A stretch of 42,218 nt of DNA from a virus. Within the stretch, counting starts at the first letter, position 1. Every line of letters begins with the position of its first letter. Where the stretch lies: the IMG/VR virus record IMGVR_UViG_3300038701_000560, positions 1 to 42,218 of that record. One strand, given 5' to 3'. The position numbers were made by a program, and so were the translations under genes. Positions 1-42,218 of this stretch are shown piece by piece. The notes beneath the pieces are model-generated. The model did not search any database. It was not told the origin of the DNA and was given only the letters and a program-made list of their open reading frames with translations.

Positions 1-126
1 AGACGCTGATAGAGACCGCGACACTTGAGGGAGATTCATATCGTATTTATGCGTTTTTCGGCGATAAGTCAAATCTGGCTGACAAGGGTGATGAATTCCC
101 GGCTATACCAGCGGGAGGCAATGTAT
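1..126. repeat. Terminal direct repeat, left copy
   Basis: These 126 bases are identical to positions 42090-42215. The repeat falls inside a coding region, and the frame is continuous across the junction, so it most likely marks the closure of a circular or circularly permuted genome during assembly rather than a biological duplication. The last three bases of the window (42216-42218) differ from 127-129. Confidence 0.95.
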
Positions 127-551
127 GGCTGTCTATTGAGTACAGTAGCACAAAGCTAACAGCTATAGTTAATCGCGTATTGACACTGCTTGCGGGAAAG
201 GGGCTTAAATATACGGCGTATAAGCCAGGCTCGGCATTTACGGGAGCAGGCCAACCCGTAACTGTTAGAAACTTAGAAAACAATTTGATTGATAGCAACC
301 CAGCGGACGCGCAAGTTAAGTATCTTGGCACAGCTACGCCACCACAATTTACTGACGCTGTTGAAATAGACTTCTCTATAGTTCCTGACGCTGGTGGAGG
401 CGCTGGTAGCTCAGGAGGTGGCAGGTTGCCAGATGACCAGTTTATAATTACACCCGTAGGCGGCAGTACGCTTGTGCAGATATATAATCCAGCAAATAGT
501 TCAGCGGAAGTGCGCTTTGAAATTCAAATTATCGAAACAGAGGTTAGCTAA
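1..551 (+). CDS. Virion structural protein, C-terminal part (gene continues from the right end of the window)
   Basis: This is the 3-prime part of a gene that starts at 41690. When the ends are joined through the 126-base repeat the frame is open for 951 bases, giving a 316-residue protein; the codon phase at position 3 agrees with the phase at the right end. An ATG at 180 is therefore internal. The C-terminal region has a Gly/Ser-rich linker (GGGAGSSGGG) followed by a compact beta-rich tail. The gene lies between the major capsid gene and the DUF4054 connector, so a head or head-tail structural role is inferred. I do not recognise the family. Confidence 0.85.
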   Translation, partial: TLIETATLEGDSYRIYAFFGDKSNLADKGDEFPAIPAGGNVWLSIEYSSTKLTAIVNRVLTLLAGKGLKYTAYKPGSAFTGAGQPVTVRNLENNLIDSNPADAQVKYLGTATPPQFTDAVEIDFSIVPDAGGGAGSSGGGRLPDDQFIITPVGGSTLVQIYNPANSSAEVRFEIQIIETEVS

Positions 552-932
552 ATGGCTTTCGCAATCACAATAACAGACGTAAAAAATATGTGTCCAGAAG
601 CATCTAGCGTCAATAATGCAACCATTCAGCTTTATATTGATTTGGTTGCACAGGCTGATGCGTGCCTAGACGGTGCAGGGCTATCAGATACAGTGCAGCA
701 ATTCTTGAAGACTAGCGCGGTATGTCATTACATTGCGCGCAGTCAAGGTGGTACAGTTAAGAGCGAGTCGGACATGGACGGGGCATCGATTAGCTTTGAT
801 ACGTATAAAGTTGACGGCTACGGCTTGGCATCAACCACATTCGGGCAGAACATTTTATCTAGCGGCTATCAGTCGTGTTTTGCGTTTATGGATTCAATGC
901 CTAACCGATTCATTACGGCGGTGGGAAGATGA
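552..932 (+). CDS. DUF4054-like head-tail connector protein
   Basis: 126 residues. The N-terminus (ITITDVKNMCPEAS...IQLYIDLVAQAD) followed by helices and the C-terminal QSCFAFMDSMPNRFITAVGR resembles the DUF4054 family of phage connector proteins found between capsid and tail genes. The start abuts the preceding stop directly, and the stop overlaps the next start as ATGA, so the gene is translationally coupled into the head-tail joining block. It probably forms a ring under the portal. Family assignment is by eye. Confidence 0.7.
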   Translation: MAFAITITDVKNMCPEASSVNNATIQLYIDLVAQADACLDGAGLSDTVQQFLKTSAVCHYIARSQGGTVKSESDMDGASISFDTYKVDGYGLASTTFGQNILSSGYQSCFAFMDSMPNRFITAVGR

Positions 933-1270
933 GCTTTGTACGCGCACGCAGGTTAACAGATAAAGTCACAGTCTGGCGCAAGTCTGGCTACGACCCTAGC
1001 GACCCATACAGCGCTACTACTACTCGAGTGGGTGTGTTTAGCTGCAACTGGATTGAGGGCGGCAGCGCACAGCGAGATACAGAAGGCGTAGAGTTCAACC
1101 CAAACAAAACAATACGTTTGCAAAATGCTGATGTGAGGTTGAGTGACTATGTGTATATCGGTAGCATAACCGACGCAACACCACCGAGCAACGCTGAGAT
1201 TGTACGCAGTAGAAAAGGCGGCGGCACTATGCTTGCTGGCGGTTTGGATTTAACGGTTTATACGGGGTGA
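929..1270 (+). CDS. Head-tail adaptor/completion protein
   Basis: 113 residues, beta-rich and basic at the N-terminus (MSFVRARRLTDKVTVWRKSG). Size, the DKVTVWRKSGYDPSDPYS opening and position directly after the connector gene match head completion or stopper proteins (the SPP1 gp16/HK97 gp7-like niche). It overlaps the previous gene by four bases (ATGA). Function is inferred mainly from gene order. Confidence 0.6.
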   Translation: MSFVRARRLTDKVTVWRKSGYDPSDPYSATTTRVGVFSCNWIEGGSAQRDTEGVEFNPNKTIRLQNADVRLSDYVYIGSITDATPPSNAEIVRSRKGGGTMLAGGLDLTVYTG

Positions 1271-1274
1271 TGTT

Positions 1275-1478
1275 ATGAGTGATAAAAAATACATTAATCT
1301 ACACGCAGAGATAGACGAATTCGGCGTACTTAACCTAGTTGACGACGACGGGCGTATATTGGCAGGCGCAAGAAGCAAAAGCATTCATACTGCGCATGAA
1401 GAAGTAAGTTATGCGCATGTAGAGATAATTCTCAAAGATAACAATGGTCGGGGCTTTACTCGTAGCAAGGTTAAATAA
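1275..1478 (+). CDS. Small conserved-context protein, unknown
   Basis: 67 residues, mixed charge, with no membrane segment or recognisable motif. It sits four bases after the adaptor gene, and its stop shares bases with the next start (TAATG), so it is co-translated with the head-tail joining genes. It could be a minor structural or assembly factor. No function can be assigned. Confidence 0.6.
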   Translation: MSDKKYINLHAEIDEFGVLNLVDDDGRILAGARSKSIHTAHEEVSYAHVEIILKDNNGRGFTRSKVK

Positions 1479-1885
1479 TGCCATTCAAGCAAGGCAAAAC
1501 ACCCGCTGACGTAGCGCGTAAAATCAACAAGGCGTTAACCGTTGACTTGCCTAAAAATATCGAAAGTGGCTTGATTGGTATGTATAACGAGTTGGCGGGC
1601 ACGGCTGATTTTTATGTGCCTGTCGATACAAGCGCACTGGTACAGTCTCGCAGCTATCGCGTAAGACCTAGTGGAAATGGCTGGCGCATGACGTATGGCT
1701 ACTACACAGACTATGCGGTGGCGTTACACGAGCGCACGGATTGGAGTCCTAGACCACCAAACACCAAAGGCAAAAAGGGCGGCGGATACAACGAAAGCGC
1801 ACGACCTAACTGGATGAATCTGGCGTGGCGCGAAGTAGGCAATGATGCTGTGAAAGTCTTTGGTAAACTAATAGAGCCGAAATAA
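1478..1885 (+). CDS. HK97 gp10-like neck/tail-completion protein
   Basis: 135 residues. The pattern of a central VPVDTSALVQS segment, a YYTDYAVALHE motif and a basic Gly/Lys-rich stretch before a C-terminal helix is typical of the HK97 gp10 minor tail/neck family. Start and stop both overlap neighbours as TAATG. It probably works with the following terminator-like protein to cap and join the tail. Recognition is by motif and synteny. Confidence 0.65.
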   Translation: MPFKQGKTPADVARKINKALTVDLPKNIESGLIGMYNELAGTADFYVPVDTSALVQSRSYRVRPSGNGWRMTYGYYTDYAVALHERTDWSPRPPNTKGKKGGGYNESARPNWMNLAWREVGNDAVKVFGKLIEPK

Positions 1886-2280
1886 TGAACATACGACACG
1901 CTGACGAGATAAGAACATTTATACGCGATAACGCTCTGCCATCTTACAATCCCGCTATACAGTGGGATGAAATCCTGCCGCCATTCGATACTGACAGCCC
2001 TATTATATACTGTAGGCAAGAGGGGCGCTCTGTTGATGCGTTTGTGCGTCAAGTTGATGTGACGGTTTACCTTTTCAGCGGATTAAACGCAACGCTTGCA
2101 GAATTGAATCAACTGTATACTGACGCGGTGGCAGCGCTTGAATACATCAAAGCTAACTACAATGTAACTGACGGCATACGCGCAACTGTGACGCAAGACG
2201 TAATGGGCGAATACCGCACGGGGCAGAATCGCCGTTATTATACGTTTAGTGTGCTGTGTTATTCTGCCGAGGAATCATAA
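1885..2280 (+). CDS. Tail terminator-like protein
   Basis: 131 residues, alpha/beta. It opens with a short helix (IRHADEIRTFIRDN), carries a VDVTVYLFSG strand and ends with YYTFSVLCYS, a layout seen in lambda gpU/HK97 gp10-neighbour tail terminators. It is the last gene before the tail-tube gene, the usual place for the terminator that stops tube growth and joins the tail to the head. Its stop codon TAA forms the first bases of the palindromic operator at 2278. Confidence 0.65.
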   Translation: MNIRHADEIRTFIRDNALPSYNPAIQWDEILPPFDTDSPIIYCRQEGRSVDAFVRQVDVTVYLFSGLNATLAELNQLYTDAVAALEYIKANYNVTDGIRATVTQDVMGEYRTGQNRRYYTFSVLCYSAEES

Positions 2281-2325
2281 CTGGTTTAACCAGTTATTTA
2301 CTACTTGACAGATTAACGTTATTAT
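2278..2325 (+). promoter_or_regulatory. Palindromic operator plus late promoter for the tail operon (site A)
   Basis: Positions 2278-2296 read TAACTGGTTTAACCAGTTA, a perfect 19-bp palindrome. It is followed by a -35-like TTTACT (2297-2302), a 17-bp spacer and a -10-like TATTAT (2320-2325), which lies 31 bases before the tail-tube ATG. The same geometry recurs at 38467. An activator bound at about -45 would suit the weak -35 box. The TTGACA at 2305-2310 lacks a -10 at proper spacing. Confidence 0.7.
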
Positions 2326-2355
2326 AGAGGTTAACAATCAAACGAGGATTTAATC

Positions 2356-2769
2356 ATGTCAGTAGGTGGCGGATGGGTTGGCCGAGCGGTCAAAGTAACA
2401 ACTTTCGGCGGTAGTACGCTTGCGGGTGTAGTAACCAAAGATTTATCTTATTCGATTAGCGGTCTTGACACGGGAGACGATACGAGTGGCGGTAATGCTG
2501 AGTATCATTCTGAGCCTGGACGTATTGACCGCACTATGTCAATTAGCGGAAAGGCCAAAAACCTAGACCTGCTGGCGTCAATCGAGACTAACGTGGCTAA
2601 CGGTCAAAACATCTATGCAACAACCATTACATGGCCTGACGGTGGCTCTACGCTATCTGGTGACGTGTTTATCACTTCATTCAGCCAAGGTAACCCACAC
2701 GAAGAGTTAGGCACTTACGAAATGGAAATTGCATTCTCTGGTGCGCCAACGTTTACAGCGGCGGTTTAA
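2356..2769 (+). CDS. Major tail tube protein
   Basis: 137 residues with good SD sequence (GAGG) before ATG. Gly/Thr-rich beta structure, a central HSEPGRIDRTMSISGKAKN segment and the C-terminal GTYEMEIAFSGAPTF are typical of small siphovirus tail tube proteins. It is followed by frameshifted chaperone genes and the tape measure gene, the canonical tail order. It has its own promoter and operator (2278-2325), as expected for a protein needed in many copies. Confidence 0.8.
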   Translation: MSVGGGWVGRAVKVTTFGGSTLAGVVTKDLSYSISGLDTGDDTSGGNAEYHSEPGRIDRTMSISGKAKNLDLLASIETNVANGQNIYATTITWPDGGSTLSGDVFITSFSQGNPHEELGTYEMEIAFSGAPTFTAAV

Positions 2770-2770
2770 T

Positions 2771-3115
2771 ATGATGTTTGGTCGCAAGGCAAAACTAGGC
2801 TGGGAAGGCGAAAAGCACGAGCTAACGGTTACAATGGAATTGGTAGAGGCGATTGACGAAGAGGTCAATGTTTTGGCCACTGCTATTGAGCTAGACAAGG
2901 GTGGCATTCCTAAAATCACTCTTATTGCAAAACTATACTCTGTGCTACTTGCTGGTGCTGGCGTCGTTGTGTCAAAAGAGGAAATTTACGAGTCTATCAT
3001 GTCTAACCCTGCTGATAGCGCTGACTTAGTAGCGGCAGCGCGTTATGTGTTGCAACTATGCTTTCCACAGCTAGAGACTAGCGAGCGGACATCAGGAAAA
3101 AAGCAGAAGGGGTAG
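2771..3115 (+). CDS. Tail assembly chaperone, short form (gpG-like)
   Basis: 114 residues from ATG 2771; a second ATG follows at once. An upstream GTG at 2729 would overlap the tail-tube gene by 41 bases and is less likely. The protein is helical with an acidic middle and a Lys/Ser-rich C-terminus (SERTSGKKQKG). It lies between tail tube and tape measure, where lambda-type gpG sits, and its 3-prime end contains a -1 slippery site that extends it into a gpGT-like product. It is expected to bind the tape measure during tail assembly. Confidence 0.8.
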   Translation: MMFGRKAKLGWEGEKHELTVTMELVEAIDEEVNVLATAIELDKGGIPKITLIAKLYSVLLAGAGVVVSKEEIYESIMSNPADSADLVAAARYVLQLCFPQLETSERTSGKKQKG

Positions 3116-3315
3116 AGCGCTACCCCTATGCCGATTTGATTGGTACTTGTTACGCTCTAGGGTTAACGCCTAGCGAGGCCCGCAATATGTCACCGACTGA
3201 GCTGGGGAAATGGTTCAACGCCAATCGACCAAAACAAAACGTTGCTGGCATGAGCGAAGAGCAAGCGCAAATGCTAACGGATATGATTAACGCCAACCCA
3301 GAGGAATACGATTAA
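2771..3315 (+). CDS. Tail assembly chaperone, -1 frameshift fusion (gpGT-like)
   Basis: Ribosomes that slip -1 on A AAA AAG (3097-3103) bypass the TAG at 3113 and read an open frame to TAA at 3313-3315, giving about 181 residues. The added T domain contains YPYADLIGTCYALGLTPSEA and ends NPEEYD. No independent start with an SD is evident for this second frame, and it stops immediately before the tape measure ATG. The frame-minus extension without a start codon, position and signal all match lambda gpG/gpGT. Confidence 0.85.
3097..3126 (+). other. Programmed -1 ribosomal frameshift signal
   Basis: A canonical slippery heptamer A AAA AAG occupies 3097-3103 in the zero frame. Five bases later a perfect 7-bp hairpin follows: GGGGTAG (3109-3115), loop AGCG, CTACCCC (3120-3126). 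The zero-frame stop TAG lies within the stem. Slippery site, spacer and stem are all those of a classical -1 signal. Confidence 0.88.
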
Positions 3316-5064
3316 ATGACACAAAAAGTTGGCGGTATTGAGTTTGATGTTGATGTAGATGCTAGCGGCGTTAAATCCGCTAGCTCTACTGTGCAAGCTG
3401 ACCTAAAAAATGTTGAATCCTCGTTTAATAAAGTAGACTCATCCACAAAAAAATTCAATAAAACGGCAATCAAAGCAGGTAAAAGTTTAGGTGGTGTTGG
3501 TCGCAATGCTGGCATGGCTGGCATACAGATTCAGCAATTTGTCGGACAGATTCAAGGCGGTCAATCCGCCTTGCTTGCGCTATCTCAACAGGGCGCTGAC
3601 TTAGGTTTTGTGCTTGGTCGCGCTGGATTGGGTGCGGCTGTCGGTATTGCTGCTACTGCATTAAGCTTCTTAATACCAGCACTAACTGGCTCAGGCTCAG
3701 AAGTTTCAGAGTTAAAAGATAGAATCAAAGAGCTTGGCGAAGAAATAAAGCTTACAACCAATCAAATTAGATTCCTCGCAGACGAAAATGACACATCAAT
3801 GAATGATATGTCAAAGGCTAATATTGAATTAGCCGATAAACTAAAAAATGCGCGCGAAGAATTAGAAAAAATGCAGACTGCTGGGACTGGTTTAGACTCA
3901 GGTCAATTTGCAATACCTCGCAGCGCAGAGGAAAACCAAAAGCGATACGCAGTAGCTATCGAAGAGACTAGAAAGCGAATAAACGCGCTCAGCACAGAAA
4001 TAGACATTAACAATCAAGAGATGCTAAAGCTCAGTCGTGAGACTGCTGGACTAGGAAAAGAAACCGAAGAGACAGAGAAGAATACAAAAGATTACACGAC
4101 AGCGCTGCAAGCCCAAGTAATAGCACTTGAATCAGGCGCAAAGGCTGCTGAGGTTTATGCCGCAGCAGAGGCGGCAGTTGCTAACGGAACAACCGAACAA
4201 CTACCGCAAATCATTGAGCTAATAAACCGTAAGTATGAATTAAAAGCAGCACAAGAGCAGGCTGCGCAAGCTGCTAGAAATGAAGCGGCAGCAATGCGCG
4301 AGCAAGAATCAGAATATCAAAAATTCTTAGCGGCTCTTGAGCAAGGCGAAGCAGAAAAGCTGGCAAGAGAAGAGGGCGCAACTAATACCCTTGACGCATT
4401 CAGGCAAAGCCTTATGTCTGAGGAGCAGTTACGCGCAGAGGCTTACCAGCGCGAGCTTGAGCAGTTCAGGGAAGCGGCAGAAATTCTAGGTATTAGTAAA
4501 GATGAAGTGCGCGAGCTTGAAAAACAAAAAGCAAAACAGCACGCTGACGAATTGCTAGATATAGAAAAAAGAAGGGCTGACGCAGAAAAAGCCATTGAGC
4601 AGAAGAAATTCAAAGATAAACTAAATGTAGCATCTTCAATGTTTGGCAATCTGTCTAGTCTGATGAACACTGAAAGTAAAAAAATGTTCGAGATTGGCAA
4701 GGCCGCCGCTACTGCTGGCGCAATTGTCGACGGTATTGCAGCAGTGCAAGGAGCTTACAAGGTGGGCTCAAAAATAGGTGGCCCGCCATTAGGTGCGGCA
4801 TTTGCGGCGACAGCGGCGGCTGCGACGCTAGCTAACATTAAACAGATTCAATCCACCCAATTCGGCAGCGCAGGCAGTGGACAGTCATTCCAGGGTGGTC
4901 AAGTTGTCAACAACGTATCAAGCCAGCAATCACAGCCACAACAACGAAACGTATCCATAGCTCTAACAGGCTCAAGCTTTACAGGCGGCGATATACGCAC
5001 GCTAATCGGGCAAATTAACGAAGAATTAGGTGACGGCGTAACGCTTAACACCACAGGAGGCTAA
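3316..5064 (+). CDS. Tail tape measure protein
   Basis: 582 residues, short for a tape measure. Residues about 65-123 contain the family-typical IQIQQFVGQIQGGQSALLALSQQGADLGFVLG block leading into a hydrophobic segment (about 96-123). The middle (about 130-450) is long, charged and coiled-coil, rich in Glu/Lys/Ala. A second Ala/Gly-rich hydrophobic region lies at about 463-513. It sets tail length and may help DNA entry. It begins one base after the chaperone fusion stops. Confidence 0.88.
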   Translation: MTQKVGGIEFDVDVDASGVKSASSTVQADLKNVESSFNKVDSSTKKFNKTAIKAGKSLGGVGRNAGMAGIQIQQFVGQIQGGQSALLALSQQGADLGFVLGRAGLGAAVGIAATALSFLIPALTGSGSEVSELKDRIKELGEEIKLTTNQIRFLADENDTSMNDMSKANIELADKLKNAREELEKMQTAGTGLDSGQFAIPRSAEENQKRYAVAIEETRKRINALSTEIDINNQEMLKLSRETAGLGKETEETEKNTKDYTTALQAQVIALESGAKAAEVYAAAEAAVANGTTEQLPQIIELINRKYELKAAQEQAAQAARNEAAAMREQESEYQKFLAALEQGEAEKLAREEGATNTLDAFRQSLMSEEQLRAEAYQRELEQFREAAEILGISKDEVRELEKQKAKQHADELLDIEKRRADAEKAIEQKKFKDKLNVASSMFGNLSSLMNTESKKMFEIGKAAATAGAIVDGIAAVQGAYKVGSKIGGPPLGAAFAATAAAATLANIKQIQSTQFGSAGSGQSFQGGQVVNNVSSQQSQPQQRNVSIALTGSSFTGGDIRTLIGQINEELGDGVTLNTTGG

Positions 5065-5067
5065 ACC

Positions 5068-5199
5068 ATGTCATTTACAGCACAATCAAAAGCAACTGTA
5101 CCATCACCAACCACAAAACCTGTAGAGGAAAAGGCGTCCGTACCTACGCCCACAGCTAGAACGGCAGAAGATAAAGCACCAATTCCTGCGCCGGAGTGA
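5068..5199 (+). CDS. 43-residue protein made of 14-residue Pro/Lys repeats
   Basis: An ATG at 5068 follows a strong SD (CAGGAGG). The protein is almost wholly repeat: a partial unit (TAQSKATVPS), then PTTKPVEEKASVPT and PTARTAEDKAPIPA. These match the 14-residue units in the N-terminus of the next gene, although the two are in different frames and separated by 11 bases. It may be a real stalk/linker peptide or a relic of repeat-mediated rearrangement. Function unknown. Confidence 0.6.
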   Translation: MSFTAQSKATVPSPTTKPVEEKASVPTPTARTAEDKAPIPAPE

Positions 5200-5210
5200 T
5201 AGGATAAACA

Positions 5211-6473
5211 ATGAGCAGACACGATACAGAAAATCCATCGGTTATTAATGACCCGAGCGAATTAACGCCTGAAAATATAGCGGACATCAGTGGCCCTGAT
5301 GATTTTCTAGCTCGCCCATCTGGTAATATTGACGACCCAAACGAGTTAAATGCACTATCTCAGGCAAGCATTGACAGCCCAGACTCCGCAAGCGCTAGGC
5401 CCGCAACTGCCACCGCCGCACCAACTGCCAAATCAGCCGAAAATAAAACTGCGGTAACTATACCAGTTAACAAGACAGTACAAAGCAAAGCAATAATAGG
5501 TTTGCCACTTGCGAAAACGGCGCAGATAAAGCCCGTTGTCGACTCTCCAGAAGATATCACAGCAGAGAATAAGGTGGTGACTGGGCTTCCCTCTAGCGCT
5601 GATGCGATTGCTAAGGCTGTTACACCTGCGCCTGTCAACAAGGCAGCGCAACCCGCAACTCCAGCAGGATTGCCAGTAACGCTAACGCCTAGCGCTGGCG
5701 TGCCGTTATTGCCACCTTTCCCGCTCAATCATGCAAGGGTGCTGTATAATAACTTGCTCGAGGGGTCGACAGTTACATCGTCTACAGGTGAAAACCCAGA
5801 GTATACGCTAGTTCCGAATACAGCTAATAAGTGGAATTTTGAAACAACTGGCTGGGTTAAATTTGTTTTGGATGAGTCGAAACAAATAGACACGATCTGC
5901 ATTGGTGCTCAATCAATGTCAAATAACGGCTACTCTGTTCAACCATTTTATAGAACATCGGAGGGCGGCACTTTAGTTGCTTTCTCAGCAGCGAGAGTTG
6001 TGACAACAAGTAACGCAGTCATGTTTCATCTTCTAGAGCCGATTAATGCTGCGGTTATAGAAATCTACACGACAGAGGGTTTCGGCGCTGGAGATATTGG
6101 ATTTATATCCGCTGGGATAGCACTGCAAATGCAAAGACCTTTCTTTAACGGGCATGTACCAATCACCGATGGAGATGTAACGCAGTATTATAGCAATCGA
6201 ACGGAAAGCGGTGAGATTATTGGGCAGCAAATAAGGCGACAGGGCTATGAGACTAGCGCGTCTTGGCAGAATATAGATGACACATGGTATCGCACATACT
6301 TTGCGCCATTTAAGCAGGCGGCAAAGCTTAGGCCGTTTTTCTTTGCGTGGAATCTGCTTGAGTACCCTGACGATGTGGGGTTATGCCGTATATCAGAGGA
6401 TGTTAGCGCCCCCATGCAAAACGGTACGCGCACTAAGCGCAGCATCAGCATGAATTTATTGGGTGCTGGCTAA
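5211..6473 (+). CDS. Tail-tip protein with 14-residue repeat stalk and distal-tail-like C-terminus
   Basis: 420 residues. Residues 15-154 are ten consecutive 14-residue units each starting with Pro; the first four are degenerate and acidic, the last six follow P-x-x-K-T-A-x-x-K-x-V-V-x-x. Residues about 165-420 form a globular domain (FPLNHARVLYNNLLEGSTV... to SISMNLLGAG) that looks beta-sandwich-like. Gene order (after tape measure, before hub) suggests a distal tail/baseplate component. It overlaps the hub gene start (TAATG). The repeat stalk is unusual for a distal tail protein. Confidence 0.65.
   Translation: MSRHDTENPSVINDPSELTPENIADISGPDDFLARPSGNIDDPNELNALSQASIDSPDSASARPATATAAPTAKSAENKTAVTIPVNKTVQSKAIIGLPLAKTAQIKPVVDSPEDITAENKVVTGLPSSADAIAKAVTPAPVNKAAQPATPAGLPVTLTPSAGVPLLPPFPLNHARVLYNNLLEGSTVTSSTGENPEYTLVPNTANKWNFETTGWVKFVLDESKQIDTICIGAQSMSNNGYSVQPFYRTSEGGTLVAFSAARVVTTSNAVMFHLLEPINAAVIEIYTTEGFGAGDIGFISAGIALQMQRPFFNGHVPITDGDVTQYYSNRTESGEIIGQQIRRQGYETSASWQNIDDTWYRTYFAPFKQAAKLRPFFFAWNLLEYPDDVGLCRISEDVSAPMQNGTRTKRSISMNLLGAG
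5253..5672 (+). repeat. Ten tandem 42-bp units coding 14-residue repeats
   Basis: Ten in-frame 42-base units encode residues 15-154 of the tail-tip protein, each beginning with a Pro codon. Units 5-10 (5421-5672) are the best conserved at the protein level. The DNA copies are diverged, so this is an old amplification rather than a recent microsatellite. Confidence 0.85.
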
Positions 6474-8683
6474 TGGCTTACGCTAACGAAAAAAAGAAGT
6501 ACAGCAAAGAGCACTTATGGTATGTCGAAATTGAGGTTGACGGTACGACTCATAGATTTTGTGAGAATCGCTCGCCGTTGCCTGCTGGACTTTCCGCCAT
6601 TCCATCCTTGCAGTCTGTGCGCGTCAATCCTGCTGAGATTAATTTAGAGGGTGGCATCGGCGTGCGTGCCAAGTGCAGCATTTCATTGATGGAGTCAGAT
6701 GACTATACAGAATGGGGCACGGTTTCTGCTCCTGTGCGCTTCTGGTCGCGGTGGCGTGCTGAGAATCCATATTATTTAGGCGAGCGAATCAGTGTTTTTA
6801 GTGGCTACATCGTCAACGATACCTTTGATGCAAGCAACTTCACTAAGCGTGATTATATCATTGAGTCATTTGGTCAGCGAGGTTCGGGCGTATCGATTAC
6901 AGGTAAAGACCCGTTAAAACTTGCAAGCAATGACAGAGCGAAAGCGCCTAGAGAGTCGCGCGGCTCACTTAATGCAGACATAACAGACGTGACAACCACA
7001 TTTACTTTGCAGCCTGCTGGGATAGGAAACTCTGAGTATCCTGCAACTAATGGCATTGTGCGCATCGGTGACGAGGTGATGCTGTACACTACGCGCACTA
7101 ATGACATTATCAGCGGGTTGACGCGTGGCTATTACAATACAGATATTAGCGAGCACAGCGAAAACGACACGGTGCAGTTGTGCCTTGAGTATGATGCCAT
7201 GACCCCATCAGAGATTGATTACGACTTGCTGGTTAATTATGCAAACGTTGACACTAGCTACATAAATCAGGCTGAGTGGGATGCAAACAGCGCTAACGCA
7301 TTTATACCAACATACAGCGCACTAATCACCGAGCCGACAGGTGTGCAGGAATTATTAAAAGAGTTCGCACAGTCTGCGCCTCATTATTTATACTGGGATG
7401 AGCGCGTCAACCAGATACGGTTCAACGCATTACGTCCACCCCCAACAGATGCTGTTACATTGAATTATCAGAGTAATTTTATCGAGGGCAGCACAGCGGT
7501 TAAGGACATGCAGGATATGCGTGTATCGACCGTCATCTGTAATTATGGAATCATTAATCCAACTAAAGACTTAGATGAGTCAAGCAACTACCGCGCATCA
7601 TATGTGCGCGAGGATAGCGACAGCGTGACAAATTACGGTCAACGGGCTTACAAGAAAATTAATAGCCGATGGATAACAAGCGACAATAAAACCGCTGCGG
7701 TGTTAATGTCTGCTAGGGTGGGTCGTAGGTTTTCGGAAGCTCCGAGGATGCTATCGTTTGAGGTTGATGCAAAAGACTCTGACATATGGACGGGTGATAG
7801 TGTCAAATGTCAGACCGATTTAATTGAGCAGGCAGGCGGTGGCTTTCCAAGTTTGTTTTATCAGATATTGACGGCTGGAGAGTCGCAGAACTTCAATTAT
7901 ACGGCACTAGAGCACACTTACGGCGAAGCGGTGCCTGGCGATGAAGATGTTGAAGACCCAAATGTTAGGCTTGTCTATATATCTGGAGAGCAAGACCAGT
8001 TAAAAGGTGGTGGGGCAACTGCTCGAACTTTGCGCGATATTTTCGATGAAGTTTACGGCTCACCAGTTATAGATAACGCATGGGATATTAGATTTATATT
8101 TGAATCAAATGCGGTTGCTGGAAGCTCTGACAATGCGGCTTACGCGATTGACACAGGTGCATGGCCTGCAACGCTTACTGACCCTATCCTAATACAAAAC
8201 AATGGATTGATTGTTGGTAATGGTGGAGACGGCGCTGACGTTGACGGTACTGCACAAGATGGTGGGCCAGCGATTATACTGAATGCTGATATTCGTCTTG
8301 ATAACCTCAATATTATCGGAGGCGGTGGCGGTGGCGGTGGTTACTCTATCGGATTCGGAACTTACGAAGCTAGGGCGGCTGGTGGTGGTGGTGCAGGGTT
8401 TAGCAATGGTATCGCTGGCACGGGAACTAGCGCAAGCGGTGCTCCTCCACCTTTCACAGTAACCGAGGCTCAAGACGGAACAAACACAGCCGGAGGCGAG
8501 GGCGCTTTTGTTAGAATCAACGCATTCCCTGAACCGTCAATAGCAAGGGGTGGCGATGGAGGTGATTTGGGGCAGAATGGTCAAGGGGGAACAAACCTTG
8601 GGCTTGCTGGTAAAGCTATCGAATTAAACGGATTTACTGTAACATATATAGAAACTGGAACAATACTTGGAGTGGTCTCATAA
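6473..8683 (+). CDS. Tail hub/tip protein with C-terminal polyglycine adhesin domain
   Basis: 736 residues. Residues about 1-490 form a hub-like region with substructure typical of siphovirus tail-tip proteins (GYIVNDTFDASNFTKRDYIIE; EFAQSAPHYLYWDE). Residues about 575-736 are glycine-rich: NNGLIVGNGGDGAD, a run of eight glycines, AGGGGAGFSNG, RGGDGGDLGQNGQGG and a terminal AGKAIELNGFTVTYIETGTI. This resembles the polyglycine-II sandwich of T-even gp38 adhesins and other tail-tip receptor-binding domains. I infer it carries host recognition at its C-terminus. It overlaps both neighbours by TAATG-type junctions. Confidence 0.75.
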   Translation: MAYANEKKKYSKEHLWYVEIEVDGTTHRFCENRSPLPAGLSAIPSLQSVRVNPAEINLEGGIGVRAKCSISLMESDDYTEWGTVSAPVRFWSRWRAENPYYLGERISVFSGYIVNDTFDASNFTKRDYIIESFGQRGSGVSITGKDPLKLASNDRAKAPRESRGSLNADITDVTTTFTLQPAGIGNSEYPATNGIVRIGDEVMLYTTRTNDIISGLTRGYYNTDISEHSENDTVQLCLEYDAMTPSEIDYDLLVNYANVDTSYINQAEWDANSANAFIPTYSALITEPTGVQELLKEFAQSAPHYLYWDERVNQIRFNALRPPPTDAVTLNYQSNFIEGSTAVKDMQDMRVSTVICNYGIINPTKDLDESSNYRASYVREDSDSVTNYGQRAYKKINSRWITSDNKTAAVLMSARVGRRFSEAPRMLSFEVDAKDSDIWTGDSVKCQTDLIEQAGGGFPSLFYQILTAGESQNFNYTALEHTYGEAVPGDEDVEDPNVRLVYISGEQDQLKGGGATARTLRDIFDEVYGSPVIDNAWDIRFIFESNAVAGSSDNAAYAIDTGAWPATLTDPILIQNNGLIVGNGGDGADVDGTAQDGGPAIILNADIRLDNLNIIGGGGGGGGYSIGFGTYEARAAGGGGAGFSNGIAGTGTSASGAPPPFTVTEAQDGTNTAGGEGAFVRINAFPEPSIARGGDGGDLGQNGQGGTNLGLAGKAIELNGFTVTYIETGTILGVVS

Positions 8684-9048
8684 TGGCTTGCGTAGAATTT
8701 GGAAGCTTATGCTTCACTGCTGGAGATGACATAGTTGTTGATTGGCAATATCTGGATGCTGATGATAATCCAGTTGATTTGACTGGTGCTACAATCACAT
8801 GGCAGCTATTAAACTCAATAACCGATAACACTGCTGTCATAACCATGTCAGGAGGAATAACCAATGCGGCGAATGGGTCTGGTCGGTGGACTTTGACCGA
8901 TGTACAAAGTCAATCTTTATTGCCTATTGGGAGTGAATCATCATCAATTGAGTTCATTTCAAAGATTCGTATTGAATTTTCAGACGGAACTAGAAAATCT
9001 GTGGCAGGAATAAATTTAACCATCAATCAAGGTGGGGTTAGGCCATGA
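8683..9048 (+). CDS. Ig-like/baseplate accessory protein
   Basis: 121 residues, all-beta. The motif of a GDDIVVDWQYLDADDNPVDLTGATITWQL strand-turn-strand resembles the N-terminal domain of BppU-like and other phage Ig-fold proteins that link fibres to the baseplate. Its start overlaps the hub stop and its stop overlaps the fibre gene start (ATGA). A role in attaching the following fibres is inferred. Confidence 0.55.
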   Translation: MACVEFGSLCFTAGDDIVVDWQYLDADDNPVDLTGATITWQLLNSITDNTAVITMSGGITNAANGSGRWTLTDVQSQSLLPIGSESSSIEFISKIRIEFSDGTRKSVAGINLTINQGGVRP

Positions 9049-10694
9049 GCGGCACTTTCACATTATATGAAGGTGACAAAGGCGAGCCAGGCATTGACGG
9101 TATCGACGGTCTAGGTGTCGCTGATGTCTCACCTACAGATAACCATATCTTAAGTATTTTAAAGCCAAACAATCCAAGTGAATCAGCGGTGCTTGACGCA
9201 GATAGAAATGGACAGGCATTGTATACCGACAGGTACGGGGTTGTTAAATGGGCTAAGCCCAGGTCGAGAACAAACTATATTCCGTATTCTAACGATCTAA
9301 CCTCGTGGGATGATCCGTTTAATAGATATACGATTCTTGGCAATACGACAGACCCGTTTGGCGGCAATGATGCCCATCTAGTTCAGATTGATGTCGATAC
9401 TGATACTCTGCCAGGGTCTGGGTATGTAGTAGAAACTGAAATTCAGAATCTTTCAAAAGATGACATTATCAACGTTTCGTTTTGGGTAAAATACATAAGC
9501 GGTAACATCGGCTCGATGGATTTTAGCATAGAAGCAAATAGATTCACGGTTTCAACGCCATCATCTGAATGGGTAAGAGTCACTTATCCGACATGCGTAC
9601 CTATCGATGAGGCTGACATCACGTTCAGTTTAAACCCAAGAGGCAAGACTGGCGGCGTTGTTGCTATTTATGGAGTACAGGTTGAGAAAGGCGGGTCTGC
9701 TGGTGATTTGATTATCACAAATGGCGAACAAAGAACGGTTATAGCAGATAATTATCAATTCAGAAACGGGAAAAACGGCTCATTGCTCGAAGGTTCAAAA
9801 AAGAATTATTCTTTAAATAGCAACAACCTTTTTAAGTGGGATAAAACGAATTGCACGGTGTCACTATATAATGAGGCTGATTATTTTGGTGTGCAAAATC
9901 AGTTGGTATCAGTGGCTGTTTCTGATGTAGAGGCAACGCTAGTTGATGAAGTCGATACACTTGTTGTTGGTAATACTTACACCGTTTCATTTTATGCGCT
10001 CTTGCTGAGCGGTAGTGTTGAGTCAATATCAACTGCGTTAGGGCAGGGCGCTGCATCGGAAATGTCAGGCGCAGTAATTGAGGATTCATTTACAAGACTG
10101 ACTTGTGAGTGCGTTGCTGGTGCGTCAGACGAAATAAAAATAACAATAAATTCGCCGCCAGAAAATGCACAACTTGTTATTTGTGGGGTTCAAGTTGAGG
10201 TAGGTGATATATCCTCTTACGTTTACACATGCGGCGTATCTCAAACAAGAAGTATGGATGTAATGAGCGTACCGTATGATTACAATTTCCCATCCCCGCA
10301 ATTGCCGTTCACTTTATCGTTTAGAGTGCATGACATACTAACAAGCTCAACGAAGAAGTACATTTTCAGTAACGGTTTAACGCTAACAGATGAATTTTCG
10401 ATGTACTTTGAGGGCGTTAACTTAGTGGTCAACATGGGTGGAAACCTGACTTCTCAGGCTATGATACAATACTCAAACATAGCAGTCGTATTTACAAGCT
10501 CATCGATTAAGTTTTACGGGCAGAGGACGCTTATAAATGAGATTGCAGCTACGGCAGGTGGCTCAGTCGGTGACACTGTTTTCATCGGTTACAATGGTAC
10601 TGATGGTAGTATAAATGCAACAATTAGCCACTTTATAGCATACTCATATGGCTTGAGTCATAATGATGTTTTATATTTGCAGGGGACAGAATAA
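9045..10694 (+). CDS. Tail fibre with collagen-like linker and carbohydrate-binding-like domains
   Basis: 549 residues. Residues 10-24 are a short collagen-like stretch (GDKGEPGIDGIDGLG). Two similar beta-sandwich regions follow, each with a SFWVKY/SFYALL strand and ending in a Y/CGVQVEKG- or CGVQVEVG-type motif, reminiscent of CBM4/9-type carbohydrate-binding modules. The last about 130 residues (PFTLSFRVHDIL... IGYNGTDGSINATISHFIAYSYGLS) look like a laminin-G/concanavalin-A fold. A side fibre that binds surface glycans is the likely role. Confidence 0.65.
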   Translation: MSGTFTLYEGDKGEPGIDGIDGLGVADVSPTDNHILSILKPNNPSESAVLDADRNGQALYTDRYGVVKWAKPRSRTNYIPYSNDLTSWDDPFNRYTILGNTTDPFGGNDAHLVQIDVDTDTLPGSGYVVETEIQNLSKDDIINVSFWVKYISGNIGSMDFSIEANRFTVSTPSSEWVRVTYPTCVPIDEADITFSLNPRGKTGGVVAIYGVQVEKGGSAGDLIITNGEQRTVIADNYQFRNGKNGSLLEGSKKNYSLNSNNLFKWDKTNCTVSLYNEADYFGVQNQLVSVAVSDVEATLVDEVDTLVVGNTYTVSFYALLLSGSVESISTALGQGAASEMSGAVIEDSFTRLTCECVAGASDEIKITINSPPENAQLVICGVQVEVGDISSYVYTCGVSQTRSMDVMSVPYDYNFPSPQLPFTLSFRVHDILTSSTKKYIFSNGLTLTDEFSMYFEGVNLVVNMGGNLTSQAMIQYSNIAVVFTSSSIKFYGQRTLINEIAATAGGSVGDTVFIGYNGTDGSINATISHFIAYSYGLSHNDVLYLQGTE

Positions 10695-11446
10695 TGGCGG
10701 TTTCAGTTACAGACGATCCAGCGGTCGTAGTCATATCAAAAGATGGTCTTAAAGGTGAGCCAGGGACAAACGGTGCAAACGGCATAGGATTTAGTGCGGT
10801 AAGAAAGACAACTATCGACAATCCATTGTGTTGGCTGTACAAAAAAAATCATTTAGTGCACGTACTAAGTGAGCTTTTGACCGTGGACAGAGAAGTCGGA
10901 GGTAGTTACACTGACATATACGGTGTTTCTCAGTCAGCCGAGCCAGACGAAGCCAGAGAGGAGGTTGATGGGTGGCTGATAACAAGCGATGAAACTCACA
11001 CATTTGAGATTTACGATAACATACCGAATTTAAGTGACGGTTTTTCATGTGTGTTGCAAGTAGGGAAATACACTGGCGGCGCTGTGTCTCAGTCAATACT
11101 ATCAATACCGTCAACAAGCGGGACATTGTTTACAGTCGGAACTGACGCATCAAATCGATTTGTAGCAACTATTCGAGGTAGCGACCTGATTACATACAGT
11201 GCATCTACGATAGTTAATGCAAACGTAACAGACGAAACGGTGATTATTGTTAGCTATCTCGCTGGAGACCTTACTATATATATAGACGATGCAGAAGCTG
11301 GCTCTGTAAGCGTAGCAACAGGCGAAATCGATGATATGGATTTAAGCTCTGTGCTAACAATTAACGGCAACTTTACAGTAAACTTGGCAGGGCTGAGATT
11401 CTATGACACTGTACTGAACGCTGACGAAATAACATTTTTGAGTTGA
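10694..11446 (+). CDS. Tail fibre with collagen-like linker and LamG-like C-terminus
   Basis: 250 residues. Residues 16-32 are collagen-like (KDGLKGEPGTNGANGIG), echoing the linker of the preceding fibre. The C-terminal half (about 95-250) has the strand pattern and terminal NLAGLRFYDTVLNADEITFLS typical of LamG/concanavalin-A-like fibre domains. It overlaps the previous gene by TAATG. The similar N-termini suggest both fibres dock on the same attachment protein. Confidence 0.6.
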   Translation: MAVSVTDDPAVVVISKDGLKGEPGTNGANGIGFSAVRKTTIDNPLCWLYKKNHLVHVLSELLTVDREVGGSYTDIYGVSQSAEPDEAREEVDGWLITSDETHTFEIYDNIPNLSDGFSCVLQVGKYTGGAVSQSILSIPSTSGTLFTVGTDASNRFVATIRGSDLITYSASTIVNANVTDETVIIVSYLAGDLTIYIDDAEAGSVSVATGEIDDMDLSSVLTINGNFTVNLAGLRFYDTVLNADEITFLS

Positions 11447-11455
11447 GGAATTGAC

Positions 11456-11914
11456 ATGGCTAGAACATACGGCCCATTCGGCGAAATAACAGTGACAGGT
11501 GTAGTTCCAAAGCTTGCACCAAACCTATCAAAAGAATTTAACACTGGCGTTCCACAAAAAAGAGAAACGACTCCAGTTGATGCCTCTGGAGTCTTGACAG
11601 AGGTAATGAATGAGGATGGCAAAAGGATCGTATACGGCCTTTCCATAGGCGGGTTTAATTCGACTGAATCGATTGATTTTGAGCTTTATATTGATTCTGA
11701 GATGATTTATCAGGACACTGTTACCACCGGATCAAGCGGACAAACAGCAAGTACTATATGGATTTTTGGTGGGTATGTACATGGTGCGTCCAACATAGTA
11801 TATCAAAACGGTCAGCAGACGAGCTTTCAAGTTGATAGTAACATCACCGTAAAAGTACAAACGACGACCTCCACGTCTTGCAGTGTAACGATTATTGACG
11901 ATTTAATTAAATAA
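11456..11914 (+). CDS. Tail fibre-associated structural protein, unknown
   Basis: 152 residues, beta-rich, Ser/Thr/Gly-rich (VTTGSSGQTASTIWIFGGYVHGASNIVYQNGQQT). It has no collagen linker or catalytic motif. An SD-like GAGGAA precedes the ATG. The position after the fibres suggests a fibre tip, chaperone or decoration. I do not recognise the family. Confidence 0.5.
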   Translation: MARTYGPFGEITVTGVVPKLAPNLSKEFNTGVPQKRETTPVDASGVLTEVMNEDGKRIVYGLSIGGFNSTESIDFELYIDSEMIYQDTVTTGSSGQTASTIWIFGGYVHGASNIVYQNGQQTSFQVDSNITVKVQTTTSTSCSVTIIDDLIK

Positions 11915-11934
11915 AGCAAAAGAGGTAAAATATC

Positions 11935-12279
11935 ATGAGTATAGAAATTCCAAGCAATGAAACACTAGTTGAAAAGCTTAGCTTTGCTGGTTCGCTATCG
12001 CTAGAGTTCCACAAACTTCATACATCATCGCCAGAGCTAGCATACGCTGTGACACCCGTATTTTTCAAGGATGGGGAAGAGTTTGGAAGGTATGACACAT
12101 TATGGACTGACGTTCAAGACATATACACGCCAGAAAGAATGTGCCAGAGCATAGTGGATAGGTTTAATGTTAAGTTGGAAGAATTGGGTGACGGCCCAAA
12201 GCTTACTTATTACGATGAGCTTTACGCGATCTTTCGTACTCGCGTTATCTTTGCTAGCGGTGTTTTACAGCTAATTTAA
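11935..12279 (+). CDS. Hypothetical protein in the fibre block
   Basis: 114 residues, acidic, alpha/beta, with SD AGAGG before ATG. No motif is recognised. It is the last gene of the fibre run and is followed by a 9-bp hairpin at 12311-12337. It could be a fibre assembly factor, but that is only positional inference. Confidence 0.5.
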   Translation: MSIEIPSNETLVEKLSFAGSLSLEFHKLHTSSPELAYAVTPVFFKDGEEFGRYDTLWTDVQDIYTPERMCQSIVDRFNVKLEELGDGPKLTYYDELYAIFRTRVIFASGVLQLI

Positions 12280-12310
12280 TCCAAAATCCTTGCAAAATCA
12301 TGCGCTTTAG

Positions 12311-12337
12311 CCTAGTGTGAATAAAAATCACACTAGG
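12311..12337 (+). other. Perfect 9-bp inverted repeat before the metallophosphatase gene
   Basis: CCTAGTGTG (12311-12319), a 9-base AT-rich loop and CACACTAGG (12329-12337), ending eight bases before the ATG at 12346. There is no real T-run after it, so it is a poor terminator. It could be a weak attenuator, an operator, or a structure that overlaps the ribosome binding site. Confidence 0.6.
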
Positions 12338-12345
12338 TTATTGCT

Positions 12346-13503
12346 ATGGCAGAAATAAAAATAACGAGGCAGCAGTTAAAAGACGAGCTGGCAATTGGAA
12401 CAAAATACAGGGATATTGCAGAAAAATACGGATGCTCACTCAAAACAGTCAGAAATAAAACCTACATTTTGAAGCGCTCAGGCTTCGACCCAGAAAACCA
12501 CCGATACCACTCAAACCCAGACGACCAGCCAGTCTCAGGCTATTCAACACTTGTTAAATATGGCGACAATGACCCGCTAGGCAGGGTGCTTGAGTGGGTC
12601 AAAACAAAAGTCGAAATAAAAGACCAGCTAAGCAGCATCGATAGACTCTGCAAAAGCATGGCGCAAGATGTACAGCCAGTTGAAGCGGTTAAATACTTAG
12701 GCTCGCGGAACACTAACAAAAATGAAATTACGGTTATACCCATAGGCGACCCACATGTAGGATTGATGACGTGGAAAAAAGAGGTCGGAGTTGACTGGGA
12801 TGCCACTATAGCGCCCAGAGTGTTCAAGCAGGTATTCAATAGGCTTCTTGCGAAATGCCCAGACACAGAAGAGGTAATACTTGTTAATACAGGTGACTTC
12901 TTTCATGCAGATAATGTTGAAGGCGTGACTAGTAGAAGTAGGCATAAACTAGATTTAGATGGAAGGCACGGCAAATGGCTTGACGTCGGTGGCTCGCTTC
13001 TTATGATGTTTATCGACCATTGCTTGAGAAAATATAAAAAGGTGACGTTTGTAAATGTTCCAGGTAATCACGACGATATACTAGGTAGATTTCTAGGAAC
13101 GCTTGCCGAATGTGTTTATAGAAAAGAAAAAAGGCTGACAATATTAAAAGGGGATTCGCCTCGTCAATATCTAAAGCGTGGCGTTGTTGGAATGGGCTTT
13201 GCGCACACTCACTTATGCAAAATGAAGCAATTGCCACAAGCGTTTGCGATGGATGAGCCTAGAATCTGGGGTGAAACAAGTTTAAGAATGTTTTTCACCG
13301 GACACGTACACCACGACCAAGAGATACTATTCAAGGATAACAACGGTTGTCTTGTCACTAGCGCGGGGATTATACCACCAGCAGACTCATACTCTCACGG
13401 TGCTGGCTACTCTTCTATGCGTACCATACAAGCTGCTATACTAGACACAAAATATGGCGAGTTGGTTTCAAGACCATGCGCTACTGTTAGGAGTGACGAC
13501 TAA
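12346..13503 (+). CDS. HTH plus calcineurin-like metallophosphatase
   Basis: 385 residues. Residues about 5-45 form a helix-turn-helix (LKDELAIGTKYRDIAEKYGCSLKTVRNK). Metallophosphoesterase motifs follow: GDPHVG (134-139), GDFFH (183-187), GNHD (240-243), GFAHTH (about 282-287) and GHVHH (about 317-321). The full dinuclear metal set is present, so an active nuclease or phosphatase is likely. HTH-plus-phosphatase proteins occur in many phages, but the target is unknown. It overlaps the next gene by TAATG. Confidence 0.8.
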   Translation: MAEIKITRQQLKDELAIGTKYRDIAEKYGCSLKTVRNKTYILKRSGFDPENHRYHSNPDDQPVSGYSTLVKYGDNDPLGRVLEWVKTKVEIKDQLSSIDRLCKSMAQDVQPVEAVKYLGSRNTNKNEITVIPIGDPHVGLMTWKKEVGVDWDATIAPRVFKQVFNRLLAKCPDTEEVILVNTGDFFHADNVEGVTSRSRHKLDLDGRHGKWLDVGGSLLMMFIDHCLRKYKKVTFVNVPGNHDDILGRFLGTLAECVYRKEKRLTILKGDSPRQYLKRGVVGMGFAHTHLCKMKQLPQAFAMDEPRIWGETSLRMFFTGHVHHDQEILFKDNNGCLVTSAGIIPPADSYSHGAGYSSMRTIQAAILDTKYGELVSRPCATVRSDD

Positions 13504-13880
13504 TGACACTCGAGATTAAACGCTACAAATTCGACGAGCATCACACAGAAAGTTGCGCAACACTTCCAGATGGAACAGAAATATCCTTTATCGAGCGACC
13601 AGAGGATAGTAAAAACCCCTGCATCAAAGCGGGAGAATACTTCTTTGAGCGCGACTTAACAGGTAATCATCGTTGGTGGAAAATACTAGACGTTGAAGGC
13701 CGCACAAACATCGAAATGCATCCGGCTAATTATGCCCATCAACTGCTAGGCTGTATCGCGCCGTGCATCAAAATAGTTGACGGTGCAGGCTGGCATAGTG
13801 TCGATGCGTGCAATAAGTTGATGGAATTCTATGGTGAGGTTGGCGTTAAATATCATTTGAGAATTGTGGAGGTGGACTGA
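13503..13880 (+). CDS. DUF5675-like protein, candidate cell-wall/lysis enzyme
   Basis: 125 residues. The layout (short N-terminal strands, ERPEDSKNPCIKAGEYFFERD, then NIEMHPANYAHQLLGCIAP) matches DUF5675. His73 and the GC84I motif resemble, at a distance, the His...Gly-Cys arrangement of YkuD-type L,D-transpeptidases. It lies immediately upstream of a holin-like gene, and no standard endolysin is visible elsewhere in the genome. A peptidoglycan-acting role is inferred, not shown. Confidence 0.6.
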   Translation: MTLEIKRYKFDEHHTESCATLPDGTEISFIERPEDSKNPCIKAGEYFFERDLTGNHRWWKILDVEGRTNIEMHPANYAHQLLGCIAPCIKIVDGAGWHSVDACNKLMEFYGEVGVKYHLRIVEVD

Positions 13881-14317
13881 TGAGCTTTTGGGGTAAAATA
13901 TTCGGCACAGATAAAGCAATTGAAGGCGGTGTCAACATGGTTAGGGATGGACTTGACGCACTTGTATATACTGACGAGGAGAAGGCTGGCTATGCTGCTA
14001 AGGAGCGCACAGAAGCTAGACAAATGGTTGTTAAGTGGATGGAGTCGACGCAAGGGCAAAACCTCGCTAGACGTCTTATAGCTCTGTCAATTACTGCTGT
14101 ATGGTTGTTGATGTACATCGTATCGCTTATAATGTCACTTACTGCTGTATGGGTTGAATCACCGCAGCAATGGATAGCATCAGCAAAGGTTATCGGTGGT
14201 TATTCTGAATCGATGAATGGTGCAATGATGCTAATACTAGCGTTTTACTTTGCAGCCCCTCACATGGGCGACATAGCAAGCGCTGCACTTAACAAGTTTT
14301 CATCAAGAAAGGGTTAA
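13880..14317 (+). CDS. Holin-like membrane protein
   Basis: 145 residues. An amphipathic N-terminal half (DALVYTDEEKAGYAAKERTEARQ) precedes two or three membrane segments at about 66-90 and 112-132, with a basic C-terminus (NKFSSRKG). This matches the gene-transfer-agent/3TM holin family layout. It overlaps the DUF5675 gene (TGATG) and starts a run of membrane proteins, consistent with a lysis cassette. Confidence 0.7.
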   Translation: MSFWGKIFGTDKAIEGGVNMVRDGLDALVYTDEEKAGYAAKERTEARQMVVKWMESTQGQNLARRLIALSITAVWLLMYIVSLIMSLTAVWVESPQQWIASAKVIGGYSESMNGAMMLILAFYFAAPHMGDIASAALNKFSSRKG

Positions 14318-14321
14318 TATT

Positions 14322-14387
14322 ATGCCTCCAGGTAAACGCAAGCCGCACGACACCAACAAAAGCAAGCCAAAGCCAAAGACAAAATAA
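14322..14387 (+). CDS. 21-residue Lys/Pro-rich micro-protein
   Basis: ATG 14322 has a strong SD (AGAAAGGG). The peptide MPPGKRKPHDTNKSKPKPKTK is highly basic, and its stop TAA overlaps the next ATG (TAATG). Good SD and coupling on both sides support real translation. It lies in the lysis-type cassette. Function unknown. Confidence 0.55.
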   Translation: MPPGKRKPHDTNKSKPKPKTK

Positions 14388-14785
14388 TGATACGTCTCTT
14401 GGTTGTAGCGCTTTGCTACATTTTAGTCTACGCAGCGGATTACATTCAATCCGCTGCTGACTATTACCTAACATTAACCTTTTGTTTTTCTTCAATATGC
14501 GCTCTAGCCGTAGTGGTTGCTATCAGAGATAAATCACTGATAGTATTCGCCTATGGAGCGGTAAATTTAATAGCCGCTATTTTATCTTGGCTGATGATTT
14601 CACCGCTATGGTTTAGAGCTATCGATAATTTCTACTATGGCGGGAGTTTTAACTTTAGTCTAATTTACTATGCCATTGAGTTGTTGGTATTATTTACAGG
14701 AGGTTGCAGTGTCGTTCGCTATGCTGTTACTTGGACTAATATCAATCGCAGTCGCCGCCTACTTACTTTTAATAGGGTGGTATAG
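14387..14785 (+). CDS. Multi-pass membrane protein of the lysis cassette
   Basis: 132 residues with about four hydrophobic segments (starting MIRLLVVALCYILVYAADYIQSA) and a basic C-terminus (NINRSRRLLTFNRVV). It directly follows the holin-like gene and may be an antiholin, second holin or membrane accessory. It contains, in another frame, the start of the nested gene at 14709. Confidence 0.6.
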   Translation: MIRLLVVALCYILVYAADYIQSAADYYLTLTFCFSSICALAVVVAIRDKSLIVFAYGAVNLIAAILSWLMISPLWFRAIDNFYYGGSFNFSLIYYAIELLVLFTGGCSVVRYAVTWTNINRSRRLLTFNRVV

Positions 14786-14885
14786 GATAAATGCCAATGT
14801 CAAGCATAGAACAACTAGATCAAAAGCTAACATCTCACATAGAGAACCAAAACCAGAAAGACGAACGGATAACGAAAGCGATTGA
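14709..14885 (+). CDS. Nested small single-pass membrane protein
   Basis: GTG 14709 is preceded by a perfect AGGAGG at 14698-14703 with five-base spacing, inside the membrane gene 14387-14785. The 58-residue product has one membrane segment (FAMLLLGLISIAVAAYLLLIGW) and a basic then acidic tail (HRTTRSKANISHREPKPERR). It also overlaps the 14791 gene in a different frame. The layout (N-in TM plus charged tail) could be an inner-membrane spanin or antiholin, but it is short for a spanin. The longer ATG start at 14670 has no SD. Confidence 0.6.
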   Translation: MSFAMLLLGLISIAVAAYLLLIGWYRINANVKHRTTRSKANISHREPKPERRTDNESD

Positions 14886-15180
14886 AAAGCTGACAGACAC
14901 CGTAAGTCAGATTCACGTCTTTGAAGTATCACTTGCAAATGTCAGAGAAGATATAACCGACCAAAAACAAATCATACAAGTCATGTCTGACAGATTAAAC
15001 AACGTAGAGAAACAAACAGAGATGAATAGCGAACTGCGCAAAGATTTTAAGCATATTAAAAATGCCTTGATAGGTGCTATTATTGTTGCTGCTGTTGGGG
15101 TTGCGGTTTCTTATGTATGGCCCTCAAAAAACGTTGTCGAGTTATCACCGAAGGCTATAGAGCAAATCAAGAAAGGATAG
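14791..15180 (+). CDS. Coiled-coil protein with C-terminal membrane anchor (XhlA-like)
   Basis: 129 residues. Residues about 1-90 are a charged coiled coil (QLDQKLTSHIENQNQKDERI... NSELRKDFKHIKN). One C-terminal membrane helix (ALIGAIIVAAVGVAVSYVW) and a short tail follow. The layout matches XhlA-type phage lysis accessory proteins. An AGGA SD precedes the ATG. Likely function is membrane association during lysis. Confidence 0.6.
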   Translation: MPMSSIEQLDQKLTSHIENQNQKDERITKAIEKLTDTVSQIHVFEVSLANVREDITDQKQIIQVMSDRLNNVEKQTEMNSELRKDFKHIKNALIGAIIVAAVGVAVSYVWPSKNVVELSPKAIEQIKKG

Positions 15181-15296
15181 CAGCTTATCGGCTACGGTGC
15201 TGCACCCCGCTTTATGATATATCGCCTAACCAGCTTATCGTGTCTTATCGTGCTACATCGTACCGGAAGAAGCACAGCTACGACAAGGCGATTTTA

Positions 15297-15317
15297 AAGG
15301 GCAGCTAGTTACGCCCT
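15297..15317. terminator. Weak stem-loop between convergent operons
   Basis: AGGGC (15298-15302) and GCCCT (15313-15317) form a 5-bp stem between the plus-strand lysis genes and the minus-strand block. T-runs are short on both sides. Between 15181 and 15322 I see no convincing gene; the sequence contains three scattered CTTATCG copies. Confidence 0.35.
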
Positions 15318-15322
15318 ACTCT

Positions 15323-15394
15323 TTACACTTCGTCTACCACACTCAGTATAATTCTAATAATGGCAAGAATAGCTAGCATTGTCCAGAGGGTCAT
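15323..15394 (-). CDS. 23-residue membrane peptide
   Basis: Starts in an ATGA overlap with the 15391 gene and has a good SD (AAGGAG). The product MTLWTMLAILAIIRIILSVV... is one hydrophobic helix with an acidic end. Its strong SD and coupling make it credible despite its length. Function unknown. Confidence 0.5.
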   Translation of the reverse strand: MTLWTMLAILAIIRIILSVVDEV

Positions 15395-15708
15395 TCTTGC
15401 TCCTTGCGTAGTTGCTTAATCATACTTTCAGCAATGCTTTGTATTGAATATTCCCTACCACATACCCTTTGTATATAGGATGCTAAACTTTGAATCCCAG
15501 TAATCTTCTGCTCTATGGCGATTTTTTTTAGGGCATCACTTGCCTGAGTATTCCTAGCATCTTTTATTTTATAGAAAGCATCGGGCTTACCTTCTTTCAT
15601 CTCCCATGAAACTTCCATTAGCAGCTTGTTATGCGCTTCCAAATCCTTCACACGCTCACTAGCCTTTGCTAGTTGTTGCTTTAGTTTCTCTAATTCAGTC
15701 ATTATCAT
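15391..15708 (-). CDS. Coiled-coil protein, unknown
   Basis: 105 residues, starting MIMTELEKLKQQLAKASERVKDLEAHNKLL, a clear N-terminal coiled coil; the rest is helical and basic (CGREYSIQSIAESMIKQLRKEQE). The GGAGG SD is only three bases from the first ATG, so the second ATG (15702) may be the used start. It overlaps the 15695 gene. Unknown, possibly DNA-associated. Confidence 0.6.
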   Translation of the reverse strand: MIMTELEKLKQQLAKASERVKDLEAHNKLLMEVSWEMKEGKPDAFYKIKDARNTQASDALKKIAIEQKITGIQSLASYIQRVCGREYSIQSIAESMIKQLRKEQE

Positions 15709-16009
15709 TCACCTCCATATCAAAAATTAAATCGTCTACGACTTCGATAATTTTATCATTTACCGCTTTATCGTACGCTGCAATGAATTTGTTTCGAGCG
15801 TCGCACAAGTCCATTAGCGGCATAGTGCCAGGCACTAACATTGCCTCTGCCAACTCTTGTACGTCAAACTCAAGCTCATTCGCCATCAGATCATCATGCT
15901 TTACTGCGCCGTCTAAGCATTCTTGGTCTTGTGCAAAATCTTGCTTTGCTTCTTCAATCATTCTATCGCGCAATGTGTCTTCGTCTGGGTTGATGTGCAT
16001 ATCTAACAT
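15695..16009 (-). CDS. Acidic helical protein, unknown
   Basis: 104 residues, strongly acidic at both ends (NPDEDTLRDRMIEEAKQDFAQDQE; DDLIFDMEVNDND). It has an AGGAAGA SD. It is the first gene downstream of the minus-strand promoter with site E (16061-16089). Small acidic early proteins are sometimes host-takeover or DNA-mimic factors, but nothing here proves that. Confidence 0.6.
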   Translation of the reverse strand: MLDMHINPDEDTLRDRMIEEAKQDFAQDQECLDGAVKHDDLMANELEFDVQELAEAMLVPGTMPLMDLCDARNKFIAAYDKAVNDKIIEVVDDLIFDMEVNDND

Positions 16010-16060
16010 TTTTTCTTCCTAGCTGATTAAGTAACGTAACAATAGCAGCTAATTTGGGGT

Positions 16061-16089
16061 TAACATATCCGACCAGTTACATCTGTCTA
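16061..16089 (-). promoter_or_regulatory. Minus-strand promoter overlapping operator site E
   Basis: On the minus strand a -35-like TAGACA (16089-16084), 16-bp spacer and -10-like TATGTT (16067-16062) drive the 16009 gene. The 19-bp regulator site occupies 16061-16079 and covers the spacer and -10 box; its ACCAGTTA half is intact, the other half is degenerate. Eighteen bases (16062-16079) are identical to site F at 18464-18481. Confidence 0.55.
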
Positions 16090-16127
16090 AATATGTGAGC
16101 GATAACATCAACCGTCCAGCCGTTCAT
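16077..16127 (-). pseudogene. Relic of a C5 methyltransferase C-terminus
   Basis: Overlapping the stop of the GIY-YIG gene is a short frame reading MNGWTVDVIAHIFRQM. It closely resembles the motif X end of the neighbouring methyltransferase (NGFTVEVIRHILS) but is diverged from it. This looks like the leftover 3-prime end of another methyltransferase allele, displaced when the homing endonuclease and its flanks arrived. It may be translated but cannot be functional alone. Confidence 0.6.
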
Positions 16128-16765
16128 AATAATTCCCATGTAAATCCTCCTGCGCTTTTCCTCTCACCTTTAGCTGCCTTTAGTATTGTTGTTGAGTGCT
16201 TCAACCCAACTGAAAGCGCTGCTTCTTTTGCTGTACTGTAAACGACTCCGCCCTCTTTGCATCTAACTTTCGTGGCAGATGGGTTTTTGTCGCCAGATAT
16301 GGCTTTAACCCTTGCCTTGGTCATCTTTTCTATATGCTCCCTAGTTAAACTCTTACCATAAAATGAGTTCTTATTTCCGACTCTTTTCTTGGCTAAATTG
16401 GATAACTTTTCTCTTGCCTGTGGATTATCTTTGTAGAAAGCGACCCTTGACTCTCTTGCTTTTTCTATCTCCCTACTTGTCGGCTTCCTCCCTAGCATTC
16501 CTTCGCCTCCCTTTGTCATGTTGTAACCATCCCCAAAAGATCCTAACTTTAAAATCCACTTGATTTCCATTTTGTTTAGTTCGCCCTCGCTCTTGCAGAT
16601 GCATAAAACGTCTTTTTTGAAGTTCTCCTTCCCATACTTTCTTATTGCTGCTTTTATTGCCACGCCTGAGCCGTAATAAATATTTTCTATATTTTTACAT
16701 GTGTGCTTGCCTACGTAGACTTTTCCATTCAAAAGATTTGTTATTTTGTAAATATACATAAACAT
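16124..16765 (-). CDS. GIY-YIG homing endonuclease (Seg-like, free-standing)
   Basis: 213 residues from ATG 16765, chosen for its AAGGAGGT SD; the frame is open further to 16813. The N-terminus MFMYIYKITNLLNGKVYVG is the GIY-YIG signature, with downstream RKYGKENF, a Glu (KMEIKWILKL) and Asn (GYNMTKGGEG). The C-terminal half carries NUMOD3-like and intron-encoded-repeat-like DNA-binding stretches (KNSFYGKSLTREHIEKM; YSTAKEAALSVGLKHSTTILKAA). It would cut an allele of its flanking DNA to spread. It sits against the methyltransferase gene, with a relic on its far side. Confidence 0.88.
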   Translation of the reverse strand: MFMYIYKITNLLNGKVYVGKHTCKNIENIYYGSGVAIKAAIRKYGKENFKKDVLCICKSEGELNKMEIKWILKLGSFGDGYNMTKGGEGMLGRKPTSREIEKARESRVAFYKDNPQAREKLSNLAKKRVGNKNSFYGKSLTREHIEKMTKARVKAISGDKNPSATKVRCKEGGVVYSTAKEAALSVGLKHSTTILKAAKGERKSAGGFTWELL

Positions 16766-16789
16766 GGGTGGACCTCCTTTAGTCCACCC
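16766..16789 (-). promoter_or_regulatory. Hairpin that buries the homing endonuclease ribosome binding site
   Basis: A perfect 8-bp stem, GGGTGGAC and GTCCACCC (16766-16773 with 16782-16789), with an 8-base loop ends one base before the start codon at 16765. On the minus strand the loop and following stem contain AAAGGAGGT, so the SD is partly sequestered. RBS-masking hairpins are known ahead of T4 homing endonuclease genes, where they delay translation. Confidence 0.7.
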
Positions 16790-16799
16790 ATTATAATTA

Positions 16800-17702
16800 T
16801 TATGTCCACTCATTGCAAGACAGGATATGCCTTATAACTTCTACTGTAAAACCATTACCAAGCATCTTGTAACGCTGCGTGTTGCTTACGTGGTTTGTGT
16901 AATTATCATCAACTGTCTGCAACCTTTCACACTCTATTGGCGTTAGTTTGCGGTAGTCTTTGCCGCTAAAAACGTGATTGTTATGCTCCCATGAGTTACT
17001 TGTAAGTGATGGGGTTTTACCATCCACGGCGCGCAGTCCACCAGGGTTATTACCTCGAGGTTTTTGGTTTATAAAGACAAGTTTCCTGCGATTCTTTTCA
17101 AAGTAACTTTTTAGGTTGCCGCCTTTGTAATAGTTTGCATCTAGACAGTGTGATTTATCTCGGGCAACGTGGTCACTTTCAAGAATATCAGCTAACACAA
17201 TACCCTTATCCTCTGGCTGCGTTACATCCCAATTGCACCAATAATATCGCTGTCGATTCTGCGCACTGACTAACGCGCTATTAATGAAAACAGGCTCAAC
17301 GCCTAGTTGTTCACTAATAACCGCTAGGTATTCTTTTTTCATCTTCACGTTTTCAAGCATGAATTTAACGTTTGGGTTAACGCTTTTAATGTGATTCAGA
17401 ATATCCACGTATACAAAAAACAATTTGCTGCGTGGATCGTCAAAGGCCAACTGTTTTCCGGCGAAGCTAAAGCCCTGGCATGGTGAGCCGCCAATTAACA
17501 AATCAATCGATGCCCAATTAATGTCCCACTCACGCCACGCTGTTACATCGCCAAGCTGCACAGTATCAGGGTAATTGGCTTGCGTTACCTTGATGGCGTA
17601 TTTATCCAACTCTGATGCGTAGTATTTTGATGGCTTAACGCCAATACGGTTTAACGCAATCTGACCACATGACATTCCGTCAAATAAACTTAACACTTTC
17701 AT
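16800..17702 (-). CDS. C5 cytosine DNA methyltransferase
   Basis: 300 residues from ATG 17702, preferred because it gives the usual MKVLSLFDGMSCG start and an ATGA overlap with the upstream stop; an in-frame ATG lies at 17711. Motif I (LFDGMSCG), motif IV with catalytic Cys (GGSPCQGFS, about 70-79), motif VI (LENV), motif VIII (QNRQR, about 148-152) and motif X (GNGFTVEVIRH) are all present. No cognate restriction gene is adjacent, so it is probably an orphan that protects phage DNA. Short target-recognition region. Confidence 0.9.
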   Translation of the reverse strand: MKVLSLFDGMSCGQIALNRIGVKPSKYYASELDKYAIKVTQANYPDTVQLGDVTAWREWDINWASIDLLIGGSPCQGFSFAGKQLAFDDPRSKLFFVYVDILNHIKSVNPNVKFMLENVKMKKEYLAVISEQLGVEPVFINSALVSAQNRQRYYWCNWDVTQPEDKGIVLADILESDHVARDKSHCLDANYYKGGNLKSYFEKNRRKLVFINQKPRGNNPGGLRAVDGKTPSLTSNSWEHNNHVFSGKDYRKLTPIECERLQTVDDNYTNHVSNTQRYKMLGNGFTVEVIRHILSCNEWT

Positions 17703-17872
17703 TTCAACCATTTTCTATTAACACAACTCAAATAACCACTGCCGCACAACCTATAATAACCAAGCGCTTCTAGAACCTCTGTAGGCACAATCAGCATATA
17801 ACTCGACTGATTGCGCATACATTGATTTAAAACTTCCTGAGCGGCTCTCATGTCGCTGTAGTGGTCAGACAC
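17699..17872 (-). CDS. Small protein upstream of the methyltransferase
   Basis: 57 residues from GTG 17872 with an AGGAG SD. The start overlaps the stop of the HTH gene by eight bases and the stop overlaps the methyltransferase ATG. Sequence MSDHYSDMRAAQEVLNQC... to GSGYLSCVNRKWLK, with three further cysteines. Overlaps on both sides support it as a real, coupled gene. Function unknown. Confidence 0.6.
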   Translation of the reverse strand: MSDHYSDMRAAQEVLNQCMRNQSSYMLIVPTEVLEALGYYRLCGSGYLSCVNRKWLK

Positions 17873-18074
17873 GGTGCAAACTCCTGGTAAGCCTATACGC
17901 CCGCATGTTTTTAAGCCTTTCGACTTTACCCTTATAGATAAGCTCCCTCACTCTTGAGTTCGCACCACCTACGCTAATACCTAAGTTTTTTGCGATAATG
18001 CTTAAAGATGGAAAGTTATCATTTTCGCGTATAAATTCGCGGATAAAGTTTATTGTATCTTGCTCGTTTTTCAT
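17865..18074 (-). CDS. LexA-like winged-helix DNA-binding protein
   Basis: 69 residues. INFIREFIRENDNFPSLSIIAKNLGISVGGANSRVRELIYKGKVERLKNMRAYRL closely follows the LexA N-terminal winged helix (recognition helix around VGGANSRVREL); there is no protease domain. It is one of the candidates to bind the eight-site operator family. Its message carries a long structured leader (18092-18219). Acts in the cytoplasm on DNA. Confidence 0.75.
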   Translation of the reverse strand: MKNEQDTINFIREFIRENDNFPSLSIIAKNLGISVGGANSRVRELIYKGKVERLKNMRAYRLTRSLHRV

Positions 18075-18091
18075 TTTTCCGTCCTGTTATT

Positions 18092-18219
18092 CGCTTTGGT
18101 GTGTGGCTTTGTGCAAAACCGTCATGGACAATAACTCAGTTAAAGCTACCCATTGGTTGATTGCGTAGAGTAAAATACCCGTTTAAAGCCACACCCAAAG
18201 CGCACCGCTTACGGCGGTG
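18092..18219 (-). ncRNA. Structured leader RNA candidate upstream of the winged-helix gene
   Basis: An 18-19 base inverted repeat with one bulge (18092-18110 against 18185-18202; arms begin CGCTTTGG) encloses about 74 bases. Next to it, 18203-18208 and 18214-18219 form a 6-bp CACCGC/GCGGTG hairpin. No open frame of note fits here. The element ends 17 bases before the start codon at 18074, so it could be a cis-regulatory leader or a processed RNA. Confidence 0.5.
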
Positions 18220-18233
18220 AGTCGGTTTAACTT

Positions 18234-18413
18234 TTAATCACTCTCCTTTTCACCTACAGCGCATGTTTGCAACTTAATTCCAATTGACTGTTGGCATTTT
18301 TCTAGCGCCTCCATTGCATTCTCAGCTTTGCATCTGTATTGCATCTCTGTATCGCCATTCAAATAATAAACGGTATGGGTGTAATTATTCATAATCTTAT
18401 CTAAAACTGTCAT
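18234..18413 (-). CDS. Small protein downstream of site F
   Basis: 59 residues from ATG 18413, with a strong SD (AGGAG). MTVLDKIMNNYTHTVYYLNG... EMQYRCKAENAMEALEKCQQ is a compact alpha/beta sequence. It is the first gene after operator site F and its likely minus-strand promoter. Function unknown. Confidence 0.6.
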   Translation of the reverse strand: MTVLDKIMNNYTHTVYYLNGDTEMQYRCKAENAMEALEKCQQSIGIKLQTCAVGEKESD

Positions 18414-18462
18414 ATCTATCTCCTGTTAATTGATTCACACACAATACAACAAAACAATGCTG

Positions 18463-18481
18463 CAACATATCCGACCAGTTA
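18463..18481 (-). promoter_or_regulatory. Operator site F with -10-like box
   Basis: The 19-bp regulator site has an intact ACCAGTTA half and a degenerate partner. On the minus strand TATGTT (18469-18464) can serve as -10, but the -35 region is poor, suggesting dependence on an activator. The first three bases of the minus-strand site are the stop codon of the 18479 gene. Eighteen bases match site E exactly. Confidence 0.5.
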
Positions 18482-18613
18482 GTCGTTCTTATCAGCTAAA
18501 CACATAAGCAGCATAAACGAAAGAAACCAAGCATTAGAGCTAAGGTACGCCAAAGCCACAGCAAGAAAGCATGTTCCAGCGAATACTACTGAGTTATAAA
18601 GCCACCTATTCAT
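18479..18613 (-). CDS. 44-residue two-helix membrane protein
   Basis: Starts as ATGA overlap with the 18610 gene. MNRWLYNSVVFAGTCFLAVA LAYLSS followed by NAWFLSFMLLMCLADKND suggests two short membrane helices. One of several tiny membrane proteins in this block. Unknown function. Confidence 0.5.
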   Translation of the reverse strand: MNRWLYNSVVFAGTCFLAVALAYLSSNAWFLSFMLLMCLADKND

Positions 18614-18774
18614 GCCTCATAAACCCCGCTATCAGCAACTTTGTCATAATGCAAAGCCTCGCCACCATTCTGACCAATTCGATTTATCCGCTCATCGCTA
18701 GGCCATTCTTTTGCTTCCTGCTCAATTTCCCTGCGCTGCATAAGCTCAGCGCACGGCTTTTCTGTTGTTGTCAT
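18610..18774 (-). CDS. Small soluble protein, unknown
   Basis: 54 residues from ATG 18774 with SD AAGGTGA. MTTTEKPCAELMQRREIEQE... WPSDERINRIGQNGGEALHYD is charged and soluble. Coupled to the following membrane peptide through ATGA. No family recognised. Confidence 0.55.
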   Translation of the reverse strand: MTTTEKPCAELMQRREIEQEAKEWPSDERINRIGQNGGEALHYDKVADSGVYEA

Positions 18775-18836
18775 TTGTCACCTTTAACTCTTGACGATAT
18801 ATCAAAGCATATAGCTAATATTGCGAGTGAGTAAAG

Positions 18837-18935
18837 CTATGCACTATCGACATCCATAATAAATATGTCACTTAATAGAAGAGCTAAAAGCAAAATAGAG
18901 CAAATATTAGAAAGGTATCTGTCAAATTTTCTCAC
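18837..18935 (-). CDS. 32-residue single-pass membrane peptide
   Basis: GTG 18935 overlaps the stop of the 18932 gene (GTGA). The peptide has a basic start (MRKFDRYLSN) and a hydrophobic helix (ICSILLLALLLSDIFIM). Expression depends on coupling, since no separate SD stands out. Unknown function. Confidence 0.4.
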   Translation of the reverse strand: MRKFDRYLSNICSILLLALLLSDIFIMDVDSA

Positions 18936-19132
18936 AACTTTACCCCCATTTTGATTAGGTCATCAGCGGTAAATCCAGACGCCTTTAACTTTATAAGGCT
19001 GTCAATATCTGTTCCTTTATTTCCCTCTACTGGATTAGGAATATTGATACCTGCCCCTACTTGACCAATGTAAATTCCAGTTGAATCTTCTATATTCCCA
19101 TTTGTGTCGTCATAATAAACTAAGTGTTTCAC
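18932..19132 (-). CDS. Hypothetical protein, 66 residues
   Basis: GTG start with AAGGAG SD. Beta-rich N-terminus (KHLVYYDDTNGNIEDSTGIYIGQ) and a helical C-terminus (SLIKLKASGFTADDLIKMGV). It begins two bases after the upstream stop, so it is in the recombination operon. Function unknown. Confidence 0.55.
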   Translation of the reverse strand: MKHLVYYDDTNGNIEDSTGIYIGQVGAGINIPNPVEGNKGTDIDSLIKLKASGFTADDLIKMGVKL

Positions 19133-19133
19133 A

Positions 19134-19385
19134 TCATTCTCCTTTGGCGCATAGCGCCTTTTCTTTTACTAGTTTTCTTGCCAATGGCAAAACATCATCG
19201 CGCCATGCTGAATCTATTAATCCAGCCATATCTTTTCTTTTTTCCGCTGGCGCTTTAACTATCTGCATAGCTAAGTTGTAGACCGCCAATTCAAACCAAG
19301 TCTGAACATCAGGATGCGCATCTGGTACAGCTAGCTCGCCTTTAAAGATAGCGTCAATTTGATTTGATTGCTCAATTCTTTCCAC
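19134..19385 (-). CDS. Hypothetical helical protein, 83 residues
   Basis: GTG start with a distant GGAGG; it overlaps the VRR-NUC gene by 55 bases in another frame. Helical, ending KLVKEKALCAKGE. No recognisable domain. It belongs to the recombination operon by position. Confidence 0.5.
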   Translation of the reverse strand: MERIEQSNQIDAIFKGELAVPDAHPDVQTWFELAVYNLAMQIVKAPAEKRKDMAGLIDSAWRDDVLPLARKLVKEKALCAKGE

Positions 19386-19756
19386 TCTTCTATTGCCTCC
19401 AACATTGCCTTATAACCGAACGCGACGCAGACAAAAGCGCCCGAATCTTTTGCGTTTTCTAAATATTCTATTTGCCCATCCTGCCAAGTGCTTTTTGTGT
19501 GGTCTTGTCTTTTCAGCTCACCAACGAAGCAAGGTAGGCCAGGTATGATGACATCGCTTGCCCCTTTTGTTTGGCCTTCGGCTTTATGGCGAGAAACTTG
19601 GCTGTATGTTTTCTTGCCCTCGTTTCTTGGATGTATGGCATGTGGGAATTCCCCTCTTATTTGATTAAATAACGTTATTTGCTCTGCACTTTCTAGCGGA
19701 CATTTGCCGCGAAACGACATATCGCCGTAGCTAGACAACCATTTCGGTATCTTCAT
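19331..19756 (-). CDS. VRR-NUC domain nuclease
   Basis: 141 residues. The core Glu...GASDVIIPG...FVGELKRQ...TWQDGQIEYL matches the VRR-NUC fold (PD-(D/E)XK superfamily): Asp in SDV, Glu-x-Lys in ELKR and Gln in the DGQIEYL helix. Such phage nucleases act on branched or flapped DNA during replication and recombination. A good SD (GAGGGG) lies in the end of the helicase gene, which it overlaps by 26 bases. Confidence 0.8.
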   Translation of the reverse strand: MKIPKWLSSYGDMSFRGKCPLESAEQITLFNQIRGEFPHAIHPRNEGKKTYSQVSRHKAEGQTKGASDVIIPGLPCFVGELKRQDHTKSTWQDGQIEYLENAKDSGAFVCVAFGYKAMLEAIEEWKELSNQIKLTLSLKAS

Positions 19757-21560
19757 AATTGTACCCCTCTATTCTGTAAAATTTTGAACCTTTAGACTCT
19801 CTATAAGCCTTAATATTGATTGGCCTAGTTGCATTACCATCCCAGTATTCCTCTATGTAATCCTGTGGCTCTTCAATCACTTTTCCTATTGTGGCATTGC
19901 AAAAATCAACCCACTCCCTGCGCATTGACAGCATATAGTAAACGTCAAAGCTTCGGCAGTCTGTTACGTATGTAACGCGTATCACTTCGTTCCCTCTTTT
20001 GCTCGTTGACAGCCTAACATTCCATGACAGCACTTTATCGACTGTTGCAGTGTATGGGTCTTTTTTAATTTTGGCGAATTCTATTTTTAGCTTTTCGTTA
20101 GGGTCAACCAGCTCGCCTTTACACTCCTCGCAAAACCTAGCGGCTATATCGTTTTCATGCCCGCAATCTTCGCACAACTTGTGTGACCATCTATATTCGC
20201 AACGCTCACTTACGCCTCGAACAATTGACTGCCCAAAACAACGGCGACCAAAATGCGCGGGCATAGGCTGCTCATCGTCGTTTAGTATTCTGTCACCGCT
20301 CAAATCAACAAAATAACCGTTATCGTCAACGTTAAAGCCTTCATCATTAGGGCGCAACTTAAATAAGTTGGTCGTGCAGCATGAAGGGCATATAACCTCT
20401 ACTGGCTCGCTTTCTCCTGTCCCACCGGAAAACCTAATTTCAGGATTAAATAAATCACCGTCAGGGCAATGGTTTTCTATATTTTCTGCATAGTCCAGCA
20501 CTAGGCAATCATTTTTACCGTCGTACAGGCGCAGCCCTCGACCTATCATTTGCTGCAACAAGCTAACTGACTCGGTTCTACGCAATAACGCCACCACGTC
20601 GATATGGGGCGCATCAAACCCCGTTGTTAATACCTGGATATTAACGAAATACTTAAAATTTTGCGCTTTGAAATCATTTATTAGTTGCTCGCGCTCTTTT
20701 TTTCCTGCCTTGCCCGTTAACACTCTGCTATTTTTAGGTGGTAGTGATTCCATTATCTCGTTAGCGTGGGCGTGACTAGCGCAAAATATTATTACGCCCC
20801 TGCGGTTGCGGCTCTTCTCTACTATGTCAGCAACTATCTTTGAAGTTAACCGACCTTTACCTTCAAAAGCCTGCTCCTGGCTTTCTTTTGTGAACTGGCC
20901 AATGCTGTTTGCCTCAAGCGCTGTTGTATCATAATGCGCAATAACGTCAGGGTCAGCATGCGGCTGTGTCAGATAGCCTCTATCAATCAGAAGTTGAGCA
21001 GGTACACGATAAATCAACTTATTAAAATAAGGATCTCTAGTTTCCCACTCCTCGACTGGCGTACCATCTTCTCTGTATTGGTATATGTAGCCTGTACCAA
21101 GGCGGTAAGGCGTAGCAGTTAATCCTAAAGCGCGCAATTTAGGGTTTTGCTTTTTGATGTGCGCAATAATCTTTTTAATGCTTGGTGTTATGCGGTGGCA
21201 TTCATCTAAAACAATGAAAGCAAATCTACTGCAAAACTTTTCTATACTGTTAAGCACAGTTAGCTCAGTAGCAAAAACAACATCATGCTTTAGCGACTTT
21301 TGTCCAGCGCTACCACTGAATATGCTTGCTGGATTTCCAGTTGCTAAAAACTTTTCGCGGTTTTGCTCTATAAGTTCTTTCGACGGAGCTAAGCAAAGCA
21401 CCTTTTTACCGCTTGCTTTGCTTGCCCATTCAGCTAACGCCGCGACTATATGGCTTTTACCTGCTCCCGTTGCCAGGTCAAGCACGCCAAATTCAAAAGA
21501 TTGTTTAAGCCACTCAATAGACTTATCAAGCGCCTCCTGTTGATAGTCGCGTAATGGCAT
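19731..21560 (-). CDS. Superfamily 2 helicase (RadD-like)
   Basis: 609 residues from ATG 21560, the typical MPLRDYQQEA start; the frame is open to 21617 but that would overlap the exonuclease. Q motif RDYQQ, Walker A TGAGKS (31-36), DECH (119-122), LTATPYR and IGRGLR motifs are present. The C-terminal part has two zinc-ribbon-like Cys clusters (CPSCC; CEDCGHENDIAARFCEEC). This matches the E. coli RadD/YejH family, which acts in double-strand break repair and recombination. It lies between nuclease genes. Confidence 0.85.
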   Translation of the reverse strand: MPLRDYQQEALDKSIEWLKQSFEFGVLDLATGAGKSHIVAALAEWASKASGKKVLCLAPSKELIEQNREKFLATGNPASIFSGSAGQKSLKHDVVFATELTVLNSIEKFCSRFAFIVLDECHRITPSIKKIIAHIKKQNPKLRALGLTATPYRLGTGYIYQYREDGTPVEEWETRDPYFNKLIYRVPAQLLIDRGYLTQPHADPDVIAHYDTTALEANSIGQFTKESQEQAFEGKGRLTSKIVADIVEKSRNRRGVIIFCASHAHANEIMESLPPKNSRVLTGKAGKKEREQLINDFKAQNFKYFVNIQVLTTGFDAPHIDVVALLRRTESVSLLQQMIGRGLRLYDGKNDCLVLDYAENIENHCPDGDLFNPEIRFSGGTGESEPVEVICPSCCTTNLFKLRPNDEGFNVDDNGYFVDLSGDRILNDDEQPMPAHFGRRCFGQSIVRGVSERCEYRWSHKLCEDCGHENDIAARFCEECKGELVDPNEKLKIEFAKIKKDPYTATVDKVLSWNVRLSTSKRGNEVIRVTYVTDCRSFDVYYMLSMRREWVDFCNATIGKVIEEPQDYIEEYWDGNATRPINIKAYRESKGSKFYRIEGYNYEDTEMVV

Positions 21561-21561
21561 G

Positions 21562-22401
21562 TTACGAAATCCTCCAATACTCGCTATCTTTCCCGCGATA
21601 AACTTCAAGGTCCGCATTAGGCGCTAATTCTTTAAGCGCTTTTTGGTAACTTATATTTCCTTTTTTCGCAACACGCGTGACAGTGATATCTCCTATTTTA
21701 CCGCCTTTTCCGTCAGTGGCGTTTATTAGCGCCTCTTTCGCCTCTTCCATTTCCACTTTTGCCACTTCTAACGCTGCCTTTGCTAACTTGTAGCGCTTGG
21801 AGAACTCGCCACCGTCGATGTGTTTCCATGCGTTATGATCGCGCTCGTTTAAGTATTCCGCATAAAACTCGCGCAGCTTTGGAAGGTTTTCGTTAATCCA
21901 TTCTGGGTCAAACGGCACATACTCGCTTTGGTTGCCGTGTGGCGACCATTGAAAAAAGTAGCATCCAACACGCTCAGTAACTAGCAACTGTATTTGAATC
22001 TGCGCATAGTAGTGCGGTTGCTCATCGATAGACTTAAAAATTGTAGGGCTTTGATTGCGCAATCCATACGGGCATTTTATTTCCAGCAATTCATCATCGC
22101 CAACATACCCGTCAGGGCTAGCGCCCAGCCAATCTTCATCCCACTGAACAAATGGTGCGTCTTCTACGTCGTGGCCTGTCGTGATTTCAAAATCAGCTTT
22201 TGCGGTTTCTTCCATCACTGTACCCCATTGGGTTGCAGCGTTGCCAGTAAACTCATTTGCCTGGTTATGGTAAGAGCGCACCATCGAGCGCATAACATCA
22301 TCTCGACTCATGTATGGCGCATAACCTAAAATAGCCCCTACAACCGAACCCGTGATTCTGCCTTTTCTGGCCTTAAACCATTCATCACTTCGTTGTTCCA
22401 T
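21562..22401 (-). CDS. YqaJ/lambda-Exo-type exonuclease
   Basis: 279 residues. RSDEWFKARKGRITGS at the start, ASPDGYVGDDELLEIKCPYG with catalytic Asp97 and Glu107-x-Lys109, and HYYAQIQIQL are classic YqaJ recombinase-nuclease motifs. It would degrade 5-prime strands to expose single-stranded DNA for the Sak4-like annealase encoded upstream. A terminator-like attenuator separates it from the SSB-like gene. Confidence 0.88.
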   Translation of the reverse strand: MEQRSDEWFKARKGRITGSVVGAILGYAPYMSRDDVMRSMVRSYHNQANEFTGNAATQWGTVMEETAKADFEITTGHDVEDAPFVQWDEDWLGASPDGYVGDDELLEIKCPYGLRNQSPTIFKSIDEQPHYYAQIQIQLLVTERVGCYFFQWSPHGNQSEYVPFDPEWINENLPKLREFYAEYLNERDHNAWKHIDGGEFSKRYKLAKAALEVAKVEMEEAKEALINATDGKGGKIGDITVTRVAKKGNISYQKALKELAPNADLEVYRGKDSEYWRIS

Positions 22402-22412
22402 ATCACATCTCC

Positions 22413-22440
22413 TGAAAAAATAAAGGGCGGCGAACCGCCC
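22413..22440 (-). terminator. Intrinsic terminator or attenuator inside the recombination operon
   Basis: Minus strand: GGGCGG, loop TTCG, CCGCCC (22440-22425), followed by a T-rich run to 22413. This is a textbook rho-independent structure directly after the SSB-like stop codon, yet genes on the same strand continue downstream. Confidence 0.85.
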
Positions 22441-22446
22441 GTTAAA

Positions 22447-22959
22447 CTACCAGCCCAAGCCATCATCGCTTTTTGCTGGCTCGCTCTGCGCTTGCTGCTT
22501 TAGCGGCGCAACCTGCTGAACCCAATTCCCGCTTGCTGTTCCAGTCCCGTCCGACTTTTCAATCTCCCAAACCTCAAGGGTTAGTGCCATCGGTTTCATT
22601 GCGAGGTTGCTTTGCAGGTCTTGGTCTGTTGGCTTGCCTGTAACTTTCAACAATCCGCCTCCAGCGTTAGTTGCGATAGCCGCTAGCATGCGCTTTGCCT
22701 TATCAGCCTTTTTTGCTTCGCTAGACATAACTCGCACTTTTTGAAAAACCTTTCTGTTTTTATATTCAGCAGGCGCTAAAACAGTCCACTTGAGGCTAAT
22801 GTATTCATCCCCTTCATAGCTGTCCCATTTAGCCTCCTCACAAGCTGCCTTAACTTGCGTACCTGATGGTATAGGCTCAATGTCCCCTCCTCCAGTTGAA
22901 AAGTTACCGTCGCCAGTGGTTAGGTTGTCGTTACTATCTGATAAATTCCAAAATGACAT
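22447..22959 (-). CDS. Single-stranded DNA-binding protein-like (DUF669)
   Basis: 170 residues. MSFWNLSDSND... start, IPSGTQVKAACEEAKWDSYEGDEYISLKWTVLAP and KVFQKVRVMSSEAKKADKAKRMLAAIATNAGG match DUF669-type phage proteins, viewed as OB-fold SSBs. The C-terminus is acidic and ends in an aromatic residue (SDDGLGW), as in SSB tails that recruit partners. It lies two bases after the Sak4-like gene and precedes the exonuclease. Confidence 0.75.
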   Translation of the reverse strand: MSFWNLSDSNDNLTTGDGNFSTGGGDIEPIPSGTQVKAACEEAKWDSYEGDEYISLKWTVLAPAEYKNRKVFQKVRVMSSEAKKADKAKRMLAAIATNAGGGLLKVTGKPTDQDLQSNLAMKPMALTLEVWEIEKSDGTGTASGNWVQQVAPLKQQAQSEPAKSDDGLGW

Positions 22960-22961
22960 AA

Positions 22962-23726
22962 TTATTTACCTTCTTTTAATGATGGAACAAAACTTACAAG
23001 TGGGTTTTTGCCTAGCTCTACTGGTATATCCTCAGTAATGCCATAGCGATTCTTTGAGACATTTGCAGCGGTTGCATAACATACAAGCTGGCGACTTCCG
23101 TCGGATATTGCCTTTTTCCGCTCGCCGTCGCCAGTTGTAAATGTGGTCAACTTGATAAAACCAACAATGTCAGAGTCATCAACGTATGGCGCTACTGACT
23201 TTTTGCCTAAGCGCAAATTGTATCGGTTGTAAGGGTCTTGGTCTGGCAACTCAATCGTTTCTGTGTCAGCGTGACCGATAAAAACAACATGCATTTTTTT
23301 CCGCTCATTAAGTGCGCCGCACGCTTTACGAACGCGTTGATGCAATGCCGCCACTGCAGCTAATCCAGCGCCATATCCGCCTAGAGCCTGATTTATTGAC
23401 TTAGGTTTTTTAGGGTCGCTATCAATGATATGCTGAATAAATAAACGTTCCAAAGCGGTCACAGAATCAAGGACGATAGTCTTGTAATCGTGCTCCTCCT
23501 TTACGAGGGCAGCCAATTGGTTCCACAAATCGTCAACGGACGTTAGCACGGGAAACGCATCTGGTCGGTGTTGTTGTGGTATTGCCTGCAAACCATCCTC
23601 TGCACGAATAACGATTGGCTTTGGAAATGTTGCGGCGGTTGATGTTTTACCAAGCCCAGAATCGCCTAGCAGTGTTGCTATTACAGCGCGGTCTTTTGGT
23701 TTGGATACTGTTGATAGTAAAGACAT
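22962..23726 (-). CDS. Sak4-like RecA-fold ATPase (annealase)
   Basis: 254 residues. Walker A GDSGLGKTS (21-29), Walker B-like YKTIVLDSVTALE and VVFIGHAD are seen. This is the minimal RecA-core Sak4 type found beside phage SSB and exonuclease genes. It would promote annealing or strand exchange. It is the first gene behind the strong minus-strand promoter at 23761-23789. Confidence 0.78.
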   Translation of the reverse strand: MSLLSTVSKPKDRAVIATLLGDSGLGKTSTAATFPKPIVIRAEDGLQAIPQQHRPDAFPVLTSVDDLWNQLAALVKEEHDYKTIVLDSVTALERLFIQHIIDSDPKKPKSINQALGGYGAGLAAVAALHQRVRKACGALNERKKMHVVFIGHADTETIELPDQDPYNRYNLRLGKKSVAPYVDDSDIVGFIKLTTFTTGDGERKKAISDGSRQLVCYATAANVSKNRYGITEDIPVELGKNPLVSFVPSLKEGK

Positions 23727-23755
23727 TGCTTTCCTCCTCTTTCTCTCTTCAACGG

Positions 23756-23797
23756 TTGCAATACTAGTGATATTAAATTACTATGTCAACCACTAGT
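23756..23797. promoter_or_regulatory. Overlapping divergent promoters with shared inverted operator
   Basis: Minus: TTGACA (23789-23784), 17-bp spacer, TAGTAT (23766-23761). Plus: TTGCAA (23756-23761), 17-bp spacer, TACTAT (23779-23784). Each -35 overlaps the other -10. Inverted 7-mers ACTAGTG (23763-23769) and CACTAGT (23791-23797) frame the region and probably bind the XRE protein encoded at 23818. The promoters are mutually exclusive by geometry. Confidence 0.8.
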
Positions 23798-23817
23798 TTA
23801 CGAAAAGGGCGAAAAAA

Positions 23818-23988
23818 ATGTTAACCATAGAAGATATACAAGAAAAACTTAGGGATAGAAACTTGGCAGAAGTTGCTAGGGCGGCAGGTGTTACGCGCTC
23901 ATATATAAGCGCAATAGCAAGCGGAAAGCGAGTCAACCCAAGTTATGAGATGCTTAAAAAATTGAGTGAGGTACTACAGGGTGAGTAA
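23818..23988 (+). CDS. XRE-family helix-turn-helix mini-repressor
   Basis: 56 residues from ATG 23818. EDIQEKLRDRNLAEVARAAGVTRSYISAIASGKRVNPSYEMLKKLSEVLQ is a clear lambda-repressor-like HTH without an effector domain. The SD region is AAAGGGCG. It lies just after the divergent promoter and its inverted operator, so autoregulation and control of the recombination operon are inferred, in a Cro-like way. Its end overlaps the primase-helicase start. Confidence 0.82.
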   Translation: MLTIEDIQEKLRDRNLAEVARAAGVTRSYISAIASGKRVNPSYEMLKKLSEVLQGE

Positions 23989-26224
23989 TCAATACGACTT
24001 TATAGAAGAAGGATACAGGATATTTGGACTATATGGCGCAGACGAAAAAGGGAGCTGCGAATGCGGGAATGAAGATTGCGAGGCGGCATATAAACACCCA
24101 AGGGCTTCTAATTGGCAACATACGCCAGAATGGTCAGACGAACAACTAGACTGCATGGACGAGATGGGACACTTTGCCACAGGATACGGAGTTCTGGTTT
24201 CTGGCCTGCTTGTTGTAGATGTAGATGCACGCAACGGTGGCGTTGATTCATTCAGCAAGCTATGCAAAGACTTAGGATGCGACTTACTAAGCGAATCAGG
24301 CTTAGTTGTAAAAACTGGCAGCGGCAACGGCTCTATGCACTTGTATTTTAAAAATGACGGCAGCGCACTAAAGCAGCATCATGAAAAGTACGAAGGCATA
24401 GACTTCAAATCCAGCGGTTTTGTTGTTGGTCCGTCTTCGCTGCACAAGAGCGGAATAGCTTACGAAGTGATGCATGGCTCGCCTGCCAACATAAGTGAAG
24501 CGCCTGCGTCCTTGATTGATTTGCTAAAAAAACCAGAATCATATCGCGCCCATACGTCGCGTGGCGTTATAGATATGACGCAGAAACAGTGTAAGGAGAT
24601 ACTTTCTCACATATCAGCCGACGTTGACTATGATACATGGATACGTTGCGGCATGGCTATTCATCATACGTTTGATGGTGACGGGCTAGAGATTTGGGAT
24701 GAATGGAGCGCAACAGGCAGTAAATACAGCAGCTTTGACAATATACAGCGCCACTGGCATTCATTCGGAAAGTGCAGCAACCCCGTACAAATGGGTACAC
24801 TAATACATTACGCAGAAGAAGGAGGGTATAAACAGCCGGTCGAATTTGAATATGTTGACGACGCGCCAGCAGGCAGTGCGCCAATCGTCGACCTAAAGCG
24901 CCCACCTGGTTTAGTGGGTGAATTGGCGCAATGGATAAACAATGGCGCAAGGTACAAGCGTGAAAACTTAGCGGTAGCGGCATCACTACAGGCTGTAGGT
25001 AATATAGCAGGGCTAAAATACATAGATTCACGCGATGGCATGACAGCTAACATGATTAGTTTTTGCGTGGCTGGCTCATCGACTGGTAAAGAGCATATAC
25101 AGCAATGTTTTGCTGATTGCCTACGCGCCTCAGGGTTAATCGACGCGATGCATGGCGGCATCAAGTCAGAGCAAGAGATAGTTAGAAACCTAACAAGACA
25201 TCAAGCGGCTTTTTACTCAATAGATGAAATGGGCTTGGTTCTGCGCAAAATTATGAACAGTCGTAACGCATCATATTTAGAGGGCGTTATCGGCCTTATC
25301 ATGAGTGCGTACAGTAAGGCCGACTCATTCCTGCCAGTCAGTGGTGATGTAAAAGAAACCTTGAAGGCAGAATTAAAAAATGAGCTTGCTGCGTGCCAAA
25401 AGCGCATAGACGAAAACGAGGACAAAAGCGGCATTGCAGAGCGCAGAATGACACAAATACAGCACGCGCTTAATAACATTGCGAGCGGCATAGAGTCGCC
25501 ATTTTTGTCTGTAATTGGTTATACAACGCCAGTTACATTCAACAGCCTGATAGATTTTGAGACAGCAACGAATGGCTTTTTATCTCGCGCCATGATTTTC
25601 GACGAGCCAGAGACGAACCCAAAGCCAAATAAAAAACGCACAGAACGAAAATTACCGTCGCATTTAGAAGCGCAACTTAGCCAGCTATATGCTATGGGCG
25701 AATACAGCATTATGGGAGGAGAGCGTATTGAGCATTACGGAGAAAAGGCGCCAATTGGTACGACTGCTGACGCCAACGCACGACTAGACGAGATTATAGA
25801 TGAGTTCTGGGATATGGCAGAGGATGCAAAAGACAACGGCCTAGAGGCTATACCGCGTCGCGGATACGAACTATGCGCCAAGGTTAGCTTTGTACTAGCT
25901 ATACCTGAGGGAGTGCGCACGGTTGAGCATGTAGAGTGGGCCTATGCTTTAGCAAAAGAGGACTGCAAAAGAAAGATGCGCCTGGCGCTTTCTAACATCA
26001 CAAAAGAGGATGCACCAAGCGATTCGATAGCGGTAAAAGTGCAGGATATTTTAGAAAATAGCGACGATGGAGAAACCGAGGGAGTAATTTTTAACCGATG
26101 CAGACCACACAAAAAAGAGGAGGTTAAAAACGTGATTGATAAACTTATCGAGAAAGGATTAATAAAAACGATTGAAAAAGAGCATCCTAAAACAAAAAAA
26201 CGATTTAAAAGGTATTATATCTAA
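23981..26224 (+). CDS. Prim-Pol primase fused to helicase-like ATPase
   Basis: 747 residues from GTG 23981, with GAGG nine bases upstream; an in-frame GTG at 23966 is the alternative. N-terminus has a Cys cluster (CECGNEDC), the Prim-Pol metal motif VVDVDAR (80-82 Asp-x-Asp), SGNGSMHLYF and GIDFKSSGFVVGP. A PriCT-like region follows (YDTWIRCGMAIHH). The C-terminal half resembles DUF3987 ATPases, with a Walker A-like GSSTGKEH at about 365 and SIDEMG. It should initiate DNA replication, and a likely origin lies immediately downstream. Confidence 0.82.
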   Translation: MSNQYDFIEEGYRIFGLYGADEKGSCECGNEDCEAAYKHPRASNWQHTPEWSDEQLDCMDEMGHFATGYGVLVSGLLVVDVDARNGGVDSFSKLCKDLGCDLLSESGLVVKTGSGNGSMHLYFKNDGSALKQHHEKYEGIDFKSSGFVVGPSSLHKSGIAYEVMHGSPANISEAPASLIDLLKKPESYRAHTSRGVIDMTQKQCKEILSHISADVDYDTWIRCGMAIHHTFDGDGLEIWDEWSATGSKYSSFDNIQRHWHSFGKCSNPVQMGTLIHYAEEGGYKQPVEFEYVDDAPAGSAPIVDLKRPPGLVGELAQWINNGARYKRENLAVAASLQAVGNIAGLKYIDSRDGMTANMISFCVAGSSTGKEHIQQCFADCLRASGLIDAMHGGIKSEQEIVRNLTRHQAAFYSIDEMGLVLRKIMNSRNASYLEGVIGLIMSAYSKADSFLPVSGDVKETLKAELKNELAACQKRIDENEDKSGIAERRMTQIQHALNNIASGIESPFLSVIGYTTPVTFNSLIDFETATNGFLSRAMIFDEPETNPKPNKKRTERKLPSHLEAQLSQLYAMGEYSIMGGERIEHYGEKAPIGTTADANARLDEIIDEFWDMAEDAKDNGLEAIPRRGYELCAKVSFVLAIPEGVRTVEHVEWAYALAKEDCKRKMRLALSNITKEDAPSDSIAVKVQDILENSDDGETEGVIFNRCRPHKKEEVKNVIDKLIEKGLIKTIEKEHPKTKKRFKRYYI

Positions 26225-26236
26225 TACGTAAAATTA

Positions 26237-26256
26237 CCCGCTTCGGCGGGTTTTTT
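26237..26256 (+). terminator. Intrinsic terminator after the primase-helicase gene
   Basis: CCCGC (26237-26241), TTCG loop, GCGGG (26246-26250), then TTTTTT. It starts 12 bases after the stop codon. Confidence 0.9.
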
Positions 26257-26280
26257 GTTGGTCTTTGCTTATTTTGGGCT

Positions 26281-26564
26281 TCATAATAGTAGGATAGTTT
26301 TAAGGATAGTGAGAAAAAATCCTTATAAATCATAATGCTTAGTAGAATAGTAGAATAGTAGTAATAGATATAAATAAATATATAAAAATACACAAAAAAC
26401 ACATCCTAATAAGTATAAAATTTAATACTAGTATAATATAAAGTTACTTATACATTGTTTTTAAGTAAATAAAAAATATATATCTATAACTAATCTACTA
26501 TTCTACTATTATATATATATCTATATGTATTATAAAGGTTTTTTGGATAGTGAGGCTTCACTAT
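26281..26564. other. AT-rich, repeat-bearing region, candidate replication origin
   Basis: About 280 bases are very AT-rich and non-coding. Direct AGGATAGT copies lie at the left (26291 onward), AATAGTAG units near 26340-26365 recur in inverted form near 26490-26512, and ATAGTGA/TCACTAT forms a 7-bp hairpin at 26547-26564. Position between the primase gene and the early promoter fits an origin with an unwinding element. No gene is seen here. Confidence 0.45.
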
Positions 26565-26581
26565 TTTATAACTATTCAAAC

Positions 26582-26657
26582 CAACTCCTCCGACCAGCTA
26601 TTTAAATCAACAATAAGTGTTGACACTACACGCATAAGTGCTATGATGTATACATCA
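26582..26657 (+). promoter_or_regulatory. Strong early promoter with operator site D and a 14-bp palindrome
   Basis: TTGACA (26620-26625), a 16-bp spacer and TATGAT (26642-26647) form a near-consensus sigma-70 promoter. TGATGTATACATCA (26644-26657), a perfect 14-bp palindrome, overlaps the -10 box and start point. A member of the 19-bp regulator family lies upstream at 26582-26600 with an intact ACCAG half-site. Confidence 0.8.
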
Positions 26658-26676
26658 ACAACGGGAGAGAAAAGAA

Positions 26677-26844
26677 ATGACTAAAGCAAAATTTAAAACA
26701 GCAATTAAGCAGCACATGAAAAAATATAACTTCACACTTGAACAAGCTATTTGGTCAGCGAAAAAGATGCAACCTGAGTATGTAGAGGTTATAGCTTTGG
26801 CAGAGTTGGATTTATTAGCTGATGAAATGTTAGGTCGCCTATAA
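26677..26844 (+). CDS. Small basic early protein
   Basis: 55 residues from ATG 26677, first gene behind the early promoter; SD is GGGAGAG. Basic N-terminus (MTKAKFKTAIKQHMKKYNF), helical acidic end (LAELDLLADEMLGRL). Stop overlaps the next start (TAATG). Position suggests an early regulatory or host-takeover protein; family not recognised. Confidence 0.6.
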   Translation: MTKAKFKTAIKQHMKKYNFTLEQAIWSAKKMQPEYVEVIALAELDLLADEMLGRL

Positions 26845-26996
26845 TGGCGGCCTTTGACAAGATGCCTGAAAATAGGACAAGAAAAGAGCATTTGCAGACA
26901 ATAAAGTCTCTGAAAATGCACTCACCTAAATCGGTATACACATACTGGCTAAGATACTGCCCTAGAATCTCAAAAAAGGTTATTGAGGAAATTTAA
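26844..26996 (+). CDS. Small basic early protein, HTH-like
   Basis: 50 residues, coupled to the previous gene (TAATG). MAAFDKMPENRTRKEHLQTI and SPKSVYTYWLRYCPRISKKV could form a small helical DNA- or RNA-binding fold. The stop abuts the next GTG. Unknown. Confidence 0.5.
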   Translation: MAAFDKMPENRTRKEHLQTIKSLKMHSPKSVYTYWLRYCPRISKKVIEEI

Positions 26997-27320
26997 GTGA
27001 ACAATCAAGATATATTAAAAAATGCACCAGAGGGTGCAACGCATGTGGATGATGTCTCTGAGTACTGGATTCTTACGGATTCGCCAAAAAATACATCTAT
27101 GGCATGGATTAAAGGTAAGGGATGGAGGCCCATGCTTGATATAAACGGCTATTTTTTCCGATCCTTAGATGATATGCGGAAAATAGAGGAGTTAAAGAGC
27201 AATATTGACTCTGGGGCTGATAGGTTTGTTTTGTGGGCCAAGGCTAATAAGGCGGTGGACTGCAAGTCTGCATTATTCATCCACGCTCTAAAAGTTGCTT
27301 ATGACAGGAGAAAACTATGA
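26997..27320 (+). CDS. APEGA-type early protein, copy 1
   Basis: 107 residues from GTG 26997, SD GAGGAAA. The N-terminus ILKNAPEGATHVDDVSEYWI, with aromatic W/Y residues following (AWIKGKGWRPM), is shared in outline with the gene at 27504. Such small APEGAT-motif proteins are common in phage early regions but have no assigned function that I know. Confidence 0.6.
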   Translation: MNNQDILKNAPEGATHVDDVSEYWILTDSPKNTSMAWIKGKGWRPMLDINGYFFRSLDDMRKIEELKSNIDSGADRFVLWAKANKAVDCKSALFIHALKVAYDRRKL

Positions 27321-27511
27321 CCCCCCTAAAACAACTCACAGACGAAACGAAAAGCAACGCGGCAAATGCTAAGGCGTTAAACCTTCACCCTCACCAACTT
27401 AAACGGTGGCTCGATAACGATGCGCATGTTAACCAGGCGGGCGATGTTTATATTCGGACTAAGGGTAAACTAACAAAACGCCCACATGGTGAAGGAGAGA
27501 GTGATGAGTGA
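27317..27511 (+). CDS. Small HTH-like protein
   Basis: 64 residues, ATGA overlap with the preceding gene. TKSNAANAKALNLHPHQLKRWLDNDAHVNQAGDVYIRTKGKL looks like a helix-turn-helix followed by a small beta wing, as in short phage regulators. It overlaps the next gene by eight bases. Another candidate for binding one of the operator families. Confidence 0.6.
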   Translation: MTPLKQLTDETKSNAANAKALNLHPHQLKRWLDNDAHVNQAGDVYIRTKGKLTKRPHGEGESDE

Positions 27512-27953
27512 TATTAATAAGTTATTTGAACATGCACCAGAGGGTGCGGTGGATTTGAGGAAGACGGACCTTTATGGGTGTCTACAATGGTTTAATGATG
27601 AAAATCAATGGTGGGATAGTCGCGATAAAACATGGAACAATTCTCACCTTAAGCATACAACCATAGCCACACGACCTGAGCCACGCAAAACGGTTGCGGA
27701 TGCGGTTGAGGCTAAGAGTGAGCCTAAGTGGACGTATAAAACAAAAAGTGGATATACATGTCGTATAATTCATGAAAACGAAGGACATGCTTGGATAAAA
27801 TACAAGGATTTACCTTCTAACCTGATAGTCCCTATGTCAGACCTAAAACCCATCAAGCCAACAATCACAGAGTCACAAGCGTGGCAACTAGTGTCAGATA
27901 ATGGCGCGATTCCTAGCTTTATTGAACGAAATTACAATGTAGTAAAAGACTAA
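27504..27953 (+). CDS. APEGA-type early protein, copy 2
   Basis: 149 residues from ATG 27504 (SD GGAGAG); a GTG at 27486 is open but less well placed. LFEHAPEGAVDLRKTDLYGCLQWF... WWDSRDKTW parallels the N-terminus of the 26997 product. The C-terminal part (YKTKSGYTCRIIHENEGHAWIKYKDLPSNLIVPMSDLKPI) looks like a small beta-barrel. Function unknown. Confidence 0.6.
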   Translation: MSDINKLFEHAPEGAVDLRKTDLYGCLQWFNDENQWWDSRDKTWNNSHLKHTTIATRPEPRKTVADAVEAKSEPKWTYKTKSGYTCRIIHENEGHAWIKYKDLPSNLIVPMSDLKPIKPTITESQAWQLVSDNGAIPSFIERNYNVVKD

Positions 27954-27997
27954 ACACATCCGACCACCTTTCCTGTTGTTTGTGGTAAGGTGGTTTT
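27952..27997 (+). promoter_or_regulatory. Operator site G overlapping a terminator-like hairpin
   Basis: A degenerate member of the 19-bp family (27952-27970, with CCGACCAC) forms the left arm of an 8-bp stem: ACCACCTT (27963-27970) and AAGGTGGT (27987-27994), followed by a short T-run. It lies between the APEGA gene and the PAPS-reductase-like gene, so it may end one transcript or control the next. Confidence 0.5.
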
Positions 27998-28008
27998 AGG
28001 AGGGTATT

Positions 28009-28920
28009 ATGAAACATTGTTATAAATCTAGACCATCAATACAAACCGCTTGGCAGGATATGGGCAGTCAATACAAGGTTTTAATGGCTGGAATGGGTGA
28101 CGACACTGCCATGCTTATTGCTGAATTGTACGAGAGGGGGTACGAGCCAGACGAAATTGTTTTTTGTGATACAGGTTCAGAATTTCCTCACACGTACAAA
28201 TTTATAGAGTACCTGAAGAAATGGATTGAAGGTAAGAAATGGTCAAAGTTGACAATTCTCAGAAAGTTCGACAAATTAAAAAAGCCAATGAGCGTAATTA
28301 GCATGTGTGTTGATGGTGATACATTGCCAGCGGCAGCGTTTGGGTCTCCTTCGTGCTCAATGAAGTTTAAAAAGGACGTTGCTGACGTTTATTTTAATTC
28401 TAACACTGAATGTTTGAGGTCTTGGGGTGTGGGAAAGTCAGGGGCAAGACTAAACACTTACAAAGGCAAAGTTTTAAGAATGGTTGGGATAAATGCAGAT
28501 GAGCCAATACGCGAGGCAAAATGGAGGGAGGAACACAAGTACGTCCAGATATTTCCTCTTTACGATTGGGGGATTGGAGAGCTAGAGTCTACCGCTGTTG
28601 AAAGGGTTGGGCTGTACTACCCAGGAAAGTCATCATGTGTAATATGTCCAAACCTTACACATTCAGAAATAGCAATGCTAAACGAGGATTACCCAGAAAT
28701 ATACAATGCAGCCTTAAAAATAGAGGATAACTATAGGAGGAAAAACTTAGTTAAGAGTGATCAAGTTGATATGTTTGGTGCAGAAAGTTACAACAATACA
28801 GTCGTTGGGCTTGGTGGATTAAAGGGAAAAACATGGGATCAAATGCTATCAGAATATAAGGCAAACCCAAGGAAATATAGAATAATGACAGACAAAAAGC
28901 CATGTGACTGTGGTCACTAG
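28009..28920 (+). CDS. PAPS reductase/DndC-like adenine-nucleotide alpha-hydrolase
   Basis: 303 residues. A PP-loop-like stretch VLMAGMGDDTAMLIAELYERG (about 24-44) replaces the usual SGGxDS with GMGDDT. VFCDTGSEFPHTYKFIEYL, MRMVGINADEPIREAKW-type segment, and CVICPN (about 215-220) plus a terminal CDCGH supply Cys pairs for a possible Fe-S or zinc site. Phage members of this superfamily are thought to modify DNA or handle sulfur, but the substrate is unknown. SD AGGAGGG is strong. Confidence 0.75.
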   Translation: MKHCYKSRPSIQTAWQDMGSQYKVLMAGMGDDTAMLIAELYERGYEPDEIVFCDTGSEFPHTYKFIEYLKKWIEGKKWSKLTILRKFDKLKKPMSVISMCVDGDTLPAAAFGSPSCSMKFKKDVADVYFNSNTECLRSWGVGKSGARLNTYKGKVLRMVGINADEPIREAKWREEHKYVQIFPLYDWGIGELESTAVERVGLYYPGKSSCVICPNLTHSEIAMLNEDYPEIYNAALKIEDNYRRKNLVKSDQVDMFGAESYNNTVVGLGGLKGKTWDQMLSEYKANPRKYRIMTDKKPCDCGH

Positions 28921-28928
28921 GAGGATTT

Positions 28929-29444
28929 ATGAAACTAGAAGTAGGCGAGTACGTAGAGCGCAAAGAGTTTACGCTTGATGAGATGAAGTTGTTGGCTGGG
29001 GCTAATGGTGGCAAGCAAGATCTCTTTGCTTTCTGTAATACGTATTATGGTGAATGGGATGGTTTTGGATTAGTCTCAAAGCCCCGTATGAAGGCAAACG
29101 TAACCGAAAAATACAAGCAATGGCTAAAGGAGAATAACGTGAAAGAATTTACTAAGAATGATTTGAAAGATGGAATGGTTGTGACTCATCGGAATGGAGC
29201 CATGGGAGTGATGTTTGGTGGTAACGCTTGGGAGCTACCTGACTTTGAGTATGAGGTTGATTTTAGTTATTGCAAGGATGACCTAACAAATCAGGAGATG
29301 GATGATTTCGACATAATCAAAGTCGAATATATGGGCGATGTTCTGTGGGAGCGCAAAGAACAGCGTAAAAAAGTCAAGATAGGCGAAAATGAATACTACG
29401 AGGACGAACTGAGCGAGGCACTATCAAAGATTAAGCCAGTCTAG
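28929..29444 (+). CDS. Two-part early protein, unknown
   Basis: 171 residues, strong SD (AGGAGG). Residues about 1-60 (EFTLDEMKLLAGANGGKQDLFAFC...) look like one helical module. From about 70 the KEFTKNDLKDGMVVTHRNGAMGVMF block resembles small phage proteins that carry a DGMVVxxRNG beta motif. The C-terminus is acidic. It follows the PAPS-like gene by eight bases and is likely co-transcribed. No function assigned. Confidence 0.6.
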   Translation: MKLEVGEYVERKEFTLDEMKLLAGANGGKQDLFAFCNTYYGEWDGFGLVSKPRMKANVTEKYKQWLKENNVKEFTKNDLKDGMVVTHRNGAMGVMFGGNAWELPDFEYEVDFSYCKDDLTNQEMDDFDIIKVEYMGDVLWERKEQRKKVKIGENEYYEDELSEALSKIKPV

Positions 29445-29477
29445 GTATACTTACTCAAAAAAAACGGATTGAATACG

Positions 29478-29615
29478 GTGACGAGCTTTGTAGTAACGCT
29501 AACGACGGGTAAGCAGTTTACTGTTATCACAAATGACGGTGCCGAGCGCCTTAAGCAAACGATTGAGAAAACCAGGCGACTTGGTGAAGTCGCTAAAATA
29601 GAAAGGGTTGGATAA
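29478..29615 (+). CDS. Small early protein, unknown
   Basis: 45 residues if started at GTG 29478, or 48 from TTG 29469; no clear SD for either. TSFVVTLTTGKQFTVITNDGAERLKQTIEKTRRLGEVAKIERV is a neat beta-hairpin plus helix plus strand. The stop overlaps the ATG of the next micro-gene (TAATG), which favours translation. Confidence 0.45.
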   Translation: MTSFVVTLTTGKQFTVITNDGAERLKQTIEKTRRLGEVAKIERVG

Positions 29616-29701
29616 TGAGAAAAATAATGATTTACACAGGCCTAATATACATAGCTTGCTTCACGATATGCGCTGCAATGCTTTACTTGATATACGTATG
29701 A
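29615..29701 (+). CDS. 28-residue membrane peptide
   Basis: Coupled through TAATG to the previous frame, with AGAAAGGG as possible SD. MRKIMIYTGLIYIACFTI... AAMLYLIYV is a single membrane helix with a basic start. The stop codon is part of operator site C. Confidence 0.45.
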   Translation: MRKIMIYTGLIYIACFTICAAMLYLIYV

Positions 29702-29715
29702 GGTCAGACCAGTTA
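29697..29715 (+). promoter_or_regulatory. Operator site C
   Basis: TATGAGGTCAGACCAGTTA, with an intact ACCAGTTA half and a partly matching left half. Downstream TTGACG (29720-29725) and TAATCT (29743-29748) at 17-bp spacing could be a weak promoter for the tRNA and RNA region. The site-to-box distance differs from sites A and B. Confidence 0.5.
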
Positions 29716-29785
29716 TTCCTTGACGTATGATTATGTAGCGACTAATCTAAACAGGAATCACTTTGACAGTTGGGAAAACAACCCT

Positions 29786-29865
29786 AGCCGCTTAATTGCG
29801 GCTTTGTAGGTGCCAGACCTGCAAGCTGGTAGTTTATTTTAAATGCCCCACGCAGTTTGTGGGGC
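29786..29865 (+). terminator. Two strong stem-loops upstream of the tRNA
   Basis: AGCCGC/GCGGCT (29786-29791 with 29798-29803) is followed by TTTG, a terminator-like but short T-run. GCCCCAC/GTGGGGC (29845-29851 with 29859-29865) has no T-run and may be a processing or barrier structure. No gene is seen from 29716 to 29897. Confidence 0.5.
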
Positions 29866-29898
29866 GATTCACTCACGATACGAGTGCGTATTCATCTG

Positions 29899-29971
29899 AT
29901 GATTGTAGCTCAGTTGGTAGAGCGTGCCACTGATAAAGGCAGCGTCGCTGGTTCGAGTCCAGCCATTCATC
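29899..29971 (+). tRNA. tRNA-Ile (anticodon GAT)
   Basis: A cloverleaf can be drawn: acceptor ATGATTG/CATTCAT, D-arm GCTC...GAGC, anticodon loop CTGATAA, variable GCGTC and T-arm GCTGG TTCGAGT CCAGC. The acceptor has one T-T mismatch and the anticodon stem ends in an A-A mismatch. CCA is not encoded and the discriminator would be C, unusual for tRNA-Ile. The 3-prime acceptor sequence ATTCATC also occurs just upstream (29890-29896). Confidence 0.82.
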
Positions 29972-29976
29972 AGTTG

Positions 29977-30077
29977 AATGCGTTAATAAAAACAACTAAC
30001 GGGAAGCCTACGTAATCATTATGAATTACGAGGTGCGCGATTAGTGGCTTAATTGTTACTAAAAACATTAACGCATT
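29977..30077 (+). ncRNA. Hairpin-rich non-coding RNA candidate beside the tRNA
   Basis: A perfect 11-bp inverted repeat, AATGCGTTAAT (29977-29987) and ATTAACGCATT (30067-30077), closes a 101-base element. Inside are AAGCC/GGCTT and a CGTAAT/ATTACG hairpin, and the A-rich motif TAAAAACA occurs in both arms. No open frame fits. It may be a small RNA, a tRNA-processing partner or a leader for the Gp49-like gene. Confidence 0.5.
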
Positions 30078-30101
30078 ACTAATTAACTAAGTAGGTGAAA
30101 T

Positions 30102-30410
30102 ATGAGCGAAAAAGAAATAGAGCAAGAGATTCAAGAGAAAGGTTTGAACGCCCCGAGATTAACCCCTGATTTAATCGATTCGGTGATAGCTGACAGGGTG
30201 TTTCATGTATTTGGCGACACTTGTCTTACTGTTTGTTGTTTGACGCTTAAAAACGGTTTTACGGTTACGGGTGAAAGCGCTTGTGCAAGTCCTGAAAACT
30301 TCAATCAAGAAATTGGCGAGAAGATAGCGTTTGAGCGAGCCAGAAACAAAATATGGATGCTTGAGGGGTACTTACTTAAGCAGTGTCTATTTGACGGTGC
30401 ATTTACATAA
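30102..30410 (+). CDS. Gp49-like phage protein
   Basis: 102 residues. GLNAPRLTPDLIDSVIAD, TCLTVCCLTLKNGFTVTGESACASPENFNQEIGEKIAFERARNKIWMLEGYLL is a clear match to the Gp49/gp66 family of phage proteins of unknown function. It is preceded by a GTAGGTG SD and by the structured RNA element. Confidence 0.85.
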   Translation: MSEKEIEQEIQEKGLNAPRLTPDLIDSVIADRVFHVFGDTCLTVCCLTLKNGFTVTGESACASPENFNQEIGEKIAFERARNKIWMLEGYLLKQCLFDGAFT

Positions 30411-30457
30411 ATTACAACCAACCGCAGCAGTATCGCGGACAACCAGGAGGTACTACT

Positions 30458-30604
30458 GTGATTGATTTAAACCCATTTAAAGACCCTAACACGCAATACG
30501 AATACAAAGACCGTCACAATGATAAAAAGTCATTATCTGGCTTGCTTATCTGGGGGTCGATGGTCGGCTCAATTTTTTGGTTTTACACGTTTTTGATTTC
30601 GTAG
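30458..30604 (+). CDS. Small C-tail-anchored membrane protein
   Basis: 48 residues from GTG 30458 with a perfect AGGAGGT SD. Soluble charged N-terminus (MIDLNPFKDPNTQYEYKDRH) and one C-terminal membrane helix (LSGLLIWGSMVGSIFWFYTFL). A terminator follows at 30632. Function unknown. Confidence 0.6.
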   Translation: MIDLNPFKDPNTQYEYKDRHNDKKSLSGLLIWGSMVGSIFWFYTFLIS

Positions 30605-30631
30605 TCGCAAACAGCAACACGTGCTACATAG

Positions 30632-30656
30632 GCCACCCTAATCGGTGGCTTTTTTT
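30632..30656 (+). terminator. Intrinsic terminator
   Basis: GCCACC (30632-30637), loop CTAATC, GGTGGC (30644-30649), then seven T. It separates the Gp49-like/membrane-protein unit from the structural genes that follow. Confidence 0.92.
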
Positions 30657-30684
30657 ATGCCTGTTTCGTGGTATCATACAGGCT

Positions 30685-30915
30685 ATGGGCGCGTCTTCGG
30701 TTATCGAAATATATCGATTCAACGAGCAGTGTGGTACGTATGATTCATTTACTATCTTGTCGTACTATCACGACGAGTGCGCCGTCATGGGCTTAATATC
30801 GTTTAATCTAGCTATGCGACAAGAGTTGTTTAGCTACCTACGAAGTCAAGGTATTAAATGGCTCAGGTACACGCACAAGAAGCGCAAGAAAATTATTTAT
30901 TTAGGGGTAAAGTAA
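30685..30915 (+). CDS. Hypothetical protein, 76 residues
   Basis: ATG 30685 lies after the terminator; the frame is open upstream through the hairpin, so earlier starts are unlikely. MGASSVIEIYRFNEQCGTYDS... ELFSYLRSQGIKWLRYTHKKRKK is alpha/beta with a basic C-terminus, perhaps nucleic-acid-associated. The next gene starts two bases on. Confidence 0.55.
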   Translation: MGASSVIEIYRFNEQCGTYDSFTILSYYHDECAVMGLISFNLAMRQELFSYLRSQGIKWLRYTHKKRKKIIYLGVK

Positions 30916-30916
30916 T

Positions 30917-31141
30917 ATGAGCTTTAACATCGAAGAACTGGACGCAGAAAAAGCAACTCAAAACAAACTATCAAGGTATGATGACTTAATTAGGTCAGCA
31001 TCAAACATAAACAGTCAAGCCGCATCTCTAAAAAGTAATTTTGATGCGTTAAGAGCTGATTTAACGTTAGCACAACAGGCAACTCTAGACTCGAAGATGA
31101 CACAGTTTGCGCTAAGACTAAGAACAACTTTAGGCCTTTAA
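30917..31141 (+). CDS. Small helical coiled-coil protein
   Basis: 74 residues, nearly all helix (NIEELDAEKATQNKLSRYDD... LTLAQQATLDSKMTQFALRLRTTL), about one long coiled-coil hairpin. It directly precedes the LamG-repeat protein and may be a trimerisation partner or minor virion component; that is inference from position. Confidence 0.5.
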   Translation: MSFNIEELDAEKATQNKLSRYDDLIRSASNINSQAASLKSNFDALRADLTLAQQATLDSKMTQFALRLRTTLGL

Positions 31142-31144
31142 TAC

Positions 31145-32827
31145 ATGGCAATAACGCCAACAGATTTCACATGGGCCATTGAAGCCACTGGCACAAGCCC
31201 ATCTGCTACTAACTCAGGTCAAGTGCTACTGATTACAGAAGCTAATGTTGATGCTGATTTTTGGCTAAATGTTGCTAATGGAGGTGGCGATATTCGCGTT
31301 TGTGAAGATGCGGCAGGGTTAAACCAACTGCCTCTTCATGTAATTGATTGCGACACTGTATCGGAAACGCTTAGGTTAAGAACTAGAAAGCCAGCGTATG
31401 CTTCTGCCGATAGAAAATTTTATATATTCAGCAAAAATGGCTCTGATTCACAACCCGCTGCAAGTTCCACATTCGGAAGCCAAAACGTCTATCAAGATTA
31501 CTACTTTTGGCTAACACTCGACAGCACTACGGTAACAGACTCGGCTGGCAATTTATCACCAACAACAAGCGGAATATCCGCTACTAGATCAGGTGTTTTT
31601 AACGGAACAGCATTAGATTTTAATGGCACTGGTTATATTGATTTAGGCGCATCAAGCCCTATTCCATCAAAACCTTACACCATGCAGGCGCTCATATATT
31701 CAGATGCAAATCCAAGTGGCAATAACTGGATAATGGGTACGGATCGTTTGCAGGATTTTGCAGGTGGTCACGGAATGTGGGCTGACAATGCTGGCGCTGT
31801 TACGTCAAACATGATAAGCGCAGATGATAATATACCAACTGCGCCAAGAGTTGAAACTCCAGATAACTCAATACTTGGAGGAAACCCATATCTTGTATCA
31901 TTCGGTGCTGATAGCGTAACAAGTGACTTTTTTGCAAAAATAAACACATCAGCAAAGGTTATTGAGGCATCTGCATCCTCTCACGTTGTCGCCTCTGGAA
32001 GATTTAGAATAGGGAATAATTCTGGATTCCCCATAGGTTTTAATGGTGCCATACAAGACGCAAGGGTTAGGGATGAGTACCTACCTGATAGTCACTTACT
32101 GATAGAGCACGCTAACGAATCCGACCCAGCCACATTCTGGACAATGGGAACGAGTTATGACCCTAGTGCGGGTGGTGGATACTCAATAACGCTAGACTCT
32201 GGTTCGTATACATACACAGGAGGTGAGATACAGTTATCAGTTAATAGAAAGTTAGCAATTGATGCTGGCCTTTATTCATACACAGGTAACAATGTTCAAG
32301 TTTCGGTTAGTCGAAGTATAACACTTGACTCTGGTTCGTATTCATACGATGGATTTGATTCTGCTTTATCTGCTCATAGAAAAATCACGATTGATGCTGG
32401 CGAATACGTCTACACTGGTAATGCGGTAACGCTTACATACACGCCGTCAGGCGGGGGGACATACTCAATAACTCTTGAAGCTGGCGCATATGTATACACC
32501 GGTCAGTCAGTTAATCTTGCTGCAAATAGAGCGTTATCGTTAAGCTCTGGCGCATATCTGTATCAAGGGCAATCTGTACAGCTATCGGCGCACAGGTCAA
32601 TAAGCATCGAGGGTGGCGCATACGTTGTAACTGGGAATTCTGTTCAGCTATCAGCACACAGGGCTATCACACTTGAAGCTGGCGCATATGAATACACTGG
32701 TTTCCCAGTGACACTAACCTATTCTGGCGAGATAATTGCACTGATAAGCGGTTATAGAGTAAACTATAAACAAGATGACGTGTCCGCAGGATACGAAGAC
32801 GACTACATACAAGCGGAGTTCATTTAA
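31145..32827 (+). CDS. LamG-like structural/fibre protein with eight 22-residue beta repeats
   Basis: 560 residues. Residues about 115-330 form a laminin-G/concanavalin-A-like domain (LDFNGTGYIDLGASSPIP... FNGAIQDARVRDEYLP). Residues about 348-528 hold eight repeats of the type ITLDSGSYTYTGxxVQLSVNRK in two blocks of four separated by TPSGGGTYS. Similar Gly-Tyr beta repeats are seen in phage fibre or decoration proteins. A surface-binding role is inferred. It lies just upstream of terminase, a location often used for fibre or decoration genes. Confidence 0.65.
   Translation: MAITPTDFTWAIEATGTSPSATNSGQVLLITEANVDADFWLNVANGGGDIRVCEDAAGLNQLPLHVIDCDTVSETLRLRTRKPAYASADRKFYIFSKNGSDSQPAASSTFGSQNVYQDYYFWLTLDSTTVTDSAGNLSPTTSGISATRSGVFNGTALDFNGTGYIDLGASSPIPSKPYTMQALIYSDANPSGNNWIMGTDRLQDFAGGHGMWADNAGAVTSNMISADDNIPTAPRVETPDNSILGGNPYLVSFGADSVTSDFFAKINTSAKVIEASASSHVVASGRFRIGNNSGFPIGFNGAIQDARVRDEYLPDSHLLIEHANESDPATFWTMGTSYDPSAGGGYSITLDSGSYTYTGGEIQLSVNRKLAIDAGLYSYTGNNVQVSVSRSITLDSGSYSYDGFDSALSAHRKITIDAGEYVYTGNAVTLTYTPSGGGTYSITLEAGAYVYTGQSVNLAANRALSLSSGAYLYQGQSVQLSAHRSISIEGGAYVVTGNSVQLSAHRAITLEAGAYEYTGFPVTLTYSGEIIALISGYRVNYKQDDVSAGYEDDYIQAEFI
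32186..32730 (+). repeat. Eight 66-bp units coding 22-residue beta repeats
   Basis: Two arrays of four units, with consensus [IL]-[TS]-[LI]-[DE]-[SA]-G-x-Y-x-Y-T-G and VQLSAHR. The DNA copies are diverged, but the protein pattern is strict. Confidence 0.8.
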
Positions 32828-33240
32828 TGGCTACTTTTACTAAATACCAAAATGGCGTTGAAATTTTGGTCACGACTGCAAACGCAAGCACAGACACATT
32901 CAAATTCGCACTGACGAACGCAGCGCCAAACGTTGCAACTCACACCGTTCTGGCAGATATCACCCAGATTTCAACTGGTAATGGCTATGCCGCTGGTGGT
33001 GCAACTGTGGATGTAACTGGTTCAGAAACGGGGGGCACTTACACTCTATCGCAAGATGCAACGGTAACTATCACGGCATCGGGTGGAAGCATTGGCCCAT
33101 TCCGTTATGTAGTTTTCTATGACGACACAGTGGCAAGTGACCCTCTTTTATCTTACTTCGATTACGGCTCAAGTATCACCCTAAACGACACTGAGACCTT
33201 CGATATCGGCGCAGCTAATACGCTATTTACGGTGGCTTAA
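32827..33240 (+). CDS. Virion structural protein
   Basis: 137 residues, beta-rich (KFALTNAAPNVATHTVLADITQISTGNGYAAGGATVDV... PFRYVVFYDD). This arrangement is often seen in phage capsid- or fibre-associated proteins encoded near terminase. It overlaps the upstream stop (TAATG). Exact role unknown. Confidence 0.6.
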   Translation: MATFTKYQNGVEILVTTANASTDTFKFALTNAAPNVATHTVLADITQISTGNGYAAGGATVDVTGSETGGTYTLSQDATVTITASGGSIGPFRYVVFYDDTVASDPLLSYFDYGSSITLNDTETFDIGAANTLFTVA

Positions 33241-33241
33241 A

Positions 33242-33565
33242 ATGGCTCAAAATGTAATCGTAAAAGGCAAGGACAATCCCGTTGTGATTAACTTCACTTT
33301 CACTGGCGACTTTGCTGCGTCCGGTCTGAATGCGTTTACATCAGTCACGCTTGCGATTGGCGGCGAGAGCTACAACACAGTGTCAGACCCAGACAATCTA
33401 TCTATTGAATCTGCGACAGAGCTAAGGCTAAAGATAGGCGATACAACATCACTAGATGTCGGAAACTACTTGCCACAAATCACAGGATTCAGTGCAACGT
33501 ATGACGATGGGTTTCTACTTACCGGTACGTGCAAGCCAATTTTGCCAACGATAAAGGTGTGCTAA
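33242..33565 (+). CDS. Ig-like accessory structural protein
   Basis: 107 residues, all-beta. VVINFTFTGDFAASGLNAFTSVTLAIGGESYNTV resembles the small Ig-fold proteins that pair with fibres, and in outline the 8683 gene product. Its stop overlaps the terminase small subunit start (TAATG). Confidence 0.5.
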   Translation: MAQNVIVKGKDNPVVINFTFTGDFAASGLNAFTSVTLAIGGESYNTVSDPDNLSIESATELRLKIGDTTSLDVGNYLPQITGFSATYDDGFLLTGTCKPILPTIKVC

Positions 33566-33957
33566 TGACAACTGAGAAAGGCGGGCAACCTAGGATGTTT
33601 GAAACGCCAGAGGAGTTCGATGCTGCATTTGAGGCGTACTGTCAAGATTGCGACGATAGACAAGAAAAGCCAACCATGTCAGGTTTGGCGTGGTTTATGG
33701 GTTTTGCGTCCAGACAATCAATCTGGGAGTACAGGAAGAAGCCTGGCTTTGAACATGTCGCTAATCGTGCTGCATTATTTGTCGAGAAGGGTTACGAGCA
33801 GCAACTTGCACAAGGTCGCGGCGATGGTGGTATTGTGTTTGCGCTTAAAAACTTCGGGTGGACTGATAAGCAGGACGTTAATCACACAAGTAGTGACGGC
33901 TCAATGAGTCCGAAGGGCAAGAGTCTTGACGACTTCTATGCTGACACTGACGATTAA
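33565..33957 (+). CDS. terS: Terminase small subunit
   Basis: 130 residues from ATG 33565 (TAATG overlap); a 12-codon longer frame reaches into the previous gene. FETPEEFDAAFEAYCQDC... PTMSGLAWFMGFASRQSIWEYRKKPGF contains the helix-turn-helix of small terminases, followed by a helical region and an acidic tail. It recognises phage DNA for packaging and recruits the large subunit encoded next. Confidence 0.82.
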   Translation: MTTEKGGQPRMFETPEEFDAAFEAYCQDCDDRQEKPTMSGLAWFMGFASRQSIWEYRKKPGFEHVANRAALFVEKGYEQQLAQGRGDGGIVFALKNFGWTDKQDVNHTSSDGSMSPKGKSLDDFYADTDD

Positions 33958-35348
33958 TGTATCGGTTAAACCCCGCTTTACACAACTTCTGGAGAACGCG
34001 CAAACCTTACAAAGTTCTGAAAGGCGGGCGCTTCTCATCTAAAACACAAGACGCGGGCGGAATGGCAGCATTCTTATCCCGCAACTATTCCGTAAAATTC
34101 CTTTGTATACGTCAATTTCAAAACCGCATCGCTGACAGCGTTTACACGGTCATTAAAGAAAAGATTGAACAAGCAGGATGGGAAGATGAATTTGATATAG
34201 GCGTATCAACTATACGCCACAAAAAGACAGGCTCAGAGTTTCTATTCTATGGCATGGCGCGCAACATTAACGATATTAAAGGTACGGAAGGTGTTGACGT
34301 TTGCTGGATAGAAGAAGGCGAGGCGCTAACCAAAGAGCAATGGGCGGTTATTGATCCCACTATACGAAAAGAGGGAAGCGAAATTTGGCTGCTTTACAAT
34401 CCGCGCTTTCAGTCTGACTTTGTTCATTCAGACCTGCCCGCCTTGCTTGGTGATGATTGCACAATACGCCATATAAACTACGACGAAAACCCGTTTCTTT
34501 CTGACACGGCCAGAGCTAAAGCCGAGCGACTAAAGGCGGCTGACTATGACGAATACAAACACATATATTTAGGCGAGGCGCTAACAGATGACGATAGCGT
34601 TATCATTAAACGGTCATGGCTTGACGCAGCTATCGATGCTCATATTAAACTAGATGTTAACCTTGACGGTGAGCGGCGCATAGGGTACGACGTTGCAGAT
34701 AGTGGCGCAGATAAAAACGCCGACGTATTAGCCGTGGGCAACGTGATAACCAGCATCAGAGAGTGGAAGGGCGAAGAGCATGAGCTATTCAATTCATGCA
34801 CTAAGGTCTGGAGGTTGGCGCAGGATAACCATGCTCATGTGCAATACGACTCTATCGGTGTAGGCGCTGGGTGCGGATCAAACTTTACCAACTTAAACAA
34901 AGCTGAACACGGCGCGCATAAAGGCTCATACAGACTATACACGCAATATACAGCGTTTAACGCAGGAGGTGCGATTAAAAATCCTGATGGTGAATACCGC
35001 GAAGGTGTGAAGAATAGAGACTTTTTCAGTAACATTAAAGCACAGGCGTGGTGGACGATTGCAGACAGATTGCGTGATACATATAACGCTGTAAACGGTG
35101 AAGATTATGACCCGTCAAACATCATCAGCATATCCAGTGAATGCGATCATGTGCAGCAGCTTATAAAAGAGCTGGCAACGCCTAAACGACACTTTGACGG
35201 CAAAGGTAAGGTTAAGGTTGAATCAAAAGAAGACTTAGACAAGCGTGGTGTAAAATCACCTAACTTAGCAGATGCGTTTATTATGGCCTTGTGGCGCTCG
35301 CAGCCTAAAGCCAGTAGCGGCATCCTAGTACCATCAAGAAAACGCTGA
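33957..35348 (+). CDS. terL: Terminase large subunit
   Basis: 463 residues. Walker A GGRFSSKT (23-30), Walker B-type VCWIEEGE (about 115-122) and motif LLYNPRF place it in the Terminase_3 group. The C-terminal nuclease has Asp residues in GYDVADSGADKNADVLAV, VQYDSIGVG and the closing SPNLADAFIMAL. It is the ATP-driven DNA packaging motor with headful-type nuclease. It overlaps terS by one base (TAATG). Confidence 0.92.
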   Translation: MYRLNPALHNFWRTRKPYKVLKGGRFSSKTQDAGGMAAFLSRNYSVKFLCIRQFQNRIADSVYTVIKEKIEQAGWEDEFDIGVSTIRHKKTGSEFLFYGMARNINDIKGTEGVDVCWIEEGEALTKEQWAVIDPTIRKEGSEIWLLYNPRFQSDFVHSDLPALLGDDCTIRHINYDENPFLSDTARAKAERLKAADYDEYKHIYLGEALTDDDSVIIKRSWLDAAIDAHIKLDVNLDGERRIGYDVADSGADKNADVLAVGNVITSIREWKGEEHELFNSCTKVWRLAQDNHAHVQYDSIGVGAGCGSNFTNLNKAEHGAHKGSYRLYTQYTAFNAGGAIKNPDGEYREGVKNRDFFSNIKAQAWWTIADRLRDTYNAVNGEDYDPSNIISISSECDHVQQLIKELATPKRHFDGKGKVKVESKEDLDKRGVKSPNLADAFIMALWRSQPKASSGILVPSRKR

Positions 35349-35384
35349 TATACTAACCACATTCGCATTAATAGGCGCACAGAT

Positions 35385-36728
35385 ATGGAACAACGAACAC
35401 AACTGGCAATCAACGCATTAGCAGACCGCGTAACTAGCAATTTACGCGAAATCTATGGCACTAGAGACGACAAACACTGTCAAGCATGGCGCGATTATGG
35501 CTATAAAGACACGCTTGAATTTAACGACTACTATCAAATGTCTGAGCGTTTTGGTATTGCTAGTGCTGGTATTACGATTCCTGTTGAGCAGTGCTGGAAA
35601 ACTTATCCGGCGATACGTGAAGGTGAAGTTGGCGACTTTGAAAAGCGCGATACAGATACGCCGTGGGAAAGTGAAGTAAGCAAGCTATTCCGCTCTATGA
35701 AGCTGTGGCGCAAACTGAAACTGTGTGACGAATACCAGCGCATCGGCGAATATGGCGCTATGGCGATACAAGTGCAAGGTACAGCACAGCAAGCAGACTG
35801 GCAAAAACCGCTAGGACGTATCGGTGCTAACAATATAGCCAAGTTGATTCCGCTGTATCAAGAGCAGCTAACACCAGTTAAGTGGGATAACGACACGGCA
35901 TCGCCTAGATTCGGTGAGCCTGTTATGTATCAGCTAGACCAATCTGCTATTGGCGATGACCGCGAGCAGGATAACCGTAATAAGTCTGTACATATACACT
36001 ATACGCGCGTGATTGTATTCGCTGAGGGCGCAGACGATGGCAGCATATACGGGCGACCAGCGTTAAAGCGTGGCTTCAATGACCTAATCACGATGGAAAA
36101 AATCATAGGTGCAGGTGGTGAGGGTTTCTGGAAGTCTGCGGCAATGAAAACCGTGTACAGCAACACGAACAAAGACGCGCCACCGCTACAACCAGAAGAC
36201 GTAGACGCTATGGACGAGGCTATCAGTGATTTCGTGGAGGGGCTGGATAAACACTTAATGCTAAGCGGTCTTGACCCTAAAGTGTTAAGCGTTGCCATGA
36301 GCGACCCTGAAAACCCGTTCATGATTGCACTACAGTCATTTAGCGCATCGGTTGGCGTTGCATCTAAGTTGCTTGTAGGCTCGCAGGAAGGGCGCTTAGC
36401 GTCGGACCAAGACGGCATATTTACCCTATCCAACATGCAAAGCCGCCGTGAATCGTGGTGCACGCAGATGATGGAATCTGTTGTAGACTGGTTAATGCTA
36501 CACGGTGTTATTGAGGAAAAAGAATATACGGTTGAATGGGACGACCTGCTCGCCCCTTCTGACGGTGACAAGCTAGACCTTGCCGAGAAGATGAGCAAGA
36601 TTAATAAAGATATGGCGCAAGAGGTGTTCACCACCGAAGAATTGCGCATTATCGCTGGATACCAACAAGAAAGCGCACTTGATGAAGAAGAATCTGGTAT
36701 GGGTGAGGGTGAGTTAGCGGATGACTAA
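35385..36728 (+). CDS. Portal protein (DUF1073-like)
   Basis: 447 residues. FNDYYQMSERFGIASAGITIPVEQCWKTYPAI, VFAEGADDGSIYGRPALKRGFNDLITMEKIIGAGGEGFWKSA and GSQEGRLASDQDGIFTLSNMQSRRE are typical DUF1073 portal motifs. It follows the terminase and precedes MuF, as expected. Its dodecamer forms the DNA entry vertex. The C-terminus is acidic (DEEESGMGEGELADD). Overlaps the MuF gene by eight bases. Confidence 0.88.
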   Translation: MEQRTQLAINALADRVTSNLREIYGTRDDKHCQAWRDYGYKDTLEFNDYYQMSERFGIASAGITIPVEQCWKTYPAIREGEVGDFEKRDTDTPWESEVSKLFRSMKLWRKLKLCDEYQRIGEYGAMAIQVQGTAQQADWQKPLGRIGANNIAKLIPLYQEQLTPVKWDNDTASPRFGEPVMYQLDQSAIGDDREQDNRNKSVHIHYTRVIVFAEGADDGSIYGRPALKRGFNDLITMEKIIGAGGEGFWKSAAMKTVYSNTNKDAPPLQPEDVDAMDEAISDFVEGLDKHLMLSGLDPKVLSVAMSDPENPFMIALQSFSASVGVASKLLVGSQEGRLASDQDGIFTLSNMQSRRESWCTQMMESVVDWLMLHGVIEEKEYTVEWDDLLAPSDGDKLDLAEKMSKINKDMAQEVFTTEELRIIAGYQQESALDEEESGMGEGELADD

Positions 36729-37647
36729 ACGCATCCTACCAACACGCCTAGAGCGCGACCCAACCGGACAGGCGGGCAACCGTCTACGTGCAAAGCGTGA
36801 AATAAGCAAGCGTATACGCGCATTGCGTGAACCTGTGTTGCAGATACTTGATAGCTTTCCAGTAGAGCGCATTACTATTAACAAATCGCGCTATGAGTAT
36901 GCTGTAAATCCTGACAGATTAGCCAGCCTATTCGATGAGTTGCAAATGTATTTCTATCAAGCATTAGAGCTTGAAACGTTTACCCGCGGCTGGTTTCTTA
37001 ATGAATACTTGGGGCAAGCATGGCGGCAAGGTACAGTTAAATCATTATCACGACTCAAGACGCTAGCCGAATCCGTAGCGCCTAACCGCGCAGAATTAAT
37101 GCAGCTTGATAGCGTATTAACGTCGCCAGAGTACGCACAACGCTTTGAGTTTATTAGTGCGCGTGCATTTGAGAATATGAAAGGCTTCGCAGGGCAAGCG
37201 GCTACCGATTTAGGGCGCGTACTAGGCGAAGGTGTTGCACTTGGTCAGTCGCCGCGTGTTATTGCGCGTGATATACGTAAGAAGTTTGACCAGGTAGAAG
37301 GCTATCGGGCTTTACGCATTGCACGCACTGAGGTTAACCACTCATTCACTGAGGCGCGTTACGAGCAGACAAAGGATGTGCGGGATAGGTTAGGGCTTGA
37401 GGTAATGCAAATGCATGTATCTGCGCTTGTGGATAGCACACGACCTACGCACGCGGCTAGACATGGTAAGTTGTATACGTTGGAAGAGCAGCGGGAGTTT
37501 TGGGCGACAGGCAGTAACTTGATTAATTGTTTGTGTAGTACGGTTGAGGTTGTATTCATTGATGGTGAGCCAACACAGAAGAAACTCATTGAGCGGCAAC
37601 GAAAAAGGGGTGAACAGTATTTTAAGTTTCACCCCAGCAAGGTTTAA
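36721..37647 (+). CDS. MuF-like minor head protein
   Basis: 308 residues. A helical N-terminal half is followed by the MuF signature: ALRIARTEVNHSFTEARYEQ, LVDSTRPTHAARHGKLY and NLINCLCSTVEV. There is no extra toxin or enzyme domain at the C-terminus. It probably sits inside the head near the portal. The convergent minus-strand cassette overlaps its end by four bases. Confidence 0.85.
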   Translation: MTKRILPTRLERDPTGQAGNRLRAKREISKRIRALREPVLQILDSFPVERITINKSRYEYAVNPDRLASLFDELQMYFYQALELETFTRGWFLNEYLGQAWRQGTVKSLSRLKTLAESVAPNRAELMQLDSVLTSPEYAQRFEFISARAFENMKGFAGQAATDLGRVLGEGVALGQSPRVIARDIRKKFDQVEGYRALRIARTEVNHSFTEARYEQTKDVRDRLGLEVMQMHVSALVDSTRPTHAARHGKLYTLEEQREFWATGSNLINCLCSTVEVVFIDGEPTQKKLIERQRKRGEQYFKFHPSKV

Positions 37648-37790
37648 GGCCAAAACCCATAAACCTCTTCCCATAAAATATCAAATTGAATATTCATAAT
37701 GGCTATACTATTGTCGGTATACTCGAACTTTCCACCACACTTTGCTGCTAACAATGCGAGTTCCATAGATAGTTTTATTTGTGGATTCAT
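37644..37790 (-). CDS. Small protein, last gene of the minus-strand cassette
   Basis: 48 residues from ATG 37790, SD weak (GAGCAG). MNPQIKLSMELALLAAKCGG... NIQFDILWEEVYGFWP. It begins one base after the upstream stop and ends inside the MuF gene stop region. Unknown. Confidence 0.5.
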   Translation of the reverse strand: MNPQIKLSMELALLAAKCGGKFEYTDNSIAIMNIQFDILWEEVYGFWP

Positions 37791-37791
37791 T

Positions 37792-38022
37792 CTACTGCTC
37801 ACTCTCATGCCTCCTCAACAAACCCAATGACCACTGGTGGATTTTCACCTTCATATAGTTTTGTATCGATTGCTGGTCTGGGGCTGGCACTAATCCAGCC
37901 TTAACACCTTTGCTAACTGACCGCTTATTGCTGTAGCCGAATATAGGGTATACATCTTTAGTCGACAACACTGCATGGTCAGGCAGGCATTTAGTCCATT
38001 GTGGTAGCGTGTATGGTTTCAT
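37792..38022 (-). CDS. HTH-like DNA-binding protein of the minus-strand cassette
   Basis: 76 residues. LSTKDVYPIFGYSNKRSVSKGVKAGLVPAPDQQS resembles the MerR/AlpA-type winged helix: a helix-turn-helix followed by a KAGLVPxPD wing. ATGA overlap with the upstream membrane gene. It could control its own cassette or a phage promoter. Confidence 0.6.
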   Translation of the reverse strand: MKPYTLPQWTKCLPDHAVLSTKDVYPIFGYSNKRSVSKGVKAGLVPAPDQQSIQNYMKVKIHQWSLGLLRRHESEQ

Positions 38023-38126
38023 TCATCTTCCCCATAAAACAATCTAACCAATCCCCATATCGCAACGATAATCACAACTGTCGCGCATAGTAAAATAATT
38101 TCTAGCGTGTAGTGTTCTGCCATCAT
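38019..38126 (-). CDS. 35-residue membrane protein
   Basis: TAATG overlap with the secreted-protein gene and ATGA overlap with the HTH gene; SD GGAG. MMAEHYTLEIILLCATVVIIVAIWGL... is a single membrane helix with a short charged tail. Its pairing with a signal-peptide protein suggests a joint envelope function. Confidence 0.55.
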   Translation of the reverse strand: MMAEHYTLEIILLCATVVIIVAIWGLVRLFYGEDE

Positions 38127-38413
38127 TACAACTCCATCTTAACGCAAGCCAAAACCCACTCGTTTGTAAACTCCCTGATTGCTGCTACTTTGTTTTTATC
38201 CATGTTATAAAGCGGCACTTCGTATGCTTGAATAATCATCGTTTTGATTGCCTTTACATCTCCTGCAACCTCGATCATTTGCATCATCTGCACGCCATTT
38301 TGCCTAGCACTCATGACGGTATTAGCTAGCGCCTCTATCTCTTTGCATGTGTTGGTATTCTGCGCGTAAACTGGCGCAGTCAGTAGCGCTGCGATAATCA
38401 GTAGTTTTTTCAT
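38126..38413 (-). CDS. Secreted/periplasmic protein with signal peptide
   Basis: 95 residues from ATG 38413, SD AAGGAG. MKKLLIIAALLTAPVYAQ is a clear Sec signal peptide with cleavage after AYA-like VYA. The mature part has two cysteines (CKEI near the start, ACVKMEL near the end) and a helical ARQNGVQMMQMIEV core, as in small periplasmic proteins found in several gammaproteobacterial phages. Superinfection exclusion or envelope alteration is a plausible but unproved role. Confidence 0.7.
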   Translation of the reverse strand: MKKLLIIAALLTAPVYAQNTNTCKEIEALANTVMSARQNGVQMMQMIEVAGDVKAIKTMIIQAYEVPLYNMDKNKVAAIREFTNEWVLACVKMEL

Positions 38414-38466
38414 TTTTGTAGCTCCTTTGATTAATAGAAACACAAGCCTAGCACGCCTGATTTGCT

Positions 38467-38514
38467 TTAGTGGTATGACCACTTGTTTACACTTCCTACC
38501 AGTTACGTTATTAT
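38467..38514 (+). promoter_or_regulatory. Operator plus late promoter for the head operon (site B)
   Basis: Operator GTGGTATGACCAC (38470-38482, 19-bp window from 38467), then TTTACA (38486-38491), a 17-bp spacer and TATTAT (38509-38514). The -10 end is 31 bases from the ATG at 38545. Operator-to--35 spacing, spacer, -10 and leader length are identical to site A. A second ACCAGTTA half-site lies in the spacer (38499-38506 region). Confidence 0.75.
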
Positions 38515-38544
38515 ATGCAATAATCATTAGATAAAGTGACGCAT

Positions 38545-39708
38545 ATGCACGTATCTCTTTTTACAAATGTCGGAAAATCGCAAATACGCGAGACTGACAG
38601 CCACTTTCATATCGAAGGTGTACCCATTACGGTAGATGATGCGGTAATGAATGGCATCCTATACACAGCGGAAAACAACCGCGAAGGTATGCCAACCATC
38701 AAAGACCGTGTTGTCACACTATCACACCCCACAACAAACGACGGTCAAGGCGCAGACGCTTATGCAGGTGAATCACTGCAAAAGTTTTATTCAGGTGGCT
38801 ATATAGAATCGGTTTATGCAGATAACGGTATATGGCGCGTGAATATCTCAGTAGATAAAGATTTGCTGCAAGCGCAAGACAAAAAGCAGGGCACTGACTT
38901 CTATAATAAGCTTGAAACAAAAGACGACATAGGCGTGTCAACTGGTTTGTATACCGTTGTTGAGAAGTCGATTGGAACGAATGCCGAGGGCAAAGAATAC
39001 CAAGGCATTGCAACCAGCCAGCAATACAACCACCTTGCCATGCTGCCAGACTCAGAGCCTCCCGCTGGTGGACAATCTACGTTTATGCGTTTCAATGGCG
39101 AATCTACCGAGTTGGTAGTTAACCTAGCTGACTATATGCCAGACTCGACACCGAGCGATGAGCCAAAGGTCGAAGTAGAAGTTGAAACAGAATCAAAAGA
39201 AAGTGTCGAAAGCTTTCTAACTAAATTACTCGCCATGATTGGCGCAACCGGATTGCTTAAAGGCAATAAACAAACTGAAACAACCGAGGATAGCGAAATG
39301 TCAATCGACAATATGGTTAAAGCCCTCAAAGAAGCGAACGCCTATAAAGATGGCATGAGCGACGAAGAGGTTAAAAACGCCTATGGTAAAATGGGCAAGA
39401 AAGACAACAAGGAAGAAGAAAAAGCGGATAACTCTGCTGAACTTCTTGAAGCAATTAACTCACTTAAAGCAAAAGTTGATTCACTAGAATCGCAACTTAA
39501 TGCTAAAGAATCAGCAGAGAAAGACGCGCTTGTTGCAGAGGTTAACGCGCTTGAGACTGGCATTGCAGAGGACGAATTGAAAGCGTTGTCTGTTAATAGC
39601 CTTAACGCACTAAAAGAAAAGCATACGCCTGTTACATTCGGCGTAAACGGTCAATTCCGTCAATCTGCCGACAACGCAGACGACGAGCAATTTGCTGACA
39701 TCAACTAA
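38545..39708 (+). CDS. Head protease/scaffold fusion (DUF2213-like)
   Basis: 387 residues from ATG 38545; GTG 38536 is an alternative. Residues about 1-200 (ETDSHFHIEGVPITVDDAVMNGILYTAENN, DRVVTLSHPTTNDGQ, QYNHLAMLPDSEPPAGG) match the DUF2213 prohead-protease-like family. Residues about 250-390 are acidic coiled coil, as in scaffolds. An internal start at 39298 may give free scaffold. It heads the operon that ends with the major capsid. Confidence 0.78.
   Translation: MHVSLFTNVGKSQIRETDSHFHIEGVPITVDDAVMNGILYTAENNREGMPTIKDRVVTLSHPTTNDGQGADAYAGESLQKFYSGGYIESVYADNGIWRVNISVDKDLLQAQDKKQGTDFYNKLETKDDIGVSTGLYTVVEKSIGTNAEGKEYQGIATSQQYNHLAMLPDSEPPAGGQSTFMRFNGESTELVVNLADYMPDSTPSDEPKVEVEVETESKESVESFLTKLLAMIGATGLLKGNKQTETTEDSEMSIDNMVKALKEANAYKDGMSDEEVKNAYGKMGKKDNKEEEKADNSAELLEAINSLKAKVDSLESQLNAKESAEKDALVAEVNALETGIAEDELKALSVNSLNALKEKHTPVTFGVNGQFRQSADNADDEQFADIN
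39298..39708 (+). CDS. Possible internally initiated scaffold protein
   Basis: ATG 39298 in the same frame as the protease gene is preceded by GAGGA (39286-39290) with seven-base spacing. The 136-residue product MSIDNMVKALKEANAYKDG... is acidic and coiled-coil (ELLEAINSLKAKVDSLESQLNAKESAEKD). The arrangement matches lambda C/Nu3, where an internal start supplies scaffold in excess. Confidence 0.55.
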   Translation: MSIDNMVKALKEANAYKDGMSDEEVKNAYGKMGKKDNKEEEKADNSAELLEAINSLKAKVDSLESQLNAKESAEKDALVAEVNALETGIAEDELKALSVNSLNALKEKHTPVTFGVNGQFRQSADNADDEQFADIN

Positions 39709-39720
39709 GGAGCTAAGAAA

Positions 39721-40167
39721 ATGGCTAAACGTAAAATCCACTTAGGCCCTGCTGATGGCTCAGCAAAGGCTTTATATGTCGAAGGCAAGGCGGTTGACGC
39801 TTTTGTCCCTGGCGAGCTTTTAAAGCAAACCGCTGCTGGCTTGGCAACGTCTGACATTGCAGACTCGGCTTTCAACAGTGAGTGCATTGTTGCTAAAGAA
39901 ATCAGCGAAAGCGAAGGCGGCGATATTACCACTGCTTACACTGTAGGCGACACCGCTGTCGGTGTTGTTGTGCGCTCTGGTGAGTTTGCTAACGTACTAG
40001 TTGCAGCATCACAGAACATCACGACCAAAGGTACTGCGCTTGCATCAAATGGCGCTGGCGCTCTAAAGATTGCTGCAACAGACGGCACTGACCAGGTTTT
40101 ATTTTACTCAGACGAAATTGTTAACACTGGCGGCTCAGCGGCTCTTGTTACAGTTCGCAAGGCATAA
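39721..40167 (+). CDS. Capsid decoration protein-like
   Basis: 148 residues, beta-rich, Ala/Gly-rich. VDAFVPGELLKQTAAGLATSDIADS and VGDTAVGVVVRSGEFANVLVAASQNITTKGTAL fit the small head-decoration/DUF2190-like proteins encoded just before the major capsid. SD AAGGAGCT is strong. It should bind the outside of the expanded head. Confidence 0.7.
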   Translation: MAKRKIHLGPADGSAKALYVEGKAVDAFVPGELLKQTAAGLATSDIADSAFNSECIVAKEISESEGGDITTAYTVGDTAVGVVVRSGEFANVLVAASQNITTKGTALASNGAGALKIAATDGTDQVLFYSDEIVNTGGSAALVTVRKA

Positions 40168-40179
40168 GGAGATAGGATA

Positions 40180-41211
40180 ATGAGTATCTTTTTCAATAAA
40201 GAAATCCTGCAAGCGAACGACCAACAAGGTCGCATCATGCGCGAGCAGTATAACCAGTTAAGCGATATGCGCAAAACTGGCTCACAAGCACACGCTGACA
40301 TGCTTGCTTTCACTAACGCAGCACGTACACCAGCCGAGGCTTACCGCGAATTTGATTCGGTAACTAAAATCGACCAAGTGCCTGCGGGTGAGTTTGCTAC
40401 ATTAACTCGATTGATGAGCGGTGCTAAGCCAATCAATATCGGTCGCAAGCTGTACGAATACCGCAAGGCTTCTGACATGAATGCCGGTCAGTCCTCAATG
40501 ACTGGTCAAATTGGCGTGAAAGAAGATAAGCTAGACTACAGTTATGGCGGTGCAGTTGTACCAGTTCACGACAAGTCTTTCGGCATCGACTGGCGCGAAT
40601 ACTCAGCTATGCGCGCGGAAGGTTTCGACGCATTAGTTGACTACTCACGCGAAGCGCGTCGCGGTCTATTGCAGACTAACAACGATTACTTGTGGAACGG
40701 TAACGCTAATCTAGTGTTCAAAGGCACAAGCTGGTTGGGTATCAAAGCTGACCCCACAGTAGCAACCGCTACACTTGGTGTTGACTTGGCTGCTGCTGCT
40801 TCAACGGCTGATGACATTCGCGCAGAAGTTCAGCGTGTACGTGATATCTTGCGCATTACTAACAACTGCTCAGGCATGTTGACGGTTGTTGTGTCTCGTG
40901 AGATTGCTTCTAACTGGGAGCGCCCATATAGCACCTCAGACGGCAACTTCGGTACAATCGGTGATTACATTGCCAAATTGCGTGGCATCAAAGAAATCGT
41001 TGAAGACGATCAATTGAGCGGCAATGAACTTGCAATGTTTTACGCTGACCAGCAAGGCTTCCACGCTGTATCAGGCATGGCTATGTCTACTTACGCTGTA
41101 CCGCGTCAGTACCACAACAGCCCGTTTGATTATATTATGTGGAATGCAATGGGCTTTGTGTCTAAGTCTGATTTTGCTGACCGCAAGTGTGCGCTATACG
41201 CTTCTGAATAA
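40180..41211 (+). CDS. Major capsid protein
   Basis: 343 residues, SD AAGGAGATAGG strong. Features typical of HK97-fold capsid proteins: a helical N-arm, an E-loop region (MNAGQSSMTGQIGVKEDKLDYSYGG), spine helix RREA-like (REARRGLLQTNNDYLWNGN) and A-domain region (VVVSREIASNWERPYS). It follows scaffold and decoration genes, the usual place. No long N-terminal delta domain, consistent with a separate scaffold. Confidence 0.85.
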   Translation: MSIFFNKEILQANDQQGRIMREQYNQLSDMRKTGSQAHADMLAFTNAARTPAEAYREFDSVTKIDQVPAGEFATLTRLMSGAKPINIGRKLYEYRKASDMNAGQSSMTGQIGVKEDKLDYSYGGAVVPVHDKSFGIDWREYSAMRAEGFDALVDYSREARRGLLQTNNDYLWNGNANLVFKGTSWLGIKADPTVATATLGVDLAAAASTADDIRAEVQRVRDILRITNNCSGMLTVVVSREIASNWERPYSTSDGNFGTIGDYIAKLRGIKEIVEDDQLSGNELAMFYADQQGFHAVSGMAMSTYAVPRQYHNSPFDYIMWNAMGFVSKSDFADRKCALYASE

Positions 41212-41222
41212 GGAGCGTTGAT

Positions 41223-41417
41223 ATGTCTGACACTAAGGTTCTAGCAACATCAAGCGGCATTTATGCTGTCAAGGACGGTAAAACCGTCGCGCTATCTCCT
41301 GGCGTTGAGTTCAACATTGACTCAAAGCAGGCAGAGAGTTTAGCAAAGCGTGGCAAGGTTGAGCTGGTGAATAACACCAAGCCCGAAACCAAGCCAAAAC
41401 AAGCCGCTAAAAAGTAA
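41223..41417 (+). CDS. Small head-associated protein
   Basis: 64 residues, SD AAGGAGCG. VLATSSGIYAVKDGKTVALSPGVEFNIDSKQAESLAKRGKVEL with a Lys-rich C-terminus (KPETKPKQAAKK) resembles the small proteins that follow major capsid genes and may bind DNA or the capsid interior. A terminator follows at once. Confidence 0.6.
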   Translation: MSDTKVLATSSGIYAVKDGKTVALSPGVEFNIDSKQAESLAKRGKVELVNNTKPETKPKQAAKK

Positions 41418-41424
41418 GATTAAG

Positions 41425-41446
41425 CCCCGCCTAGTGCGGGGTTTTT
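41425..41446 (+). terminator. Intrinsic terminator of the head operon
   Basis: CCCCGC (41425-41430), loop CTAGT, GCGGGG (41436-41441), TTTTT. It separates the capsid operon from the minus-strand gene and the 41690 gene. Confidence 0.9.
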
Positions 41447-41612
41447 ATTTATAGTCCCAATCTCTTTCCAATTCAAGAGTATATACATACTCCTCAGTTG
41501 ATGAGTCGCACTTTACACCAGTAACAACGCCACGATATCTAGCTTTCTCTATTATAAAGGCAACAACCTCACCAATGCGATATTGCATGTCATTATTACT
41601 TATTATTTCCAC
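41445..41612 (-). CDS. Small minus-strand protein in the head region
   Basis: 55 residues from GTG 41612, SD AGGAGAG. QYRIGEVVAFIIEKARYRGVVTGVKCDSSTEEYVYTLELERDWDYK looks like a small SH3-like beta barrel. It is antisense-oriented to its neighbours and ends within the terminator stem T-run. Unknown. Confidence 0.6.
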   Translation of the reverse strand: MEIISNNDMQYRIGEVVAFIIEKARYRGVVTGVKCDSSTEEYVYTLELERDWDYK

Positions 41613-41664
41613 AAATCTCTCCTAATTGTTAAACACGCACCGATTGTAGTACACTATAAGCATT

Positions 41665-41683
41665 AAAGTGGTCTAACCAGTGA
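41665..41683 (+). promoter_or_regulatory. Operator site H before the 41690 gene
   Basis: AAAGTGGTCTAACCAGTGA, a member of the 19-bp family with a good palindrome (GTGGT/ACCAG, one mismatch). It lies only seven bases before the ATG and just after a TATAAG (41655-41660) that could be a -10 box with weak -35. At this place binding would more likely repress than activate, unlike sites A and B. Confidence 0.5.
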
Positions 41684-41689
41684 ATCTAA

Positions 41690-42218
41690 ATGCCATTACA
41701 TAAACGCACTATTAGCGGTAACGTTACAGACACGCTAACCTATGTCGTTGAAACGGCTGACGCATACGGTGCGCAAGTGACCGACGTTAAATTCTTTGAC
41801 ATTGACGGCAATCTGGTTACGCCTACAGGTGGCACGTTTGCGCTTGAGTCAAGCCCGAATGGTCGAGACTGGACAAGATTTCACAGTGCGCTATCACCTG
41901 TTAGAGCAAGCTCACCAGTGCGCGACTGGCAGGTGTCAGGTTATGTTGCTGCGCTAAGGGCAGTGCCAACAGATATGATAGGTGCTGTCACATGGCAGGT
42001 TAGTTTTCGTGTGCACGGCATAGGGTATAGCTTCCCACATCACACAGTTGCATCGCTTAGGTTTTTTGATCGTGTGAGGGTAATCAATCAGACGCTGATA
42101 GAGACCGCGACACTTGAGGGAGATTCATATCGTATTTATGCGTTTTTCGGCGATAAGTCAAATCTGGCTGACAAGGGTGATGAATTCCCGGCTATACCAG
42201 CGGGAGGCAATGTATCCC
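41690..42218 (+). CDS. Virion structural protein, N-terminal part (continues at position 1)
   Basis: ATG 41690 opens a frame that reaches the end of the window and continues in frame at 3-551, giving 316 residues on the circle. The N-terminus MPLHKRTISGNVTDTLTYVV leads into beta-rich sequence (FDIDGNLVTPTGGTFALESSPNGRDWTRF). Position between the capsid and connector genes suggests a head or connector component. SD is poor (no clear AGGAG), and operator site H overlaps the leader. Confidence 0.8.
   Translation, partial: MPLHKRTISGNVTDTLTYVVETADAYGAQVTDVKFFDIDGNLVTPTGGTFALESSPNGRDWTRFHSALSPVRASSPVRDWQVSGYVAALRAVPTDMIGAVTWQVSFRVHGIGYSFPHHTVASLRFFDRVRVINQTLIETATLEGDSYRIYAFFGDKSNLADKGDEFPAIPAGGNVS
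42090..42215. repeat. Terminal direct repeat, right copy
   Basis: Identical to positions 1-126. The final bases CCC (42216-42218) differ from GGC at 127-129, which looks like an end-of-contig error. Confidence 0.95.

Follow-up and report, generated by a model that had tools for sequence, protein, structure and literature searches.

Two adjacent genes with a 14-residue period

The window, meaning the whole stretch of DNA analysed here, is a virus record of 42,218 bases from a marine phage. The order of its tail-tip genes (tape measure, tip protein, hub) is identical in the window and in its relatives, and the features that concern us are listed below.

3316..5064, + strand: tape-measure protein, 582 aa (phrog_9483, E=3e-67)
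5068..5199, + strand: small gene, 43 aa, a putative headless stalk (open reading frame with AGGAGG at 5055-5060; period 14, z=6.4)
5211..6473, + strand: tail-tip protein, 420 aa, an N-terminal 14-residue array followed by a globular part (open reading frame; phrog_11633)
5241..5717, + strand: array of 14-residue units, residues 11-169 of the tip protein, with 12 in-phase prolines (autocorrelation; AlphaFold2 pLDDT 31-36)
5715..6470, + strand: globular part, residues 169-420, a predicted CBM32-like/F5-8C galactose-binding fold and then a second conserved domain (AlphaFold2, Foldseek)
6473..8683, + strand: hub/adhesin protein, 736 aa, with a C-terminal Gp38-type adhesin domain (phrog_11439, E=6e-286; PF05268, 34.8 bits, cut-off 25)
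9045..11446, + strand: two carbohydrate-binding-type tail proteins, 549 and 250 aa (CBM_4_9, 28.7 bits, cut-off 25.9; LamG_3, 22.9 bits, below the cut-off of 27.6)

The tape-measure gene adjoins the 43-residue gene, its stop lying 3 nt ahead, and the hub gene adjoins the 420-residue gene on the downstream side. The 549- and 250-residue proteins each start with a short collagen-like KGEPG motif and are without a 14-residue array. Elsewhere in the window there is a tRNA-Ile (GAT) gene at 29898-29972.

In residues 1-172 of the large protein, autocorrelation is highest at lags 14 (z=9.3) and 28 (z=8.2), whereas 2000 shuffles never exceed z=4.7 at any lag; for the 43-residue protein, too, lag 14 stands out (z=6.4, with 4.9 the highest shuffled value). 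The same measure reveals no periodicity in the globular part of the 420-residue protein. Twelve prolines of the large protein are exactly in phase (residues 15, 29, and so on to 169), and the small protein consists of a 13-residue head and then about 2 2/3 units, with register prolines at residues 14, 28 and 42. The original prediction was of a repeat common to two adjacent genes in different frames (5068-5199 and 5211-6473), with about 2.7 units in the smaller one, and both reading frames and the small-gene count are as it claimed. Its ten P-x-x-K-T-A units in the tip protein are right as to the repeat but not the count; there are 11-12 units, starting before the P-x-x-K-T-A block and spanning residues ~11-169, and the K-T-A motif fits the middle units alone. 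Only one other open reading frame in all 42 kb has comparable periodicity, a 560-residue frame at 31145-32827 with a 22-residue period toward its C-terminus (z=10.7).

At the DNA level, Tandem Repeats Finder reports no tandem repeat in the window, and adjacent units have 40% nucleotide and 26% residue identity. At residues common to two units, codons agree at a frequency of 0.35, compared with 0.33 expected from codon usage. Codon identity at this level indicates that the units are old. All 12 prolines have nonetheless stayed in register, undisturbed by insertions or deletions, and this is our main argument that the array adopts a regular structure. Judged from the sequence, a fixed period fits a regular structure better than a random linker.

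The globular part is modelled confidently by AlphaFold2 (residues 169-420, pLDDT mostly 80-96), and for its first half Foldseek ranks CBM32 modules highest in the PDB (E from 1e-7 to 1e-5, probability 1.00; isolated modules reach a TM by target of 0.6-0.77). This part is predicted to have a galactose-binding beta-sandwich fold; what the Foldseek match shows is a CBM-like fold, and the tip protein may be a sugar-binding one. The phrog_11633 profile matches residues 163-419 (E=9.8e-79, profile positions 13-269 of 270), and phage H105/1 has a homologue of the globular domain. Pfam recognises F5/8 type C in one relative (L071, 36.3 bits, cut-off 27.8) and gives no match at E<0.1 for the window protein, and a PDB sequence search with the globular profile gave no chain match at E<0.1. 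A position after the tape measure is compatible with a distal tail protein (Dit), and there is none among the 50 PDB fold matches listed.

For the array, AlphaFold predicts no fold as a monomer in two proteins, that of the window and that of L041, which has the most regular array (pLDDT 24-36 for most of the array). The result disfavours a solenoid formed by one chain and leaves an oligomeric fibre unaffected. A PDB sequence search with the L041 array gave no match below E=0.38; a Fiber-1 match at that value is not a match to the repeat and was discarded. Neither Pfam nor PHROGs contains a family for the 14-residue repeat. The literature searched yielded nothing relevant on 14-residue tail repeats, which other collections could still describe, and no virion proteomics or structure for any array-bearing member.

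The array among relatives

The globular family was traced in phage records and viral contigs to about 110 distinct loci. Most are without an array, having an N-terminus of about 6-19 residues and a start codon that usually overlaps the tape-measure stop, and the array is not a defining trait of the phrog_11633 tail-tip family. Arrays are found in one large clade that includes the window, with a single one outside it (L006), and a scan of genome contigs added five distant relatives only, all without an array. Cultured carriers are Alteromonas phage XX1924, Idiomarinaceae phage 1N2-2, Pseudoalteromonas phages PS_L5 and PHS3, Oceanospirillum phage GJ44 and Aeromonas phage phiA034.

In tip proteins the array lies between a short N-terminal head and the CBM32-like/F5-8C domain, and the window large protein is without the strand-like head found in most relatives. 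Random linkers in this position, named in advance as evidence against a regular rod, are not what relatives show: all arrays that run on unbroken for about four units or more have a best period of 14 or 28, with 2-20 units in total. Among 2177 reading frames from the first 143 loci, 23 of the 25 that are strongly periodic have a period of 14 or 28, several of these 23 being frames that overlap on one array. Across the family the units follow the consensus x-[IV]-[DS]-[AT]-P-x-x-[IL]-[ST]-A-x-[AS]-x-x, in which positions 2, 5, 8 and 10 are conserved across phages; there are two hydrophobic positions per unit, and of 143 units 86% have the one proline and half the one alanine.

Array lengths are quantised. 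Measured from the first methionine, the distance to a conserved arginine in the globular part clusters modulo 14 (R=0.90, n=19), as do the lengths of the small genes (p ~4e-5), and the close relatives L004 (83 residues) and L007 (27 residues) differ by exactly four units. Since length changes come in whole units and the codons have reached saturation, it is at the protein level that the register is maintained. The fixed period that had been proposed is retained in relatives despite saturated divergence between units.

A different view is that the array is a flexible, disordered spacer rich in proline, alanine, threonine and serine, and that its period is the fossil of a past duplication of a 42-bp unit. 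The composition and the low AlphaFold confidence agree with this, as does the free variation of unit number among close relatives (55, 83 and 293 residues in L039, L042 and L041). A fossil period, however, should erode by insertions and deletions, and here 12 prolines remain in phase with synonymous sites saturated and only ~26% of residues common to adjacent units; positions 2, 5, 8 and 10 are moreover conserved between phages. Disorder with no preserved period had been named in advance as evidence against a regular array, and while the first part is matched by the AlphaFold result, the period is preserved. We regard a disordered spacer as unlikely, albeit the most serious competitor on the nature of the array itself.

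The array might alternatively be an extended strap zipped onto the outer face of the tail tube or tip, with one unit for each subunit ring. Fourteen residues in extended conformation span ~42-46 angstroms and the rise of a tail ring is ~40 angstroms, so that the exact register and the unit-to-ring length both suit such an arrangement, and arrays of at most ~20 units would not surpass the number of rings that tape-measure lengths lead one to expect. Unit number nonetheless shows no correlation with tape-measure length (Spearman -0.22, p=0.32), close relatives differ by loss of the complete array (L007 versus L004), and the same array is found under lectin-type heads and at the C-terminus of a hub-type protein in an Aeromonas phage. 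We consider a strap improbable, and the lack of correlation together with the lectin-type heads also leaves the earlier suggestion of a rod between tape measure and baseplate unsupported.

Arrays also occur in other settings. In one relative (L019/L034) a globular insert breaks into the array, and at the place of the array L071 and L100 carry extensions of other kinds, without repeats. Nine Aeromonas phages have an exact 14-residue array with the same proline placement on an unrelated tail protein, which in phiA034, a member of the Casjensviridae, forms the C-terminus of a hub-type protein (phrog_1101).

Several repeats and genes were noted at these loci. The Aeromonas phage tail proteins at L140 494-4684 and L141 374-4636 have C-terminal APYNLR..AQAEL repeats with an exact period of 14 (z 23-25), and a 178-residue protein at L099 6506-7042 has a 10-residue NKIANNAVTT-type repeat. 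In L064 (3513-3947; also in L067-L069) an extra tail-tube-type gene (Phage_tail_2, 48 bits) lies between the tape-measure region and the tip gene, and its N-terminus, MSFVISPSITP, resembles the MTFVVSPSVVV of the tip protein.

The slot after the tape measure

The position that the 43-residue gene occupies in the window is filled in two ways. In ten relatives (L035, L037, L038, L046, L053, L075, L125, L126, L134 and L145) it encodes a protein of 481-767 residues with an N-terminal 14-residue array, and in all six that were scanned (L035, L046, L053, L075, L125 and L134) a LamG/ConA-like lectin domain scores above the Pfam cut-off at the C-terminal end. The tip protein of these ten relatives is bare. 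In the other type the slot encodes a headless array peptide of 30-159 residues, and the tip protein usually bears the array. The tip protein has an array in 0 of 9 loci with an adhesin-type slot and 21 of 23 with a headless-peptide slot (Fisher p=2e-6, kinship ignored), a count that leaves out L145, which has the same adhesin-type arrangement. Headless and lectin-headed forms thus exchange in one slot.

Head length is nearly constant across array proteins: the adhesins have their first in-phase proline at residue 13-14, almost all small proteins at 14-15 and the window large protein at 15. A gene of ~140 residues usually comes next after a stalked adhesin (124-141 aa: L035 3567-3974, L046 3538-3963, L145 6106-6480); the copies in L035, L046 and L053 have no Pfam or PHROG match, and this gene is a possible candidate for an adhesin chaperone.

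The 43-residue length recurs in L013, L014 and L016, with no insertions or deletions across the four phages, and the gene is under purifying selection (dN 0.24-0.44, dS from 0.86 to saturation; dN/dS ~0.1-0.4 where dS is computable). A rival view is that the small gene is a decayed, functionless remnant of a lost stalked adhesin. It lies in the slot of the long adhesins, and the heads of the small proteins of L016 and L018 resemble adhesin heads (p=0.009 and below 0.001), the resemblance of the window head being non-significant (p=0.09). Set against this are a dN/dS well below 1 with the 43 residues kept intact, a consensus ribosome-binding site, and residues matched to the large array, and we find decay a rather improbable account.

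The match between the two arrays is specific to each phage. Units of the small and large arrays agree best within one phage, with a value of 7.8 in register and at most 2.1 in 13 shifted registers (13 phages), and none of 20,000 permutations gave as good a match. The effect persists in seven phages chosen because their synonymous sites are saturated or a codon test is lacking (p=0.0009). Composition or GC content was suspected as the cause, but the match vanishes when the register is shifted; since the match depends on register, composition cannot explain it. This pattern suggests either that the stalks touch each other or a common partner, or that, at long intervals, the small gene has arisen anew from the large one. 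The position-specific match within one phage lends indirect support to the partner-binding role in the original prediction.

Codon identity bears on the second alternative. Where the two window genes share residues it is 0.35, with 0.29 predicted by codon usage, which is near chance and does not favour the idea of the small gene as a donor for length variation. It is above chance in L042, L045, L047, L029 and L114, and older or local DNA copying between small and large genes may have occurred there; re-derivation may apply, most of all to phages with raised codon identity (L042, L045 and L047). The array is present and the small gene absent in L001, L006 and L093, so the small protein is not strictly needed.

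A putative stalk module and its known parallels

The slot exchange, the insert in L019/L034, the extensions in L071 and L100 and the Aeromonas arrays together point to a stalk or spacer role for the repeat, next to domains of carbohydrate-binding type. We favour, with somewhat better than even confidence, a model in which the 14-residue unit serves siphophage tail tips as a modular element for stalks, with a docked head, a projecting register-locked stalk, a carbohydrate-binding-type domain at its end or base, and a reach set by the number of units. A head of 10-15 residues would dock on the tail tip of the virion and be followed by k units of identical length and then, usually, by a carbohydrate-binding-type domain. 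In the window, a twelve-unit stalk would bear the CBM32-like tip protein, and the 43-residue protein would be a headless stalk, encoded at the position that a stalked lectin-type adhesin has in relatives. So exact a register implies one and the same contact for each unit, most likely inside an oligomeric fibre or where a second stalk chain packs alongside. The small protein probably co-assembles with the large stalk, which it would pack with, cap or nucleate, and reach would change by gain or loss of whole units.

A bolder version, which we offer tentatively, is that the small headless protein and the long tip array form a mixed, register-locked fibre of two genes. The short peptide would template, cap or complete the longer chain unit by unit, and phages would tune reach in whole 14-residue units and swap heads between genes.

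Stalks let phages reach their hosts, and the repeat looks like an undescribed building block for them, found also under predicted sugar-binding-type tail adhesins in relatives. If the modular stalk reading is true, it adds a portable module that combines a rigid 14-residue register under sequence drift with whole-unit variation and is common to tail-tip genes. The repeat would moreover serve as a simple sequence marker by which to find tail-tip adhesins that are annotated as 'hypothetical', and the cultured carriers make the stalk reading testable.

Adhesin stalks as such are an established kind; those known from phages are mostly trimeric coiled coils, beta-fibres or collagen-like segments, and the 14-residue repeat appears to be new among them. 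The triple beta-spiral of the adenovirus type is a trimeric fibre shaft built of short beta repeats of ~15 residues, and the array resembles such shafts in its short repeat of fixed length, conserved turn proline or glycine, variable copy number and head at one end. It differs in its period of 14, in having only two strongly hydrophobic positions per unit, and in the lack of a PDB sequence match to the L041 array.

Closer to hand are the LamG/ConA-like lectin tail proteins (phrog_5939, PF13385), since relatives with these heads have the same N-terminal array in the same slot. The small gene is like these stalked adhesins in its position after the tape measure, short head, first proline at residue 13-15 and period of 14, but it ends after 43 residues without the C-terminal lectin head, and the lectin-type domains of the window lie downstream on proteins without arrays. 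ORF32 of Oceanospirillum phage GJ44 (phrog_11633) belongs to the same globular family as the window tip protein and has the same gene position; it is described as a discoidin-domain tail protein, annotated by its discoidin-like domain only, and the repeat is not mentioned in the part of that description available to us (PMC8451122).

The nearest worked-out parallel for gene position is phage JBD30, likened here by position with no claim of kinship. Its two genes directly after the tape measure, gp47 and gp48, encode lateral tail fibre subunits that form heterodimers at the baseplate, and an N-terminal loop of the distal tail protein wraps the fibres (PMC11445458). Gp47 and gp48 are globular with similar folds, whereas the pair in the window carries 14-residue arrays.
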